From contig NZ_CP069396.1 in NCBI RefSeq assembly GCF_016887565.1, positions 4,739,001 to 4,803,000 of the forward strand: a stretch of 64,000 nt of DNA, read 5' to 3'. This stretch comes from Archangium violaceum (lineage in GTDB: Bacteria > Myxococcota > Myxococcia > Myxococcales > Myxococcaceae). Below, piece by piece: positions 1-64,000 of this stretch. Position 1 is the stretch's first letter. Each line of letters starts with the position of its first letter. Below the pieces are notes generated by a model. It searched no databases and was not told the DNA's origin. It worked only from the letters and a program-made list of their open reading frames with translations. The position numbers and the translations under genes were made by a program.

Positions 1-7022
<7,022 letters not shown>

Positions 7023-7031
7023 GTGCCCCGA

Positions 7032-7056
7032 GGTGCCCCCGGTCTCCGGGGGCACC
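7032..7056. terminator. Bidirectional hairpin between convergent genes
   Basis: A perfect 11-bp stem (GGTGCCCCCGG, loop TCT, then its complement) lies between the stop of the NRPS gene and the stop of the convergent nucleotidyltransferase gene. There is no T-tract, but the position and symmetry fit a shared terminator. Confidence 0.7.
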
Positions 7057-7073
7057 CCAGCGGGGCGGGTGGC

Positions 7074-8105
7074 TCAGGCGGCGGAGCTGGCCGCCTTGCC
7101 GTACTTCTCGATGCGCGCGAGCGACTCGCGGGCCGCGTCGCGCAGCGGCTCCTCCTCGTTCTCGAGCTGCTTCAACGCGGCACGCACCTCCTCGCCGGGG
7201 TAGAGGATCTCCCCCAGCCGCGTGGCGGCCCGGATGCGATCCGGCAGGGCGCCGCCGCGCAGCTCGGCCAGCAGGTAGTCCCGGTACAGCCCCAGGAAGT
7301 GGTTCTCCAGCTCCACCATCCGGGCGCACAGCTCGCGCACGTGCGCGCGATCCGCGGGCTCGGTGGGCAGCAGGTAGCCCCACCGCGTCCGGCTCTCGTA
7401 GATGGCCTCGAAGAGCGGCGTCCACTCGTCGTGCAGGTGCTCGCGGTGGGCCTTGATCGTCGAGCTCTTCGAGATGGTGTACTCGCCCTTCTGGAGCGCC
7501 AACAGGGCCGTGGCCATGCGGCACGCCATCGTCACCAGCTCCTTGATGCTCGGCTGGAGGCTGCCGTCCGGCATCCGCATGTGCCGGTAGTCGTAGCCGT
7601 AGAAGTCCCCGCTCGGATCCGGGAAGCCCAGCGGGTAGCGCAGCGGCTCCTCGTCCGCCCTGGGCCGGCTGCGCTCGATGTACATGAAGGGCTGGTGCAT
7701 GCTGGTGCGGATCCACTTCTCCATCGGCATCTGGGGAATCCGCTCCCGGATGTCCTCGCCCATCAGGAACAGGGAGGAGTGCTTGAGGTTCACCTCTCCG
7801 TCCGCGAGCAGCCGCGCCTCCTCCTTGATCGAGACATCCAGCGGCACCCGGCTCACCGGCTGGCAGAAGTGCAGGAACTGCTGGAAGCGCTCCCGCTCAC
7901 CCTCCTGCAGCCGATCCTTGAAGACGATGCACACATCCACGTCGCTGGCGCCCACCGCCTCGTTCGTGGCCTGGGTGCCCAGCAGGTAGTACGCGCGCAC
8001 GCGGCCCGGGAAGGTCATCTGGAACAGGCCGATGAACCCGTAGAGCGCCGCGTCGATCTCCATGTTCCCGGTCGTGTCGACCAGGGAGACGTCTTCCATC
8101 ATCAT
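7074..8105 (-). CDS. Nucleotidyltransferase-domain protein
   Basis: 343 aa. Residues 40-65 carry the polymerase-beta-type nucleotidyltransferase signature LLGTQATNEAVGASDVDV (glycine-rich loop, then DVD), with a probable third acidic residue in PLDVSI about 35 residues later. This is the arrangement of aminoglycoside adenylyltransferase-like enzymes. The C-terminal ~60 residues are helical and HEAT-like (LGEILYPGEEVRAALKQLE). It probably transfers a nucleotide to a small molecule or protein; the substrate is unknown. It is the last gene of a minus-strand run starting at 10272, 30 bp after the preceding stop, and converges on the NRPS gene. A role in self-resistance is possible but only suggested by that proximity. 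Confidence 0.8.
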   Translation of the reverse strand: MMMEDVSLVDTTGNMEIDAALYGFIGLFQMTFPGRVRAYYLLGTQATNEAVGASDVDVCIVFKDRLQEGERERFQQFLHFCQPVSRVPLDVSIKEEARLLADGEVNLKHSSLFLMGEDIRERIPQMPMEKWIRTSMHQPFMYIERSRPRADEEPLRYPLGFPDPSGDFYGYDYRHMRMPDGSLQPSIKELVTMACRMATALLALQKGEYTISKSSTIKAHREHLHDEWTPLFEAIYESRTRWGYLLPTEPADRAHVRELCARMVELENHFLGLYRDYLLAELRGGALPDRIRAATRLGEILYPGEEVRAALKQLENEEEPLRDAARESLARIEKYGKAASSAA

Positions 8106-8135
8106 GTCGTTGGTTCCTCGGGATGTGTCTGTGAC

Positions 8136-8690
8136 TCAGAAGGAGGTGCCCACTTCCAGCAGACCGAGCTGGAGTGCGAGGCCGGTTCCGGGCAGGTCCG
8201 TGCCGACGCCCACGCCCAGCTCGAGCGCGGACACGTGCAGGCCGCCGGAGGAGAAGCGCAGCGGTGCCACGCTCACTCCGAGCGAGACCGCGGGACTCTT
8301 CACGGGGGTGGGGTGCTGGGGTGTCAGGAAGGTGAGCCCGTCCCCCGCCAGCGCGGAGAGGGAGAGGAGCACGGCCGGCGTGTACGTGCCGCGCCGTTGC
8401 ACGCCCGCTCCCAGCCGGAGCGCCGCCGTGTTGCCGATGCCCAGCAGGTAGTGGAGCTCGGCCTGGACGAAGAAGCGCTCCTGGAAGGTGGCGCGCAGCC
8501 CCAGGCCGCCGCCCACGCCGCCCGTCGTCCTCGCGTCCGAGAGGTACACCAGCGCCGCGGACTGGCTGTAGAGGGTGAGCCGGGGCGAGCGCGTGGGGGC
8601 CTGTTCCGGTTCGGGAGCGGATTGGGCGCGGGCGCTCGTGACGGTGAGGAGGAGGCCGAGGCACCCGGCGGCGGCATGCAGGGACTTCAT
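8136..8690 (-). CDS. Secreted barrel-like protein, paralogue of the protein at 9700-10272
   Basis: 184 aa with a cleavable signal peptide (hydrophobic core CLGLLLTV, site near SARAQ). The mature part is rich in glycine and alternating hydrophobic residues (GGVGGGLGLRA, ALRLGAGV), as expected for an outer-membrane beta-barrel, and ends in Phe. The C-terminal 45 residues (APLRF ... VSALEL ... LQLGLLEVGTSF) align with the C-terminus of the protein encoded two genes upstream. Its ATG overlaps the stop of the M28 peptidase gene by 4 nt, so the two are translationally coupled. I recognise no named family; a location in the outer membrane is inference. Confidence 0.75.
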   Translation of the reverse strand: MKSLHAAAGCLGLLLTVTSARAQSAPEPEQAPTRSPRLTLYSQSAALVYLSDARTTGGVGGGLGLRATFQERFFVQAELHYLLGIGNTAALRLGAGVQRRGTYTPAVLLSLSALAGDGLTFLTPQHPTPVKSPAVSLGVSVAPLRFSSGGLHVSALELGVGVGTDLPGTGLALQLGLLEVGTSF

Positions 8691-9703
8691 CGCGGACCTC
8701 CCGCCCAGTACGCGAGCGCGGCGGCGGACAGCCGTACCACCTTCTGGAAGCCGGTGGGATCCACCGTGTCCACCGTGTCCGTCTCCTGGTGGTAGTGGGG
8801 GTTGCGGAAGTTGGCGGTGTCGGTGAGGAAGAGCGCCTCGTGGCCGGTGAGCCAGAAGGGCGTGTGATCGCTGCGCATCAGGTTGCCGGCCGCGGGGGAG
8901 GTCCCATCGCGGGGCGCGAGGATGGGGAGGAGGGGCAGGAGGTTCAGCTCCTGGTTGAGCGCGTACAGCTCGGAGGCCCTGCGGCTGGAGACGTCGTTGC
9001 CGATGACGGCGAGGAAGTCACCGGCCGCGGGGGTGGGCAGGCCTGGCAGCGACTGCTGGGTGCCCGGCCGCGAGTCGAAGTAGCCGATGCAGTCGAAGAC
9101 CACGGCGGCGACGACGCGCTCGGGGCCGGACTGGGAGGTGACGTAGCGGGTGCTGCCGATGAGGCCCAGCTCCTCCAGGTCGAAGCCCACGAAGCGCAGG
9201 GTGCGCGGGTAGCGGTGCTGCGAGAGGACGCGGGCGAGCTCCAGCACCGCGGCCACGCCGGTGGTGTTGTCATCCGCGCCCGCGTAGAAGGCGTCGAAGT
9301 GGGCGCCCACCAGGACCACTTCCTCGGGGTGGGTGGTGCCGGGGAGGTCGGCGATGATGTTGGAGGTGGGAAACGCGCTGCTGGAGGACTCGTTGCGCTG
9401 GACGCGCAGTCCGAGCGCCTCCAACCGGGTCTGCATCAGCTTTCCCGCGTTCTCCCGGGTGAGGTGGCAGTAGGGCGGATACCTCTCTCCGTCCAGCTCC
9501 GAGCAGTCCAGCGGAGTCTCGTGGCGATGCGCGTCCACCAGCTCGCGCAGGGTGTCCATCAGCAGCTCCCCATCCACCTGGGCGGAGAGGGACGTCAGCT
9601 GCTCCAGCTGGGGATTCTGGAGGACCGGTTCGGAGGCGCAGCCGCAGAGGGCGAGCAGCACGAGCCCGGCCAGCCGGGCGGGACCCTGGAAGGGGCCATT
9701 CAT
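8687..9703 (-). CDS. M28-family zinc metallopeptidase, lipoprotein
   Basis: 338 aa. It begins with a lipoprotein signal (LVLLALCGCAS), so it is probably anchored in an envelope membrane. The M28 metal and catalytic motifs are in order: VGAHFDAF (first zinc His), GADDNTTG (bridging Asp), DLEELGLIGS (catalytic Glu plus zinc ligand), and RSDHTPFW near the C-terminus (last His). The family contains aminopeptidases and related exopeptidases acting on peptide N-termini. It is translationally coupled on both sides by 4-nt overlaps to two paralogous barrel-like proteins, which suggests one envelope complex. The peptide substrate is not evident. Confidence 0.9.
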   Translation of the reverse strand: MNGPFQGPARLAGLVLLALCGCASEPVLQNPQLEQLTSLSAQVDGELLMDTLRELVDAHRHETPLDCSELDGERYPPYCHLTRENAGKLMQTRLEALGLRVQRNESSSSAFPTSNIIADLPGTTHPEEVVLVGAHFDAFYAGADDNTTGVAAVLELARVLSQHRYPRTLRFVGFDLEELGLIGSTRYVTSQSGPERVVAAVVFDCIGYFDSRPGTQQSLPGLPTPAAGDFLAVIGNDVSSRRASELYALNQELNLLPLLPILAPRDGTSPAAGNLMRSDHTPFWLTGHEALFLTDTANFRNPHYHQETDTVDTVDPTGFQKVVRLSAAALAYWAGGPR

Positions 9704-10272
9704 AGGGAGGCTCCGATCCGCAGCAGGCCGAGTTGCACGCGGGCCACCGCGCCGAAGGAAGGCGCGGTGGTGCCCACCTGGAGCTCCAGGGCGCTCACCA
9801 GGAACCGGCCGAAGTGGAAGCGCAGCGGGGCCGCGTCGAGGGCCACGTACAGGGGACTGATGCGGGTGTCCTCGAGGTTGGGGAGATCCTGGGTGGGAAA
9901 GCCCCTGTTCGAGTAGTCGAGCCGGGCGAAGCCGCTCAGGCCGATCTCCGGGCCCATCGACGCCTCCCAGATGCCGAAGCGCGCGGTGAGCTGCGCCTGG
10001 AGGAAGCCCTCGAGGGGGAAGAAGGTGGCGTTGGCGGGCAGGCCGCTGCGCACACCGACTCCGAGCCGCAGGGCGTTCCAGGGGCCCTCGGACGCGGCGC
10101 GTCGGTGATAGGCGGCCTCGAGCATCAGGAAGGGCGCGGAGGGCCGCAGGAAGGAGTTGTACGTGAGCGCGGACGTCCCCAGGGACACTTCCTGGGTGGC
10201 TGGATGGGCCTGCGCGGACGCAACCGGCGGGAGCAGGCTCGCCAGGAGGAGGGGGAGGATGTGGAGTTTCAT
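9700..10272 (-). CDS. Secreted barrel-like protein, first gene of the M28 operon
   Basis: 190 aa with a clear signal peptide (LPLLLASLLPPVASAQA). The mature sequence alternates hydrophobic and polar residues and contains aromatic belts (ARFGIWEASMGPEIGLSG), consistent with a small beta-barrel. Its C-terminal segment (AAPLRFHFGRFLVSALEL ... VQLGLLRIGASL) matches that of the protein at 8136-8690. Its stop overlaps the start of the M28 peptidase gene by 4 nt. It shares no motif with a named family that I can identify. Confidence 0.75.
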   Translation of the reverse strand: MKLHILPLLLASLLPPVASAQAHPATQEVSLGTSALTYNSFLRPSAPFLMLEAAYHRRAASEGPWNALRLGVGVRSGLPANATFFPLEGFLQAQLTARFGIWEASMGPEIGLSGFARLDYSNRGFPTQDLPNLEDTRISPLYVALDAAPLRFHFGRFLVSALELQVGTTAPSFGAVARVQLGLLRIGASL

Positions 10273-10336
10273 GAGGGAGCGGCGGGCGGGGGGCGCCCGT
10301 CGGAATCCCGGAGTCTAGCCGGAATGCCGGCGGTCT

Positions 10337-11662
10337 TCAGCCCTCGGACGCTTCCGCGGGGGGAAGGTGGATGCGCACCGAGCGCACCCGGCGCTGGCTC
10401 GCGTCGAGCACCTCCAGCACCGTCCCGTCCTCCAGGGTCAGCTTCGTGCCCTTCTCGGGGATCGTCCCCGCCTTCACCGTGCACAGGCCTCCTACCGTCG
10501 ACCAGCCCTGGCCCTCTTCCAGCTCCAGTCCCAGCTCCCGGTTCACGTCCCGGATGGCCGCCGTGCCCTGCACCACCGCCGTGGTGGGGCTCTCGCGCCG
10601 GACGAGCTCCTCGGGCGTCTCGAGCTCGCTGGCGATCTCCCCCACCAGCTCCTCGACCAGGTCCTCCACCGTCACCAGCCCCGCCACGCCTCCCCGCTCA
10701 TCCACCACGATGCCCAGCTGCATCCGCCGCCGCTGCAGCTCCTTCAGCGCGTCGATGGCCCGCATCGACTCGAAGGCGAACCAGGGCGGCCGCATCACGT
10801 CCTCCAGGACGATCAGCTGGCCCTCCCAGGCGACTCCCAGCAGATCCTTCGCGATGACGTAGCCCACGACGTTGTCGAGTGAGCCCTCGTACACCGGCAT
10901 CCGCGAGTGTCCGTGCTCCAGGAGCACCTGTTTGATCTCCTCCGCGCTCGAATGCCGGCGCAGCGCCACCATGCGGCTGCGCGGCACCATCACCGCCGAC
11001 AGGGGGATGTTCCCCATCTCGAAGGCCCGGGAGGCGATCTCCCCCGCCTTCGGATCCAACGAGCCCGCCTTCGCCGCCTCCTCCACCAGCTGCATCAGCT
11101 CGTCCGGTGACAGGCGCGACTCGGTGAAGGTGGTCCGGTCCCCGAAGAAGCGCAGCAGCAGGTTGGAGCTGGCCGTGAGGAACCAGACCAGCGGCCGCAT
11201 CAGCCAGGCCAGCCCCTTGAGTGGGCGGGCGATGAACAGCGCATAGCCCTCGGAGAAGCGCAGGGCCAGGGACTTGGGCACCAGCTCGCCCAGCACCAGC
11301 GAGAGGTAGGACACCAGCCCCACCACCAGCGCGAAGGCCAGCTGCTCCGCGAGCGCCTCCTCCAGCCCCAACCGGGTGAGGGGCCCGACGAGACGCTGGG
11401 CGATGGAGGCTCCACCGAAGGCCGCCGCGGAGGCTCCCACCACCGTGATGCCGATCTGCACCGTGGCCAGGAAGCGCTCGGGGTCGTCCCGCAGGGCCTG
11501 TACCGCCCCGGCCGCGCGGCTGCCCTCGTCGAGCAGCTCCCGCAGCCGCGTCTTGCGCACCGACAGCAGGGCGAGCTCCGCCCCGGAGAAGACGCCGTTG
11601 GCCAGGATCAGCAACAGGATGATGACGAGCTCGGTCGCGATGGCCGCATACCCTCCAGTCAC
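10337..11662 (-). CDS. CorC/HlyC-type (CNNM-like) membrane protein with CBS domains
   Basis: 441 aa. The N-terminal ~190 residues form a DUF21/CNNM membrane domain with four hydrophobic segments and the typical start IILLLILANGVFSGAELALL. A CBS-domain pair follows at about residues 215-335 (VMVPRSRMVAL ... VVDERGGVAGLVTVEDLVEE), then a CorC_HlyC transporter-associated domain to the C-terminus. Family members are inner-membrane proteins linked to magnesium or cobalt efflux and resistance. The ion cannot be read from sequence. The next gene upstream on the same strand is a receiver protein 48 bp away. Confidence 0.92.
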   Translation of the reverse strand: MTGGYAAIATELVIILLLILANGVFSGAELALLSVRKTRLRELLDEGSRAAGAVQALRDDPERFLATVQIGITVVGASAAAFGGASIAQRLVGPLTRLGLEEALAEQLAFALVVGLVSYLSLVLGELVPKSLALRFSEGYALFIARPLKGLAWLMRPLVWFLTASSNLLLRFFGDRTTFTESRLSPDELMQLVEEAAKAGSLDPKAGEIASRAFEMGNIPLSAVMVPRSRMVALRRHSSAEEIKQVLLEHGHSRMPVYEGSLDNVVGYVIAKDLLGVAWEGQLIVLEDVMRPPWFAFESMRAIDALKELQRRRMQLGIVVDERGGVAGLVTVEDLVEELVGEIASELETPEELVRRESPTTAVVQGTAAIRDVNRELGLELEEGQGWSTVGGLCTVKAGTIPEKGTKLTLEDGTVLEVLDASQRRVRSVRIHLPPAEASEG

Positions 11663-11710
11663 CGTCTATAGCAGCAGGAGCCGCTTACGGAGCCGGAAAC
11701 CTACCTCGCC

Positions 11711-12142
11711 TCACGCGTCCAGTGACTGGAGCAGGAGCGAGAGCTGGTCCCGGCTGGCTCCCTTGGGCAGGTAGTAGTGCGGCCCGGAGCGGAGCGCGCC
11801 GCCCACCTCCTGCGCCGCGGCGGCCGTCAGGAACACCACCCGGGGTGGGTTGCCGTTGCGGGGCATCCGCTCCACCACCTCGAAGCCATTCATCCCGGGC
11901 ATGTTCAGGTCCAGGAGCATCACGCCGTAGCGCTGCCGTGACAACGAGTCCAGTGCCTCCTGGCCGTTGGCGGCCTCGATGGCCTCGTAGCCGAGATCCT
12001 CGAGGCATAGCCGGAGGAACTCCCTCCAGTCGGCGTCATCGTCGACGACCAGAACCTTGCGTGTGTCGTCCGCGGTTGCCCTTCGCCCCAAGTGGCCTCC
12101 TTGTACGTGGGGACAACTCCTCAGCGGGAATGTGCCATCCAC
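11711..12142 (-). CDS. Single-domain response regulator
   Basis: 143 aa. After a variable 28-residue head comes one receiver domain: KVLVVDDDADW (acidic pocket), LLDLNMPGMNG (phospho-acceptor Asp), VVFLTAAAA (switch Thr) and YYLPKGAS (conserved Lys). There is no output domain, so it probably works by protein contact or as a phosphorelay intermediate. It lies 43 bp downstream of the metallophosphoesterase gene on the same strand. The real start may be internal, because the first ~25 residues are not conserved in the fold. Confidence 0.85.
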   Translation of the reverse strand: MDGTFPLRSCPHVQGGHLGRRATADDTRKVLVVDDDADWREFLRLCLEDLGYEAIEAANGQEALDSLSRQRYGVMLLDLNMPGMNGFEVVERMPRNGNPPRVVFLTAAAAQEVGGALRSGPHYYLPKGASRDQLSLLLQSLDA

Positions 12143-12185
12143 CTGGGAAGCAAGGCCGCCTGGAGGGCAGGGGAGGGGCCTTGGA

Positions 12186-13019
12186 TCAGACGAGCGACAT
12201 GGTCAGCTGGCTGGCCAGGTATTGCAGGGCGGGCATGACGTTGGGGGCGGAGCGCTTGCGAGCGGGGGGAAGCGCCATCCCCTGCCACGCGGGCTCACCG
12301 ACCAGGCGGCCGGCCGCATGCTGGAAGAGGCGGAAGCGGCCGAGCTCGATGGAGCTGCCCGAGTTGTAGATGCGCAGGCCGCGGCCCTGGAAGCGGCCCA
12401 GATCGAACTCGCGCGGCACGTGGCGGTGGCCGTGGAGGATGAGATCGCACCGGCCCTGGGCCCGGCGGACGAGCTCGGCGCCCAGCGCCAGCTCGGAGGC
12501 GTGCGGCCAGCCCATGCGGGTGGCGAGGCGCTCCGGGAAGCTCTCCTCCGGCAGCGGCAGCACGTGGTGGTGCAGCAGCACCGCGGTGAGCGCGCCCGTC
12601 GGCGCGGCGCACAGGGCCGCGTCCACCTCGTCCAGCACCGCCGGGGTCAGCTCGCCGTGACAGGCGAAGTAGTTGCGGTTGTGCGGGCCCGTGGAGTCCA
12701 CGCACACCAGGTAGAGGCCCTCGTGCCGCTCCACCCGCACCTTCCGGCCGTTCATCCACTGGCCGCCGGCGTCCTCGCCCGTGCGGTCGTGGTTGCCGGG
12801 GATGAAGGAGAGCCGGCCGGCGTCGATCAGCGGCGCGAAGAGCTCGCGGAAGCGCCGGTACTCGCTCCGGCTGCCCTGGTGGGTCAGGTCTCCCGTCACC
12901 ACCACGTGGTCCACGCGCTCGGCGAGGAGGGTCTCCACGAGCGCGCTGGCCGTCGCGTCGCTCTCGCGGGTGAGGTCCAGATGCAGGTCCGACAGATGTG
13001 CCAACTTGCGGATGAGCAT
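12186..13019 (-). CDS. Calcineurin-like metallophosphoesterase
   Basis: 277 aa with the full dinuclear-metal signature: LSDLHLD (residues 9-15), VVVTGDLTHQG, FIPGNHDRTG, HHHVLPLP, and HGHRHVPREF near residue 205. The family hydrolyses phosphomonoesters or phosphodiesters, including cyclic nucleotides and nucleotide adducts. No signal peptide is seen, so it is probably cytoplasmic. An array of Pho-box-like repeats lies 48-87 bp upstream, suggesting induction under phosphate limitation. Confidence 0.9.
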   Translation of the reverse strand: MLIRKLAHLSDLHLDLTRESDATASALVETLLAERVDHVVVTGDLTHQGSRSEYRRFRELFAPLIDAGRLSFIPGNHDRTGEDAGGQWMNGRKVRVERHEGLYLVCVDSTGPHNRNYFACHGELTPAVLDEVDAALCAAPTGALTAVLLHHHVLPLPEESFPERLATRMGWPHASELALGAELVRRAQGRCDLILHGHRHVPREFDLGRFQGRGLRIYNSGSSIELGRFRLFQHAAGRLVGEPAWQGMALPPARKRSAPNVMPALQYLASQLTMSLV

Positions 13020-13066
13020 GTGCCTCTAGAGATACCCACCCGCTGAAACACGGCCATGTCCCCCGG

Positions 13067-13106
13067 GTGAACCTTTCGGGTGGGGCCGGTGACTTCGCGG
13101 TGAACC
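13067..13106 (-). promoter_or_regulatory. Pho-box-like array upstream of the metallophosphoesterase
   Basis: Plus-strand units start at 13067 (GTGAACC), 13078 (degenerate GGGTGGG), 13089 (GTGACTT) and 13100 (GTGAACC), exactly 11 bp apart. On the sense (minus) strand the good units read as GGTTCAC or AAGTCAC. The pitch and core match the direct-repeat structure of Pho boxes. Binding is inferred. Confidence 0.55.
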
Positions 13107-13108
13107 CG

Positions 13109-14332
13109 TCAGCCGGCGAGCAGCTCCTCGGCGCGCTCGGGCTCGGGCGTGGCCAGGGGCCCCTGCACGGCGGGCGTGGGTGGCACCAGCTTCGAGCCGG
13201 GCAGCACGCGCAGCTTGTTGCCGCGCCAGTCCACCGAGCGCGCGAAGAGTCCGTTGGTCCAGGCCACGAAGAGCAGCAGGTCCTTGAGCAGCACCGCGGG
13301 CACCACCTTCCACGAGGTGGTCTGTTCGGGGCGCGACAGGTGGAAGATGGTCACGTCGTGGACCAGCTTGGCCAGCAGCGCCGCGCCCACCACGCCCAGG
13401 GCCCGCTCCGACGGCGACAGCAGCGCGCCGAGCAGCGCCCAGGGCAGCGGATTGAGCAGCGACTGCGCCAGGTACACCGGCGTGGGGATGCAGGTGTGGT
13501 GGATGATGCTCCAGCGCACGTAGCGCTTGAGGAAGGCCGTCACGCTCTTCTCCCGCGACACGTTGTAGACGGGCGAGCGCGCCACCACGGCCCGCTTGCC
13601 CAGCCGCCGCGTCACCCACCGGCCGATGACGAAGTCCTCCGCCAGCACGTTGCGCACCGAGTAGAAGCCTCCCAGGGACTCCACGTCCTCGCGGCGCAGC
13701 GCCATGGACTTGCCCACCACGATGTCCTGATCCACGGCCTGCTTGGCGGCGATCTGTCCCGCGCCCGTCGTGGTGCTCTGGTACAGGTTGTCCATCAGCG
13801 AGCCCAGCGTCCGCTCGCCCACGCCGCTCACCGGGTGCGAGATGCAACCCACCTCCGGGTCCTCGAAGGTGCGGGAGATCTCCTCCAGGTAGTCCGGCCC
13901 CACGCGCGTGTTGGAGTCGCTGATGACGAGGATGTCGTAGCGGGCCGCGCCCGCCAGGGTGATGAGCTGGTTGACCTTGGGGTTGAGGCCGGGCTCGCCG
14001 TGCTGCAGCTCCAGCCTCATGACGTGCGGCCAGCGCGCCACCGCCGCCCGCGCCACCGCGTAGGCGGGATCCCTCGTGTCCTTCACCCCGAGGATGACCT
14101 CGTAGGCCGGATAATCGAGCGCGGCGAAGCAGGCCAGGTTGGCCTCCAGGTCATCGTCCACGCCACACAGGGGCTTGAGGATGGAGATGCCCTTGGGCTG
14201 GCCACTGGACGCCGGGGAGCCGGCTCGGGGGCGGGTCTGGCGGTAGCGCAGCACACAGAGGAGCTGGGCTCCCAGGGCGACGATTCCGACGACGGCGGCG
14301 GCGAGCAGGGCCAGGCTGAGCGCGTGGAGCAT
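13109..14332 (-). CDS. GT21-type glycosyltransferase, ceramide glucosyltransferase-like
   Basis: 407 aa. An N-terminal membrane segment (residues 3-27) precedes a GT-A domain with KPLCGVDDDLEANL, then VISDSNTRVGPDYL (DxD-like site), NVLAEDFVIGRW (catalytic Asp) and RYVRW, the (Q/R)xxRW motif of processive and ceramide-type transferases. Further hydrophobic segments are at the C-terminus. GT21 enzymes move glucose from UDP-glucose to ceramide, and bacterial relatives act on hopanoids or sphingolipids. It lies directly downstream of phoU on the same strand, with a candidate Pho box in between. HpnI-type hopanoid glycosylation is the main alternative, but no hopanoid genes are nearby. Confidence 0.83.
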   Translation of the reverse strand: MLHALSLALLAAAVVGIVALGAQLLCVLRYRQTRPRAGSPASSGQPKGISILKPLCGVDDDLEANLACFAALDYPAYEVILGVKDTRDPAYAVARAAVARWPHVMRLELQHGEPGLNPKVNQLITLAGAARYDILVISDSNTRVGPDYLEEISRTFEDPEVGCISHPVSGVGERTLGSLMDNLYQSTTTGAGQIAAKQAVDQDIVVGKSMALRREDVESLGGFYSVRNVLAEDFVIGRWVTRRLGKRAVVARSPVYNVSREKSVTAFLKRYVRWSIIHHTCIPTPVYLAQSLLNPLPWALLGALLSPSERALGVVGAALLAKLVHDVTIFHLSRPEQTTSWKVVPAVLLKDLLLFVAWTNGLFARSVDWRGNKLRVLPGSKLVPPTPAVQGPLATPEPERAEELLAG

Positions 14333-14446
14333 GGGGGGCGGGCTTTCTCCTGAGCAGGGGCGCGTTCATCGCGCGTCCTACCCGGGACGTTAGGAAAGCC
14401 CGGCGACTGCCCCGCGACGGTCCCGCGTCACCCGGGAGAACTCTTG

Positions 14447-14464
14447 GTGACGGGACCGTGAACC
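14447..14464 (-). promoter_or_regulatory. Candidate Pho box upstream of the GT21 gene
   Basis: The plus strand reads GTGACGG-GACC-GTGAACC, two 7-bp units at 11-bp pitch, 115-132 bp before the glycosyltransferase start and just after the phoU stop. One unit deviates (GTGAA for GTGAC), so this is the weakest member of the set. Confidence 0.4.
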
Positions 14465-14474
14465 CCTTGCCCGC

Positions 14475-15167
14475 TCAGGACGTGGTCGTCAGGTTGCGGC
14501 TGCGCGGGTGGCGGATGTCCGTGCCGCGCACCATGTAGATGACCATCTCCGCCACGTTGGTGGCGTGGTCACCGATGCGCTCGAGGTGCTTGGCGATGAA
14601 CATCAGCGCCGTGGCACGGCGGATGTTCCTCGAGTCCTCCATCATGTAGCCGAGCAGCTCGTTGAAGATCTTCAGGTAGAGGACGTCCAGGTGGTCGTCC
14701 TCCTTGCGCACCTCTTCGGCCTTGACCGGGTCCGAGGACACGAAGGCATCCAACGCCTTCTTCACCTGCTGCTGGGCCAGCTCGGCCAGCCGCGGCGTGT
14801 CCACGTAGGCCTTGAGCGGTGGCGCCTCGTTCAGATCCTTGGCCCGCTCGGCGATGTTCACCGCCAGGTCGCCGATGCGCTCCAGGTCGGTGACGATCTT
14901 CAGCGCGGTGGTGATGAGGCGCAGATCGCTCGCGGCCGGCTGGCGCAGCGCGAGGATGCGGCGGCACGTCTCGTCCACCTCCACCTCCAGGCGGTTGACC
15001 TCCTTGTCCGCCTGGATGACCTTCTCGGCGAGCGCGGAGTCCCGCTCGGTGAGCGCGCGCACGCTGTCGGCGATGTGCGCCTCCACCTTGGCGCCCATGC
15101 CCAGCAGCTTCTCGCGCAGATCCCTCAGGTCCGCTTCGAACGCCTTGTCCGTATGCGTCGATGGCAT
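14475..15167 (-). CDS. phoU: Phosphate-signalling accessory protein PhoU
   Basis: 230 aa, all-helical, made of two repeated PhoU domains. Each repeat carries an acidic metal-binding motif, ALKIVTDLERIGDLAVNIAE in the first and AKHLERIGDHATNVAEM in the second. PhoU links the Pst transporter to the PhoR kinase and keeps the regulon off when phosphate is plentiful. It is the last gene of the pst operon, 17 bp after pstB. Confidence 0.97.
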   Translation of the reverse strand: MPSTHTDKAFEADLRDLREKLLGMGAKVEAHIADSVRALTERDSALAEKVIQADKEVNRLEVEVDETCRRILALRQPAASDLRLITTALKIVTDLERIGDLAVNIAERAKDLNEAPPLKAYVDTPRLAELAQQQVKKALDAFVSSDPVKAEEVRKEDDHLDVLYLKIFNELLGYMMEDSRNIRRATALMFIAKHLERIGDHATNVAEMVIYMVRGTDIRHPRSRNLTTTS

Positions 15168-15184
15168 GTCCGCTTCCCTCGCTC

Positions 15185-15964
15185 CTACCCGAACTTCCCG
15201 GTGACGTAGTCCTCGGTGCGCTTCTCACGAGGGTTGGTGAAGATCTGCTCGGTGGGACCGCATTCCACCAGCTCGCCCATGTAGAAGAAGGCCGTGCGAT
15301 CGCTCACCCGCGCCGCCTGCTGCATGCTGTGCGTGACGATGGCGATGGTGTAGCGCTCCTTCAGCTCGTGGATGAGCTCCTCGATCTTCGCCGTGGCGAT
15401 GGGATCCAACGCGCTGGCGGGCTCGTCCATGAGCAGCACCTCGGGCTCGATGGCCAGGGCGCGCGCGATGCACAGACGCTGCTGCTGGCCGCCGGACAGG
15501 CTCAGGGCGCTGTCGTTGAGCCGGTCCTTCACCTCGTCCCAGAGGGCCGCTCCCTTGAGCGACTTCTCCACGCGCGCGGCGATCTCCGCCTTGTCCTTCA
15601 TCCCGCCCACGCGCAGGCCGTAGGCCACGTTCTCGAAGATCGTCTTCGGGAAGGGGTTGGACTTCTGGAAGACCATGCCCACGCGGCGGCGCAGATCCAC
15701 CACGTCCACGTTGCGGTCATGGATGCTCGTGCCGTCCAGCAGCACGGTGCCCTCGTGGCTGGCGCCCGGGATGAGATCGTTCATCCGGTTGAGCGAGCGC
15801 AGGAAGGTGGACTTGCCGCAGCCGGACGGGCCGATGAGCGCCGTCACCTGGTGCTCGGGGAGGGTGAGGCTCACCGCCTTCACCGCCACCTTGGGGCCGT
15901 AGCGGAGGGTGAGCGCGCGCGCCTCCATCTTGACGCGCGAGGGAGCAGCGGGAGAGAGGGGCAT
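15185..15964 (-). CDS. pstB: Phosphate ABC transporter ATP-binding protein PstB
   Basis: 259 aa. Walker A is GPSGCGKST, the signature is [16 protein letters not shown], Walker B is [14 protein letters not shown], and the switch His is in [12 protein letters not shown]. Length and motifs match PstB, which energises phosphate import through PstC and PstA. The start used gives a 13-residue extension before [11 protein letters not shown]; that internal Met is an alternative start. It follows pstA by 9 bp. Confidence 0.97.
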
Positions 15965-15973
15965 GGCTCGGTG

Positions 15974-16885
15974 TCAGTGGGACGCGGAGGCGCGCCGGCG
16001 GGTGCGGGCGCGGATGAGCACCGCGACGAGGTTGAGGGCGAAGGTGAGCGCGAGCAGCACCAGCACCGTGGCGTACAACAAGGGTTGGGTGGCCTCCACA
16101 TCCGGGGACTGCGTGGCCAGCACGTAGGTGTGGTAGCCCAGGTGCATGAACTGGGAGTTGAACTTGTTGGGCAGGTCGGGGAGGAAGTAGGCGGCGCCGG
16201 TGAAGAGGATGGGCGCCACCTCGCCCGCGCCGCGGGACACCGCCAGCACGGCGCCGGTGAGGATGCCCGGCAGCGCGCCCGGCAGCACCACCCGCGCCAG
16301 CGTCTGGGACCGGGTGGCCCCCAGCGCCAGGCTCGCCGTGCGGTGGTCCATCGGCACCGCGCGCAGCGCCTCCTCGGTGGAGACGATGACCACCGGCAGC
16401 GTCAGTACCGCCAGGGTGAGCGAGGCCCAGAGGATGCCCGGCTGGCCCCAGTGCAACTCCTGGTAGCCCAGCAGCCGGTCCATGCTCCCGCCCACGAAGT
16501 GGATGAAGAAGCCGAGGCCGAACAACCCGAAGACGATGGACGGCACGCCGGCCAGGTTGACCACCGCCAGCCGCACGGCTCGCGCCAGGAGCGAGCTGGG
16601 GGGCGCGTACTCGTGCAGGTACACCGCCGTGAGCACACCCACCGGCATCACCGCGAGCGTCATCAGCAGGGTGAGCGCCGCGGTGCCGTAGAGGGCGGGG
16701 AAGATGCCGCCGCCCATCATGCCGTCGGAGGGCGGCTCGCTGAGGAACCGCCAGTTGACGTGCCCGAGGCCGCCCCGCGCCACGTCGAAGAGGATGATGG
16801 CCAGGATGGCCACGATGAGCAGCGCGGCGAAGCCGGTGAGGGACGTGAGCGCTCCGCCCACGGCCCGGCGCATGGTGTGCTTCAC
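15974..16885 (-). CDS. pstA: Phosphate ABC transporter permease PstA
   Basis: 303 aa with six hydrophobic segments and the permease EAA-type loop (TASLALGATRSQTLARVVLP). The GTG start chosen overlaps the pstC stop as GTGA, which suggests translational coupling; an ATG four codons inside (MRRAVGGAL) would also serve. An open frame continues further upstream but reads antisense-like residues inside pstC. It forms the inner-membrane channel with PstC. Confidence 0.94.
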   Translation of the reverse strand: MKHTMRRAVGGALTSLTGFAALLIVAILAIILFDVARGGLGHVNWRFLSEPPSDGMMGGGIFPALYGTAALTLLMTLAVMPVGVLTAVYLHEYAPPSSLLARAVRLAVVNLAGVPSIVFGLFGLGFFIHFVGGSMDRLLGYQELHWGQPGILWASLTLAVLTLPVVIVSTEEALRAVPMDHRTASLALGATRSQTLARVVLPGALPGILTGAVLAVSRGAGEVAPILFTGAAYFLPDLPNKFNSQFMHLGYHTYVLATQSPDVEATQPLLYATVLVLLALTFALNLVAVLIRARTRRRASASH

Positions 16886-17898
16886 GCTCCCGCTCCCGAC
16901 AGCCGCTTGAGGACGCGGCGTGTCCAGACGTTCGCCAACATGTTGAGGACGAAGGTGAAGATGAAGAGCTCGACTCCGATGAAGAACAGGAGCGAGTAGT
17001 GCGGGCTGCCCACCACCACCTCGCCCATCTCCGCGGCGATGGTGGCGGACATGGAGCGCACCGAGTCCGCGAAGTTCCACGACACGATGGCCGCGTTGCC
17101 CGAGGCCATCAGGACGATCATCGTCTCACCGATGGCGCGGCCGAAGCCCAGCACGCACGCGGCGAGGATGCCCGGGGCCGCCGCCGGCAGGACCACCTTC
17201 CAGGCCGTCTCCCAGGGCGTGGCGCCCAGCGCGAGCGACGCCTCGCGGTAGCTGCGCGGCACCGCGGTGAGCGCGTCCTCGGCCACGGTGAAGACGACGG
17301 GGACGATCGCCAGCGACAGGCCCAGCCCCGCGACGACCGCGTTGAGCCGGGAGGTGAGGCCGAAGGTGTCCTGGAGGAAGGTGGCCAGCACCATCAGGGC
17401 GAAGAAGCCCAGCACCACCGAGGGAATGCCCGCCAGCAGCTCGATGGTGGGCTTGAGGATCTCCCGCAGCCGCCGGGGCGCGAACTCGGCCGCGAACAGC
17501 GCGCCCGCCACGCCCACCGGCACCGCCACCACCATGGACACCAGCGTCGTCTTCAGCGTGCCGATGAAGAGCGGAATCATGCTCACCTTCGGTACCGAGG
17601 ACACCGGCTGCCACACGAAGGTGGCCGGCTTGCCGGCGCGCACCACCTGCGGCAGGAACATCTTCCCCAGGCTGGCCTCCTCGCGGGCGTGGGCGTCCAG
17701 GAAGATCGCCAGCGCCTCCTTCGCGATGAAGACGAGGATGAGCACCAGCGCCGCGATCCCCGTGAAGGCCATGGCCGTGATGAAGCCAGCGATGACCTTC
17801 TCCCGGATCTGCCTCCGCCGGGCGACGGAGGAGAGCCGCGGCGCCACGGGTACCGTCTCCACGAGCCCCTCACTCTGCATGGCTGCTTGTCTATCCAC
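16882..17898 (-). CDS. pstC: Phosphate ABC transporter permease PstC
   Basis: 338 aa. A ~40-residue cytoplasmic head precedes six membrane segments; a long periplasmic insert (residues 65-105) follows the first segment, as is usual for PstC. The coupling loop is YREASLALGATPWETAWKVV. It is translationally coupled to pstA. A well-formed Pho-box pair lies in the 52-bp gap after pstS, suggesting an internal promoter for pstCAB-phoU. Confidence 0.95.
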   Translation of the reverse strand: MDRQAAMQSEGLVETVPVAPRLSSVARRRQIREKVIAGFITAMAFTGIAALVLILVFIAKEALAIFLDAHAREEASLGKMFLPQVVRAGKPATFVWQPVSSVPKVSMIPLFIGTLKTTLVSMVVAVPVGVAGALFAAEFAPRRLREILKPTIELLAGIPSVVLGFFALMVLATFLQDTFGLTSRLNAVVAGLGLSLAIVPVVFTVAEDALTAVPRSYREASLALGATPWETAWKVVLPAAAPGILAACVLGFGRAIGETMIVLMASGNAAIVSWNFADSVRSMSATIAAEMGEVVVGSPHYSLLFFIGVELFIFTFVLNMLANVWTRRVLKRLSGAGA

Positions 17899-17916
17899 GT
17901 TGTCCTCGGGGAGCGT

Positions 17917-17934
17917 GTGACAATCTCGTGACGC
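17917..17934 (-). promoter_or_regulatory. Pho box upstream of pstC
   Basis: On the sense strand it reads GCGTCAC-GAGA-TTGTCAC, two direct 7-bp repeats separated by 4 bp, 19-36 bp before the pstC ATG. This matches the architecture of the enterobacterial Pho box (two CTGTCAT-like units at 11-bp pitch). Confidence 0.6.
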
Positions 17935-17950
17935 CTGGGGCCCTGGGGTA

Positions 17951-18772
17951 CTACTTCACCGGGAAGTAGCCGACCTTGGTGACGAGCGCCTGGCCCTCGG
18001 GGGACAGGACGTAGTCGATGAAGGTCTTGGCATCCGCGGCCGGCTTGTTGCGCAGGTAGAAGTAGAGGTCGCGCGAGAGCGGGTACTTGCCGCTCTTGAT
18101 GTTCTCCGCGCTGGGGGCGATGGCCTCGTTGCCCTTCTTGATCTTCAGCTCCTTGATGCCCTTGGCGTAGGCGGCGCCGCCGTAGCCGATGCCGTTCTTC
18201 TCCTTGGACACCGCGTTCACCACCGCGGCCGTGCCGGGCAGCGTCTGGGCGCTGGAGGTGTAGTCATCCCCGTTGAGCAGGTTGTCCTTCACGAACACGT
18301 AGGTGCCCGAGGAGTTCTCGCGCGAGTAGACGATGATGGGGGCGTCCGGGCCGCCCACTTCCTTCCAGTTGGTGATGTCGCCCAGGTAGATGCCCTTGAG
18401 CTGCTCCTGGGTGAGGGCGTCCAGCGGGTTGTTCTCGTTGACGTAGAAGGTGACGCCGTCCTTGGCCACGGAGATCTCCGTGCCGGTGGTGTTGAAGCGG
18501 GTGCGCAGCTTCTCGCCCTCCGCCTCCTTCATGGGGCGGCTGGACATGGCGATGTCCGTGGTGCCGTTGATGAGCGCCGACAGGCCGACGCCCGAGCCGC
18601 CACCCGTCACCTGCAGCTTGATGGTGGGGTTCTTCTTCATGAACTCCTCGGCCCAGCGCTGGCCGAGGATGACCATGGTGTCGGAGCCCTTGACGGTGAT
18701 GGTACCCGCGCGAGCCGCGCCCGGGAGGGCGAGCAGCAGCACCGCGGCGATCGAGGCGATGAAGTTCTTCAT
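17951..18772 (-). CDS. pstS: Periplasmic phosphate-binding protein PstS
   Basis: 273 aa with a signal peptide (AAVLLLALPGAARA). The mature protein starts TITVKGSDTM, the phosphate-binding loop, with GGGSGVGLSALINGTTDIA and YSRENSSGTY completing the site. It captures phosphate for the PstCAB channel. A good ribosome-binding site (AAGGAGAC) precedes the ATG, and the gene follows the porin gene by 43 bp, so they may be co-transcribed. Confidence 0.96.
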   Translation of the reverse strand: MKNFIASIAAVLLLALPGAARAGTITVKGSDTMVILGQRWAEEFMKKNPTIKLQVTGGGSGVGLSALINGTTDIAMSSRPMKEAEGEKLRTRFNTTGTEISVAKDGVTFYVNENNPLDALTQEQLKGIYLGDITNWKEVGGPDAPIIVYSRENSSGTYVFVKDNLLNGDDYTSSAQTLPGTAAVVNAVSKEKNGIGYGGAAYAKGIKELKIKKGNEAIAPSAENIKSGKYPLSRDLYFYLRNKPAADAKTFIDYVLSPEGQALVTKVGYFPVK

Positions 18773-18815
18773 GACGGATGTCTCCTTGCGATTCCGGGAA
18801 AGTGAGGGCTGCTGA

Positions 18816-20054
18816 CTAGAAGCGGGCCTGCAACTGGGCGGTGAGCACGTTGTCGCGCGGGTCCTTCACGCCCGAGACGGTCGCCGTCATGGGGTGCTCG
18901 TAGGTGGCGGAGAGCTTCAGGTTCTCACCGAAGTAGTGGACGACGGTAGCGCCGATGGTGCCGACGGCGTTGGTGCCGGCCGGGCGATCCGAGCCCTCGG
19001 AGGCGGCGGCGGCCGGGACACCGCTGGCCGCGTCGAAGTAGTCGTAGCGCACGGCCACCGCGTCGTGCAGGCCGATGTTCTGCACCAGCAGCACGTACCA
19101 GCCGCTGGCCTGGCGGTCGAGCAGCTCGGCGCCATTGCTCACGTACGTCTTGCCCTTGATGTACTCACCCTTGAGGGCGGTGGCGCCGACGGGCAGGAAG
19201 TCCAGGTAGACCTGGAGGTCCGCGCCGACGCGGCTGCGCTCGTGGGCGTGCCGGTACGTCTCACCGGCACCCCTGCCCATCGTGTGGCCGTACCAGCCGG
19301 AGACGCCGCCGGAGATCCACTTCGCATCGAACCCGGCGCGGCCGACGAAGTCCTTCTCCTTGTCGTTGTCGACGCCGACGGAGCCCGGGTAGCTCATGCC
19401 GTTGCCGTCGAAGAGGCCGATGCCCAGGCGGAAGACGCCGAACTTGCCGGCGTACTTGACGCCGCGGTCGCGCTCGTCGGGGAGGAAGGCCCGGACGACG
19501 CGGGTGCGCTCGGGGAACTCGCGGTCGCTGGAGGACTGCACGGACTCGTAGCCGAACGGCCACTTCAGCTGGCCCAGCGTCACCGACATGTTCTGCTTCG
19601 TGCCGGGGATGAAGAGCGTGGCCTCCGCGTCGCGGACCGTCACGCCGGTGGGGACCGCGTCGATCTGCAGCATGTACTGCACGAGATCGCCGGTGTAGGT
19701 GGCCTTGATCCGGCCGCGGCGCACCAGGAAGCGGCTGTAGCCGCCGGTGCCGTCCTCGCGCGACTCCTCCCACTGGTAGCGGGCCTGCACGTAGCCGGAG
19801 AACTTCAGCTTCGTGAGCGGGGAGAGGATGCCCTTGATCTCGATCAGCTGCTCCTCGATGGAGGCGACCTTGCCCTCGGCGTTGGTCATCCGCTCGTCGG
19901 GGCTCGGCGAGGCGGGGGCGGCTTCCGAGGCGGGGGCGGCTTCCGAGGCGGGGGTGGCTTCCGAGGCGGGGGCGGTCTCGGGAGCGGGAGTGGCCTCCTG
20001 GGCCAGGGCGGCGCCAGAGGCGAAGGTCAACATCGCGGCAATCAGGTTGCGCAT
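18816..20054 (-). CDS. Phosphate-selective porin, OprO/OprP-like
   Basis: 412 aa. A signal peptide (MRNLIAAMLTFASGAALA) is followed by an Ala/Pro/Glu-rich repeat segment (residues 20-50), a short coiled-coil stretch (NAEGKVASIEEQLIEIKGIL), then a barrel of the OprO/OprP type (FSGYVQARYQW, RRGRIKATYTGD, VTLGQLKWPFGYE) ending in Phe. Such porins admit phosphate or pyrophosphate through the outer membrane. Its position just upstream of pstS and behind a Pho-box pair supports that role. Trimer formation is inferred from the family. Confidence 0.87.
   Translation of the reverse strand: MRNLIAAMLTFASGAALAQEATPAPETAPASEATPASEAAPASEAAPASPSPDERMTNAEGKVASIEEQLIEIKGILSPLTKLKFSGYVQARYQWEESREDGTGGYSRFLVRRGRIKATYTGDLVQYMLQIDAVPTGVTVRDAEATLFIPGTKQNMSVTLGQLKWPFGYESVQSSSDREFPERTRVVRAFLPDERDRGVKYAGKFGVFRLGIGLFDGNGMSYPGSVGVDNDKEKDFVGRAGFDAKWISGGVSGWYGHTMGRGAGETYRHAHERSRVGADLQVYLDFLPVGATALKGEYIKGKTYVSNGAELLDRQASGWYVLLVQNIGLHDAVAVRYDYFDAASGVPAAAASEGSDRPAGTNAVGTIGATVVHYFGENLKLSATYEHPMTATVSGVKDPRDNVLTAQLQARF
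19903..19992 (-). repeat. 18-bp tandem repeat inside the porin gene
   Basis: About five copies of an 18-bp unit (plus strand GCTTCCGAGGCGGGGGCG), three of them near-identical (19921, 19939, 19957), with degenerate flanking copies. It encodes a six-residue unit like ASEAAP in the periplasmic linker. Copy number is likely to vary between strains. Confidence 0.85.
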
Positions 20055-20145
20055 ACGAGGAGGGGGCTCCGGGTGTCTTTTTCTGTCCGTTGTTGAAAGA
20101 CGCGGACCATGTACGGGTCGTTCGTGGCCGTTTGAGGGACGCGGC

Positions 20146-20163
20146 GTGACAATTGGGTAACGA
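20146..20163 (-). promoter_or_regulatory. Pho box upstream of the porin/pstS unit
   Basis: The sense strand reads TCGTTAC-CCAA-TTGTCAC at the 11-bp pitch, 92-109 bp before the porin ATG and just past the stop of the regulator gene. The first unit has one change (GTTAC for GTCAC). Confidence 0.5.
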
Positions 20164-20168
20164 CGGGC

Positions 20169-20858
20169 TCAGACCGTGTTCGGGTCGACGATGCGGTAGC
20201 CCACGCCGCGCACCGTCTCGAGGTAGGCACGCGCGGAGCCGAGCTTGTCGCGCAGGCGCATGACATGGGTGTCGATGGTGCGCGTCTCCAGGGAGCTGGA
20301 CAGGCCCCAGACCTCCTCGAGCAGCTGCTCGCGGGACTGCACGCGGCCCACGCGGGCCATGAGGTGCTCCAACAGGCGGAACTCGAGCGCGGTGAGGATG
20401 ACCTCCTTGCCCTCCACGTAGAAGCGGTGGGCGGAGATGTCGAGCGCGAGGGGGCCCAGCTTGAGGGGCGCGGAGTCGTCGCGCGCGGGGCCGCTGCGGC
20501 GCAGGATGGCCTTGAGGCGCAGGACGAGCTCGCGGACGCTGAAGGGCTTGGTGACGTAGTCGTCGGCGCCCACCTCGAAGCCGCGCACGCGGTCGGCCTC
20601 CTCTCCCTTGGCGGTGAGCATGACGATGAGGACGTCACGGGTGTTGGCGGCGGCACGCAGCTGGCGGCAGACCTCCACGCCGGAGATGTCCGGCAACATC
20701 AAATCCAGGAGGACCAGATCCATCCGCTGCTCGCGCGCGGCGGTGAGCGCTGCCTCGCCCGTGGGCGCGACGCGGGTGGAGAAGCCAGCGGCTCGGAGAT
20801 TGAAATCGATGAGCTCGGCGAGATCGCGCTCGTCGTCGACGATGAGGACGTGGGGCAT
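20169..20858 (-). CDS. OmpR/PhoB-family response regulator (orphan, next to the pst operon)
   Basis: 229 aa from the ATG giving MPHVLIVDDERDLAEL. The receiver domain has LVLLDLMLPDISG (phospho-Asp), VMLTAKGEE and YVTKPFSVREL; a winged-helix DNA-binding domain follows (ALEFRLLEHLMAR, TIDTHVMRLRDKLG, VRGVGYRI). No kinase gene is adjacent. Position between sixA and the porin/pst genes, plus its own Pho-box array, suggests it controls or joins the phosphate response. It is about as similar to PhoB as the regulator at 25095-25775. M. xanthus is known to have an orphan PhoP-type regulator beside its pst operon; this may be its counterpart. Confidence 0.93.
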   Translation of the reverse strand: MPHVLIVDDERDLAELIDFNLRAAGFSTRVAPTGEAALTAAREQRMDLVLLDLMLPDISGVEVCRQLRAAANTRDVLIVMLTAKGEEADRVRGFEVGADDYVTKPFSVRELVLRLKAILRRSGPARDDSAPLKLGPLALDISAHRFYVEGKEVILTALEFRLLEHLMARVGRVQSREQLLEEVWGLSSSLETRTIDTHVMRLRDKLGSARAYLETVRGVGYRIVDPNTV

Positions 20859-20895
20859 GGCGGCGCGCACTCTGGACACCGCCGTTTGCGTTCTG

Positions 20896-20924
20896 GTGAC
20901 GCGTCTGCGACAAGTACGTGACAT
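20896..20924 (-). promoter_or_regulatory. Triple Pho-box array upstream of the orphan PhoB-like gene
   Basis: Sense-strand units ATGTCAC, TTGTCGC and GCGTCAC are separated by 4 bp each, three direct repeats at exact 11-bp pitch, 38-66 bp before the ATG. It is the most complete array in the window and suggests autoregulation. Confidence 0.65.
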
Positions 20925-20927
20925 CAC

Positions 20928-21434
20928 TCACGCGCGGTGAAGGTCCTCGGCGCGCTGGAGGTAGCGGCCCGGAGCCGCCAGCCACGCGAAGGAGAAGTGC
21001 TTGCCGCGTCCCTCGGGGTGGAGCGCGAGCGCGGCGCCCTTGCGCAGCTTGTCGGGCAGCTCGTCCATGTCCAGTGCGAGACAGCCGGCGCGGGCGAGCG
21101 AGGGGTTGTGGCCCACCAGCACCCAGCCGGCGCCCAGCTCGCGCGCGAGCCGGAGGATGCGCTTGGGGGCGCGGGCGCGCGGTCGCAGTGCCGGGTGCAC
21201 CTCCACGCGGGACAGCCCGAAGGCCTCGGCGAGGATCTCCGCGGTCTGCACCGCGCGCACCAGGGGGCTGGTGACGATGCCCACCATGGGCGTGAGGCGG
21301 GCCAGCTTGCGCGCGTGGGTGCGGAAGGCGGCGCGGCCCTCGGCGGTGAGGGGGCGGGCCTCGTCACCCAGGGGGTGGGTGTCCTCGGCTACGGCGTGGC
21401 GCACGAGCAACAGGGGCATCTGGTGAGGAGACAT
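20928..21434 (-). CDS. sixA: SixA-type phosphohistidine phosphatase
   Basis: 168 aa from the chosen ATG. LLLVRHAVAED is the RH(G/A) phosphoglycerate-mutase-like catalytic motif with the phospho-acceptor His; VTSPLVRAVQTAEIL and LVGHNPSL carry the second Arg and the second His. SixA removes phosphate from histidine phosphotransfer domains. Its 3' end abuts the Pho-box array of the downstream regulator. An internal Met 5 codons later (MPLLLVRH) is an alternative start; neither has a strong ribosome site. Confidence 0.85.
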   Translation of the reverse strand: MSPHQMPLLLVRHAVAEDTHPLGDEARPLTAEGRAAFRTHARKLARLTPMVGIVTSPLVRAVQTAEILAEAFGLSRVEVHPALRPRARAPKRILRLARELGAGWVLVGHNPSLARAGCLALDMDELPDKLRKGAALALHPEGRGKHFSFAWLAAPGRYLQRAEDLHRA

Positions 21435-21604
21435 GGCGGACCGTGTCCCTAGGCTCCGAGGGTCAGGCATTCAAGCAACGTTCCCGCGTCGTGCTTCCCA
21501 CCCGACGCGAGTCACAAAGTGTCGGACCGGGCGTCTCCAGGGTGTGAGGCCGGGTGTCCCCTGGCCGTGAACCGTCGTGAATGACTCGAGGAGAGCCTGC
21601 CCCC

Positions 21605-22747
21605 ATGTCCGCACTGACCCGATTCAATGAGACCCTCGATGGACGTGCCCGCTTCGAGCGGTACCTGACTTCCTGGGGTCGTCCCCAATACCGGGACGCG
21701 CTTGGCCTGCTGGGGGTGGACGCCGAGCTGAAGTCGGCCGTGCAATCGGCCAACGCCGAGCCCCAGGTGTCCGCCGCCTGGGAGGCCTTCGAGGATGAGA
21801 GCGAGAGCTCCAAGCTGTACGTGGCCCTGCGTGGTCCGGTCGAGAAGCTCTTCCGGATGGACCCGAGGCCGGCCAGCAACGGCGACATCGCCACCCGCCT
21901 GACGACCTTCGCCACCGAGGTCGCCTCCGCCCTCGCCAAGGTGCAGGGGGATGCCGGACAGCCGAACGGTCTGGTCATGGCCCTCAACGTCCCCATCCCC
22001 TCGGGGGCGGATTCGATCTACCCCGACCTCTCCCTGCTGGACGAGCAGCGCAAGGCCGTCGTGATGCTGATCAAGGCCATGGGCCGGCAGACGGGGACGA
22101 AGAGCTGGTCGGAGTGGTTCGGCGAGAAGTTCGCCGCCGTGAAGGACGGGTTCCCGGCGCTGGTGAACCTGGGCGCGACCACCGGGCTCGGCACCATCAT
22201 CAACAAGTCCCTCGAGGCCGCGGCCGGACATGCCGTGGGACTGGTCGGGTACTCGGTCGTCGGCTTCAGTGGCTACGTCGTCACCTTCGGCTCCAACCTG
22301 CTCACCCCGTGGCAGGCCACCTACCAGTTCCCGAAGCTGATGAAGACCCAGTCCGTCCTCTACCGGCTGCGGGAGTACGGCGACAAGCGGCTGCAACTGC
22401 CCGCGAGCCACCGGGTGATGAAGGCCCTCCAGGCCTCGACCGACTCCATCGACTGGTCCGCCGTGCAGACCGCCTTCAAGGTGACTCCGTTCGGCCTGCT
22501 CGTCAGCGTCTACGGCGGCGTGAAGTGGTTGGCCCTGAAGGCCAAGCCCCAGGTCGGCGCCTACTACAACAACGCCAAGGATCTCATCGACGCCGCCGAC
22601 ACCATCCAGACCGGCGAGACGAAGGAGAACCGGCTGGCCATGCTGACCATCCTCCACCTGTGCGGTGGCCTGGAGAAGTTCGTCCAGGTGATGACGTGCC
22701 GCAGGGAGGATGCCTACAGCACCCTGTCCGGGATGATCGACGTCTGA
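21605..22747 (+). CDS. Uncharacterised protein with a central hydrophobic region
   Basis: 380 aa; the ATG follows GAGGAGAGCC. I recognise no family. The first ~110 residues look helical and charged. Residues ~195-245 are hydrophobic and glycine-rich (LVGYSVVGFSGYVVTFG), possibly membrane-associated. A second hydrophobic patch is near 305 (VTPFGLLVSVYGGVKWLAL). The C-terminus is helical with two cysteines (LHLCGG, VMTCRR). It is the only plus-strand gene between 7 kb and 27 kb, flanked by sixA and the phoR operon, and no Pho-box pair at the right pitch is evident before it. Confidence 0.7.
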   Translation: MSALTRFNETLDGRARFERYLTSWGRPQYRDALGLLGVDAELKSAVQSANAEPQVSAAWEAFEDESESSKLYVALRGPVEKLFRMDPRPASNGDIATRLTTFATEVASALAKVQGDAGQPNGLVMALNVPIPSGADSIYPDLSLLDEQRKAVVMLIKAMGRQTGTKSWSEWFGEKFAAVKDGFPALVNLGATTGLGTIINKSLEAAAGHAVGLVGYSVVGFSGYVVTFGSNLLTPWQATYQFPKLMKTQSVLYRLREYGDKRLQLPASHRVMKALQASTDSIDWSAVQTAFKVTPFGLLVSVYGGVKWLALKAKPQVGAYYNNAKDLIDAADTIQTGETKENRLAMLTILHLCGGLEKFVQVMTCRREDAYSTLSGMIDV

Positions 22748-22760
22748 GCGCCTCGGGGCG

Positions 22761-23705
22761 TCAGCCGTCCAGGTCCGTCACGGTGGACAGGGGCAGGGGC
22801 CCGTCCTCGGTGGACGGGGGGTGGCCTTCATCGCCCACCGCCTGCTTCAAGAGCGGAGGCGTCACCACCGGCAGCTCGATGGTGGGGGTGTGGGTGATGG
22901 CGGAGGAGCCGGGGGGCGGGCGCAGCACCGGGCCGGGGGGCGGCAGGCCCGAGTGACGGCGCGCCGCCTCCATCAGTGCGTGGTGGTGGCGGTAGCGCGC
23001 CTCGACGAGCTTGTGGATGAGCAGGGGTCCGCCGGGGACGCGGCGCGCGGTGAGGGCCTGGGTGGCCTTGCGCACCGGGTAGCGCACGCGGCGGATCTGC
23101 ACGCGCCAGCCCTTGGGCGTGAAGGTGAAGACGCCGTAGGCGGGGCGGAGATCTCCATCCCGGGGGATGCCGGCGCTGGCTACGTCCGCGATGAGGAGCC
23201 GGCCCACGCGGCGGCGGTAGGGGAAGTGCAGGTGGCCGAAGGCACACGCGGCCGCGTCCAGGTTCTGGAAGTAGCGGCGGATGGTGTTCTCGTCCAGCGT
23301 GGGGTCCAGCGAGTCCTCGAGGTTGCGCGGGTTGGCGTGGCAGACGAAGAGGTCCTGCCCCTTGCGCGGCGAGTAGCGCACCGAGAAGGGCATGGCCCCC
23401 AGGCGCTTGAGCCACGGCTCCCCGAGCTGATCCCTCGTCCACTGGAGCAGCTCCGTCTTCCAGTGGTCGCGCTCGCGGTAGGCCCCGCCCAGGTAGTGAC
23501 CGGCGAGGTAGCAGTCGGTGTTGCCCATGAGGACCGCGTCACAGCGATCGAAGAGCAGCTCCACCGTCTCGCGCGGGTGCGCGCCGCGAAGGGCGAGGTC
23601 TCCGGCGGCCACGACGTAGTCGGGCGCGACGCGGGCGATGTCCTCGAGGACGGCCTCGCAGGCGGGGAGGTTCCCGTGAATGTCGGCGAGGATGGCGACC
23701 CGCAT
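22761..23705 (-). CDS. Metallophosphoesterase of the phoB-phoR operon
   Basis: 314 aa. ILADIHGNLPA (residues 4-14), AAGDLALRG, LMGNTDCY, VCHANPRN and FGHLHFPY are the calcineurin-like metal motifs in order, in the short arrangement typical of YfcE-like enzymes. After about residue 235 a basic, then proline-rich tail has no recognisable fold. It starts 12 bp after the phoR stop, so it is probably the third gene of a phoB-phoR operon. The substrate is unknown. Confidence 0.88.
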   Translation of the reverse strand: MRVAILADIHGNLPACEAVLEDIARVAPDYVVAAGDLALRGAHPRETVELLFDRCDAVLMGNTDCYLAGHYLGGAYRERDHWKTELLQWTRDQLGEPWLKRLGAMPFSVRYSPRKGQDLFVCHANPRNLEDSLDPTLDENTIRRYFQNLDAAACAFGHLHFPYRRRVGRLLIADVASAGIPRDGDLRPAYGVFTFTPKGWRVQIRRVRYPVRKATQALTARRVPGGPLLIHKLVEARYRHHHALMEAARRHSGLPPPGPVLRPPPGSSAITHTPTIELPVVTPPLLKQAVGDEGHPPSTEDGPLPLSTVTDLDG

Positions 23706-23717
23706 GGCCGCCCCATC

Positions 23718-25082
23718 CTAACCCGCCGCCGTCGCCGTGGGCACAGACACTGGAAGGAAAATCGTGAAGGTAGAGCCCTCGTTCGGCTGGCTCTCGACCT
23801 TCACCTCGCCCCCCATGGCGCTCAGCAGGTGCTTGACGATGGACAGGCCCAGGCCCGTACCCCCCATGTCCCGGCTGCGTCCCTTGTCTACCCGGTAGAA
23901 GCGCTCGAAGATGCGGGCCAGGTGCTTGGGCTCGATGCCCACCCCGGTGTCCCGGACGTGCACCACGCACCGCCCGTCCTCCTGGCTGGCCGTCACGAAC
24001 ACCCGGCCCCCCTCGGGCGTGTACTTCACCGCGTTGTCCAGCAGGTTGAGCAGCACCTGCTCCAGCCCTCGCTCGTCTCCTCGCCCCACCAGCCCCTGGG
24101 GGACGTTCAGTTCGAGCGTAATGTTCTTGCCCTGCGCCTTGGGCCGGACCACCTCGGCCGCCCGGGAGGCGGCCACCGCCAGCGGCACGTCCGTCACCTT
24201 CAGCGTCACCTCGCGGGACTCCAGCCGGGACAGCTCCAGCAGGTCCTCGACGAGCTCCGAGAGGCGCTCGGACTGGCGGTGGATGATGTCCACCATCTTG
24301 GGCGCCACGTTGGGGTCCTTCAGGGCGCCGCCCTGGAGCGTCTCGGCGTAGCCACGGATGGCGGTGATGGGGGTGCGCAGCTCGTGGGAGACGTTGGCGA
24401 CGAAGTCCTTGCGCACCTTCTCCAGGTGGCGCAGCTCGGTGACGTCGTGGAAGACGGCGGCGCTGCCGGGCAGGTCCTTCCCCAGCGGGGTCACCCGGAT
24501 GGCGAGCGTGCGGGGGAAGAGGCCCTCCAGTGCCAGCTCGAGGCGGGTGGAGGCCCCCTCGCGGCAGGCGCGGGTGACGGCCTCGTTGAGCACGTCGTTG
24601 CGCAGCAGCGCGAGGGGACGCTGGCCGACGATGTGCCCGGCCGTCTGGAGCATGCCGCGCAGGGCGTCGTTGTGGCGCACCACGGTGCCCTCGGCGTCTG
24701 TCACCCAGAGGCCCTCGGCCATGCCGTCCAGCACGGCGGTGAGGATGCGGGCCTCCTGGTCGAGCCCGGCGTTGCGCACGGAGAGCTGGTGGTGGAGCGA
24801 GTCGATGGCGCCCTTCAGGTTCGCTACCTCCTCGAGCCGGTCGTTCTCGTCCTCGCTGCTACCCGGGGAGGGGGAGCCCTCGGCGCGGGTGCGGACCTGG
24901 CGGGCCAGGGTGAGGATCTGCCGCTTGAGCGCGTCCCGGCTGGCCACCAGCGTCAGCGCGGAGGCGGTGAGGGTGGCGAGCGACACGTAGACGGCGTCCA
25001 TCCTCCAGCCCAGCAGCAGGAAGAGGATGAGCGCCGCCAGGGCGGGCAGGAGGAGGGGAAGCAGGAAGAGGCGCGGGGGCAT
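23718..25082 (-). CDS. phoR: Phosphate-type sensor histidine kinase PhoR
   Basis: 454 aa. Two close N-terminal membrane segments (residues 3-50) with almost no periplasmic loop are followed by a PAS domain (~115-215), HisKA with VSHELRTPITAIRGY (phospho-His) and an ATPase domain (NLLDNAVKYTPEGG, DTGVGI, GGTGLGLSIVKHL). The lack of an external sensor and the presence of PAS match PhoR, which senses phosphate through PstSCAB/PhoU. It follows phoB by 12 bp. Confidence 0.93.
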   Translation of the reverse strand: MPPRLFLLPLLLPALAALILFLLLGWRMDAVYVSLATLTASALTLVASRDALKRQILTLARQVRTRAEGSPSPGSSEDENDRLEEVANLKGAIDSLHHQLSVRNAGLDQEARILTAVLDGMAEGLWVTDAEGTVVRHNDALRGMLQTAGHIVGQRPLALLRNDVLNEAVTRACREGASTRLELALEGLFPRTLAIRVTPLGKDLPGSAAVFHDVTELRHLEKVRKDFVANVSHELRTPITAIRGYAETLQGGALKDPNVAPKMVDIIHRQSERLSELVEDLLELSRLESREVTLKVTDVPLAVAASRAAEVVRPKAQGKNITLELNVPQGLVGRGDERGLEQVLLNLLDNAVKYTPEGGRVFVTASQEDGRCVVHVRDTGVGIEPKHLARIFERFYRVDKGRSRDMGGTGLGLSIVKHLLSAMGGEVKVESQPNEGSTFTIFLPVSVPTATAAG

Positions 25083-25094
25083 CGGGCCGTACCG

Positions 25095-25775
25095 TCAGGG
25101 AGGGCTGAGCTTGTAGCCCACGCCGCGGACCGTCTCGATGATGTCGCCCGCGGGGCCGAGCTTCTCGCGCAGGCGCTTGATGTGCGTGTCCACCGTGCGG
25201 GTGTGGATCTCCGCCTGGATGCCCCAGACGTCGGAGAGGAGCACCTCGCGCGTCTGCACGCGATCGCCGCGCTCCAGCAGGGTGCGCAGCAGGCGGAACT
25301 CCAGCGCGGTGAGGACCACCTCCTGGCCCTTCACCCGCACCTGGTGGCGCGAGGTGTCGAGCTGGATCTCCCCGGCGGACAGCTGGGCCGAGGGCCCCTC
25401 CTCGACGTCCGCGCGCCGCAGCACCGCCCGGACCCGCAGCATCAGCTCGCGGACGGAGAAGGGCTTCACCACGTAGTCGTCCGCGCCCTGCTCCAGGCCC
25501 TGGATGCGGTCGGACTCCTGGCCCTTGGCGCTGACGATGATGACCGGCACCTTGCGCAGCTCGGAGTCGCTCTTGAGCAGGCGCAGCACCTCGCTGCCCG
25601 CCAGGTCCGGCAGCATCAGGTCCAACAGGACGAGGTCAGGCACATGGGCGCGGGCCTTCGCGAGACCACTCGCTCCGGTGCCCGCTGCCTCCGCCTCGAA
25701 TCCCGCGGCCCGGAGGTTGTACTCCACCAGTCCCGCCAGGTCCTGCTCGTCCTCGATGATCAGGATGCGCGCCAT
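25095..25775 (-). CDS. phoB: Phosphate regulon response regulator PhoB
   Basis: 226 aa. Receiver: ILIIEDEQDLAGL, LVLLDLMLPDLAG (phospho-Asp), IIVSAKGQE, YVVKPFSVREL. Winged-helix output: TALEFRLLRTLLERG, RTVDTHIKRLREKLG, VRGVGYKL. It is paired with phoR. The ATG giving MARILIIED is used; a longer frame exists upstream but would run through the Pho-box region. DNA-binding residues resemble those of the orphan regulator at 20169-20858, so the two may share target sites. Confidence 0.93.
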   Translation of the reverse strand: MARILIIEDEQDLAGLVEYNLRAAGFEAEAAGTGASGLAKARAHVPDLVLLDLMLPDLAGSEVLRLLKSDSELRKVPVIIVSAKGQESDRIQGLEQGADDYVVKPFSVRELMLRVRAVLRRADVEEGPSAQLSAGEIQLDTSRHQVRVKGQEVVLTALEFRLLRTLLERGDRVQTREVLLSDVWGIQAEIHTRTVDTHIKRLREKLGPAGDIIETVRGVGYKLSPP

Positions 25776-25845
25776 CGTTCCTCTCGAACCCCAGATTCTT
25801 TCCCGTGCCCTAGCAGATCGACCGTGGCGGGTGCATGACGAGGAT

Positions 25846-25863
25846 GTGACGCCTGGGTGACAA
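25846..25863 (-). promoter_or_regulatory. Pho box upstream of phoB-phoR
   Basis: The sense strand reads TTGTCAC-CCAG-GCGTCAC, 71-88 bp before the phoB ATG. Both units have an intact GTCAC core at 11-bp pitch, suggesting autoregulation. Confidence 0.6.
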
Positions 25864-25889
25864 GGCGTGTCCGCCCGCCCGGCGGCCAC

Positions 25890-26390
25890 TCAGGGGGCGA
25901 AGGTTGGATCGCACTCGCCATTGGTGAGGGAGATGGCGGCGGCGATGAGCGGCTCGTTGCGGGTGGCGCTCACGGATTCCAGGTAGTTGCAGGAGCTGCC
26001 CAGGAATCGCGGCGGGTTGGAGCGCGAGAGCGCTTCGATGACGACGACGTAGTCGCGGCCCACCGGGATGTCCACGGTCAGCTCCTGGGCACCGCCCTGG
26101 AGCCCCACGTCGAAGCGCAGGGCGCGCGCCTTCTTGCCATCCGGCCCCTGGAGGACGAGCGCCTCCTCTTGTTCCACCTGCTGGTTGAGGCAGGAGCGCT
26201 GGAGGTCGCCGCACCGGCGCGACCGGCCTTCGGGGAGCACCACCACCTGGAAGGCACCCAGCTCATCGGCGACGGCCCGATCGATGAGCACGTCCAGGCC
26301 GAGCCGGGCTCCGGACGAGGGAGGTTCCGCCCCGCAGCCGGCGGCGAGGGTGGCACCCAGCAGGACGAGGAGGGAGGGACGCGAGCTCAT
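25890..26390 (-). CDS. Lipoprotein of unknown function
   Basis: 166 aa with a lipoprotein signal (LGATLAAGCGAE). The mature part has three cysteines in the pattern RRCGDLQRSC plus one in SSCNYLES, and a likely beta-sandwich (ELTVDIPVGRDYVVVIEAL). No named family is recognised. Its ATG overlaps the stop of the preceding gene by 4 nt, so the two are coupled and may act together in the envelope. Confidence 0.72.
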   Translation of the reverse strand: MSSRPSLLVLLGATLAAGCGAEPPSSGARLGLDVLIDRAVADELGAFQVVVLPEGRSRRCGDLQRSCLNQQVEQEEALVLQGPDGKKARALRFDVGLQGGAQELTVDIPVGRDYVVVIEALSRSNPPRFLGSSCNYLESVSATRNEPLIAAAISLTNGECDPTFAP

Positions 26391-27289
26391 GGATTGACGC
26401 GGATGGTGATGGGGACGCGGCCCCGTTCCTCGGAAGTGGCATAGACGACGGCGCCGGCGGTGCCCGCCACGGCCACCGCGCCCACGGCCACCCAGAGCCA
26501 CGGGCTCTTGTACCAGGGACGCTCGCCCACGGGGGCCACCGCCGTGCCTTCCTGGGCCACCTGGAAGACGAGCGGGTTGAAGGTATCGCCCCGGCCCGCC
26601 AGCCGGCGCTGCGCCGCGTCCACCACCTCGAAGTAGTACTCCACCTGATAGGCGGTGCGGGCGGCGGGCAGCTCGTAGGCGGGGATGGTGGCGACGTAGC
26701 GCTCCTTGTCGGCCCGGTCACGAGCGAAGTCCACCGAGCTGTACGCCTGGGCCCCGGCGCGCCGGTAGAAGAGCCGGGCCCGCGCCCCGAGCGCCATGTC
26801 CTCGATGCGCGCCACGGCGACCACCGGCTCGCCTCCGGCCACATCGGGCAGAGGGTCCACCTGGAGCGTGACGGGGCGGACCCGGCGGTTCTTGATGTCC
26901 TCCTTGATGCGCGCGTAGAGCTGGCGGATCTTCGGAGGCGCGGTGCGCGGCAGCTCGTAGTCGGGCCGGGCCTGGAGGAGCATCTCGTAGGCCTCGCGTG
27001 CCCGCGCCTCGTCGCCCAGGTAGAGGGCGGTCAGGCCGAGCAGGCGGTAGAGCTCCACGAGCTGGTCGTCGGTGACGTCCGGCGCGTCGAGGCCGGACTC
27101 CAGCGTCTTCACCGCCTCCTCGAACTCGCCGTTCTCGATCTGCTCCTGCGCGCGGGCGATCTCCGGCCGGGCGGGGGCCACCTGGAAGAGGAGGGGAGGT
27201 GGGAACAGGGGGCGGGCGAGCGAGGCGCCGGGCGACAGCAGGCTCGCCAGGAGCAGGCCCGCCACCAGGCGATTCAGCGAGGGGTACAT
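26387..27289 (-). CDS. TPR-containing envelope protein
   Basis: 300 aa from the ATG giving MYPSLNRLVAG. It has a signal peptide, a TPR-like region (AQEQIENGEFEEAVKTLESG ... LYRLLGLTALYLGDEARAREA), a beta-rich middle and a C-terminal membrane segment (WLWVAVGAVAVAGTAGAVVY), a frequent layout in myxobacterial envelope proteins. Longer frames upstream read through the intergenic region and are not believed. A Pho-box pair lies 60-77 bp before the start; the coupled downstream gene encodes a lipoprotein. Confidence 0.78.
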   Translation of the reverse strand: MYPSLNRLVAGLLLASLLSPGASLARPLFPPPLLFQVAPARPEIARAQEQIENGEFEEAVKTLESGLDAPDVTDDQLVELYRLLGLTALYLGDEARAREAYEMLLQARPDYELPRTAPPKIRQLYARIKEDIKNRRVRPVTLQVDPLPDVAGGEPVVAVARIEDMALGARARLFYRRAGAQAYSSVDFARDRADKERYVATIPAYELPAARTAYQVEYYFEVVDAAQRRLAGRGDTFNPLVFQVAQEGTAVAPVGERPWYKSPWLWVAVGAVAVAGTAGAVVYATSEERGRVPITIRVNP

Positions 27290-27348
27290 TGGCACCCACC
27301 CTAGCAGACGGCCGAGCGGGCCTCCAATGAGAGGACGGTCCCGCAACG

Positions 27349-27366
27349 GTGACGGGCCGGTGACAT
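27349..27366 (-). promoter_or_regulatory. Pho box between the TPR gene and yceD
   Basis: The sense strand for the TPR gene reads ATGTCAC-CGGC-CCGTCAC, two intact GTCAC cores at 11-bp pitch. The divergent yceD promoter starts 20 bp further on, so the TPR/lipoprotein unit is the likelier target. Confidence 0.55.
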
Positions 27367-27385
27367 CTATTGGAGTTCGGACGCG

Positions 27386-27414
27386 TTGACTGCGGGGGAG
27401 CACCTCCCCATGAT
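27386..27414 (+). promoter_or_regulatory. Sigma70-like promoter of yceD
   Basis: TTGACT, a 17-bp spacer and CATGAT, ending 32 bp before the ATG. The spacer contains a GGGGAG/CTCCCC dyad. Confidence 0.5.
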
Positions 27415-27446
27415 GCGCGCCCCTTTTTGGATAGGAAGCCAGGTAG

Positions 27447-28028
27447 ATGCTCGTAAAGATTGAAGAAATTCGCGACGAAGGGCTCAAGATCAATGATCGG
27501 ATGAGCCTGGAGCTGCTCGAGGCCGCGCTCGAGGGCTCTGGCTTCCGGGCCACCGAGCCCCTGGCCTTCTCGGCGAACTTCCGCAAGGTGAGTGGCGGCG
27601 TGCTGCTCGAGGGCAAGTTCACCGAGCGCGTGGTGGCGGAGTGCAAGCGCTGCCTCACGGAGTCGAAGCTGGAGCTGCCGGTGAGCTTCACCCTCAACCT
27701 CGTGCCCGAGTCGCTCGCCCGTGGCACGGACGTGTTGGACGAGGACGAGGTGGAGGAGAAGGAGCGGAACCAGGGAGAGACCGGCGGCTCGTTCGCCATC
27801 GATGACGCGGACGAGGAGGTGTTCGACGGCAAGGTGATCGATCTGGATCCCATCATCCGGGAGCAGGCGCTGCTGGCCCTGCCGATGAGCGCCGTGTGCC
27901 GCGAGGACTGTCAGGGGCTGTGCACGCAGTGCGGCCAGAACCTCAACGAGAAGCAGTGCGGTTGCGACACGAAGTTCGTGGATCCCCGACTCGCGGTGCT
28001 CAAGAACATCAAGCTCCAGAAGAGCTGA
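27447..28028 (+). CDS. yceD: YceD/DUF177 family protein
   Basis: 193 aa. An N-terminal beta domain with ECKRCL is followed by an acidic stretch (DEDEVEEKE) and a C-terminal cysteine cluster (CREDCQGLCTQCGQNLN) diagnostic of the family. YceD proteins take part in 23S rRNA processing and are normally encoded just before rpmF. Here rpmF lies 3.2 kb away on the other strand, and a hairpin follows this gene directly. Confidence 0.93.
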   Translation: MLVKIEEIRDEGLKINDRMSLELLEAALEGSGFRATEPLAFSANFRKVSGGVLLEGKFTERVVAECKRCLTESKLELPVSFTLNLVPESLARGTDVLDEDEVEEKERNQGETGGSFAIDDADEEVFDGKVIDLDPIIREQALLALPMSAVCREDCQGLCTQCGQNLNEKQCGCDTKFVDPRLAVLKNIKLQKS

Positions 28029-28056
28029 GCCGGTGCCCTGGGGGCCCGGAAGCACG

Positions 28057-28088
28057 GAGGCCGCCACCTCGTGAAGAGGGGCGGCCTC
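28057..28088 (+). terminator. Hairpin after yceD
   Basis: Stem GAGGCCGCC / GGCGGCCTC (9 bp) with a 14-nt loop, followed by TCGTGTTTCG. It would end yceD transcription; mscS converges on it, so it may act in both directions. Confidence 0.7.
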
Positions 28089-28126
28089 TCGTGTTTCGAG
28101 CCTGGGCGCGGAGCGCCGCCGCGGCC

Positions 28127-28948
28127 TCAGCTGGCCTTGGAGACGAGCTGTTGGGCGGTCTGCGCGGGGACGGCGTAGCCGGCGGACAGGAGGATCTCCT
28201 CGACGGCGAGGGCCACGGCGCCCGACGCCGCTCCCGCCAGGGAAGGCTTGGCCCACACCTGGACCGCCAGCACGGGCCCGAGCGCGGTGAACTCCGCCAC
28301 TCCGACGGAGGGGGCGGGCTGCTGCAGCACGTCGGGCACCACCGAGATGCGCTCCTTCAGGGCATTCATCAGTCCGAACACGTCACCGCCGTGCTGCAGC
28401 GGCACCTTGATCGTGACCTGACGGTGGGGGTGATGGGTGAAGTTGATGATGTTGTCGCCGAACAGCCGGCTGTTGCCCACGGAGATGCGCAGGTTGTCGG
28501 GGGTGTCGAGGGTCGTGGCGAACAGGCCGATCTCCTGCACCAGGCCGGTGACGCCGCCCGCGGAGATCTCATCGCCCACCCGGAAGGGGCGCAGCACGAG
28601 CAGGAAGACGCCCGCGGCGAAGTTGGACAGCAGGCCGGACCAGGCCGTGCCGATGGCGATGCCCGCCGCCGCCAGCAGCGCGGCGAACGAGGTCGTCTCC
28701 ACCCCCATCAGGCCCAGGATGGCGATCAGCAGGAGGATCGTCAGGGAGCCGGTGAAGAGCGACTCGATGTAGCGGATGAGCGTGGCATCCAGCTGGCGCT
28801 TCTGCAGGCCGAGGTTCAGCACGCGCCGGAAGCCGTTGATGAGGGTACGGCCCACGAACCACAGCACCAGCCCACCGACTACCTTGATGAGGAAGGGCAC
28901 GGCCTGCGTGAGAGCCAACGACTTCAACTGTTCGATGAGGGCATCCAT
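28127..28948 (-). CDS. mscS: Small-conductance mechanosensitive channel, MscS family
   Basis: 273 aa from MDALIEQLKSL. Three N-terminal membrane helices are followed by the pore helix (AALLAAAGIAIGTAWSGLLSN) and the cytoplasmic beta domain beginning PFRVGDEISAGGVTG. This is close to the minimal MscS length. It releases solutes on hypo-osmotic shock. It converges on yceD and diverges from the GH15 gene. Confidence 0.95.
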   Translation of the reverse strand: MDALIEQLKSLALTQAVPFLIKVVGGLVLWFVGRTLINGFRRVLNLGLQKRQLDATLIRYIESLFTGSLTILLLIAILGLMGVETTSFAALLAAAGIAIGTAWSGLLSNFAAGVFLLVLRPFRVGDEISAGGVTGLVQEIGLFATTLDTPDNLRISVGNSRLFGDNIINFTHHPHRQVTIKVPLQHGGDVFGLMNALKERISVVPDVLQQPAPSVGVAEFTALGPVLAVQVWAKPSLAGAASGAVALAVEEILLSAGYAVPAQTAQQLVSKAS

Positions 28949-29134
28949 GATGTTCGAAAGGGTGTTGCGTTCTGGGAGTGGTGAAATTGTGACGGGGGCG
29001 GATGCGCCAGACCTTAGTGAAGCGGATCGGAATGCGCCATGGGGCGGCAACTGCACGGGGTGGGCCAGGGGTCGTCCCACGCGCAACCCCGCGGAGGGAC
29101 GGGCCTCGGGCCCGGTGCCGCGGTAGGAGGCGCC

Positions 29135-29231
29135 CGTGTCGACACGTCGGCTGACATGTCCGGCCCGTGGCGCTGACGTGTCAGCGGGGGGCGCGGGACA
29201 TTCCCGGGGTGGCTGCCCGGCTGGTGACCAG
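29135..29231. promoter_or_regulatory. Palindrome cluster in the mscS/GH15 divergent region
   Basis: The 339-bp gap 28949-29287 holds CGTGTCGACACG (29135), TGACATGTC (29152) and TGACGTGTCA (29174, inside a GCTGAC/GTCAGC dyad). The last two are 22 bp (two helical turns) apart. CTGGTGACCAG follows at 29221. They look like operator sites for one dimeric regulator. I see no gene in this gap. Confidence 0.45.
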
Positions 29232-29287
29232 TCGGGCTGACCCCTGGGCCGCGAGGGTCCCTACCTTGGCCTGAGAGGGAATCGAGT

Positions 29288-31180
29288 ATGGACCTCTACA
29301 GCGCCGCCAAGCGGATGACCCGGCCGTTCCGATTCTCGAATCCGGCCTCCCACCGGGAGGTGTCCCTGGCCAGCCGGGGGCTGATTGGCGATGGGATTAC
29401 CTGCGCCCTGGTCCGCCCCGATGGCGTCATCGACTGGCTCTGCTTTCCCCGCTTCGACAGCCCGAGCGTCTTCGCGGGCCTCCTCGATGAGGTGAGGGGG
29501 GGCTTCACGGGAATCCTCCCGGCCACCTGGCCCTTCGAGAGCCTGCAGCGGTACGACCCGGACACCAACGTCCTGGAGACGCTCTTCCGGGTCGAGCGCC
29601 AGGGCGTCGTCCGGCTCATCGATTACATGCCCTGGACGAATGATCCGCGCTCCACCATCCACGAGGTGCACCGGCGCATCGAGTGCGTCGAGGGCTCGCT
29701 GGAGCTGAACATCATCTTCGACCCGCGGTTCAGGTACGGGGAGTCGGAGACGCGAGTGACGCGCGAGGAGCATGGGCTGGTCGCGCATGGGGCGCGCGGC
29801 GAGCGGATGGTCGCGGTCCTCAGTGGCGAGGTCCAGTGGGAGCCCTATGGCGCGTCGGGCCTGCGCACGCGCATCCGGCTCGACACGGGGGAGCGGCGCT
29901 GGATGGTGCTGGGCTGGGACGCGGAGCGGCCAGCGCCCATCGCCGCGTACCGTCCCTTCGAGCAGCTCCGGGCCACGCGTCAGGCCTGGCGCGAGTGGTC
30001 CCGGCAGTTCCGGTACGAGGGGCCCTGGCGGGACAATGTCCTGCGCTCGGCGCTGGCGCTGAAGCTGCTGATGTACGCGCCCACCGGTGCCATGGTGGCC
30101 GCCCCCACCACCTCGCTCCCCGAGTGGATCGGCGGGCCACGCAACTGGGACTACCGCTTCAGCTGGGTCCGCGACGCGGCCATGGCCGTGCGCGCCACCA
30201 ACCTGATCGGCTACCCGAACGAATCACGGGAGTTCTTCTACTTCGTGCGCGACACGTTGAAGCACGGCGACCCCCTCCAGGTGATGTACTCGCTGGATGG
30301 GGGCCCCGTGCCAGAGGAGCGGATCCTCTCGCACCTGGTCGGCTTCCAGGGCTCGACTCCGGTGCGGATCGGCAACGCCGCGCGCGATCAGCTCCAGTTC
30401 GACACCGCTGGCGCGCTGCTCGACGCCGCCTACCTCTACGAGCGATTCGGTGGCCGGCTGCCACTGCGCACCTGGAGGCTCCTGAAGGCGGTCATCCTGA
30501 CGACCGCCCGCCGCTGGCGCGAGCCGGATCACGGCATCTGGGAGCCGCGCCGGGAGATGCGCCACAACGTGCACTCCAAGCTCATGTGCTGGCTGGCGCT
30601 GCATCGCGGCCGGCACCTGGCCCGGCTCTTCGCCGAGCCGGACCTCCTGAAGGCCTGTACCCGCGAGGCGGAGCTCATCCGGAGCGACATCCTCCGCCAT
30701 GGCGTGGACCCCTCGGGGAAGCACTTCGTGGGCGCCTACGGGAGCAACGAGCCGGATGCCGCGTTGCTGCTGCTGCCCATCGTGGGGTGCTTCGAGGCGA
30801 GAGATCCGCTCGTCCAGGGGACCATCGACTGGCTGCGCGAGGAGCTGAAGGCTGGCCCGTTCCTCCGCCGCTACCGGACGGACGATGGCTTGACGGGGCC
30901 GGAGGGGGCCTTCCTGCTGTGTGGCTTCTGGCTCGCCGAGGCGCTGGCGCTGGCCAACCGCCTCGAGGAGGCCGAGAAGGTCTTCGTGGTGCACGCCGAG
31001 GCCGCCAACCACCTCGGGTTGCTCGCCGAGGAGGTGCATCCGCTCACGCGCGAGCAGCTGGGCAACTTCCCCCAGGCCTTCAGCCACCTGGGGCTCATCA
31101 ACGCCGCGGCGCGCATCGACCTGGCGCTCCGGATGCGGGACGAGGGCCAGAGCGCGCCCCCCTATCTGGTCGACCCCTGA
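29288..31180 (+). CDS. Glycoside hydrolase family 15 protein (glucoamylase/trehalase-like)
   Basis: 630 aa. An N-terminal beta-sandwich domain (to ~250) starts with the typical SRGLIGDGITCALVRPDGVI. The (alpha/alpha)6 catalytic domain follows, with IGGPRNWDYRFSWVRDAA, DHGIWEPR (catalytic acid region) and EEVHPLTREQLGNFPQAFSH (catalytic base region). No signal peptide, so cytoplasmic: probably degradation of glycogen-type glucans or trehalose. It has a ribosome site (GAGAGGGAA) and a palindrome cluster upstream. It stands between yceD and rpmF, which are neighbours in most genomes. Confidence 0.92.
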   Translation: MDLYSAAKRMTRPFRFSNPASHREVSLASRGLIGDGITCALVRPDGVIDWLCFPRFDSPSVFAGLLDEVRGGFTGILPATWPFESLQRYDPDTNVLETLFRVERQGVVRLIDYMPWTNDPRSTIHEVHRRIECVEGSLELNIIFDPRFRYGESETRVTREEHGLVAHGARGERMVAVLSGEVQWEPYGASGLRTRIRLDTGERRWMVLGWDAERPAPIAAYRPFEQLRATRQAWREWSRQFRYEGPWRDNVLRSALALKLLMYAPTGAMVAAPTTSLPEWIGGPRNWDYRFSWVRDAAMAVRATNLIGYPNESREFFYFVRDTLKHGDPLQVMYSLDGGPVPEERILSHLVGFQGSTPVRIGNAARDQLQFDTAGALLDAAYLYERFGGRLPLRTWRLLKAVILTTARRWREPDHGIWEPRREMRHNVHSKLMCWLALHRGRHLARLFAEPDLLKACTREAELIRSDILRHGVDPSGKHFVGAYGSNEPDAALLLLPIVGCFEARDPLVQGTIDWLREELKAGPFLRRYRTDDGLTGPEGAFLLCGFWLAEALALANRLEEAEKVFVVHAEAANHLGLLAEEVHPLTREQLGNFPQAFSHLGLINAAARIDLALRMRDEGQSAPPYLVDP

Positions 31181-31210
31181 CCGGCTCCATGCCGAGAGGC
31201 CCAAAGCACA

Positions 31211-31241
31211 AAGGCCGCCCCTCGTGGGAGGGAGCGGCCTT
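31211..31241. terminator. Hairpin between GH15 and rpmF
   Basis: Stem AAGGCCGC / GCGGCCTT with a 15-nt loop between convergent stops. On the minus strand it is followed by TGTGCTTT, a fair T-rich tail, so it serves rpmF best. Confidence 0.7.
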
Positions 31242-31276
31242 CTTGCCTTCCAGCGGAGCTGGACGGACGCCGAGGC

Positions 31277-31465
31277 TCAGGCCTGGGCGCCGGGCACCGT
31301 CTCGCGGCCCTTGTAGAAGCCGCACGCCGCACAGGCGCGGTGCGGAAGCACCGGCTCCTTGCAGTTGGCGCACTGGATCACCTGCACGGCGCTGCGCAGG
31401 TTGTTGTTGGCCGCACGGCGGCGGTCACGACGCATCTTGGAAGTACGCTTCTTGGGAACACCCAC
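31277..31465 (-). CDS. rpmF: 50S ribosomal protein L32
   Basis: 62 aa starting GVPKKRTSKMRRDRRRA, with the zinc-binding cysteine quartet (CANC ... CAAC) of the C+ form of L32. The GTG start follows AGAGGTGA. Its strand is opposite to plsX and yceD, whereas rpmF usually sits between them in one operon. Its own promoter and terminator are visible. Confidence 0.95.
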   Translation of the reverse strand: MGVPKKRTSKMRRDRRRAANNNLRSAVQVIQCANCKEPVLPHRACAACGFYKGRETVPGAQA

Positions 31466-31546
31466 GGCTCACCTCTATATCGTCACGGTCCGCGACCCCG
31501 GGTTTCCCCTCATGGTTCAGACCGGCAAAAGCTCGGAAGGCGGCGG

Positions 31547-31575
31547 ACCCTAGCCGCTCACCGCGTGTGAGTCAA
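31547..31575 (-). promoter_or_regulatory. Sigma70-like promoter of rpmF
   Basis: On the minus strand: TTGACT, exactly 17 bp, TAGGGT, about 80 bp before the GTG start. It allows the inverted rpmF to be expressed by itself. Confidence 0.5.
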
Positions 31576-31717
31576 CGCGCGAGAGCAGGGTATCGCCACG
31601 TTCCCTGCAAACCCCGGCCCGGTGGCCGGCATTCTTATGTCCACCACCCCATAGGTGTCCACCTGCTTGCTCTCCGGGCTCCCGAGTCCGGGGCGTCCAT
31701 GGAAGGATGCGCCGCCC

Positions 31718-32782
31718 ATGAGGCTCGTCCTGGATGCCATGGGAGGTGACCATGCCCCCGAGGCGCCCGTACAGGGTGCCCTCCTGTTCGCGCGCGAGCA
31801 CCCGGAGCACGAGGTGGTGCTCGTGGGGGACCTGTCGCGCCTGCGCGAGCCCCTGGCCCGTGCCGGCGGACCCCCCGCCAACGTGCGCCTCCACCCCGCC
31901 TCGGAGGTGGTGGAGATGGAGGATCACGCCCTCTCGGCCATCCGCCGCAAGAAGGACTCCTCCCTCCGGGTGGGCTTCGAGCTCGTCCGCCGGGGCGAGG
32001 CCGACGCGCTGGTGTCCGCGGGGCACTCGGGGGCGGTGATGGCGGGGGCGCTGCTGGTGCTGGGCCGCATCCCCGGGGTGGAGCGCCCGGCCATCGCCAC
32101 CCTGCTGCCCACCATTGAAGGAGGCGGCCGCTGTCTGCTGCTGGACGCCGGGGCCAACGTGGAGTGCCGGCCCGTCCACTTCGCCCAGTGGGCGGTGCTG
32201 GGGGCCGCCTACGTGCGTTCCCGCCTGGGCATCGAACGCCCGCGCGTGGCGGTGCTCTCCAATGGTGAGGAGCCCTCCAAGGGCACGCCCCTCACCCGCG
32301 AGGCCTGCGCGCTGCTGCGCACCTCGGATCTGGACTTCGTCGGCTATGTGGAGGGGAAGGATCTCTTCTCCGGGGATGTGGAGGTGGTCGTCACCGACGG
32401 CTTCACCGGCAACGTGGTCCTCAAGGCGTCCGAGGGCGTGGCGGCGGCCGTGACGGGGCTCCTGCGCTCGGCCATCGAGCGCCGGGGGGGACTGCCGGAG
32501 AAGCTGGGCGCGCTGCTACTCCAGCCCACCTTCGCCGGCCTGAAGAAGATGATGGACTACGCTGAGTATGGGGGCGCGCCGCTGCTCGGCATCCAGGGGG
32601 TGGGCATCGTGGCCCATGGCCGCAGCTCGCCCCGAGCGGTGCAGCAGGCCCTGGAGGCCGCCCTTCAGACGGCCCAGGCGGGATTGAGCGCCGAATTGAC
32701 GCGATGCATCGCGGAAGCCGCCGCCTGGCTCCCTGCCCGACAGAGGGGAAAGGGGGCGACAGAAGAGGCTCTTTCCGATTAG
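31718..32782 (+). CDS. plsX: Phosphate acyltransferase PlsX
   Basis: 354 aa from MRLVLDAMGGDHAPEAPVQG, the typical PlsX start; a longer frame begins upstream but lacks conservation. LVSAGHSGAVMAGALLVL and TDGFTGNVVLKASEG are family motifs. It converts acyl-ACP to acyl-phosphate for phospholipid synthesis. It heads the fab cluster, 49 bp before fabH. Confidence 0.96.
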   Translation: MRLVLDAMGGDHAPEAPVQGALLFAREHPEHEVVLVGDLSRLREPLARAGGPPANVRLHPASEVVEMEDHALSAIRRKKDSSLRVGFELVRRGEADALVSAGHSGAVMAGALLVLGRIPGVERPAIATLLPTIEGGGRCLLLDAGANVECRPVHFAQWAVLGAAYVRSRLGIERPRVAVLSNGEEPSKGTPLTREACALLRTSDLDFVGYVEGKDLFSGDVEVVVTDGFTGNVVLKASEGVAAAVTGLLRSAIERRGGLPEKLGALLLQPTFAGLKKMMDYAEYGGAPLLGIQGVGIVAHGRSSPRAVQQALEAALQTAQAGLSAELTRCIAEAAAWLPARQRGKGATEEALSD

Positions 32783-32831
32783 AGAGCGCGCGCGAGGCGT
32801 TCGTGTCGGGAACCCCCACAGGGAGCCCCTC

Positions 32832-33815
32832 TTGGCACGCACGCAGATCATCGGAACCGGCTCGTACGCACCGGAGAAGGTCCTGACCAACGCCGACCTC
32901 GAAAAGCTCGTCGACACCACGGACGAGTGGATCACCGAGCGCACGGGCATCCGCAAGCGCCGGGTTGCCGCGCCGGGCGAGACCACCAGCGACATGGCCG
33001 TGCATGCGGCCAGGCGTGCGCTGGAGATGGCGGGCGTGCGTCCGGAGGAACTGGGGCTCATCGTGGTGGGCACCGTCACACCAGACATGCCCATGCCGTC
33101 GTGCGCCGCGGTGGTGCAGGCGAAGCTGGGCGCGAAGAACGCATTCGCCTTCGACGTGTCGGCGGCGTGCTCCGGCTCGCTCTATGCCCTCAGCGTGGCG
33201 GACCAGTTCATCCGCACCGGGCAGGTGAAGCGCGCGCTGGTGATTGGCGCCGAGATGCTCAGCCGCACCGTGAACTGGGAGGATCGCAACACCTGCGTGC
33301 TCTTCGGGGACGCGGCGGGCGCCATGGTGATCGCCCCCACCGAGGACGAGGCGCGCGGGCTGCTCTCCACGCACCTCTATACGGACGGCTCCTTCGCGGA
33401 GATCCTCTGCATCCCGGGCGGCGGCACCAGCAAGCCCGCCTGCGAGGAGGTGCTGAAGGAGAAGCTGCACACGCTGCACATGAACGGCCGCGAGGTCTTC
33501 AAGTTCGCGGTGCGCGCGCTGGCGGACTCCACCGTCACGGCCCTCAAGTCCAATGGGATGCATGCCCGGGACGTGGATCACGTCATTTCCCATCAGGCCA
33601 ACATCCGGATCCTCGAAGCCGTGCTACAGCGGCTGGAGCTGCCGGTGGAGAAGTGCTGGCTCAACCTGCACGAGTACGGCAATACGTCCTCGGCGTCGCT
33701 GCCCATGACGCTGGACGAGGCCAACCGGGCGGGTCGGCTGAAGAAGGGCGACGTGGTGGCGATGATGGCCATTGGCGCGGGGATGACGTGGGGCAGCGCG
33801 GTGATGCGCTGGTAG
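32832..33815 (+). CDS. fabH: 3-oxoacyl-ACP synthase III
   Basis: 327 aa, starting at TTG (MARTQIIGTGSYAP) after GGGAG. The catalytic triad is visible: Cys in DVSAACSGSLYAL, His in VISHQANIRIL and Asn in EYGNTSSAS. It starts fatty-acid chains by condensing an acyl-CoA with malonyl-ACP, and its specificity sets straight or branched ends; the branched preference common in myxobacteria cannot be confirmed by eye. Confidence 0.96.
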   Translation: MARTQIIGTGSYAPEKVLTNADLEKLVDTTDEWITERTGIRKRRVAAPGETTSDMAVHAARRALEMAGVRPEELGLIVVGTVTPDMPMPSCAAVVQAKLGAKNAFAFDVSAACSGSLYALSVADQFIRTGQVKRALVIGAEMLSRTVNWEDRNTCVLFGDAAGAMVIAPTEDEARGLLSTHLYTDGSFAEILCIPGGGTSKPACEEVLKEKLHTLHMNGREVFKFAVRALADSTVTALKSNGMHARDVDHVISHQANIRILEAVLQRLELPVEKCWLNLHEYGNTSSASLPMTLDEANRAGRLKKGDVVAMMAIGAGMTWGSAVMRW

Positions 33816-33842
33816 AGACCATTCAGGGAGGGAGCAGGAAGC

Positions 33843-34778
33843 ATGTCGAAGATCGCGTTCGTCTTCCCCGGACAGGGCAGCCAGGCTGTCGGCATGGGGA
33901 AGGACCTGTACGAGAAGTTCCCCGAGGCGCGGGCCGTCTTCGAGGCGGCCGACGAGGCGCTGGGTGAGAAGTTCTCCCAGATGCTGTTCGAGGGCCCCGA
34001 GTCGGCGCTCAAGCTGACGGCCAACACGCAGCCAGCCATCCTCACGGTGTCGGTGGCGGCGCACGCCGTCTTCTCCAAGCGCGGGCCGGCGCCGGCCTTC
34101 GTGGCGGGGCACTCGCTGGGCGAGTACTCGGCGCTGGTGGCGGCGGGCTCGCTGCAGCTGGCGGACGCGGTGCGGGCGGTGCGTGCCCGTGGCACCTTCA
34201 TGCAGGAGGCGGTCCCCGAGGGCGTGGGCGCCATGGCGGCCATCCTCGGCCTGCTGCCGGACAAGGTGAAGGCGGCCTGTGATGAGGCGGCGCAGGGGCA
34301 GGTGGTGTCCCCCGCCAACTACAACTCGCCGGAGCAGACGGTCATCGCCGGCCACGCCCAGGCGGTGGAGCGGGCCGGGGCGAAGTGCAAGGAGCTGGGC
34401 GCCAAGCGCGTCATGCCCCTGCCCGTGTCCGCCCCCTTCCACTGCGCGCTGATGGATCCGGTGAAGCCCCGCCTGGGCGAGGTGCTGGCGAAGGTGAAGG
34501 TGTCCGCCCCGTCCGTCCCCGTGGTGACGAACGTGGAGGCCAGGCCCAACGCCGACGCCGCCCGCGTGGTGCCGCTGCTGCTCGAGCAGGTCAGCTCCCC
34601 GGTGCGGTGGATCGAGTGCATCGAGGCGCTCAAGGCCGAGGGCGTGACGCGCATCATCGAGCTGGGCCCCGGCAAGGTGCTGAGCGGGCTCACCAAGCGC
34701 ATCACCAAGGACGTCGAGTCGTTCAACGTGGAAGACGCCGCCAGCCTGGAGAAGGCTCTCGCGGCACTGGGGGCCTGA
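33843..34778 (+). CDS. fabD: Malonyl-CoA:ACP transacylase
   Basis: 311 aa. FPGQGSQAVGMGK starts the protein, GHSLGEYSALVAAG carries the active-site Ser, and PVSAPFHCALM contains the catalytic His. It loads malonate on ACP. It begins 27 bp after fabH, and its stop is 1 bp before the fabG start. Confidence 0.97.
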   Translation: MSKIAFVFPGQGSQAVGMGKDLYEKFPEARAVFEAADEALGEKFSQMLFEGPESALKLTANTQPAILTVSVAAHAVFSKRGPAPAFVAGHSLGEYSALVAAGSLQLADAVRAVRARGTFMQEAVPEGVGAMAAILGLLPDKVKAACDEAAQGQVVSPANYNSPEQTVIAGHAQAVERAGAKCKELGAKRVMPLPVSAPFHCALMDPVKPRLGEVLAKVKVSAPSVPVVTNVEARPNADAARVVPLLLEQVSSPVRWIECIEALKAEGVTRIIELGPGKVLSGLTKRITKDVESFNVEDAASLEKALAALGA

Positions 34779-34779
34779 G

Positions 34780-35526
34780 ATGAGCGCGTTCAAGGACAAG
34801 GTGGTGTTGGTGACGGGTGGCTCGCGGGGGATCGGCCGCTCCATCGCCGTGGCGTTCGCGAAGCAGGGGGCCACCGTGGTCATCAGCTACGCGGGCAACG
34901 AGGCCGCGGCGCAGGAGACGCTGGGCCTCATCCAGGCGGCCGGGGCCAAGGGCGAGTCGGTGCGCTTCGACGTGGCGGACACCGCCGCGTGCGCCAGCAC
35001 GGTGGAGGGCATCGTCAAGACGCACGGCCGGCTGGACGTGCTCGTCAACAACGCCGGCGTGGCCGTGGACGGCCTGGTCATGCGGGTGAAGGACGAGGAC
35101 TGGGACAAGCAGCTGGACACCAACCTCAAGGGGGCCTTCGCCCTCATCCGAGCGGCCAGCCGCCCGATGATGAAGCAGAGGGGCGGGGCCATCATCAACC
35201 TGACCTCCGTGGTCGGCGAGATGGGCAATGGCGGACAGGCGGCCTACTCGGCATCCAAAGCGGGTCTCATTGGACTCACCAAGTCCGTGGCCCGGGAGCT
35301 GGCCAGCCGCAACATCCGGGTCAACGCCGTCTCCCCGGGCTTCATCGGCACGGACATGACGTCCCACCTGGAGGGGGAGACGCGGGAGAAGATGCTGGCC
35401 GCCATCCCCCTGGGCCGGCTGGGGTCCCCCGAGGACGTGGCCAACGCCGTCCTCTTCCTGGCCAGCGACACCGCCGCCTACATCACCGGAGAGGTTCTGA
35501 AGGTGAATGGCGGCATGTACATGTAG
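34780..35526 (+). CDS. fabG: 3-oxoacyl-ACP reductase
   Basis: 248 aa short-chain dehydrogenase. VTGGSRGIGRSIA binds NADPH, NNAG follows, and the catalytic residues are Ser in NLTSVVGEMG and YSASKAG (YxxxK). The end, VNGGMYM, is typical of FabG. It reduces 3-oxoacyl-ACP and is nearly contiguous with fabD. Confidence 0.97.
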   Translation: MSAFKDKVVLVTGGSRGIGRSIAVAFAKQGATVVISYAGNEAAAQETLGLIQAAGAKGESVRFDVADTAACASTVEGIVKTHGRLDVLVNNAGVAVDGLVMRVKDEDWDKQLDTNLKGAFALIRAASRPMMKQRGGAIINLTSVVGEMGNGGQAAYSASKAGLIGLTKSVARELASRNIRVNAVSPGFIGTDMTSHLEGETREKMLAAIPLGRLGSPEDVANAVLFLASDTAAYITGEVLKVNGGMYM

Positions 35527-35533
35527 CCAAGGG

Positions 35534-35562
35534 TTGGATCAGGGTCGGGCGTGGGATATACC
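35534..35562 (+). promoter_or_regulatory. Internal promoter before acpP
   Basis: TTGGAT, 17 bp, TATACC, starting 7 bp after the fabG stop and about 70 bp before the acpP ATG. A separate promoter would fit the high demand for acyl carrier protein. Confidence 0.5.
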
Positions 35563-35631
35563 GCGCCCGCATTTACCCAGGTTCGGGGAGTACACCGGAC
35601 CGCCACGTGGTTCCTGGAGGGTTCAATACCT

Positions 35632-35874
35632 ATGTCGACTTCTGCTATCGAGGCCAAGGTCAAGTCCATCATCGCGGACCAGCTGGGCGTGGGCGAGGAG
35701 GAGATCAAGCCGGAGTCCTCGTTCATCGAGGATCTGGGCGCGGACAGCCTCGACATCGTGGAGCTGGTGATGGCGATGGAGGAGGAGTTCGAGGTCGAGA
35801 TCCCCGACGAGGAGGCCGAGAACATCAAGTCCGTCGGCGACGCCATCAACTACATCAACACGCACAAGAAGTAG
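35632..35874 (+). CDS. acpP: Acyl carrier protein
   Basis: 80 aa, acidic. The phosphopantetheine Ser lies in [19 protein letters not shown]. The ATG follows CTGGAGGGTT; upstream in-frame starts lie in the promoter region and are not used. It carries growing acyl chains and sits between fabG and fabF as is usual. Confidence 0.98.
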
Positions 35875-35949
35875 GCATCACCGGTAGGGCCGGGGAGCGC
35901 TGGTCCCCCAGCGTTCCATGGCAGTAGCGCGTATCGAGTGGAGAGCAAC

Positions 35950-37206
35950 GTGTCAAACCGTCGAGTCGTCATCACCGGAACCGGCCTCATCACGGCGCTG
36001 GGTACGGGCACCGAGAAGAACTGGCAGGCGATGCTCGCCGGTACTTCGGGCATCGCACCCATCACCCGTTTCGAGGTGGGGAAGATCGATACCCGCTTCG
36101 CCGGCGAGGTGAAGGACTTCCAGCCCGAGCAGTTCATCGACAAGCGCGAAGTGCGCCGGATGGATCTGTTCGCGCAGTACGCGCTGGCGGCGGCCGACAT
36201 GGCCGTCAAGGAGAGTGGTCTGCCCATCGGGCCGGACGCTCCCCATGGCTACGCGCAGGAGAAGGTGGGCGTCATCGTCGGCTCGGGCATCGGCGGCATC
36301 TCCTCGCTGGAGGAGCAGCACCGCAAGGGCCTGGAGAAGGGGTTCGACCGGCTGTCGCCCTTCTTCATCATCCAGATGATCATCAACATGGCCCCGGGCC
36401 TCATCTCCATGCGCTACGGCTGCAAGGGGCCCAACTGGTCGCCGGTGTCGGCCTGCGCCACCAGCGCCCACGCCATTGGCGAGGCGTGGAAGTCCATCCG
36501 CCTGGGTGAGACGGACGCGGCGATCGCGGGCGGAGCCGAGGCGGCCATCACCCCGCTGGGGATGGGTGGCTTCTCGGTGATGAAGGCGCTGTCGACGCAC
36601 AACGAGGATCCGACCAAGGCCAGCCGCCCGTTCGACAAGGAGCGCGACGGCTTCGTGATGGGCGAGGGCGCGGGCATCGTGGTGCTCGAGGAGCTGGAGC
36701 ACGCGAAGAAGCGCGGCGCGAACATCCTGGCGGAGCTGGTGGGCTACGGGGCGAACTCGGACGCGCACCACGTGACGGCACCTGCCCCCGAGGGCGAGGG
36801 TGCGGCGCGCTGCATGCGGCTGGCGCTGGCGTCGGCGGGGATGAACCCGGAGGAGGTGGGGTACATCAACGCGCACGGCACCTCGACGCCGTTCAACGAC
36901 GCGAACGAGACGAAGGCGATCAAGACGGTCTTCGGGGCGCACGCGAAGAAGCTGGCGGTGTCGTCGACGAAGTCGATGACGGGCCACATGCTGGGAGCGG
37001 CGGGAGGAGCGGAGGCGGTGATCAGCGCCTTGACGCTGCTGCGCGGAATCATCCCGCCGACGATCAACTACACCACGCCGGATCCGGACTGCGATCTGGA
37101 CTACGTGCCGAACAAGGCGCGGGAGCAGCGTGTGGACGCGGCGATGAGCAACTCGTTCGGCTTTGGCGGAACGAACGCGGTGCTGTTGTTCAAGCGCTTC
37201 AAGTAA
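35950..37206 (+). CDS. fabF: 3-oxoacyl-ACP synthase II
   Basis: 418 aa from the GTG giving [18 protein letters not shown], preceded by GGAGAG at 6-nt spacing; a GTG four codons earlier is possible. Active-site Cys is in [12 protein letters not shown], with His in [12 protein letters not shown] and [12 protein letters not shown]. It elongates acyl-ACP and is involved in temperature control of unsaturation in other bacteria. Confidence 0.97.
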
Positions 37207-37208
37207 CA

Positions 37209-37243
37209 CCCCTCTCCCGCCGGGAGAGGGACGGGGTGAGGGT
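37209..37243 (+). repeat. REP-like palindromic repeat, copy 1
   Basis: CCCTCTCCC(GCC)GGGAGAGGG stem plus the conserved tail GGGGTGAGGGT. It starts 2 bp after the fabF stop and could also stop transcription. Four more copies are in the window. Confidence 0.8.
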
Positions 37244-37275
37244 AGAGCGGACCGAGGAGTGATGCCCGTGTCCGC

Positions 37276-37310
37276 CCCCTCTCCCGCTGGGAGAGGGCTG
37301 GGGTGAGGGT
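37276..37310 (+). repeat. REP-like palindromic repeat, copy 2
   Basis: Same element as at 37209, in direct orientation 67 bp further on, with stem CCCTCTCCC(GCT)GGGAGAGGG and tail GGGGTGAGGGT. It ends 34 bp before rpiB. Confidence 0.8.
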
Positions 37311-37343
37311 CAGCCCGGTCCGAGTGGAACAGGGAGGGCGAAC

Positions 37344-37793
37344 GTGAAGCTCATCATCGCGTCGGACCATGCGGGACTGGAGCTGCGCCGCGAGCTCGTG
37401 GCCCTCCTGTCGGAAAAAGGCATCACGTTCGACGACGTGGGCCCGACCACGAATGCATCGGTGGACTACCCGGACTTCGCGAAGAACGTCTCGCGAGCGG
37501 TCGCCGAGGGCCGTTACACACACGGAGTGCTGGTGTGTGGAACAGGCATCGGGATGAGCATCGTGGCGAACAAGTACCGGGGTGTGCGCGCGGCGCTGTG
37601 CACGACGGAGTTCGAGGCGCGGATGGCGCGAGCGCACAACGACGCCAACGTGCTGTGCCTGGGCCAGAGGGTGGTGGGGTTGGGGGTGGCCTGGAGCATT
37701 CTCGAGGCCTTCCTGGCGACGCCGTTCGAGGGCGGGCGGCACCAGAAGCGCGTCGACAAGATTCGCGAGGCCGAGTCCGAGAACGGACGCTGA
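37344..37793 (+). CDS. rpiB: Ribose-5-phosphate isomerase B
   Basis: 149 aa. The N-terminal [17 protein letters not shown] and the active-site Cys in [17 protein letters not shown] identify Rpi[19 protein letters not shown] completes the site. It interconverts ribose 5-phosphate and ribulose 5-phosphate, the latter being a riboflavin precursor used by RibB. It is 35 bp upstream of glyA. Confidence 0.96.
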
Positions 37794-37828
37794 GGCCGGC
37801 AGTTCCTACCCGAGGGAGGACCGCATCC

Positions 37829-39085
37829 ATGGAGAACATCCGTAAGCTGGCCGAGGTCGATCCGGAGATCGCCAAGGTGGTACTCGAGGAGACGCGGCGC
37901 CAGGAGGAAGGCCTGGAGCTGATCGCCTCGGAGAACTTCGTGAGCCCGGCCGTGATGGAGGCGATGGGCTCGGTGCTGACGAACAAGTACGCCGAGGGCT
38001 ACCCGGGCAAGCGGTACTACGGGGGCTGCGAGGTGGTGGACGTGGCGGAGAACCTCGCCATCAACCGGGCGAAGGAGCTCTTCGGAGCGGACTACGTCAA
38101 CGTGCAGGCGCACTCGGGAAGCCAGGCGAACATGGGCGCCTACATGGCGCTGATGAAGCCGGGTGACACGCTGCTGTCGTTGGATCTGAACTCGGGCGGC
38201 CACCTGACGCACGGGGCGGCGTTCAACTTCTCCGGCAAGCTCTACAAGATCGTCCACTACGGGCTGACGCGGGACACGGAGACGCTGGACTACGCGCAGG
38301 CGGCGGCGCTGGCCAAGGAGCACAAGCCGAAGGTGGTGGTGGTGGGCGCCTCGGCGTACCCGCGCACGATCGACTTCGCGAAGTTCCGGGAGATCGCCGA
38401 CAGCGTGGGCGCGGCGCTGATGGTGGACATGGCGCACATCGCCGGCCTGGTGGCGGCGGGGGTGCACCCCTCGCCGGTGCCGGTGGCGGACATCGTCACC
38501 TCCACCACGCACAAGACGCTGCGTGGTCCGCGCGGAGGCCTGGTGCTGAGCAAGGAGCAGTACGGCAAGGCGCTCAACAGCCAGATCTTCCCGGGCATCC
38601 AGGGTGGCCCGCTGATGCACGTCATCGCGGCCAAGGCGGTGGCCTTCCGCGAGGCGCTCACCCCCGAGTTCAAGGCGTACCAGCGGCAGATCGTCGCCAA
38701 CGCCCAGGCGCTGGCCGAGGCGCTCAAGCGCGGGGGCCTGCGGCTGTGCTCGGGCGGTACGGACAACCACCTGATGCTGGTGGACCTGCGGCCGAAGAAC
38801 CTCGTGGGCAAGGTGGCCGAGGAGGTGCTGAACAAGGCCGGCATCACGGTGAACAAGAACATGATTCCGTTCGACCCGGAGAAGCCGACGGTGACGTCGG
38901 GAGTCCGGATCGGCACGCCGGCCGTCACCTCGCGAGGGATGAAGGAGGCGGAGATGGCGACCATCGGCGCGTTCGTGGTGGAGGCGCTGGACAACGCCTC
39001 GGACGACAAGCGGTTGGCCCAGGTCCGCGGGCGCATCCAGGAGTTCACCCGGAGCTTCCCGCTCTACGCCTCGCGGCTGAAGTAA
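37829..39085 (+). CDS. glyA: Serine hydroxymethyltransferase
   Basis: 418 aa from the ATG after CGAGGGAGGA. The PLP lysine is in [30 protein letters not shown] and [13 protein letters not shown] are family hallmarks. It makes glycine and methylene-tetrahydrofolate from serine. A REP-like hairpin follows the stop. Confidence 0.98.
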
Positions 39086-39091
39086 CCGAGC

Positions 39092-39126
39092 TCCCTCTCC
39101 CTCTGGGAGAGGGTCGGGGTGAGGGT
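39092..39126 (+). repeat. REP-like palindromic repeat, copy 3
   Basis: CCCTCTCCC(TCT)GGGAGAGGG followed by TCGGGGTGAGGGT, between glyA and nrdR. Same orientation as copies 1 and 2. Confidence 0.8.
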
Positions 39127-39155
39127 CTTCCCCCTCACGCCCGTGTCCCGAAACC

Positions 39156-39653
39156 ATGCGCTGCCCCTTCTGCCAGGACGCCGAGAACAAGGTCATCGAC
39201 TCGCGCGAGTCGCACGAGGGGTCCGTCATCCGCCGGCGGCGTGAGTGCCTGCAGTGCAAGCGGCGCTTCACCACGTACGAGCGGGTAGAGGAGCTCTACC
39301 CGCTCATCGTGAAGAAGGACGGGAGGCGGGAGACGTTCGACCGGGACAAGCTGCTGGCGGGGCTGAAGAAGGCCTGCGAGAAGAGGCCGGTGTCGGCGGA
39401 CCAGCTCGAGGAGACGGTGGTCGCCATCGAGCGGCTGTTGCAGGGGATGGGCGAGAAGGAAGTGCCCTCGTCGGTCATCGGCGAGGAGGTGATGCGCCGG
39501 CTGCACGGGCTGGACGAGGTGGCGTACGTGCGCTTCGCCTCGGTGTACCGGAGCTTCCGGGACATCTCCGAGTTCATGGAGGAGCTGAAGGATCTGCTGT
39601 CGGACCGGACGCGGGAGCTCAAGCCGCCGAAGCCGGCGGGCAAGGATGGTTGA
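39156..39653 (+). CDS. nrdR: Transcriptional repressor NrdR
   Basis: 165 aa. An N-terminal zinc ribbon (MRCPFCQD ... [15 protein letters not shown]) is followed by an ATP-cone ([21 protein letters not shown]). NrdR senses dATP/ATP and represses ribonucleotide reductase genes. It is placed 7 bp before ribD, the same adjacency as in many proteobacteria. Confidence 0.97.
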
Positions 39654-39659
39654 CGGGCG

Positions 39660-40835
39660 ATGCGGCTCTTGACGCGAGCGCGGATGCAGGCCAGGCGGAC
39701 CCCGCGGGCGAAGCGGGCGGCGGACTTCGATCGGGCGGTGGCCGAGTTTTTCATGCGCCTGGCGCTGGAGGAGGCGGCCAAGGGACTGGGACGGACGAGC
39801 CCCAACCCGGTGGTGGGGGCGGTGCTGGTGAAGGGCGGCCGCATCGTCGCGCGCGGCTACCACCGGCGGGCCGGTACGGCGCACGCCGAGGTGGTGGCGC
39901 TCGAGGCGGCGGGGAGCAAGGCGCGCGGGGCGGACCTCTACACGACGCTGGAGCCGTGCGACCACTACGGGCGCACCCCGCCGTGCAGCCAGGCCATCCT
40001 CGACGCGGGCGTGCGCCGGGTCTTCGTGGCCTCGTCGGACCCCAACCCGAAGGTGAACGGCAAGGGCGTGGCGCGGCTGCGGCGCGCGGGCGTGGAGGTC
40101 GTCACCGGCGTGCTGAAGGACGAGGCCGACAAGCTCAACCGGCCCTTCTTCAAGGCGGTGAGCACGGGCCTGCCCTACGTCACGCTCAAGGCGGCGGTGA
40201 CGCTGGACGGCAAGCTGGCCACGGCCACCGGGGACTCGCGCTGGGTGACGGGTGAGCAGGCCCGCGCGTGGGTGCACCGGCTGCGCGATCAGGTGGACGT
40301 CATCCTCGTGGGCGCCAACACCGCCCGGCAGGACAATCCCCAGCTCACCACCCGGCTGCCCGAGGGCGGAGGGAAGGATCCGGTGCGGGTGCTGGTGGAC
40401 TCGCACCTGCGCCTGTCCCCGAAGCTGACCGTCTTCACCCAGCGCTCCCCGGCGCGCACCGTGGTGGCCACGCTGGAGGACCCCGCCGACCGCAAGGCGA
40501 AGCGCTTCCTCGCGGCGGGCGTGGACGTCTGGCGGATGCCCGAGAAGGACGGGCGGGTGGACATCGAGGCGCTGATGCGCCGCCTGGCGAAGGAGGGCCT
40601 CAACCACGTGCTGGTGGAGGGTGGGGCGGAGATGTACGGCTCGTTCCTCCGCGAGGAGCTGGCGGACGAGCTGCTCCTCTTCGTCGCTCCCAAGCTGATT
40701 GGGAGCGAGGGCCTGTCCTGGTCGGGCTCCCTGGGCGTCAAGCAGATGGCGCGGGCGCTCACCGTGAACACGCCCTCCTTCGAGCAGGTGGGCGAGGATC
40801 TGCTCCTCCGGGCGCGGCTGCGGAACGCGAAGTGA
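39660..40835 (+). CDS. ribD: Bifunctional riboflavin deaminase/reductase RibD
   Basis: 391 aa. The deaminase half has TAHAEVVAL and the zinc cysteines in LEPCDHYGRTPPC; the reductase half has VTLDGKLATATGDSRWVTG and LVEGGAEMYGSFL. It carries out the second and third steps of riboflavin synthesis. The first ~30 residues are basic and not conserved, so MRLALEEAAKG is a possible start. The other rib genes are 17 kb downstream, with accessory genes in between. Confidence 0.95.
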   Translation: MRLLTRARMQARRTPRAKRAADFDRAVAEFFMRLALEEAAKGLGRTSPNPVVGAVLVKGGRIVARGYHRRAGTAHAEVVALEAAGSKARGADLYTTLEPCDHYGRTPPCSQAILDAGVRRVFVASSDPNPKVNGKGVARLRRAGVEVVTGVLKDEADKLNRPFFKAVSTGLPYVTLKAAVTLDGKLATATGDSRWVTGEQARAWVHRLRDQVDVILVGANTARQDNPQLTTRLPEGGGKDPVRVLVDSHLRLSPKLTVFTQRSPARTVVATLEDPADRKAKRFLAAGVDVWRMPEKDGRVDIEALMRRLAKEGLNHVLVEGGAEMYGSFLREELADELLLFVAPKLIGSEGLSWSGSLGVKQMARALTVNTPSFEQVGEDLLLRARLRNAK

Positions 40836-40845
40836 CGGCGCGGGC

Positions 40846-41244
40846 CTAGAACGGCTCGAAGCAGTCGTAGTTGCGCAGCGAGGTGATGCGCCCGTCGCGC
40901 AGCGTCATGAACATGGCGAGCGAGGCGCGCATCGTGCCTCCCGCGGGCAGGGAGCCCACCGGCACCTTGAGCGTGGCGCTCCAGTCGACCTCGAGCGCCA
41001 CGGTGTCTCCCTCCGCCACCGCGTGGCGGATGTCGTAGCGCTGCGAGGACACCGAGTGCTGGCCTCGCTCCGCCGATTCGAGCAGGGCCTTCAAATCCCT
41101 CGTCTTCCCCGACGGCGTGAGCCGGTTGGGGTACTCGCGCTGGGAGACCTCGGGGTGGAAGAAGGCGGCCAGCGTCTCGCCGGTCGCTCCCTGCTCGATG
41201 GCCCTCAGGTAGCGGCGCGCGGCCTCCAGATTCGTCGTCGACAT
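40846..41244 (-). CDS. SnoaL-like/NTF2-fold protein
   Basis: 132 aa from MSTTNLEAARRYLRAIEQG. The cone-shaped SnoaL/NTF2 pattern is visible: an N-terminal helix, FFHPEVSQREYPN, AVAEGDTVALEVDWSATLKV and MFMTLRDGRITSLRNYDCFEPF. Family members are small-molecule isomerases or hydrolases or have no known activity. It is divergent from a marR gene with two operators between them, so its expression is probably relieved by that regulator's ligand. Confidence 0.85.
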   Translation of the reverse strand: MSTTNLEAARRYLRAIEQGATGETLAAFFHPEVSQREYPNRLTPSGKTRDLKALLESAERGQHSVSSQRYDIRHAVAEGDTVALEVDWSATLKVPVGSLPAGGTMRASLAMFMTLRDGRITSLRNYDCFEPF

Positions 41245-41262
41245 GTGCTGCCTCCCGTCTGA

Positions 41263-41308
41263 TGCACAACCAGGGTTGCACAACTCAATTTGCACAACCT
41301 GGGTTGTG
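41263..41308. promoter_or_regulatory. Twin MarR-type operators
   Basis: CACAACC-TG-GGTTGTG (41293-41308) is a perfect 7-bp dyad. A second, partly degenerate copy, CACAACC-AG-GGTTGCA, starts at 41265, 28 bp upstream. They lie between the divergent SnoaL-like and marR genes. Confidence 0.7.
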
Positions 41309-41325
41309 AATGCAAGCTTCCCCGC

Positions 41326-41820
41326 ATGACACGTCGGACGGACGCCGCGGCGGTGCGGCTCGACTCGCTGGACCTGGGGCACCTGGCCCTGTTCGTGGGA
41401 ATGAGGGTGAACGACCTCGTGCTCGAGGAGCTGCACGCGGCGGGCTTCACGGGCCTGCGTCAGGCGCACGGGTACGTCTTCCAGCACCTGCTGGGAGGCG
41501 CGAGGTCGATTGGAGAGCTCGCGGGGTTGCTGGAGGTGACACAGCAGGCGGCGTCGAAGACGGTCGCCGAGCTGGAGAAGCTGGGCTACGTCGAGGAGGC
41601 CGGGTCCGACGACGCACGCGTCCGCCGGGTCCGTCTGTCGGCGCGCGGGCAGGCCGCCGTGGAGCGGAGCCGCTCGCTCCGGGCCGAGCTCGAGAAGCGC
41701 TTCGAGCGCCTCCAGGGGCGTCGCGCCCTCGAGGACGCGCGGAAGCTGCTGGGGGAGGTGCTCGAGTCGCTGGGAGGCGCGGAGGCCGTGCGGACCCGGC
41801 GGATCCGCTCCCCGCGCTGA
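41326..41820 (+). CDS. MarR-family transcriptional regulator
   Basis: 164 aa. The winged helix-turn-helix spans about residues 50-115 (IGELAGLLEVTQQAASKTVAE, then the wing GSDDARVRRVRLSARG). MarR dimers usually repress nearby genes and release DNA on binding aromatic or oxidising compounds. The twin palindromes in the divergent intergenic region are its likely sites. The chosen ATG (MTRRTDAA) is just past the second operator; longer frames would start within it. Confidence 0.9.
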   Translation: MTRRTDAAAVRLDSLDLGHLALFVGMRVNDLVLEELHAAGFTGLRQAHGYVFQHLLGGARSIGELAGLLEVTQQAASKTVAELEKLGYVEEAGSDDARVRRVRLSARGQAAVERSRSLRAELEKRFERLQGRRALEDARKLLGEVLESLGGAEAVRTRRIRSPR

Positions 41821-41829
41821 GGACCCCGC

Positions 41830-42327
41830 TCAGGCCGCGATGTAGCCGAGCGCCAGGTCGAAGATGAGCATCTCCAGCCGCTCGTGGTCCTGCTCGCCCA
41901 GGTCCGTGAAGTGGAAGGAGACCCGGCGGGGACCCTCGGGGGCGGCGGAGGCGATGGCGACGACCCGGGCGCGGCCCACCACCGGCTCCTCCTCCTGTCC
42001 CGGCAGCCACAGCACGAAGCCGCCGAGCTCGTCCTGGGCGGGAGTGCCGGCCAGCATGCAGGAGAAACCCCCCGAGGAGATGTCCAGGGTGCGGCTGCGC
42101 GCCGAGCCCGAGCGGAAGCCGATGTCCACGGGCATGCCCTTGGGGACGCGGAAGTTGCGCCGGGCGGCCGCTCCCGCCTGGAGTTTCTGCCCCTGGGCGG
42201 CCAGCAGCGTGCTCGCGAGCTGCTCACGCGCCTCCAGGTAGAGCACGCGCTCCTCGGTCGTGTGCAGCTTCCGGCGCGCACGCTCGTGAAGTTCTCGGAA
42301 GCTCGCCAGCCACGCGGAAAAGTCCAT
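41830..42327 (-). CDS. PilZ-domain protein
   Basis: 165 aa; the ATG giving MDFSAWLASF follows GGAGG. An N-terminal helical region (residues 5-50) precedes a PilZ domain with the c-di-GMP signature ARRNFRVP (RxxxR) and TLDISSGGFSCML (DxSxxG). It probably binds cyclic-di-GMP and acts on motility or polysaccharide output. It is convergent with marR, only 9 bp apart. Confidence 0.85.
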   Translation of the reverse strand: MDFSAWLASFRELHERARRKLHTTEERVLYLEAREQLASTLLAAQGQKLQAGAAARRNFRVPKGMPVDIGFRSGSARSRTLDISSGGFSCMLAGTPAQDELGGFVLWLPGQEEEPVVGRARVVAIASAAPEGPRRVSFHFTDLGEQDHERLEMLIFDLALGYIAA

Positions 42328-42470
42328 GGGTCCTCCAAGCATCCATTCTAGCGTGCTTTTCCGGACAGAAGTGGGACTGGATTAATCTTGCTATCCAGGT
42401 CTTTAAGAAAAGGCTATTAATACGACTTTCCCATCTTTCTCCCTCGCGATCCCGCGGGATGGAGGTCCGT

Positions 42471-43301
42471 ATGAGCAGCCAGAGCAGGAGCGGTCATCCC
42501 ATGAAGTGGCTGGTGGTGCTGGCGGTCGTGGCGGCGGGTTGCGGCGGCGGAGCGTCGTCCGTGGAAAGCGTCGAGCTGAAGGGCGCCGACGAGGAGCTCG
42601 GCACCAGCGCCAACGCGCTGACGGGCTGTGTCACCGCCGGCGCGAGCCTCCAGACGACCACGGACCTGAACCTGCGGAGCGGAGCCGGGACGAGCTACGG
42701 CATCCTGCTGACCATGCCGGGCAACAGCATCGCCAAGGAAGCGGGCGGGGGCTGTCCCACGAGCGGCTGGTACAAGGTTACCTACAGTGGCGTCACGGGC
42801 TGGGCCTCGGGCACCTACCTCACCCTGGTGGCCAGCTCCTCGACGGCGCGCGACGCCGCCGTGACGCGTGCCCAGGGCGCCATGGGCTTCTCCTACTGGT
42901 GGGGCCACGGTGCCTGGAAGTCTGGCGCCTCCGTGGGCTCGTGCTCGGGCAACTGCCCCAGCTGCACGCACAGCGGCTCGTACGGCGCGGACTGCTCTGG
43001 CTTCCTCGCCAAGGCGTGGGTGGTGCCCAGCACCAACAGCAACGTGTCGGTCGACTCGCACCCCTACGGCACCATCCACTTCAACGTCGACTCCAGCCAG
43101 TGGACGACCATCTCCCGTGACAGCCTGCTGAAGGCGGACGCGCTCGTGTACAACCAGGACGGCGCGGGCCACACCTTCCTCTACGAGTCGGGGGATGGCT
43201 GGGGCAGCATGTGGGCCTACGAGTGCAAGGGCTGCGCGTACGGCTGCGTGCACAACCTCCGCACCGCCACCACCACCTACCACGCCATCCGGCACTTCTA
43301 G
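42471..43301 (+). CDS. NlpC/P60 lipoprotein with SH3 domain
   Basis: 276 aa; the ATG follows GGAGGTCCGT. A lipoprotein signal (VVLAVVAAGCGG) is followed by a bacterial SH3 domain (residues ~60-125, TDLNLRSGAGTSYGIL, VTGWASGTYLTL) and a papain-like NlpC/P60 or CHAP-type domain: catalytic Cys in YGADCSGFLAKAW and His in GAGHTFLYES. Four extra cysteines (CSGNCPSC, CKGCAYGC) may form disulfides. Likely a cell-wall peptidase or amidase anchored in the envelope. An AT-rich promoter region (42385-42425) precedes it. Confidence 0.85.
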   Translation: MSSQSRSGHPMKWLVVLAVVAAGCGGGASSVESVELKGADEELGTSANALTGCVTAGASLQTTTDLNLRSGAGTSYGILLTMPGNSIAKEAGGGCPTSGWYKVTYSGVTGWASGTYLTLVASSSTARDAAVTRAQGAMGFSYWWGHGAWKSGASVGSCSGNCPSCTHSGSYGADCSGFLAKAWVVPSTNSNVSVDSHPYGTIHFNVDSSQWTTISRDSLLKADALVYNQDGAGHTFLYESGDGWGSMWAYECKGCAYGCVHNLRTATTTYHAIRHF

Positions 43302-43325
43302 TGGACATGGTCGTGTTGCGCATGC

Positions 43326-43361
43326 TCCCTCTCCCTCTGGGAGAGGGCGGGGGGTGAGGGT
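43326..43361 (+). repeat. REP-like palindromic repeat, copy 4
   Basis: CCCTCTCCC(TCT)GGGAGAGGG with the tail GGGTGAGGGT, 24 bp after the NlpC/P60 stop. It pairs with an inverted copy ~100 bp away. The 320-bp gap 43302-43621 holds these two repeats and no gene that I can support. Confidence 0.8.
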
Positions 43362-43462
43362 CGTCACCCTCGTGTTCCTCGCCCGGCTTGCATCGCGGGA
43401 CGCAACCGCCCCCCTCGCCGTCGTCTGTGAACTCCCATGGGGTCATGCGCTCCAGGGGGAAG

Positions 43463-43497
43463 ACCCTCACCCTAGCCCTCTCCCAGAGGGAGAGGGG
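43463..43497 (-). repeat. REP-like palindromic repeat, copy 5 (inverted)
   Basis: Same element in opposite orientation: ACCCTCACCC, then CCCTCTCCC(AGA)GGGAGAGGG. Together with copy 4 it encloses ~100 bp, giving a compound inverted unit. Confidence 0.8.
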
Positions 43498-43621
43498 ACA
43501 TCCACGGGCCCTCGGACCTTGTCCAAGGACTTCGTGGACACTCCACCAGCCCCGCCGAGGCTCGCGCTCCGGCCGTCGTGGGGTCCACCGCATCACCCGG
43601 TATCTTGGAAGGGTAGGGGTC

Positions 43622-44746
43622 ATGGAGTCGCGCAAGCGCGCTGGCGTCGTCATCCTGGGTCTCGTCGTCCTCGCGCTCGGCATCGCGTTCGTGACGGCAT
43701 GGTCGAGCGGCAAGGGCCACCCGGATTCCGCCACGAGCCCGGATGAGCCGGCGGCCTCGGCGGCCCAGGGGGGTGGTGCCAGCGCCACGGCCTCGTCGGG
43801 AGGCAAGGGCGGCGGACGGACATCAGGTGCCTCCCGGTCCGGTGATTCATCCAGGCCCCGCGAGGTCCTCGCGGAACTGGGTTGGGGCACCGGAGACTCC
43901 CAGCTCGGGCGCGAGCGTCCCCAGGAGGGCAACCCCGAGGCGCCCATGTCCCTGGCGGTGTCACCGCTCGGGGACGTCGTGGTGTTGGATCAGGTCAACG
44001 GCCGGCTCGTGAAGCTGAGTCCGGACGGCAAGGTCACCGGCACCACGCCCCTCACCCAGCAGACCCCGCAGGACGTCGCCGTGGCGAAGGACGGAACCGT
44101 GGTGGTGCTCGACCGGTTGCGGGACAAGACCGTGGCCATCATCGACCCCTACACGGGTGCGCTCAAAGGGGACCTGCCGGTGCAGGGCGAGGGCATCCCC
44201 AATCCCGGCGGCATCACCGGCACCTTCGTGGATGGGGACTCGGTGTACGTCGAGCGCGAGCACGGCGCGCTGATCCGCATCGGCGACCTCTCGGGCAAGG
44301 TCGACACCACGCGCCCGGAGATTCCCGGCCGCCCCACGCGCGACGGCCGCGCCTACATCCTCGCGCGCATCATCGACGGCCCGAGCGGCCGCCTCTTCCT
44401 CAACGTCGTGGATCGCCAGTCGGGCCAGCACCGCTACACCCGCGAGTACCGGCTGCAGTTCCCGCTGATGTTCATCACCCTGCTCGACTCCGACCGCGCC
44501 GGCATCATCTACCTGGCCGTCGCGGGCGAGCTGCCCACCGGCAAGGCCAGTCCGGCCACCGAGCACGCCGTGCGGCTCTTCTGCGTGGATCCGCTGGACG
44601 GCAAGGTCATCGGCCAGGCCGACCTGCCCCTCAACACCCTGCCCGAGGAGACCTTCCGGGACTTCACCGTGCTCGACGAGGGCGGGATCCTCTACCAGTA
44701 CCGCACCGAGTCCGGCGTCTCCCTGCGCCGCGCCGACTGCCGGTAG
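43622..44746 (+). CDS. Membrane-anchored beta-propeller protein
   Basis: 374 aa from MESRKRAGVVILGL. One N-terminal membrane segment (residues 7-28), a low-complexity Gly/Ser/Ala linker (30-80), then repeated beta-blade motifs (MSLAVSPLGDVVVLDQVNGRLVKL, DVAVAKDGTVVVLDRL, YVEREHGALIRIGDL) like NHL or six-bladed propellers. It probably binds a protein or glycan in the periplasm; no catalytic residues are evident. Longer frames upstream run through the repeats and are rejected. Confidence 0.75.
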   Translation: MESRKRAGVVILGLVVLALGIAFVTAWSSGKGHPDSATSPDEPAASAAQGGGASATASSGGKGGGRTSGASRSGDSSRPREVLAELGWGTGDSQLGRERPQEGNPEAPMSLAVSPLGDVVVLDQVNGRLVKLSPDGKVTGTTPLTQQTPQDVAVAKDGTVVVLDRLRDKTVAIIDPYTGALKGDLPVQGEGIPNPGGITGTFVDGDSVYVEREHGALIRIGDLSGKVDTTRPEIPGRPTRDGRAYILARIIDGPSGRLFLNVVDRQSGQHRYTREYRLQFPLMFITLLDSDRAGIIYLAVAGELPTGKASPATEHAVRLFCVDPLDGKVIGQADLPLNTLPEETFRDFTVLDEGGILYQYRTESGVSLRRADCR

Positions 44747-44850
44747 GGCGGAGCGGAGCTCGCCTCCCGCACGGCTTCTCCTCCAGGAGTCCCAGTTCGT
44801 CGGGTTTTTCCGGTTGCTGGACGGACCTCGGCTTGTTACCTTGCCCCTGA

Positions 44851-44880
44851 TTTTTGATTGATAAAATCGTCAATCAAAAA
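44851..44880. promoter_or_regulatory. 11-bp inverted repeat before the ferredoxin/P450 operon
   Basis: TTTTTGATTGA, 8 bp, then its perfect complement TCAATCAAAAA, ending right at the ribosome site of the ferredoxin gene. The segment is unusually AT-rich for this genome and contains a possible -10 (TAAAAT) in its centre. It looks like a repressor operator. Confidence 0.6.
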
Positions 44881-44890
44881 GGAGATGAGC

Positions 44891-45085
44891 GTGAAGATCG
44901 TGGTCGATTGGGATCGCTGTGAGGCCAATGGCGTGTGCATGAACGTGGCGCCGGAGGCCTTCAACCTGGACGACAAGGACACGCTGCACGTGCTCACGGA
45001 GAACGTGACGCCCGAGCTGCGAGCCAAGGTGGAGAAGGCCGTGCGTGATTGCCCGCGCCAGGCGCTCTCCCTGTCCAACGACTGA
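44891..45085 (+). CDS. P450-associated [3Fe-4S]-type ferredoxin
   Basis: 64 aa from the GTG that follows GGAGATGAGC; an ATG two codons earlier sits directly on the ribosome site. DRCEANGVCMNVAPEAFNLDD and RDCPRQAL give three cluster cysteines (C-x5-C ... CP), the pattern of single-cluster ferredoxins that feed electrons to cytochrome P450s. The P450 gene follows 34 bp later in the same operon and is its likely partner. Confidence 0.92.
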   Translation: MKIVVDWDRCEANGVCMNVAPEAFNLDDKDTLHVLTENVTPELRAKVEKAVRDCPRQALSLSND

Positions 45086-45119
45086 CCCCGCGCAGTACCC
45101 CTCGAAAAGGAGTTCATCG

Positions 45120-46379
45120 ATGTCCGGCAACCCGACGAACCAGAGTGAGACCCGGCCCGCGGTGCAGTTCAATCCCTACGCGCCCGGCTATGACGTGAAT
45201 CCCTATCCCGCGCTCGAGAAGCTGCGGACGGAAGCGCCGCTCTTCTACTGGGAGCAGGGGCGCGGCTGGCTCGTCACCCGGTATGAGGACGCGGTGGCCG
45301 TGCTCCGCGATGGCCAGCGGTTCTCGCCCAACCGGGAACACTGGGAGTTCGCCGCCTCGCTGGGCGCCTCCGCGATCGTCCCCGAGCTGGCGGAGCTGAA
45401 CAAGAACGGGCTGTTCGCCCTGGACGCGCAGAACCACGCTCGCGTGCGCAAGCTCGTCAGCCCGGCGCTCACCCCGCGCGCCATCGAGCGGCTGCGCCCG
45501 GAGATCCAGGCCATCGTCGATGAGATCCTCGACGGCGTGGCGGCCAGGGGCCGGATGGACGTGGTCAACGAGTTCGCCGAGCGCATCCCCGCGCGTGTCA
45601 TCGGCTCCATGCTGAAGATCCCCAAGGGTCGCGAGGAGCTGTTCCAGGACTTCACGAACGCGGTGGTCAAGAACTTCCTCCCTGGCCTGGTGACTCCCGA
45701 GGAGCAGGAGATCCTGCGCGGACACATCCGCGAGGGGCTCGCCCTGGTGAGCGAGACGATCGAGGACCGGCGCCGCAACCCGCTGGAGAACGACATCATG
45801 ACCGCGCTCATCCAGACGGAGGAGCAGGGGGACAAGCTCAACAAGCAGGAGCTGCTCTCGCTGGTGTCCGCGCTCATCGTGGGAGGCTTCGAGACCACCA
45901 TCCACCTGATTGCCTTCTGCACGTACAACCTGCTGCAGCGGCCCGAGGTGCTCGCCCAGGTGAAGAGCGAGCCCGAGCTGTTCAAGAACCTGATCGAGGA
46001 GGTGCTGCGCTTCGACAACTTCGGGAAGATGGGGATCGCCCGCTACGCCCTGGAGGACGTGGAGCTGGGCGGGGTGCGCATCAAGAAGGGCCAGATGCTG
46101 CTCATCATGCTCAACAGCGCGCTGCGCGACGAGAGCACGTTCGACAAGGCGGATGCCTTCGATATCCGGCGCAACACGAACGTGAGCATCGCGTTCGGTC
46201 ACGGGGCGCACTACTGCATCGGAGCGAACCTGGCGCGGCTCGAGGTGCAGATCGCCGTGGGCACCCTGGTGCGCCGCTTCCCGGAGCTGCGGCTCGTGAA
46301 GCAGCCCTCGTTCGGACCGCACCCCGTCATCCGCCGGATGGAGGCGCTCGAGGTCGACCTCCGCTCGCCCTCGGCGTGA
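45120..46379 (+). CDS. Cytochrome P450
   Basis: 419 aa; the ATG follows AAAAGGAG. I-helix oxygen-activation motif ALIVGGFETTIH, ExxR in IEEVLRFDN, and the heme loop AFGHGAHYCIGANLAR with the axial Cys. It is a soluble bacterial class I enzyme reduced by the upstream ferredoxin. The usual acidic/Thr pair (E-T-T) is present, so it should be a monooxygenase. The substrate is unknown: no biosynthetic core enzyme is next to it, and the NRPS is 38 kb away. Confidence 0.95.
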   Translation: MSGNPTNQSETRPAVQFNPYAPGYDVNPYPALEKLRTEAPLFYWEQGRGWLVTRYEDAVAVLRDGQRFSPNREHWEFAASLGASAIVPELAELNKNGLFALDAQNHARVRKLVSPALTPRAIERLRPEIQAIVDEILDGVAARGRMDVVNEFAERIPARVIGSMLKIPKGREELFQDFTNAVVKNFLPGLVTPEEQEILRGHIREGLALVSETIEDRRRNPLENDIMTALIQTEEQGDKLNKQELLSLVSALIVGGFETTIHLIAFCTYNLLQRPEVLAQVKSEPELFKNLIEEVLRFDNFGKMGIARYALEDVELGGVRIKKGQMLLIMLNSALRDESTFDKADAFDIRRNTNVSIAFGHGAHYCIGANLARLEVQIAVGTLVRRFPELRLVKQPSFGPHPVIRRMEALEVDLRSPSA

Positions 46380-46439
46380 CGCTGTCATTTCCTCGTGAAT
46401 GAGCACGAGGCGTCCGCGTCACACCGCCCTCGCTGTAGC

Positions 46440-47141
46440 TCAGGCCGGCGCGCCGTACGTCTTCTCGAGGTAGGCGACGATGTCGGCGGACTCGAACATC
46501 GCCGTGCCGGTGTTCGGGTCCGAGAGGTAGGGCACCATCATCCGCCCCGAGCGCGCGACGAAGTCCGCGCGGCGTGGGCTCCCCTTGGCCACGTTGTGCA
46601 GCAGGTAGGGGAGCTCCAGCCGGCAGAGCGTCTCGCGGACGATGCGGCAGTAGGGCGAGGCCTCGAAGCTCCACAGCTCCAGCGGCTTCTCCGGGGCGCG
46701 GCTCGGCCGGGCCCGCGCGCCACCGAGCCCGCGCGTCCACGACGCGAGCATGGAGCCCGCGTTGGTGAGCGGCCCGAGCGCCAGCGCGGTGGGCACCTTG
46801 CCATCGCCATACGTCTCGAAGAGGTAGCGGATGATGGCGTTGGACTCGTACATCCGCTGGCCGGTGTTCGGGTCCACGAGGTAGGGGAACTGCTGCTTGC
46901 CGCCCAGCTCCACCGCACGGGGACGGAAGCGGGTGCCGCCCTTGGGGCACGGGTAGATGAAGGCCTCCAGGTCGAGCAGGCTGAGGGCCTCGCGCACCTT
47001 GCGGCAGAAGGGGCAGTTCTCGAACTCGTAGAGCTCCAGCGGCTTGTCGGGACGCTTGCCGAGCGCGCTCACGCGCATGCCCAATCCGAGCCGGGCCACG
47101 CTGGCCGCCAGGGACGTCGTCACATTCACGGTCCGGTTCAT
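46440..47141 (-). CDS. Tandem thioredoxin-fold (GST N-terminal-like) protein
   Basis: 233 aa from MNRTVNVTTSL, preceded by GAGGAGAGAG. Two copies of a GST_N/glutaredoxin-like domain: the first at ~34-115 (LYEFENCPFCRKVREAL, FPYLVDPNTGQRMYES), the second at ~150-230 (LWSFEASPYCRIVRETL, VPYLSDPNTGTAMFES). The first keeps CPFC, the second only SPYC. No GST C-terminal helical domain is present. A thiol-redox role is likely; the partner is unknown. Confidence 0.82.
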   Translation of the reverse strand: MNRTVNVTTSLAASVARLGLGMRVSALGKRPDKPLELYEFENCPFCRKVREALSLLDLEAFIYPCPKGGTRFRPRAVELGGKQQFPYLVDPNTGQRMYESNAIIRYLFETYGDGKVPTALALGPLTNAGSMLASWTRGLGGARARPSRAPEKPLELWSFEASPYCRIVRETLCRLELPYLLHNVAKGSPRRADFVARSGRMMVPYLSDPNTGTAMFESADIVAYLEKTYGAPA

Positions 47142-47349
47142 CGCTCTCTCTCCTCGGGGGACGGTGTCTCGCGCGCTCACCCCGGATTTCCCGGTCCAAG
47201 CTAAACACGCCGCCGCGTCAGGTGGCGTGGAATCGCGGCCTCGAGTTCCCGCCAGGACAGCGGCCGAGCGGCGAGCCCGGACCGGATGGCACGTGAATGC
47301 ATTTCCCCGAGGTCCACTCGAACGAGTGAGAGACACAAGGAGGCTGCAC

Positions 47350-47976
47350 GTGAACGCATGGAAGAAGGGTTGGGTGCTCGTCCCGGCGCTGATCCTGGGC
47401 GGGATGGGCTGCGTGACTCCGGGCAAGCGGACCGCGGCGGGCGCGGCGGCGGGCGCCATCGTGGGAGCGGGAGCCGGGGCCATCGCGGGGGGGGACCTGG
47501 AGGGTGCGGTCATTGGAGCCGGCGTGGGGGCCGCGGCGGGCGGCGCCGTGGGCAATTATCTCGATCGGCAGGCGCGCGAGCTGGAGCAGGTCGCGGAGAC
47601 CCAGCGGACGGACCACGGCATCCTGCTGAACCTGCGGAACGACCTGCTCTTCGACACCGACAGCGCCGTCCTCACCGAGGGCGCCATCTCCCAGGTGTCG
47701 CGCATCGGAGACATCCTCACGAAGTACCCGGAGGATCACATCCGGGTCGAGGGCCACGCCGACAGCCGCGGCACGGTGGCCTACAACGAAGCGCTTTCGC
47801 TCCGCCGCGCCGAGGCCGTCGCGCGAGTGTTGACCTCACGGGGAGTGACGCCACGGCAGATGCTGGTGCTGGGCATGGGAGAGTCGAAGCCGGTGGCATC
47901 GAACGCCTCCGACGACGGCCGCTCCGCCAACCGCCGGGTCCAGCTCCACATCACCGTGCCGCCCCCCACCTCGTGA
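47350..47976 (+). CDS. OmpA-family lipoprotein with glycine zipper
   Basis: 208 aa from a GTG after AAGGAGG. A lipoprotein signal (ILGGMGCVTP) is followed by a glycine-zipper segment (residues 30-70, GAIVGAGAGAIAGG) and an OmpA-like peptidoglycan-binding domain (DLLFDTDSAVL, VEGHADSRGTVAYNEALSLRRA, SANRRVQLHI). It probably tethers the outer membrane to peptidoglycan, in the manner of YiaD/Pal. Confidence 0.9.
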   Translation: MNAWKKGWVLVPALILGGMGCVTPGKRTAAGAAAGAIVGAGAGAIAGGDLEGAVIGAGVGAAAGGAVGNYLDRQARELEQVAETQRTDHGILLNLRNDLLFDTDSAVLTEGAISQVSRIGDILTKYPEDHIRVEGHADSRGTVAYNEALSLRRAEAVARVLTSRGVTPRQMLVLGMGESKPVASNASDDGRSANRRVQLHITVPPPTS

Positions 47977-47992
47977 GGAGGTGCGCCAGCCC

Positions 47993-48880
47993 TCACTGGC
48001 TCCACTGCGCGTCGAGCAGGAACCGGGAGATCCTCCCCGACAGCCAGGCGCGGAACTCATCGGTCGTCGGCGGGCAGTGCAGGCAGTTGGCGATGAGCTC
48101 CGTGTCCTTCAGGTTCGGCAGGACCTTCGCCGCCCGGTCGAGCAGCTTGCGCCCCGGAAAGCTGAGGTCCTTGTCGGCCCCGATGACGAGCGTCGGCGCG
48201 GTCAGGTTCGCGAGCTCCTCGGGCTTCGCGAGGGGCGGGATGCGCATGTCGAGGTCGATGCCGCGGAAGGCCTCGCCCAGGTAGCGTGTCCAGTCGTCGC
48301 CGACCGTCGTCAGCAGGTGCTGAACGGACCGCGCGAGCCGCTTCTCGCTCGGGAACGCGCGATACAGGAGCATCGGCAGGCCGAGCTTGAAGAAGCCATC
48401 GAGCGGCGGACCGCTGACCATGCCCGCCGGGACGAGCAACACCAGCCGGTCGATCCGCTCCGGCGCATGGGCCGCGAGCCGCAGCGCGACGAAGCCGCCG
48501 TAGCTCACCGCGATGACGTGGGCCTTCGGAAGCGCGAGGCCCTCCATGACCTCGGCGAGCCAGATTCCGTACGAGTTGTCGCTCACCGAGGGCCGCACCT
48601 CGGCGCTCTTCACCGACTGGCCGATGATGTCGACCGCGTGGACGCGGAAGGTCGACAGCAGGGGCGCGAGCTCGGAGAGCACGTGGGCGGACGAGGCCAG
48701 CGCGCCGTGCAGGATGACGACCGGGGGGCCATCCTCCGGGCCGCCGACGAGGACGTGGGTCTCGCCGAAGCGCGTGGCCACGCGGCGCTCGGTGGTCTTC
48801 GTGGGGAGCTTGGCGCGGAAGGTCTGGTACCAGCCCTCGAGGGCGGTGCGGGCGGCGGGGGTCTTCACGAGCGATTTCAT
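47993..48880 (-). CDS. Alpha/beta hydrolase, coupled to tetR
   Basis: 295 aa, cytoplasmic. VVILHGALASSAHVLSELAPLL forms the oxyanion region, VIAVSYGGFVALRLA carries the nucleophile Ser, and VIGADKDLSFPG the acid. The usual terminal His is less clear (ANCLHCPPT). The gene overlaps the upstream tetR by 4 nt (ATGA). Probably an esterase or lactonase whose substrate induces it. Confidence 0.85.
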   Translation of the reverse strand: MKSLVKTPAARTALEGWYQTFRAKLPTKTTERRVATRFGETHVLVGGPEDGPPVVILHGALASSAHVLSELAPLLSTFRVHAVDIIGQSVKSAEVRPSVSDNSYGIWLAEVMEGLALPKAHVIAVSYGGFVALRLAAHAPERIDRLVLLVPAGMVSGPPLDGFFKLGLPMLLYRAFPSEKRLARSVQHLLTTVGDDWTRYLGEAFRGIDLDMRIPPLAKPEELANLTAPTLVIGADKDLSFPGRKLLDRAAKVLPNLKDTELIANCLHCPPTTDEFRAWLSGRISRFLLDAQWSQ

Positions 48881-49494
48881 CGGCGGGTCCTCCGGTCAGG
48901 GGTTCGTGGCAGCAGGCCGCGCAGGTGCTGGGCGACGAGACCGTCGACCATCCGCACCGGTGCGTCGTTCGCGCCCTGGGCCCAGGCGATGAGCGCGAAG
49001 TAGTAGAAGGACAGGTAGGCCACGGCGAAGAGCGGGGCCTCGGCGGCCGAGTCGACTCCGGCCTTCGCGGCGGCGGCCTGGTAGAGCCCGGCGATACGCG
49101 CGTGGACCTTCGTCACCTGTCCGGAGAAGCGCTGTGCCCAGGGAGGCTCGGCGAACAGCGATTCCTTCAGGAGCGTCCGCGAGAGCTTCGGGTGCGCCTG
49201 GTAGTAGCCGAAGAACGACTCGGTGATGGCGTGCAGCTGCGTCTCGAGCTCCGCCTCGGGCAGCTCGCGCAGCGCCCGCTCGATCGTCTCCTCCAGGTCA
49301 TCGAAGAGGGCGGCGTGCAGCAGCTCCTTCTTGTCCTTGAAGTGGACGATGACCGTCGCCGCCGACACGTTCGCTTCCGCCGCGATGGCCCGCAGGTTGG
49401 CCTCGTCGAAGCCGTGCTCCTCGAAGTGCCGGCGCGCGGCCTTCAGCACCCGGAGCCGGGTCTCTTCCTTCTGCTGGGCACGGCCGGTGGACAT
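48877..49494 (-). CDS. TetR-family transcriptional regulator
   Basis: 205 aa. The N-terminal helix-turn-helix spans residues 12-58 (RLRVLKAARRHFEEHGFDEA, IAAEANVSAATVIVHFKDKKEL); the rest is the helical ligand-binding domain. It is co-translated with the hydrolase gene. A 33-bp near-perfect palindrome 12 bp upstream is its likely operator, giving autorepression lifted by a ligand. Confidence 0.92.
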   Translation of the reverse strand: MSTGRAQQKEETRLRVLKAARRHFEEHGFDEANLRAIAAEANVSAATVIVHFKDKKELLHAALFDDLEETIERALRELPEAELETQLHAITESFFGYYQAHPKLSRTLLKESLFAEPPWAQRFSGQVTKVHARIAGLYQAAAAKAGVDSAAEAPLFAVAYLSFYYFALIAWAQGANDAPVRMVDGLVAQHLRGLLPRTPDRRTRR

Positions 49495-49505
49495 GACGCT
49501 CCAGT

Positions 49506-49538
49506 TCGCTAAACACGTTCAATGAACATGTTTAGCGA
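49506..49538 (-). promoter_or_regulatory. TetR operator palindrome
   Basis: Arms TCGCTAAACACGTTCA and TGAACATGTTTAGCGA around a single A, with one mismatch, directly upstream of the tetR ATG. A 10-bp half-site (GCTAAACACG) also occurs at 47200-47209 in front of the tandem thioredoxin-fold gene. Confidence 0.75.
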
Positions 49539-49570
49539 GTTCTGGTCGCCAGCGCAACCCGGGGTGGACG

Positions 49571-50497
49571 TCAGCCGAGCCCGGCGAGCAGCTCGGCGAG
49601 CCGCTCCGGCTGCGAGGCGAAGGGCGAGTGGCTGGCGTCCAGGGTCTTCTGCTCGAAGGGATTGCCGGGGGTGAGGGCATCCGCCTCACGGATCATCAGC
49701 TCCTGGAGGGCGGGCGCCAGGGCGCGGTCCTTCGTGCAGCGGATGTAGCTGCGCGGGATGCGGCCCCAGCGCTCGCGCGTCGCACCGACCTCGGTCGTCC
49801 AGAGCGCGAGGGGCAGGTCCGGTGTGAGGGTGAGCGCGAAGGGCAGGAAGTCACGGGAGTCGACGTCGTTGTAGTAGGCCGTGCGCAGGGCCTCCAGGTA
49901 GGCGGCATCCCCGCGCGGGTTGATCCGGACCGCCCCCAGCGTCGCGGGGTTCCCGATGAAGAGCGTCTCGCCATACCCCGTCTTCGCCTCGGGCAGGGCC
50001 CCGTAGGCACTCGGCTTCTTCAGCCGCAGGGGGCAATAGGCACTCAGATAGACCAGCCGGCCGATCAGCTCGGGGGCGAGCTCTCCCACCCGCGTGATCA
50101 CGGTCCCTCCGGCGCTGTGGCCGACCAGGAGTGGCCGGGTTCCTCCCTGAAGTGCCTTGAGCGCGTCGATCACCGCGGAGGCGCAGTCGTCCAGGGTGAT
50201 GCTGGCCTGCGGCGACGGCTCCTCGGCGAACCGCTTCCGATCGCCCGTGAGATACGAGGAGGGAAAACGGGCATTGAGGCCGTGGCCCGGCAGGTCGATC
50301 GAGACCACGCGGTGTCCCAGTCCCGAGAGGTGCCGCGCGACGCGTCCCCAGTGCAGGGCGTTGTGCCAGGCGCCGTGTACCAGCAGGAAGGTCTTGCCCG
50401 CCGGCCGTGATGCCGGCTGTGGCCCGAGTGCGTGTGCGCCGAGGGGGAGCGTGGCGGCCCCCAGCATTGTGTTCCTCAACAGGTCCCTGCGGTTCAT
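49571..50497 (-). CDS. Exported alpha/beta hydrolase, plant-esterase-like
   Basis: 308 aa. The start MNRRDLLRNTMLGAATLPLG has a twin-arginine-like signal (RRDLL plus hydrophobic stretch), so it may be exported folded. FLLVHGAWHNALHWGRV, LVGHSAGGTVITRV (nucleophile Ser) and DASHSPFASQPERLAELL (catalytic His) resemble the methyl-esterase/hydroxynitrile-lyase group. It starts 1 nt after the merR stop, in an operon with that regulator. Confidence 0.88.
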   Translation of the reverse strand: MNRRDLLRNTMLGAATLPLGAHALGPQPASRPAGKTFLLVHGAWHNALHWGRVARHLSGLGHRVVSIDLPGHGLNARFPSSYLTGDRKRFAEEPSPQASITLDDCASAVIDALKALQGGTRPLLVGHSAGGTVITRVGELAPELIGRLVYLSAYCPLRLKKPSAYGALPEAKTGYGETLFIGNPATLGAVRINPRGDAAYLEALRTAYYNDVDSRDFLPFALTLTPDLPLALWTTEVGATRERWGRIPRSYIRCTKDRALAPALQELMIREADALTPGNPFEQKTLDASHSPFASQPERLAELLAGLG

Positions 50498-50498
50498 C

Positions 50499-50852
50499 TC
50501 ATCCTCGCTTGTGCGAAGCCCCGAGCGTCTCGACGAGCCGGACGCGACGTGCCTCCAGCTCGGCGAGCTGCCGTTCGATGTCGGAGAGCTTCTCGTGGTG
50601 GGCCGCGAGGGTATGCGGGCAGATGACGTTCGACGTGCCCGTGAACATGCACGCCGGGAAGGTGGCGATCTCCTCGAGCGAGAAGCCCAGGCGGATCATC
50701 CGGACGATGTGCTGGACCCGAAGCACGACCTCGGGACCGAAATCACGATAGCCATTGCCCTGGCGGCTCGAGACGAGCAGCCCTGCCTTCTCGTAATGGC
50801 GGATCGAGCGCGCACTCGCGCCCGACAGCCTGGACAACTGCCCGATATTCAT
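50499..50852 (-). CDS. MerR-family transcriptional regulator
   Basis: 117 aa. IGQLSRLSGASARSIRHYEKAGLL is the winged-helix DNA-binding head; the coiled-coil dimer helix follows (HEKLSDIERQLAELEARRVRL). Two cysteines and a His lie in the linker (FPACMFT, VICPH), possibly for metal or redox sensing. It controls the hydrolase gene it is transcribed with, probably from the dyad upstream. Confidence 0.92.
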   Translation of the reverse strand: MNIGQLSRLSGASARSIRHYEKAGLLVSSRQGNGYRDFGPEVVLRVQHIVRMIRLGFSLEEIATFPACMFTGTSNVICPHTLAAHHEKLSDIERQLAELEARRVRLVETLGASHKRG

Positions 50853-50881
50853 CGCGGCCTCTGTCGAAGAACCCTAGCAGC

Positions 50882-50895
50882 TGACACCAGTGTCA
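50882..50895 (-). promoter_or_regulatory. MerR-type operator in its own promoter
   Basis: TGACACCAGTGTCA is a perfect 6-bp dyad; on the sense strand it begins inside TTGACA, a -35-like hexamer. MerR regulators typically bind such a dyad in the spacer or over the -35 element and twist the promoter. Confidence 0.6.
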
Positions 50896-50909
50896 AGGTC
50901 AAGGGGCGT

Positions 50910-52325
50910 CTACTTCAGGAGACCGTAGGGTTTCCATTCGAGGATCTTCAGCTCGAACCCGGCCCGTCTCTTCTCGGCGAGCCAGTCCTCAAGCGCGCGC
51001 AGCGCGGAGGCCTCGTCGTCGAAGCGCTGGCTCTCGCCATCCCGTGTCACGAGTGTGGTGCCCTTGACGATGGCCGAGGTGTATTCGGACTTTCCGCCGT
51101 ACCTGGCCAGCTCGCGCTCGAGGGGGCCTCGGCCGGGAATTCCGGTCGTGACGCGGAGGAAGTCCCCCTCGTAGCGGGCCTCGAGGCGCCGCACCTCGCG
51201 CGCGGCGGCGTCGGGACCGTCGAAGGCGAAGCGGAGCGTCGTCTTCGTTCCATTGTTGTAGCCCGCATGCACCTGCACGATGGCATCGAAGCGCTCGATC
51301 TCGAGGAACAGATCGCCACGCTTGCGCCAGAAGGTGACGCGCTCCGAGGCCTTCGTGGCCTCGAGGGCTGGCGAGGGCTCGGTCCCGAGGAACTTCTCCC
51401 CATCGTAGATGTGCACACGGAAAACGCCCGGGCGCAGCAACCACACCTCGCCGGTCTTCCGCTGTGCATAGACGACGTCCCTGGGGGTCGCACTGACGGG
51501 CGAGCGCGCCACGGTTCCAGCCACGTCGATGCCCTCGAGCTCCTCGGCCGTGGGCCTGTCCGGTTCGCGCCGCTGTCTTGGCTGTGGCGTCTCGGCGAAG
51601 ACCGGCTCGTTCCGTTCGAGATGCTCGAAGATCTGGTCGTGATGGATCTCGCCGAGATCGACATCATAGAGCCCCGGGAGGAGGAAGACGGAGGCGAGGG
51701 ACGCCGCCTCTTCACCCGAACGGCCGTTCTCGAAGTGATGCTCCGCGTGCACTTCGCCGTAGCAGGAGACGTCGTGGTCGTTCTCGTCGAGGAAGCGCAC
51801 CGAGAGGTCGCCGGCGACCACGAGGCTGTCATCGTTGTAGATGCCCTGGATGACATCGCGCACCACGAGGTCGCCGAGGACCAGGAAATTCCCCGACGTC
51901 CGGAGCCCGCGCGCGACGCAGTTGCCGACGACGACGACCGTGGAATCCGGCCCGCAGTCCTCGAGCACTCCTTCGACCTCGAGATTGCCGAGGACGACGA
52001 AGGGGCTCGTGATGTTCAGCGAGCCGGAGGCGCGTGCGTTGCCGGTGATGACCGTTGCCTCGGACACCGGCGAGTCGAGCACTTCGTCCCTGGGCTCGAG
52101 GAGCCCGCGCATCACGACGGCGGCGAAGCCGATGTCCGTGAGGGGCCCGGGGCACAGCGCCTCGGCGAGCTGCGCGGGGGAGCGCGACACGCCGTCCTTG
52201 AACACCTGTGCGAGGGATTCGACGCCGGGTCCTCCATGATGGGAGATCGCTTCGAGGACGGCTCCGTCGAGCTCGGCGAGTGTGGCTTCGGCCTTGGGAA
52301 GGAAGGTGTCTCGGTTCAGGTTCAC
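50910..52325 (-). CDS. Beta-helix (polymer-forming-like) protein with WGR-like C-terminus
   Basis: 471 aa from the GTG giving MNLNRDTFLPKAE; the longer frame starts inside the upstream terminator hairpin and is rejected. Residues ~90-200 show stacked short beta turns (VITGNARASGSLNI, VVLGNLEVEGVL, LVLGDLVVRDVI, LVVAGDLSVRFL) like bactofilin-type right-handed helices. The C-terminal ~65 residues (FDDEASALRALEDWLAEKRRAGFEL) resemble the end of WGR domains. No signal peptide. Its function is unknown; it could be an immunity or scaffold protein. Confidence 0.72.
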   Translation of the reverse strand: MNLNRDTFLPKAEATLAELDGAVLEAISHHGGPGVESLAQVFKDGVSRSPAQLAEALCPGPLTDIGFAAVVMRGLLEPRDEVLDSPVSEATVITGNARASGSLNITSPFVVLGNLEVEGVLEDCGPDSTVVVVGNCVARGLRTSGNFLVLGDLVVRDVIQGIYNDDSLVVAGDLSVRFLDENDHDVSCYGEVHAEHHFENGRSGEEAASLASVFLLPGLYDVDLGEIHHDQIFEHLERNEPVFAETPQPRQRREPDRPTAEELEGIDVAGTVARSPVSATPRDVVYAQRKTGEVWLLRPGVFRVHIYDGEKFLGTEPSPALEATKASERVTFWRKRGDLFLEIERFDAIVQVHAGYNNGTKTTLRFAFDGPDAAAREVRRLEARYEGDFLRVTTGIPGRGPLERELARYGGKSEYTSAIVKGTTLVTRDGESQRFDDEASALRALEDWLAEKRRAGFELKILEWKPYGLLK

Positions 52326-52357
52326 GGCCGATGTATACGATGCCCTGCCCGAGAAAG

Positions 52358-52389
52358 GGGCCCCCGAATGCATGAAGATTCGGGGGCCC
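52358..52389 (-). terminator. Strong hairpin after the VWA gene
   Basis: Perfect 12-bp stem GGGCCCCCGAAT / ATTCGGGGGCCC with an 8-nt loop, 7 bp after the stop of the minus-strand VWA gene, followed on that strand by CTTTCTC. Confidence 0.8.
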
Positions 52390-52395
52390 GTTGCG

Positions 52396-54177
52396 CTACG
52401 GCGCGCCGAGTCCCGTGAGGATGGACGTCAGGGAGCTCCGCAGCTCGGCCGCGGTGTTCGCACGGTAGAACTGACCCTGGCCCGCCTTCGCGATGCTCTG
52501 GAGCATGGGGCTGTGATCGCCATGGCCAATGACGAACGTCCGCACGGACTCGTTGCCGCTCCTGTCACCGCGCAGATCCGAGTGCGACAGGAAGAAGGCC
52601 ACATCATCCATGAAGTTCTTGTTGCCCACGCCCAGACCGGCCGGCCAGTTGTAGTCGGTGTAATCGCAGTCCGCCTGGGTATACGTCCCGCTGGCCGGGG
52701 GATACTTCACGGCCTGGTGGCAGTAATTGATGCCACCCACGTTCGGGTTGTGCTCGGGATCGGTCGGGTTGAACTGGACAAACGTCCCATCCGGATGTTT
52801 GGCGCCCTGGGCCTGGAGGAGCTCCATCATCCGGGTGATGGGCACCGAGTTGTCTTCATACCGGGGCGTGCCTCCGGCCACCAGGATGACGGCGCTGCGC
52901 TGGCCATCGAAGCAGATGGACTTGTCGTTGCCCTCTCCCTCCCAGGGCTGGCCCGGCAGGGAGGTCTCGCTCAGGGGATCGACATAGGGGGCCTTGAGCC
53001 ACTCGTCGGGAGCGGCGGCCCAGGTCGCACCCGGCTGGCCCGTGTAGGGATTGTCATACGTGCCACCGGAGCAGCACCCCGGCCAGCCCCAACCCGGCGC
53101 GATGGGTTGAGCGAACCAGCTCCCCCAGCGGTTGTCCTGCACCTGGGAGGAGAAGTAGGCGCCCAGGCCGAACAACGCCTCACCGACGTTGCGGTCCTGA
53201 TTGCGGAACTGGATCTGATTGACGGCATGCTTCAAGGCGGCGCGGTCGAGCGCCGTCTCGTCGATGGTGGGGGAGGACTTGTCGCAGCTCGGGCTCATCC
53301 CCTTGATGATGCTTGGCGGATCGAACCAACCCTGATCCCTCCCGAGGGTGGCCACCCCCAAGCGCGCGTTGGAGGCCTGGGCGATGGCCTCCTTGATGGC
53401 CTTGCGTGCCGCCACGAACTTGGGTGGACGCAGGTTGAGGATGCGGCCATTGATGACCCACTTGCGGAACGCCTCGGGGGGAAGCGGCGGGTCGCCAGGA
53501 TTCTGCGTCGGGCCGTCGAGCCCGGGCTCGGTCAGCGCGGAGACCACCGGGCCGCGCCACCATCCCTTCGTCTCCAGACACGTCATGCATTCCTGCATGA
53601 TGGGAGAGTCGTAGTAAGCGCTCTTCCAATTGACGACGGTGTAGCAGGCGCTGAACGTGTCGCCGTTGGGGGCCAGCGCGTTGAAGAAGCTGGAGAGGGA
53701 GAAGGGGTACTCCTCCGACTGCCAGGCCAGACGCCGTCCCCGTGAATGATAGAACTTGTCTGGCTCGAAGAACTTCGACGCCAGGTCGGGATCCTCATCG
53801 TAGATGACGGAGCCATTCTTCGCCGGATCGGGGCTGTTCTTGTCGAACCAGCTCATCGCGGAGACCAACGCCGGGTCCGAGCAGCCCGTGTTGATGTTGT
53901 GTCCGGCGGGCCCGTCTCCGCCGAGATCTCCGGGGGCGGGCTCCTCGGGAATGGGTTGGTAGCCGGGCGTGAAGGCTTCGGGGAGGTACTCGGAGTACTC
54001 CTGCATGGACGCGTTGTTGTCCACCAGGAACATGACATTGGAGGGAGACCCTTCCGCGTGACTGGCGGCGGGCAGCAGCCCCGAGACGCCAGCCGCCACG
54101 ATTCCCACCGTCAATCCCAATCCTTGTCTGGAAAAGCGCCTCGAGGAAATCATTCCTTTACAAGAATCATCGTGCAT
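52396..54177 (-). CDS. Exported VWA-domain protein, similar to the N-terminal part of PilY1
   Basis: 593 aa from MHDDSCKGMISSRRF, with GGAG 8 nt upstream. The signal sequence (LGLTVGIVAAGVSGLLPAASHA) follows an SRRFSRQ segment reminiscent of a Tat motif. The VWA fold starts at NVMFLVDNNASMQEY, where the metal site is DNNAS instead of DxSxS. It has many cysteines and aromatic residues, and ends in RTFVIGHGDHSPMLQSIAKAGQGQFYRAN, typical of PilY1-like VWA domains. The PilY1 beta-propeller is absent. Probably a surface or type IV pilus-associated adhesin part. Confidence 0.75.
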   Translation of the reverse strand: MHDDSCKGMISSRRFSRQGLGLTVGIVAAGVSGLLPAASHAEGSPSNVMFLVDNNASMQEYSEYLPEAFTPGYQPIPEEPAPGDLGGDGPAGHNINTGCSDPALVSAMSWFDKNSPDPAKNGSVIYDEDPDLASKFFEPDKFYHSRGRRLAWQSEEYPFSLSSFFNALAPNGDTFSACYTVVNWKSAYYDSPIMQECMTCLETKGWWRGPVVSALTEPGLDGPTQNPGDPPLPPEAFRKWVINGRILNLRPPKFVAARKAIKEAIAQASNARLGVATLGRDQGWFDPPSIIKGMSPSCDKSSPTIDETALDRAALKHAVNQIQFRNQDRNVGEALFGLGAYFSSQVQDNRWGSWFAQPIAPGWGWPGCCSGGTYDNPYTGQPGATWAAAPDEWLKAPYVDPLSETSLPGQPWEGEGNDKSICFDGQRSAVILVAGGTPRYEDNSVPITRMMELLQAQGAKHPDGTFVQFNPTDPEHNPNVGGINYCHQAVKYPPASGTYTQADCDYTDYNWPAGLGVGNKNFMDDVAFFLSHSDLRGDRSGNESVRTFVIGHGDHSPMLQSIAKAGQGQFYRANTAAELRSSLTSILTGLGAP

Positions 54178-54248
54178 GTCGCGGGCTCCTGCGTGTCGGG
54201 ACGCAACGGCCATGATCTCGAACGGCGTCGATGCGTGTTTATTGATAC

Positions 54249-54293
54249 ACCAAATGAGCAATCAAATCCAGGATGAAAGGGTTATCATTTGGT
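54249..54293. promoter_or_regulatory. Separated inverted repeat in a divergent promoter region
   Basis: ACCAAATGA (54249-54257) and its complement TCATTTGGT (54285-54293) are 27 bp apart in an AT-rich stretch between the VWA gene and the divergent lipoprotein gene. Possible binding half-sites or stem-loop. Confidence 0.4.
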
Positions 54294-54425
54294 GAGAATC
54301 TGGAGTCCTGGGGAGGAACACATGTGAGGCTTTTGTAGGTTCCCCCTCCCATCCACGTGGGATTCCTGAGATAGGAGAAGGCAGGGGCTCCGCGCATGTG
54401 CCGAGCCAATGACCCGAGGTTTGGA

Positions 54426-56048
54426 ATGACGTTGAAGAACTTCAAGCAGAACGCTTCACGACTCGTCTGTGCGGTCTCGCTTTCCGCCCTGATGGGGTGC
54501 GGGCCGATGGACGTCGAATCCTCTGTCGGTGTGGAGACCGGTCAGCGGGCGCTGGCGACGGTGAGCTTCCGGAGCAGCGCCACGGGAGGCGGAGTCGCGC
54601 TCAAGTCCCTTGGCCTCATCAAGCCGCCGGGAACCGCGCAGGGGGACGTGTTGCTCGCGCGGATCGTCAACCGGGACAACGTCACCGCGACCGTGACACC
54701 GCCCGCGGGCTGGACGTTGATCCGCTCGGACCAGAGTGCTTCGCAGCTCAAGGCCTGGGTCTTCTACAAGGTCGCGGGCGGCGCCGAGCCCGCCAGCTAC
54801 ACGTTCTCCATCGACCTCACGAGCAACCTCGCGGGCAGCATCGTGGCGTTCTCTGGGGCGGACCCCGTCAATCCCATCGACGCGCAGAGCGGCCAGAAGA
54901 ACGGGCTCACCGCGAGCTTCATCACGCCCGCCATCACCACCACCGCTTCCAATGGCGTGGCGGTCTGGTTCGGCTCGCAGATCTGGACGGGCTCCGCCTG
55001 CCCGGCGAGCCCCATCGTTCCTCCCTCGGGCTTCACGGAGGCGTTCGATACGTGCCTGGTCTCCTCCTCCACGGGAATCATCTATGACGCGGCGTACCTG
55101 CAACTGGGCGCCGCTGGACCGCAGCCCGCGTTCAACGGCAGCTCGCCGTACGCCAACACGAACATCGCCCAGGTCGTCGCGCTCCGTCCGGCGAGCACGC
55201 CCGGCTGCACCGTCGGAGACACGTTCTCCAGCACGGTGACGACGGTGGGGACCGTGGCGTCCACCGCCATCGTGGAGCCGTCCGGCCTGGCCGCCAGCCG
55301 CGTCACCCCGGGTGTCCTCTACGTGCACAACGAGGACACCACCGCCGTGGTCGCCATCAGCACCAGCAACGCGAGCACGGTGGGCAGCTTCACCGTCGCC
55401 AACGTGACGCCGGCGGACTGGGAGGACATCGCCACGGGTCCGTGCCCGGCCGGTCAATGCATCTACATGGGAGACATTGGCCGCATCAGCGCGAACTTCC
55501 CCACGCCTCCGTCCACCTTCGCGGTCTACCGAATGAAGGAGCCCGACATCGCGGGTGGACAGACGAGCGGCACCCTGACCGCGGAGCAGTTCCCGTTCAA
55601 GTATCCGGACACGCCGCAGAACGCCGAGTCCATCATGGTGCACCCGACGACCGGTGACATCTACGTCATCACCAAGGACGGGTCCGGGCTGAGCAAGGTG
55701 TACAAGTTCCCCCAGCCGCTGCCCGCCCCTGGGACGATGTCGACCCTGCTCTTCGTGGCGAACCTTCAGCTGCCGACGAATGGCGACACCAACTTCGCCT
55801 CCGCGACGGCCGCGGCCATCCACCCCTGCGCCAATCGCTTCCTGCTCAGGACCTACCGCAAGGTCTACGAGTACCGCGCGCCGGCCGGGGGCGCCTTCGA
55901 GACGGCCTTCGCGGCCACCCCCGTCTCCCTGACGGACACCGTGGAAGGGCAGGGTGAGGCGATCGAGTACGAGGCCAACGGCGCGGGCTACTTCACGATG
56001 AGCGAGAGCCCCTCGCCCTTCAAGCTGAAGTACGTCAGCCGACAGTAG
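54426..56048 (+). CDS. Large lipoprotein with beta-sandwich and propeller-like halves
   Basis: 540 aa from MTLKNFKQNASRL, with GAGG upstream. A lipoprotein signal (LSALMGCGPM). Residues ~35-235 look like a jelly-roll (PPAGWTLIRSDQSASQLKAWVFYKVAGG), a module often found in secreted proteins. Residues ~245-540 contain repeated blades with SGLAASRVTPGVLYVHNEDT, ADWEDIATGPC, NAESIMVHPTTGDIYVITKDG and GQGEAIEYEANGAGYFTMSE, resembling phytase/esterase-like propellers. Likely on the cell surface. The enzymatic role is uncertain. Confidence 0.75.
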   Translation: MTLKNFKQNASRLVCAVSLSALMGCGPMDVESSVGVETGQRALATVSFRSSATGGGVALKSLGLIKPPGTAQGDVLLARIVNRDNVTATVTPPAGWTLIRSDQSASQLKAWVFYKVAGGAEPASYTFSIDLTSNLAGSIVAFSGADPVNPIDAQSGQKNGLTASFITPAITTTASNGVAVWFGSQIWTGSACPASPIVPPSGFTEAFDTCLVSSSTGIIYDAAYLQLGAAGPQPAFNGSSPYANTNIAQVVALRPASTPGCTVGDTFSSTVTTVGTVASTAIVEPSGLAASRVTPGVLYVHNEDTTAVVAISTSNASTVGSFTVANVTPADWEDIATGPCPAGQCIYMGDIGRISANFPTPPSTFAVYRMKEPDIAGGQTSGTLTAEQFPFKYPDTPQNAESIMVHPTTGDIYVITKDGSGLSKVYKFPQPLPAPGTMSTLLFVANLQLPTNGDTNFASATAAAIHPCANRFLLRTYRKVYEYRAPAGGAFETAFAATPVSLTDTVEGQGEAIEYEANGAGYFTMSESPSPFKLKYVSRQ

Positions 56049-56168
56049 TCTGGCCGCGACCCCGTCGGGCCGCTCGGGGGCGACCGGGCTTTATCTTCTT
56101 CACGCAACTTGGAAAATCATCTCCCGATAACCCCTGTGTAAGTCCCTTCCTACACGAGGTTCGTTGCC

Positions 56169-56852
56169 ATGGTCGCTCCCATCTCCTCGAGCCGCACGAC
56201 GGCGCTGACGACTGCCCGGACCGCGATGCCCACCGTGAAGGAGGGCTCCCGTGGCCCCGCGGTGAGCGAGCTCCAGACCCTGCTGAAGAGCAAGGGCTTC
56301 AACCCCGGTGCGGCGGATGGCGTCTTCGGCCCCAAGACGAAGGCGGCGGTGCTGGCCTTCCAGCGCTCCCAGGGCATCGCGGCGGACGGCATCGTCGGTC
56401 CCCAGACGTGGGGCCGGCTGAAGGGCGCCAGCGGTCCGGCTCCGACCCCGAGCCCGGGCGGGCGCGGCACGGCCGATGCCTTCGTGAAGAAGGCGCTCGC
56501 GCAGGACGGCGACCGCTACGTCTTCGGCGCCGAGACCAACCTGAACGATCCCAACCCCAAGGCCTTCGACTGCTCGGAGCTGGTGCAGTGGGCGGCGCAC
56601 CAGGTGGGCGTCTCCATTCCCGATGGGACGATGAACCAGCTGCCGCACATCCAGCGGGCGGGCAAGGCGATCTCCGTCGACGAGGCGCTGCGCACCAAGG
56701 GCGCGCTGCTGTTCCGGCCGGGCCACGTCGCCATCAGCCTGGGCGACGGGCGCACCATCGAGGCCAAGGGCTCCAAGTACGGCGTGGGCATCTTCAGCGC
56801 CCACGGCCGCGGGTGGACGGCGGGCGGTCTCATCCCAGGCATGAAGTATTGA
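56169..56852 (+). CDS. Peptidoglycan-binding NlpC/P60 hydrolase
   Basis: 227 aa. A PG_binding_1 domain (residues 22-88, GSRGPAVSELQTLLKSKGF, GVFGPKTKAAVLAFQRSQG) and a proline-rich linker precede an NlpC/P60 domain with Cys in KAFDCSELVQWAA and His in RPGHVAISLGDG. No obvious signal peptide, so it may be released by lysis or another route. Probably a D,L-endopeptidase acting on peptidoglycan stem peptides, possibly used against prey. Confidence 0.88.
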   Translation: MVAPISSSRTTALTTARTAMPTVKEGSRGPAVSELQTLLKSKGFNPGAADGVFGPKTKAAVLAFQRSQGIAADGIVGPQTWGRLKGASGPAPTPSPGGRGTADAFVKKALAQDGDRYVFGAETNLNDPNPKAFDCSELVQWAAHQVGVSIPDGTMNQLPHIQRAGKAISVDEALRTKGALLFRPGHVAISLGDGRTIEAKGSKYGVGIFSAHGRGWTAGGLIPGMKY

Positions 56853-56903
56853 GCGAGGGAGTCTCCGTCACCGGAGGAGGACCTTCCGAGCGCGCTTCGG
56901 ACG

Positions 56904-56928
56904 AACTGGTCTGACTGTCAGACCAGTT
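56904..56928. promoter_or_regulatory. 25-bp palindrome between convergent genes
   Basis: AACTGGTCTGAC, T, then its perfect complement GTCAGACCAGTT. It contains TGGT...ACCA as in GntR/FadR-type operators, but no gene starts here. It could be an intrinsic terminator stem without a T-tract, an orphan operator, or a junction mark at the edge of the accessory block. Confidence 0.55.
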
Positions 56929-56993
56929 GCTCTCGAGCGCGCCCGGGACCTCCCCCCTGCTTGATGCTCGCGCTCCCGACTCCAGGGCCTCGT

Positions 56994-57962
56994 TCAGGCT
57001 CCGTGGACCGAGGCCTGAAGCGCCTGGACCGGCTGCTCCTGCGTCCTTCCCAGGTCGATGTACGTCCGCATCATCAGGCGGGTCTGGGCCCCGACCTTGG
57101 TGAAGTGGACCCGCAGGTAGGTCTCCAGGTCGATGGGTGCGACCCGGGAGGCGACGGCGAGCAGCACCTTGAAGAAGGCCGGGCGGAGGAGTGGGAGGAC
57201 GGCGGAGGCGCTCGTCCGTGTGTGCCGGGCCGCGATCTGGACCGCCTCCCGCGCCGCTCCCTGGAGCCGTTCCAGGTGCGCCCGCTCGCGGAACCGATCG
57301 AAGCTCCATCCCGCCGATTCCAGCTCGTTGATGAAGACGGTCAGTACCGCGGTGGGAATCGCCGCGGCCCGTGCCACGTCCTCGCTGCGGCTGGCCGGGT
57401 ACCCACCGGCCCGCAGGGGGCGGAGGACTCCCTGGAGGCGCTCCGGGGGCCCGCTGAACAGGCCTCGCGACATCGGTGGCATCCAGAAGGCCGTGCCGGG
57501 TCCCTCCAACGGATCCCCGGGCTTCAGTGGCGCATGGAAGCTGAGGAAGGGAATCATCCCGGAGACGAGCCGCTCCTCGGGAACCCATTGCAGCAGCCAG
57601 TCCCGGTCGTCCAGCGCGGGCTGGAGCATGACCCAGGTGGCGTCCCCCGTGGCCCGGGCGAGCTCTCCCACCCAGTTCCCGTCACGCAGCGCCGTCGAGG
57701 AGACGCAGAGCCAGACCTGATCCCACCGCTCGGCCGCGACCTCCCGGGCCGAGACGCGCACGCCGAACCCGGAGAACAGGACCGGCCTGGGCCGCCGTGA
57801 GAACAGGCCGAGCTCGTACAGCGGGTAGCCTCGCCGGGCCTCCTCCGCGTACTTCTCCTTGACCAGGAAGGACAGCTCGCAGCCGGCCGCCTGGAGGTAC
57901 TTCCCAAACACCTGGCCGACCGCACCTGCACCGACCAACAGGACTCGGGGGGCTCCGCTCAT
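56994..57962 (-). CDS. Ketopantoate reductase-like oxidoreductase
   Basis: 322 aa from [20 protein letters not shown], a Rossmann nucleotide-binding start; AGAGGA precedes the ATG. The N-terminal domain runs to ~170 ([15 protein letters not shown]), the C-terminal helical domain to the end, the PanE/ApbA layout. The usual PanE lysine and Asn positions are not obvious, so the substrate may be another 2-keto acid or the protein may not be catalytic. It diverges from ribE. Confidence 0.72.
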
Positions 57963-58098
57963 GGGCGGTCCTCTTACCCCAAGAGAATCGTCCCGGGGCC
58001 CGGGATGATGGCTCCGGTGAGCCTGCCTGCCGGGCAGGGGAGGTGGATGGACGCGGCGGCGGATCCCCGGCCCCGAATCCGTTATAAGCGTGCCCGAA

Positions 58099-58743
58099 AT
58101 GTTCACCGGACTCATCCAGGACATCGGTGTGGTGGAGCGGGTCATCCCCGGCGGGATGACGGACGTGTGGATTCGGACGGCGCTGGGCGCCCGGGACTTC
58201 GCGCTCGGCGAGTCCATCGCGGTCGATGGCGCCTGCCTCACCGTCGTGGAGCGCGGCGGGGACTCGTTCCGCGTCCAGGCCGCCCCGGAGACCCTCCGGC
58301 GCACCACCCTGGGCGGTGCCGGCCCCGGCTCGCGCGTCAACCTCGAGCGCGCCCTGGCCCTGGGCGACCGGCTGGGCGGCCACCTCGTCAGCGGCCACGT
58401 CGACGCCGTCAGCGAGGTGCTGGAGACCCGCCCCGAGGGCGGCTCGTGGGTGATGCTCTTCCGGCTCCCCCCGGAGCTCGCCCCCTTCTTCATCGAGAAG
58501 GGCTCGGTGGCCATCGACGGCATCAGCCTCACCGTCAACTCGGTGGGCCCGGACCGCTTCGGCGTGCAGCTCATCCCCGAGACCCAGGAGCGCACCACCC
58601 TGCGCGCCAAGGCCGTGGGCGAGCGCGTGAACCTGGAAGCGGACATGATTGGCAAGTACGTGGCGCGGCTGGTGTCGCTGCGCCAGGGGCCCGGTGGTGG
58701 GCTCTCCGAGGCGGTCATCAAGGCGGCCGGTTTCGGCGGTTGA
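58099..58743 (+). CDS. ribE: Riboflavin synthase, alpha subunit
   Basis: 214 aa from [13 protein letters not shown], the standard N-terminus; a GTG three codons earlier is possible. Two similar lumazine-binding barrels: residues 1-90 ([20 protein letters not shown]) and 95-190 ([20 protein letters not shown]). It dismutates two dimethyl-ribityl-lumazine molecules to riboflavin. I find no FMN riboswitch in the 136 bp upstream. Confidence 0.96.
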
Positions 58744-58768
58744 TTCGAAGGAAAGGCCAGGAGCACGC

Positions 58769-59965
58769 ATGGCGCGCGGCAGGCAGCACGAGACGGACAG
58801 CATCGCCCTGGTGGAGCGGGCGCTCTCGGAGATCCGCAAGGGTCGGATGGTCATCCTCACCGATGACGAGGACCGTGAGAACGAGGGCGACCTCGTCATG
58901 GCGGCGCAGAAGGTGACCCCCCAGGCCATCAACTTCATGGCCACCCACGGGCGTGGGCTCATCTGCCTGTCGCTCACCGACGAGCGCCTGCGCCGCCTCA
59001 ACCTGCCCCTCATGGTGCAGGACAACACCTCGTCCTTCCAGACGGCCTTCACCGTCTCCATCGAGGCCTCCCACGGCGTCTCCACCGGCATCTCCGCCGC
59101 GGACCGCGCCCACACCATCCAGGTGGCGGTGGCCCCCAACGCCAAGCCGAGCGACCTGGCGCGTCCCGGCCACGTCTTCCCCCTGCGCGCCCGCGACGGC
59201 GGGGTGCTCGTGCGCACCGGCCAGACCGAGGGCAGCGTGGACCTGGCCCGTCTGGCCGGCCTGGAGCCCGCCGGCGTCATCTGCGAGATCATGAACCCCG
59301 ACGGGACCATGGCCCGCCGGCCGGACCTGGTGAAGTTCGCCCGGAAGCACAAGATGGTGCTGCTGTCCGTGGCCGACATCATCCGCTACCGGCTCGAGCG
59401 CGAGCGGCTCGTCAAGCGCCTCAGCGAGGCCACCATCGAGCGCCGGGGGCAGGGCTCCTTCCAGGCCTACACCTACGGCAGCGACGTGGACAGCGCGGTG
59501 CACGTGGCCCTCGTCAAGGGCGACATCTCCGGCCGCCAGCCCGTGCTCACCCGCGTCCACCGCGCCTGCCTCGTGGGCGACATGCTGGGCAGCGCCGGGT
59601 GTGACTGCGGCAGCCAGCTCGAGCAGGCCTTCCAGCGCATCCAGGAGGAGGGCCGCGGGGTGGTCATCGTCCTCCAGCGCGACGTGCCCGCGAAGAGCCG
59701 GCTGGAGTGCACCCACGTCTCCAACGAGGTGTCCGTGCCGGGCAACAACGACCAGACGCGCCTGCGCGAGTTCGGCGTGGGGGCCCAGATCCTCAAGGAC
59801 CTGGGGCTGTCCCGGTTGCGGCTGCTCACCAACAACCCCAAGAAGATCGTGGGGTTGGAGAGCTACTCCCTGGAGGTGGTGGAGCAGATTCCGCTCACCC
59901 TGTCCGCCGAGCCGACCCGCCGCCTGGCCGCGCGCCGTCCCCCCCGCCGCCGCAAGACGTCCTGA
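58769..59965 (+). CDS. ribBA: RibBA: DHBP synthase with a degenerate GTP cyclohydrolase II domain
   Basis: 398 aa; the ATG follows AGGAG. The RibB half (1-205) has [30 protein letters not shown] and [13 protein letters not shown], so dihydroxybutanone-phosphate synthesis from ribulose 5-phosphate is expected. The RibA half (210-375) keeps the zinc cysteines ([17 protein letters not shown]) and [15 protein letters not shown]. The region that should read like RQEGRGIGLxxKxxAY is replaced by [12 protein letters not shown] and is shorter; the Asp before the conserved Arg reads as Arg (TRLREFG). GTP cyclohydrolase activity is therefore doubtful. Confidence 0.92.
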
Positions 59966-60030
59966 AGGCGGCACCCAGGAAAACTCCCTGGCGACGCCCA
60001 CCGGGTGGCTGGTGTAGAGAGGAGCCTCAC

Positions 60031-60522
60031 ATGCCCCGTTACATTGAAGGTGACTTTCTTCCCCCCAAGGGCCGTTTCGCCATCTGCGTGGCCCGTTTCA
60101 ACGCGTTCATCACCGAGGAGCTGGTGAAGGGCGCCGTGGACACGCTGGTCCGTCACGGAGTGGCCGACGGCGACATCGACGTCTACCGCTGCCCCGGCAC
60201 CTACGAGCTGCCGGCGCTCACCCGCCGCGTGTCCGAGTCGCGCGCCTACGTGGGCATCATCACCCTGGGCGCCGTCATCCGCGGTGGCACGCCCCACTTC
60301 GACTACGTGGCCGGTGAGTGCGCCAAGGGCATTGGCAACGTGGCCTTCACCTCCCAGGCGTCCGTCACGTTCGGCGTGCTGACGTGCGACACGGTGGAGC
60401 AGGCCATCGACCGGGCCGGCGTGAAGGCCGGCAACAAGGGCTCCGAGGCCGCCCTCGCCTGCATCGAGATGGTCAACCTGCACGTGAAGCTGGCCACCCT
60501 GACGGAAGGGAAGAGGGGCTAG
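60031..60522 (+). CDS. ribH: 6,7-dimethyl-8-ribityllumazine synthase
   Basis: 163 aa. FAICVARFNAFITEELVKGA, GTYELPALTRRV, GAVIRGGTPHFDYV (catalytic His) and FGVLTCDTVEQAIDRAG are the family motifs. It joins the RibB product with the pyrimidine from RibD. It has a good ribosome site (GAGAGGAG) and sits between ribBA and nusB. Confidence 0.97.
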   Translation: MPRYIEGDFLPPKGRFAICVARFNAFITEELVKGAVDTLVRHGVADGDIDVYRCPGTYELPALTRRVSESRAYVGIITLGAVIRGGTPHFDYVAGECAKGIGNVAFTSQASVTFGVLTCDTVEQAIDRAGVKAGNKGSEAALACIEMVNLHVKLATLTEGKRG

Positions 60523-60524
60523 CC

Positions 60525-60944
60525 ATGGGCGCGCGCAGGACGGCACGGGAGCGGGCGCTTCAGGCGCTCTACCAGCTGGAGATGACGCCGGGCTCCGTCC
60601 ACGAGGCCCTCGAGGCCGCGTGGGCCGCCACCGAGGAGGCCCGCAAGGAGCCCGAGGCGGTCAAGTTCGCTCGCGAGCTGGTGGAAGGCGTCATGGCGCA
60701 CCGCGCGGAGATCGACCGGCTCATCGAGCAGCACAGCCACAACTGGCGGCTGGATCGCATGTCCCGCATCGATCGCAACGTGCTGCGCCTGGGCGTCTTC
60801 GAGCTGAAGTACCGCCCCGACATCCCCAAGAAGGTGTCCCTCAACGAGGCCGTGGAGCTGGGCAAGAACTTCGGCACCGAGGAGTCCAGCGCCTTCGTCA
60901 ACGGACTGCTGGACCGCGTGGCCGCGGCGCTGGGGAAGCAGTGA
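60525..60944 (+). CDS. nusB: Transcription antitermination factor NusB
   Basis: 139 aa. RTARERALQALYQLEM starts the RNA-binding helix; DRMSRIDRNVLRLGVFEL and VSLNEAVELGKNFGTEESSAFVNGLLD are hallmarks. NusB acts with NusE at boxA in rRNA operons. It is 2 bp after ribH, and its stop overlaps the next start (GTGA). Confidence 0.97.
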   Translation: MGARRTARERALQALYQLEMTPGSVHEALEAAWAATEEARKEPEAVKFARELVEGVMAHRAEIDRLIEQHSHNWRLDRMSRIDRNVLRLGVFELKYRPDIPKKVSLNEAVELGKNFGTEESSAFVNGLLDRVAAALGKQ

Positions 60945-61429
60945 ACGTCACCTCCTACGAGCTCGGCCTCGAGGGCCTGGACGCGCTGCAGGGCGTGGAT
61001 GCCCTCTGCCTCTTCGTGGGAGAGGACGACCGGCCCCTTCCCGGCTCGGCCGGCTATGTGGACTGGCGGCTGTGCGGCGCCCTGTCGCGCATCCTCCAGT
61101 CCGGCTTCTTCGTGGGCGCACAGGACGACTCCCTCCTGCTGCCCACCGATGGCCGCTTCCCCGTGCCTCGCATCTTCGTCATCGGCCTGGGGCGCCGTCA
61201 GGGGCTGGATGCCTCCTCGCTCGGCGAGGCGCTCGCCAACGCCGCCCGCGTGCTGGCCAAGGCGAAGGTGGAGGGGGTGGCCCTCGAGGTGCCCGGCGTC
61301 GGCAAGCTGGAAGACGCCGCCAGGGCTTCCGCTTTGAACGACAAGTTCCTCCCGGCTTTCAAGGGACAGCGGGTCGCCGTCCTGGCGGACAAGGAGCTTG
61401 CCCGCCGGCTGCCCAACCGCAAGGGCTGA
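60941..61429 (+). CDS. Stand-alone M17 leucyl aminopeptidase N-terminal domain
   Basis: 162 aa from a GTG overlapping the nusB stop. The sequence (DALCLFVGEDDRPLPGSAGYVD, RIFVIGLGRRQGLDASSLGEAL) has the macro-like fold of the N-terminal domain of leucyl aminopeptidases. The metal-binding catalytic domain is entirely missing; the gene ends after RVAVLADKELARRLPNRKG. It cannot be a peptidase. It may be a ligand-binding or regulatory domain. Confidence 0.8.
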   Translation: MNVTSYELGLEGLDALQGVDALCLFVGEDDRPLPGSAGYVDWRLCGALSRILQSGFFVGAQDDSLLLPTDGRFPVPRIFVIGLGRRQGLDASSLGEALANAARVLAKAKVEGVALEVPGVGKLEDAARASALNDKFLPAFKGQRVAVLADKELARRLPNRKG

Positions 61430-61479
61430 CGATCCGTGCCGACAGTCGTTCTGGTACGATGGGGGGCCGGTTCCAACGA

Positions 61480-61854
61480 ATGAAGTTCAAGATCCTGATC
61501 GTGGAGGATTCCAAGGCTTCGCGGGAGTTGATTGCCGCGACGGTGGAGTCCATCTCCGGTCTGGAGGCCTTCGTCACCAGCAGCGGTTTCGAGGCGCTCA
61601 AGCTTTTGCCCCGGCATCGGTTCGACCTCATCATCACCGACATCAACATGCCGGACATCAACGGGTTGGAGCTCATCAACTTCGTCAAGAAGAACCCCAA
61701 CTACCGTGACACGCCGCTGTTCATCGTCACCACCGAGGGGCGCGAGAAGGACCGTGACCGCGGGCTGGCGCTGGGCGCGGCCGAGTACCTCGTCAAGCCC
61801 TTCTCTCCGCAGAGCCTGGAAGGGCTCGTGCGCCGTTACCTGAAGCTCGCGTGA
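61480..61854 (+). CDS. CheY-like response regulator, coupled to cheA
   Basis: 124 aa. KILIVEDSKASRELI (acidic pocket), LIITDINMPDINGLELI (phospho-Asp), FIVTTEGREKD (Thr) and YLVKPFSPQSLEG (Lys) make a complete receiver with no output domain. An ATG 7 codons earlier is possible. Its stop overlaps the cheA start as GTGA, so it is probably phosphorylated by that kinase. Confidence 0.93.
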   Translation: MKFKILIVEDSKASRELIAATVESISGLEAFVTSSGFEALKLLPRHRFDLIITDINMPDINGLELINFVKKNPNYRDTPLFIVTTEGREKDRDRGLALGAAEYLVKPFSPQSLEGLVRRYLKLA

Positions 61855-64000
61855 ACCAGGCGGGAAAAGCACTGTCGGAGTTCGTCGCCGAGGGCACGGA
61901 GATCCTCGAGGCCCTGGGCAAGGATCTGCTCGTGCTGGATCAGCAGCGCGGTCAGGAGCCGGACCCGGACCTCATCAACGGCATCTTCCGGGCGGCGCAC
62001 TCGCTCAAGGGCCTCTCCGCCCTCTTCGGCCAGGAGCGCATCGCCAAGCTGGGCCACCAGGCCGAGGATCTGCTGGACCGGCTGCGCCTGGGCAAGCTGT
62101 CGCTGGATGACCAGGTGCTCGACACCCTCATCGAGTCGCTGGACGTGCTCCAGGGCTTGCTGGCGGAGGCCTCGCGCGAGGAGTCCACGGCCGTCATGTC
62201 CCAGCGCGCGGTGGAGCTGGGCTCGCGGCTGGCGAACATGGGCGCCGCCTCGCCCGCGGCCGATGAGGATCCACTGGACCGGTTGGAGCTGGATCCGCAG
62301 GTGCGCGCCGTCTTCACCGAGTACGAGGAGCACCGCCTGCGCGAGAACGTGCGCCGCGGCGTGGCCCTCTGGCGCGTCCGGGCCGCGTTCGACCTGTCCG
62401 ACTTCGACACCGGGCTGGGCGAGCTCAACTCGCGCCTCAAGCCCCTGGGCGAGGTGGTCAGCACGCTCCCCTCGTCGGAGCCGGGTGGGGCCACCGGCAT
62501 CGCGTTCGATCTCATCTTCGGCGCCAAGGTGCCCGCCGAGGAGCTGGCGGCGAAGCTCCAGGGCACGCCCGCGCAGCTCTTCGAGCTGAAGGCGCGCCCC
62601 GCGGCGGGCTCCGGGGCCCAGGCCGCTCCGGCACCGGCCTCCGTGGCCCAGGTCGTCCGGCGCTCCGGGTCCGAGGCCCCCCCCGAGGAGGCGCCCGCCG
62701 CGCCCGCTCCCCCCAAGAAGGGTGGGCGGAAGAAGGCCAAGACCCCCAAGGCCCCGGTGCTGCACGCGGTCGAGCCGGCCAGTCCGAAGGCGCCCCCCCA
62801 GGAGCCGCTGTTCCAGGACGAACCCGACGTGCCCACCCCCCTCCGTCCCGAGACGTCCGCGCCTCCGGTGCGCACGCTGATGGAGGACCCAGGCTCCCGG
62901 GGGACCCGGTCGGAGAGCGAGTCGCTGCGCTCGCTCACCCAGACAGTGCGTGTGGACATCGGCCGGCTGGACGCGCTGATGAACACCGTGGGCGAGCTGC
63001 TGCTCATCAAGGCCAACCTGCAGCGCATGGCGGAGGCCGCGCGGCAGGATGGTCCGGTGACGGTCTCCAAGATGTGGGGCCAGGAGCTGTCGCGCGAGAC
63101 GCGGCAGTTGGAGCGCAAGCTGGACGCGCTGCAGCAGGGCCTGCTCGAGGCACGCATGGTGCCGGTGGGCCAGGTGTTCGACAAGCTGGCCCGGCTGGTG
63201 CGCCGCATCGCCCGGGACGCGGGCAAGGAGATCGACTTCGTCATCAGCGGCGGCGAGGTGGAGCTGGACAAGCTCATCGTCGAGGAGCTGAGCGATCCCC
63301 TCATGCACATCATCCGCAACGCGATCGACCACGGCGCCGAGTCGCCGGAGGCGCGCGAGGCGGCGGGCAAGTCGCGGCGGGCGAGGGTGTCGCTGCGGGC
63401 CGAGCAGAAGGGCAACCACGTCGTCATCGAGGTGAGCGACGACGGCTCGGGCATCGACGAGCTGGGCGTGCGCGAGATGGCCCTGCGCAAGGGCCTCATC
63501 ACCGAGGCGCAGGCGCGGGAGATGAGCCGGCGCGAGGTGCTCAACCTCATCTTCCTGCCGGGCTTCTCCACCGCCCGCAGCGTGTCCGAGCTGTCCGGCC
63601 GCGGCGTGGGCCTGGACGTGGTGAAGAACAACATCGGCAACCTGTCCGGCATCATCGACGTGTGGAGCGAGCGGGGGCAGGGCACCGCCTTCCACCTCAC
63701 GCTGCCCGTCACCCTGGCCATCATCCGCGCCCTGGTGGTGGGAGTGAGTGGGCGCACCTACGCGGTGCCGCTCAACAGCGTGCTGGAAATCCTCTCCGTG
63801 AAGCCGTCGGAGATCCGCACGGTGGAGCGGCGCGAGGTGCTGGACACGCGCGGCACCACGCTGCCCCTCATGCGCCTGGCGCGGCTCTTCGGCCACCCCG
63901 AGCGCAACAACGACCGGCACTTCGTGGTGGTGGCGGGGCTGGCCCAGGAGCGGTTGGGCATCGCCGTGGACGAGCTACAGGGCCAGCAGGACATCGTCGT
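61851..64000 (+). CDS. cheA: Chemotaxis-type histidine kinase CheA (3' partial)
   Basis: 716 residues are visible, and the frame is open at the window edge. HPt domain (1-105) with the phospho-His in FRAAHSLKGLSALFG; a long Ala/Pro/Lys-rich linker (~245-350); dimerisation domain (~365-430, RVDIGRLDALMNTVGELLLIK); ATPase domain with IIRNAIDHGAESPEAR, VSDDGSGID and LSGRGVGLDVVKNNI; then the CheW-like domain, cut off. It starts with GTG overlapping the receiver gene. Receptor and CheW genes are expected downstream. The system could steer motility or another output. Confidence 0.95.
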   Translation, partial: MNQAGKALSEFVAEGTEILEALGKDLLVLDQQRGQEPDPDLINGIFRAAHSLKGLSALFGQERIAKLGHQAEDLLDRLRLGKLSLDDQVLDTLIESLDVLQGLLAEASREESTAVMSQRAVELGSRLANMGAASPAADEDPLDRLELDPQVRAVFTEYEEHRLRENVRRGVALWRVRAAFDLSDFDTGLGELNSRLKPLGEVVSTLPSSEPGGATGIAFDLIFGAKVPAEELAAKLQGTPAQLFELKARPAAGSGAQAAPAPASVAQVVRRSGSEAPPEEAPAAPAPPKKGGRKKAKTPKAPVLHAVEPASPKAPPQEPLFQDEPDVPTPLRPETSAPPVRTLMEDPGSRGTRSESESLRSLTQTVRVDIGRLDALMNTVGELLLIKANLQRMAEAARQDGPVTVSKMWGQELSRETRQLERKLDALQQGLLEARMVPVGQVFDKLARLVRRIARDAGKEIDFVISGGEVELDKLIVEELSDPLMHIIRNAIDHGAESPEAREAAGKSRRARVSLRAEQKGNHVVIEVSDDGSGIDELGVREMALRKGLITEAQAREMSRREVLNLIFLPGFSTARSVSELSGRGVGLDVVKNNIGNLSGIIDVWSERGQGTAFHLTLPVTLAIIRALVVGVSGRTYAVPLNSVLEILSVKPSEIRTVERREVLDTRGTTLPLMRLARLFGHPERNNDRHFVVVAGLAQERLGIAVDELQGQQDIV

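Follow-up and report, generated by a model that had tools for sequence, protein, structure and literature searches.

The eukaryotic ceramide glucosyltransferase (UGCG) belongs to family GT21 and is not known to be phosphate-regulated. Among bacteria, the closest described system is that of Caulobacter crescentus, in which ceramide glycosylation by Sgt1 and Sgt2 is part of the PhoB regulon (PMC6445935); an earlier note on the present DNA had stated that Caulobacter makes glycosphingolipids when phosphate is short. The two enzymes act in turn, adding a hexuronate and then a hexose, and the main text of that paper contains no mention of GT21 (PMC6445935). The ceramide glycosyltransferases of B. 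fragilis (BF9343_3149) and Z. mobilis (GlcAT) are retaining GT4 enzymes of the GT-B type (PMC9692976); in the available text of these papers, the named bacterial ceramide glycosyltransferases are either GT4 enzymes or Sgt1/2 (PMC6445935, PMC9692976). HpnI-type enzymes are likewise members of GT21. The family also includes diacylglycerol (DAG) enzymes, the processive rhizobial Pgts, which produce glycosyl-DAG (PMC8231724). Serine palmitoyltransferase (SPT) is on record in M. xanthus, S. aurantiaca, and S. cellulosum (PMC9386255). A search of the open-licence literature yielded, among the matches listed, neither a bacterial GT21 ceramide enzyme nor phosphate-controlled glycolipids in myxobacteria.

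The locus described here lies in a window of 64 kb, the whole stretch of DNA analysed, from the single-contig 13.2-Mb genome of Archangium violaceum. Its central gene encodes a 407-aa GT21 membrane glycosyltransferase (GT; 13109..14332, minus strand), a putative Pho-controlled ceramide glycosyltransferase. A 428-aa plus-strand ORF at 13067-14353 is the antisense of this gene; the span originally flagged, whose true strand is minus, takes in the GT together with both flanking Pho-box-like repeats.

All genes of the surrounding cluster are on the minus strand. In transcription order, it opens with a PhoB-like response regulator (25095..25889; TIGR02154 245 bits, under the cut-off of 296), whose true start is probably near 25775 because the TIGR02154 match begins at residue 40, followed by a PhoR/PnpS-like sensor kinase (23718..25082; PnpS model 389.5 bits against a cut-off of 400, PhoR 306 against 334), a metallophosphoesterase (22761-23705), and further ORFs. 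Next come another PhoB-like regulator (20169..20927; TIGR02154 254 bits, likewise under 296), a phosphate-selective porin O/P-like gene (18816..20054; PF07396 32.7 bits), pstS (17951..18772; TIGR02136 248.6 bits), pstC (16882..17898; TIGR02138 245.5 bits), pstA (15974..17080; TIGR00974 247 bits; the listed ORF runs into pstC, which makes a lower true start probable), pstB (15185..15964; TIGR00972 407.5 bits), and phoU (14475..15167; TIGR02135 238.8 bits, cut-off 130). The GT stands directly downstream of phoU, as the earlier note had read it, and a calcineurin-like metallophosphoesterase (12186..13019; PF00149 66.5 bits) closes the series. This arrangement is conserved: the GT follows phoU directly and on the same strand in 32/32 host-family loci, these being the loci examined among the 49 host-family genomes in which the GT reaches 480 bits. 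In a further 56 loci (L106-L161), a set including far relatives and contig ends, 22 have a phoU that ends 79-174 nt upstream of the GT.

The candidate Pho box proposed in the earlier note also proved to be conserved. It is a TCAC-N7-TCAC repeat upstream of the GT (TCACGGTCCCGTCAC; 14447..14461, minus strand), 13 nt after phoU. TCAC-N7-TCAC is an 11-bp direct repeat like the PhoB box, the consensus being that of E. coli. Of the 32 host-family loci, 27 carry an exact copy, and all 32 have one with at most one mismatch; spacers of 3-6 and 8-15 gave no exact match on either strand in the same loci, and 300 shuffles gave a mean of 0.007. Most exact copies (24 of 27) begin at positions -125 to -127 or -81/-82 relative to the GT start, and their spacer varies. 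Because the 32 rows share ancestry, the repeat is a footprint and not 32 independent events. Genome-wide (13.2 Mb), the stricter pattern TTCACN7TCAC occurs 58 times, compared with 19 for the reversed control, so that about 3e-4 copies would be expected by chance on one strand of the 142-nt gap.

Five exact copies of TCAC-N7-TCAC occur in the window, all on the minus strand: before the GT, before the adjoining phosphoesterase (13089..13103), before pstC (17917..17931), before the likely true start of the phoB of the phoB-phoR pair (25846..25860, within the listed ORF), and, at 27349-27363, inside an ORF. A copy with one mismatch lies upstream of the porin-pst genes (20146..20160, minus strand). 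The copy before the phosphoesterase is exact in just 5/33 loci, all of the host's own clade (L009-L013), and a general Pho box at that gene was rejected on this count. Taken together, the conserved synteny, the conserved PhoB-type repeat, and the PhoB- and PhoR-like genes of the cluster strongly support a link between the GT and phosphate.

The family assignment is clear. The GT scores 140 bits with PF13506 (Pfam cut-off 21.7), and in a genome-wide search it ranks first of nine matches, at 143 bits, the runner-up reaching 64. GT21 enzymes are recognized by motifs named D..D..D and (Q/R)xxRW; both are present, and D88, D139, D233, R270, R273, and W274 are invariant across 45 aligned sequences. 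The AF2 model (45 sequences, pLDDT 93.2) has an N-terminal helix, a mixed alpha/beta domain, and then C-terminal helices. In a structure library with release dates through 8 April 2026, the top fold match among those listed is PcManGT (Z 24.0, rmsd 4.0, 312 aligned), with hyaluronan synthase (Z 22.9) and cellulose synthase (Z 21.5) also listed; solved ceramide glucosyltransferase chains are absent among the fold matches listed. These best matches indicate that the enzyme is of the GT-A type, as predicted from the model, and are silent on the acceptor. An inverting GT-A enzyme forms a beta linkage.

The acceptor is more difficult to assign, and family membership alone cannot carry the label "ceramide-type" that the earlier note had attached to the gene. 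Every PDB match of the GT at E <= 0.01 is named ceramide glucosyltransferase (E 4e-31); the likeness to PDB 26qf, which we take to be the eukaryotic enzyme, is moderate (111.5 bits, residues 5-286). With phmmer against the PDB ceramide glucosyltransferase, a Nitrospirota member of the clade scores 150 bits and a distant Myxococcota member 140, an alphaproteobacterial GT21 encoded beside a PlcP-like gene 120.9, HpnI 89, and an HpnI-like protein 82.5. The closest of six bacterial GT21s to the solved enzyme is thus the SPT-linked Nitrospirota member, but such a match is not decisive, since HpnI and the alphaproteobacterial GT21 also match. The best NCBIfam match of the GT is the HpnI model TIGR03472, at 231 bits and under its cut-off of 310; HpnI from Mycetohabitans and Paraburkholderia reach 452-456 bits, eight other members of the GT's wider clade 238-274, and alphaproteobacterial GT21s beside LpxH-like genes 183-200. 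Identity by BLASTP is 31% to HpnI and 25-28% to the alphaproteobacterial proteins. HpnI and the alphaproteobacterial GT21s match the models of the family as well, and both lie at a similar distance from the GT (25-31% identity).

Phylogeny and motif residues give a finer separation. In a first tree (12 of the close relatives L009-L038, 30 loci in all, retained; fragment L088 excluded), 51/52 Myxococcota rows form a clade apart from HpnI and the alphaproteobacterial GT21s with support 90/88; the one row outside, L078, has a long branch. A second tree, with 27 hand-picked Myxococcota rows and with rows of more than 440 residues trimmed to the last 430, places the Myxococcota and Nitrospirota-type GTs in one clade apart from the same two groups (97/95). 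The clade carries NPK, DSN, GK, and LAED. HpnI and HpnI-like proteins have N-L/R-K, DSD, and mostly LADD; the alphaproteobacterial GT21s have NPK, DSN (DAN in one), GK, and AED. The PDB ceramide glucosyltransferase shares NPK, AED, and RxxRW with the A. violaceum protein; at the positions of DSN and GK in the bacterial clade it carries DSG and GMS. The motif residues thus argue against HpnI and do not choose between ceramide and DAG.

What supports ceramide is the company that the gene keeps. A. violaceum has a resident SPT (L101:7932-9473, 513 aa): it scores 517 bits with NF047600, under the curated cut-off of 640, and its top PDB matches are serine palmitoyltransferases (8guh and 3a2b, 401 bits; next kind 298). 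The adjacent gene gives a GNAT acetyltransferase match (28 bits), and it is conceivable that this neighbour is a ceramide synthase. Throughout, SPT was called by score, because no match reached 640 bits in any of the 146 Myxococcota, 148 Nitrospirota, or 199 Acidobacteriota genomes.

In Myxococcota (GT at least 300 bits, SPT at least 400 bits), SPT is present in 62/69 GT-positive genomes compared with 7/77 GT-negative ones, counts that ignore kinship; seven genomes have only the GT, seven only SPT, and 70 neither. Among the GT-positive genomes, SPT scores split cleanly into at least 463 and at most 331 bits. Six GT-negative genomes at 373-395 bits (G003, G006, G013, G021, G031, and G042) were scored as lacking SPT, and counting them would give 13/77; G056, whose GT is a 229-bit fragment, was treated as GT-negative. 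A hand count by genus, with the mixed genus g30 entered as lacking SPT, gives 16/21 against 6/57. Within the host family, SPT accompanies the GT in all 49 genomes where the latter reaches 480 bits, none of these close relatives having the GT alone. The seven exceptions (G066, G068, G080, G082, G112, G119, and G141) include two single-contig genomes that are 99-100% complete (G066 and G082). Their GTs all retain NPK, DSN, GK, and LAED and sit among SPT-positive rows in the GT tree, which implies either loss of SPT with a switch of acceptor or a promiscuous clade.

The association recurs in Nitrospirota. There (GT at least 400 bits, SPT cut effectively 557 bits, kinship again ignored), SPT is present in 27/28 GT-positive genomes, the exception being G157, and in 27/120 GT-negative ones (p 1.5e-13), against a base rate of 54/148; G197 (428 bits, a fragment), G166, and G176 (407-409 bits), all GT-negative, were entered as lacking SPT. 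Beyond Myxococcota, the clade extends to Nitrospirota, Ignavibacteriota, Zixibacteria, and Acidobacteriota, and 15 of 19 genomes of the clade from other phyla (the 24 loci L162-L185 minus L165, L166, L170, L179, and L180) have SPT at 509 bits or more. Good GT orthologues are rare in the 199 Acidobacteriota genomes (SPT at 425 bits and above). At a GT score of at least 185 bits, a cut chosen post hoc, SPT is found in 7/7 compared with 37/192, and at 140 bits or more no SPT association appears (p 0.64); Acidobacteriota were rejected on these grounds as a third supporting phylum.

HpnH is needed for the hopanoid acceptor of HpnI. Its best match in the A. violaceum genome is 48.5 bits, against a cut-off of 225. 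It shows no association with the GT in Myxococcota (5/69 GT-positive versus 7/77 GT-negative; p 0.77) and is found in 2/28 GT-positive compared with 65/120 GT-negative Nitrospirota. The "ceramide-type" label thus gains support from SPT co-occurrence in two phyla (and, in a third, in a few genomes selected post hoc), the resident SPT, and the lack of HpnH, and ceramide is the best-supported acceptor. On this sequence evidence, the A. violaceum GT is probably a Pho-controlled ceramide glycosyltransferase.

The main rival would make the protein a Pho-controlled DAG glycosyltransferase like the rhizobial GT21 Pgt, with the neighbouring phosphoesterase supplying DAG through phospholipase C activity and the GT converting this DAG to a glycoglycerolipid. 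There is precedent for a Pho-controlled pairing of PlcP with an adjacent glycosyltransferase (PMC4796936), and an LpxH-like gene directly precedes the GT21 gene in Fuscovulum, Gemmobacter, and Pannonibacter. The A. violaceum locus resembles these plcP-linked alphaproteobacterial loci in family, in having a metallophosphoesterase neighbour, and in its Pho-type setting, and the residues DSN, GK, and AED are common to both groups. The metallophosphoesterase adjoins the GT in 21/32 host-family loci and is near it in many farther loci, some of which lack pst; genomes with the GT and without SPT occur as well. Against these points, the tracking of SPT by the GT in two phyla is not predicted by DAG use, and the alphaproteobacterial references, which are not equated with the rhizobial Pgt, fall in a separate clade. 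Their phosphoesterase is LpxH-like, whereas that of A. violaceum is not recognizably so: compared by BLASTP with PlcP-like proteins, so called from position and LpxH-like family only, it gives a best E of 0.08, and its identification as PlcP was rejected as unproven. One PlcP-like query, run without a positive control, found no match at E <= 0.1 in the A. violaceum genome. The DAG reading is accordingly rated unlikely, though it deserves serious weight. As to the phosphoesterase itself, Rv0805 and similar proteins are weak PDB relatives (E 2e-4), and a plasmid search with it returned no match.

A second alternative keeps the GT in the Pho cluster and gives it another isoprenoid or surface lipid as acceptor, the SPT link being an inherited lineage signal. 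Related genomes are not independent, and the seven GT-positive Myxococcota without SPT are accompanied by many genomes with SPT and no GT (seven Myxococcota, 27 Nitrospirota). In addition, ten Nitrospirota genomes, two of which also carry a strong GT, encode a weak, HpnI-like GT21 (141-203 bits); HpnH is present in 10/10 of them, about 2 kb from this gene in G158, G254, and G279, and SPT in 7/10. SPT is therefore not peculiar to the strong GT; in Nitrospirota, HpnH separates the two kinds of GT21 cleanly, SPT only in part. The recurrence of the association in a second phylum, at a rate well above its SPT base rate, nevertheless speaks against a lineage effect, and this alternative appears improbable. 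Weakest is an HpnI-like enzyme acting on bacteriohopanetetrol: despite the leading NCBIfam match and the identity to HpnI, the below-cut-off score, the scarcity of HpnH, the missing DSD and LADD, and the separate clade led to rejection of HpnI identity, and the computed evidence likewise opposes activity on hopanoids only, which the earlier note had named as a refuting outcome, so that very little credence is left to it.

For the preferred ceramide acceptor, a working model can be outlined. An inverting inner-membrane GT21 would add a single sugar to ceramide, with glucose from UDP-glucose as the likeliest choice, and the resulting glycosylceramide would contain no phosphorus. At low phosphate, a PhoB-type regulator bound at the conserved upstream repeat would turn the GT on, together with pst-phoU. 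Ceramide would be supplied by the resident SPT route coded elsewhere in the genome. None of the 58 TTCACN7TCAC copies falls in the SPT region (6.553-6.571 Mb). This route may be constitutive, which would leave only the capping step phosphate-gated. The adjoining metallophosphoesterase may release ceramide (or DAG) from phosphate-bearing lipids for the GT; that it is a lipid-headgroup phosphodiesterase feeding the GT, in the manner of PlcP and Agt, is a guess by analogy (PMC4796936). Replacement of phospholipids, suggested in the earlier note, we infer by analogy with Caulobacter and other species.

The A. violaceum system would then work like that of Caulobacter with a different enzyme, one GT21 gene beside phoU in place of the Sgt1/Sgt2 pair. 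BF9343_3149 and GlcAT would share with it the transfer of a sugar to ceramide; the predicted GT-A type means that family and mechanism differ from those of the GT4 enzymes, and the beta linkage expected of an inverting GT-A enzyme differs from the product of the GT4 alpha-galactosylceramide synthase (PMC9692976).

Serpentinite fluids and the Black Sea are settings in which bacterial glycosylceramides have been reported, and the available text of those papers names no synthase for them. The serpentinite study interprets them as a response to limiting phosphate; the groups with which they correlate include Acidobacteria and Ignavibacteria for 1G-ceramides, and Thermodesulfovibrionia for both glycosphingolipid classes (PMC10667739). 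The GT clade is present in members of the Thermodesulfovibrionia, Ignavibacteria, and Acidobacteria groups, an agreement with the field lipids that is suggestive only. A broader proposal, which we put forward as tentative and more doubtful than the ceramide assignment in A. violaceum, is that the bacterial clade (Myxococcota, Nitrospirota, Ignavibacteriota, Zixibacteria, and Acidobacteriota) constitutes a family of glucosylceramide synthases with homology to the eukaryotic enzyme, which would explain the glycosylceramides of phosphate-poor waters. In Myxococcaceae, it might serve a PhoB-switched headgroup exchange, with the phosphoesterase stripping phosphate-bearing sphingolipids and the GT re-capping ceramide with sugar.

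If this GT21 clade does follow SPT from phylum to phylum, it would be a gene marker for bacterial glycosylceramides, and a bacterial relative could be set beside the human glucosylceramide enzyme. Lipids have roles in myxobacterial development and predation as well. The headgroups of myxobacterial sphingolipids would be tied to phosphate supply; a ceramide GT in the Pho cluster suggests that myxobacteria short of phosphate may build membranes with sugar-capped, phosphorus-free lipids.

The window holds a second metallophosphoesterase gene (22761-23705, minus strand; PF00149, 54.7 bits), which lies just downstream of the PhoR-like gene. A fifth exact copy of the Pho-box-like repeat TCAC-N7-TCAC, at 27349-27363 on the minus strand, falls within an ORF without clear family (26387-27856) and is probably a chance occurrence. 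Elsewhere in the genome, the serine palmitoyltransferase gene adjoins a GNAT-type acyltransferase gene; MlaC-like and outer-membrane efflux genes lie nearby on the opposite strand (L101:4409-9473).

GT21 relatives occur in several other settings. A Myxococcus-like pst-phoU-GT locus (L116; 63% identity) is found in BNCN01000006.1, whose record title, Comamonas sp. KCTC 72670, looks misassigned. At another locus (L054:2842-5055), a polyphosphate kinase gene lies close to the GT21 relative, and the kinase gene's cluster was found again in loci L066 and L069. On alphaproteobacterial plasmids, GT21 genes sit directly 3' of LpxH-like phosphoesterase genes in the plcP-type arrangement (L079:5039-7005, L080:5120-7041, and L081:5036-7077). 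These three GT21s carry the label "ceramide glucosyltransferase", probably a generic transfer of annotation.

Nitrospirota-type loci (L162-L185) present a further gene context: a PHP-domain cluster gene is found at the GT21 locus in 15 of 24 and a GH1 glycosidase cluster gene in 11 of 24, each cluster being named from a single representative. Examples include L169:1993-5248, L183:1938-5209, and L184:1949-5158; at L169, pstS and two genes clustering with a pst-permease-like ORF come next. Where a glycosidase gene accompanies the glycosyltransferase gene, the pairing suggests that one shared glycolipid is turned over.
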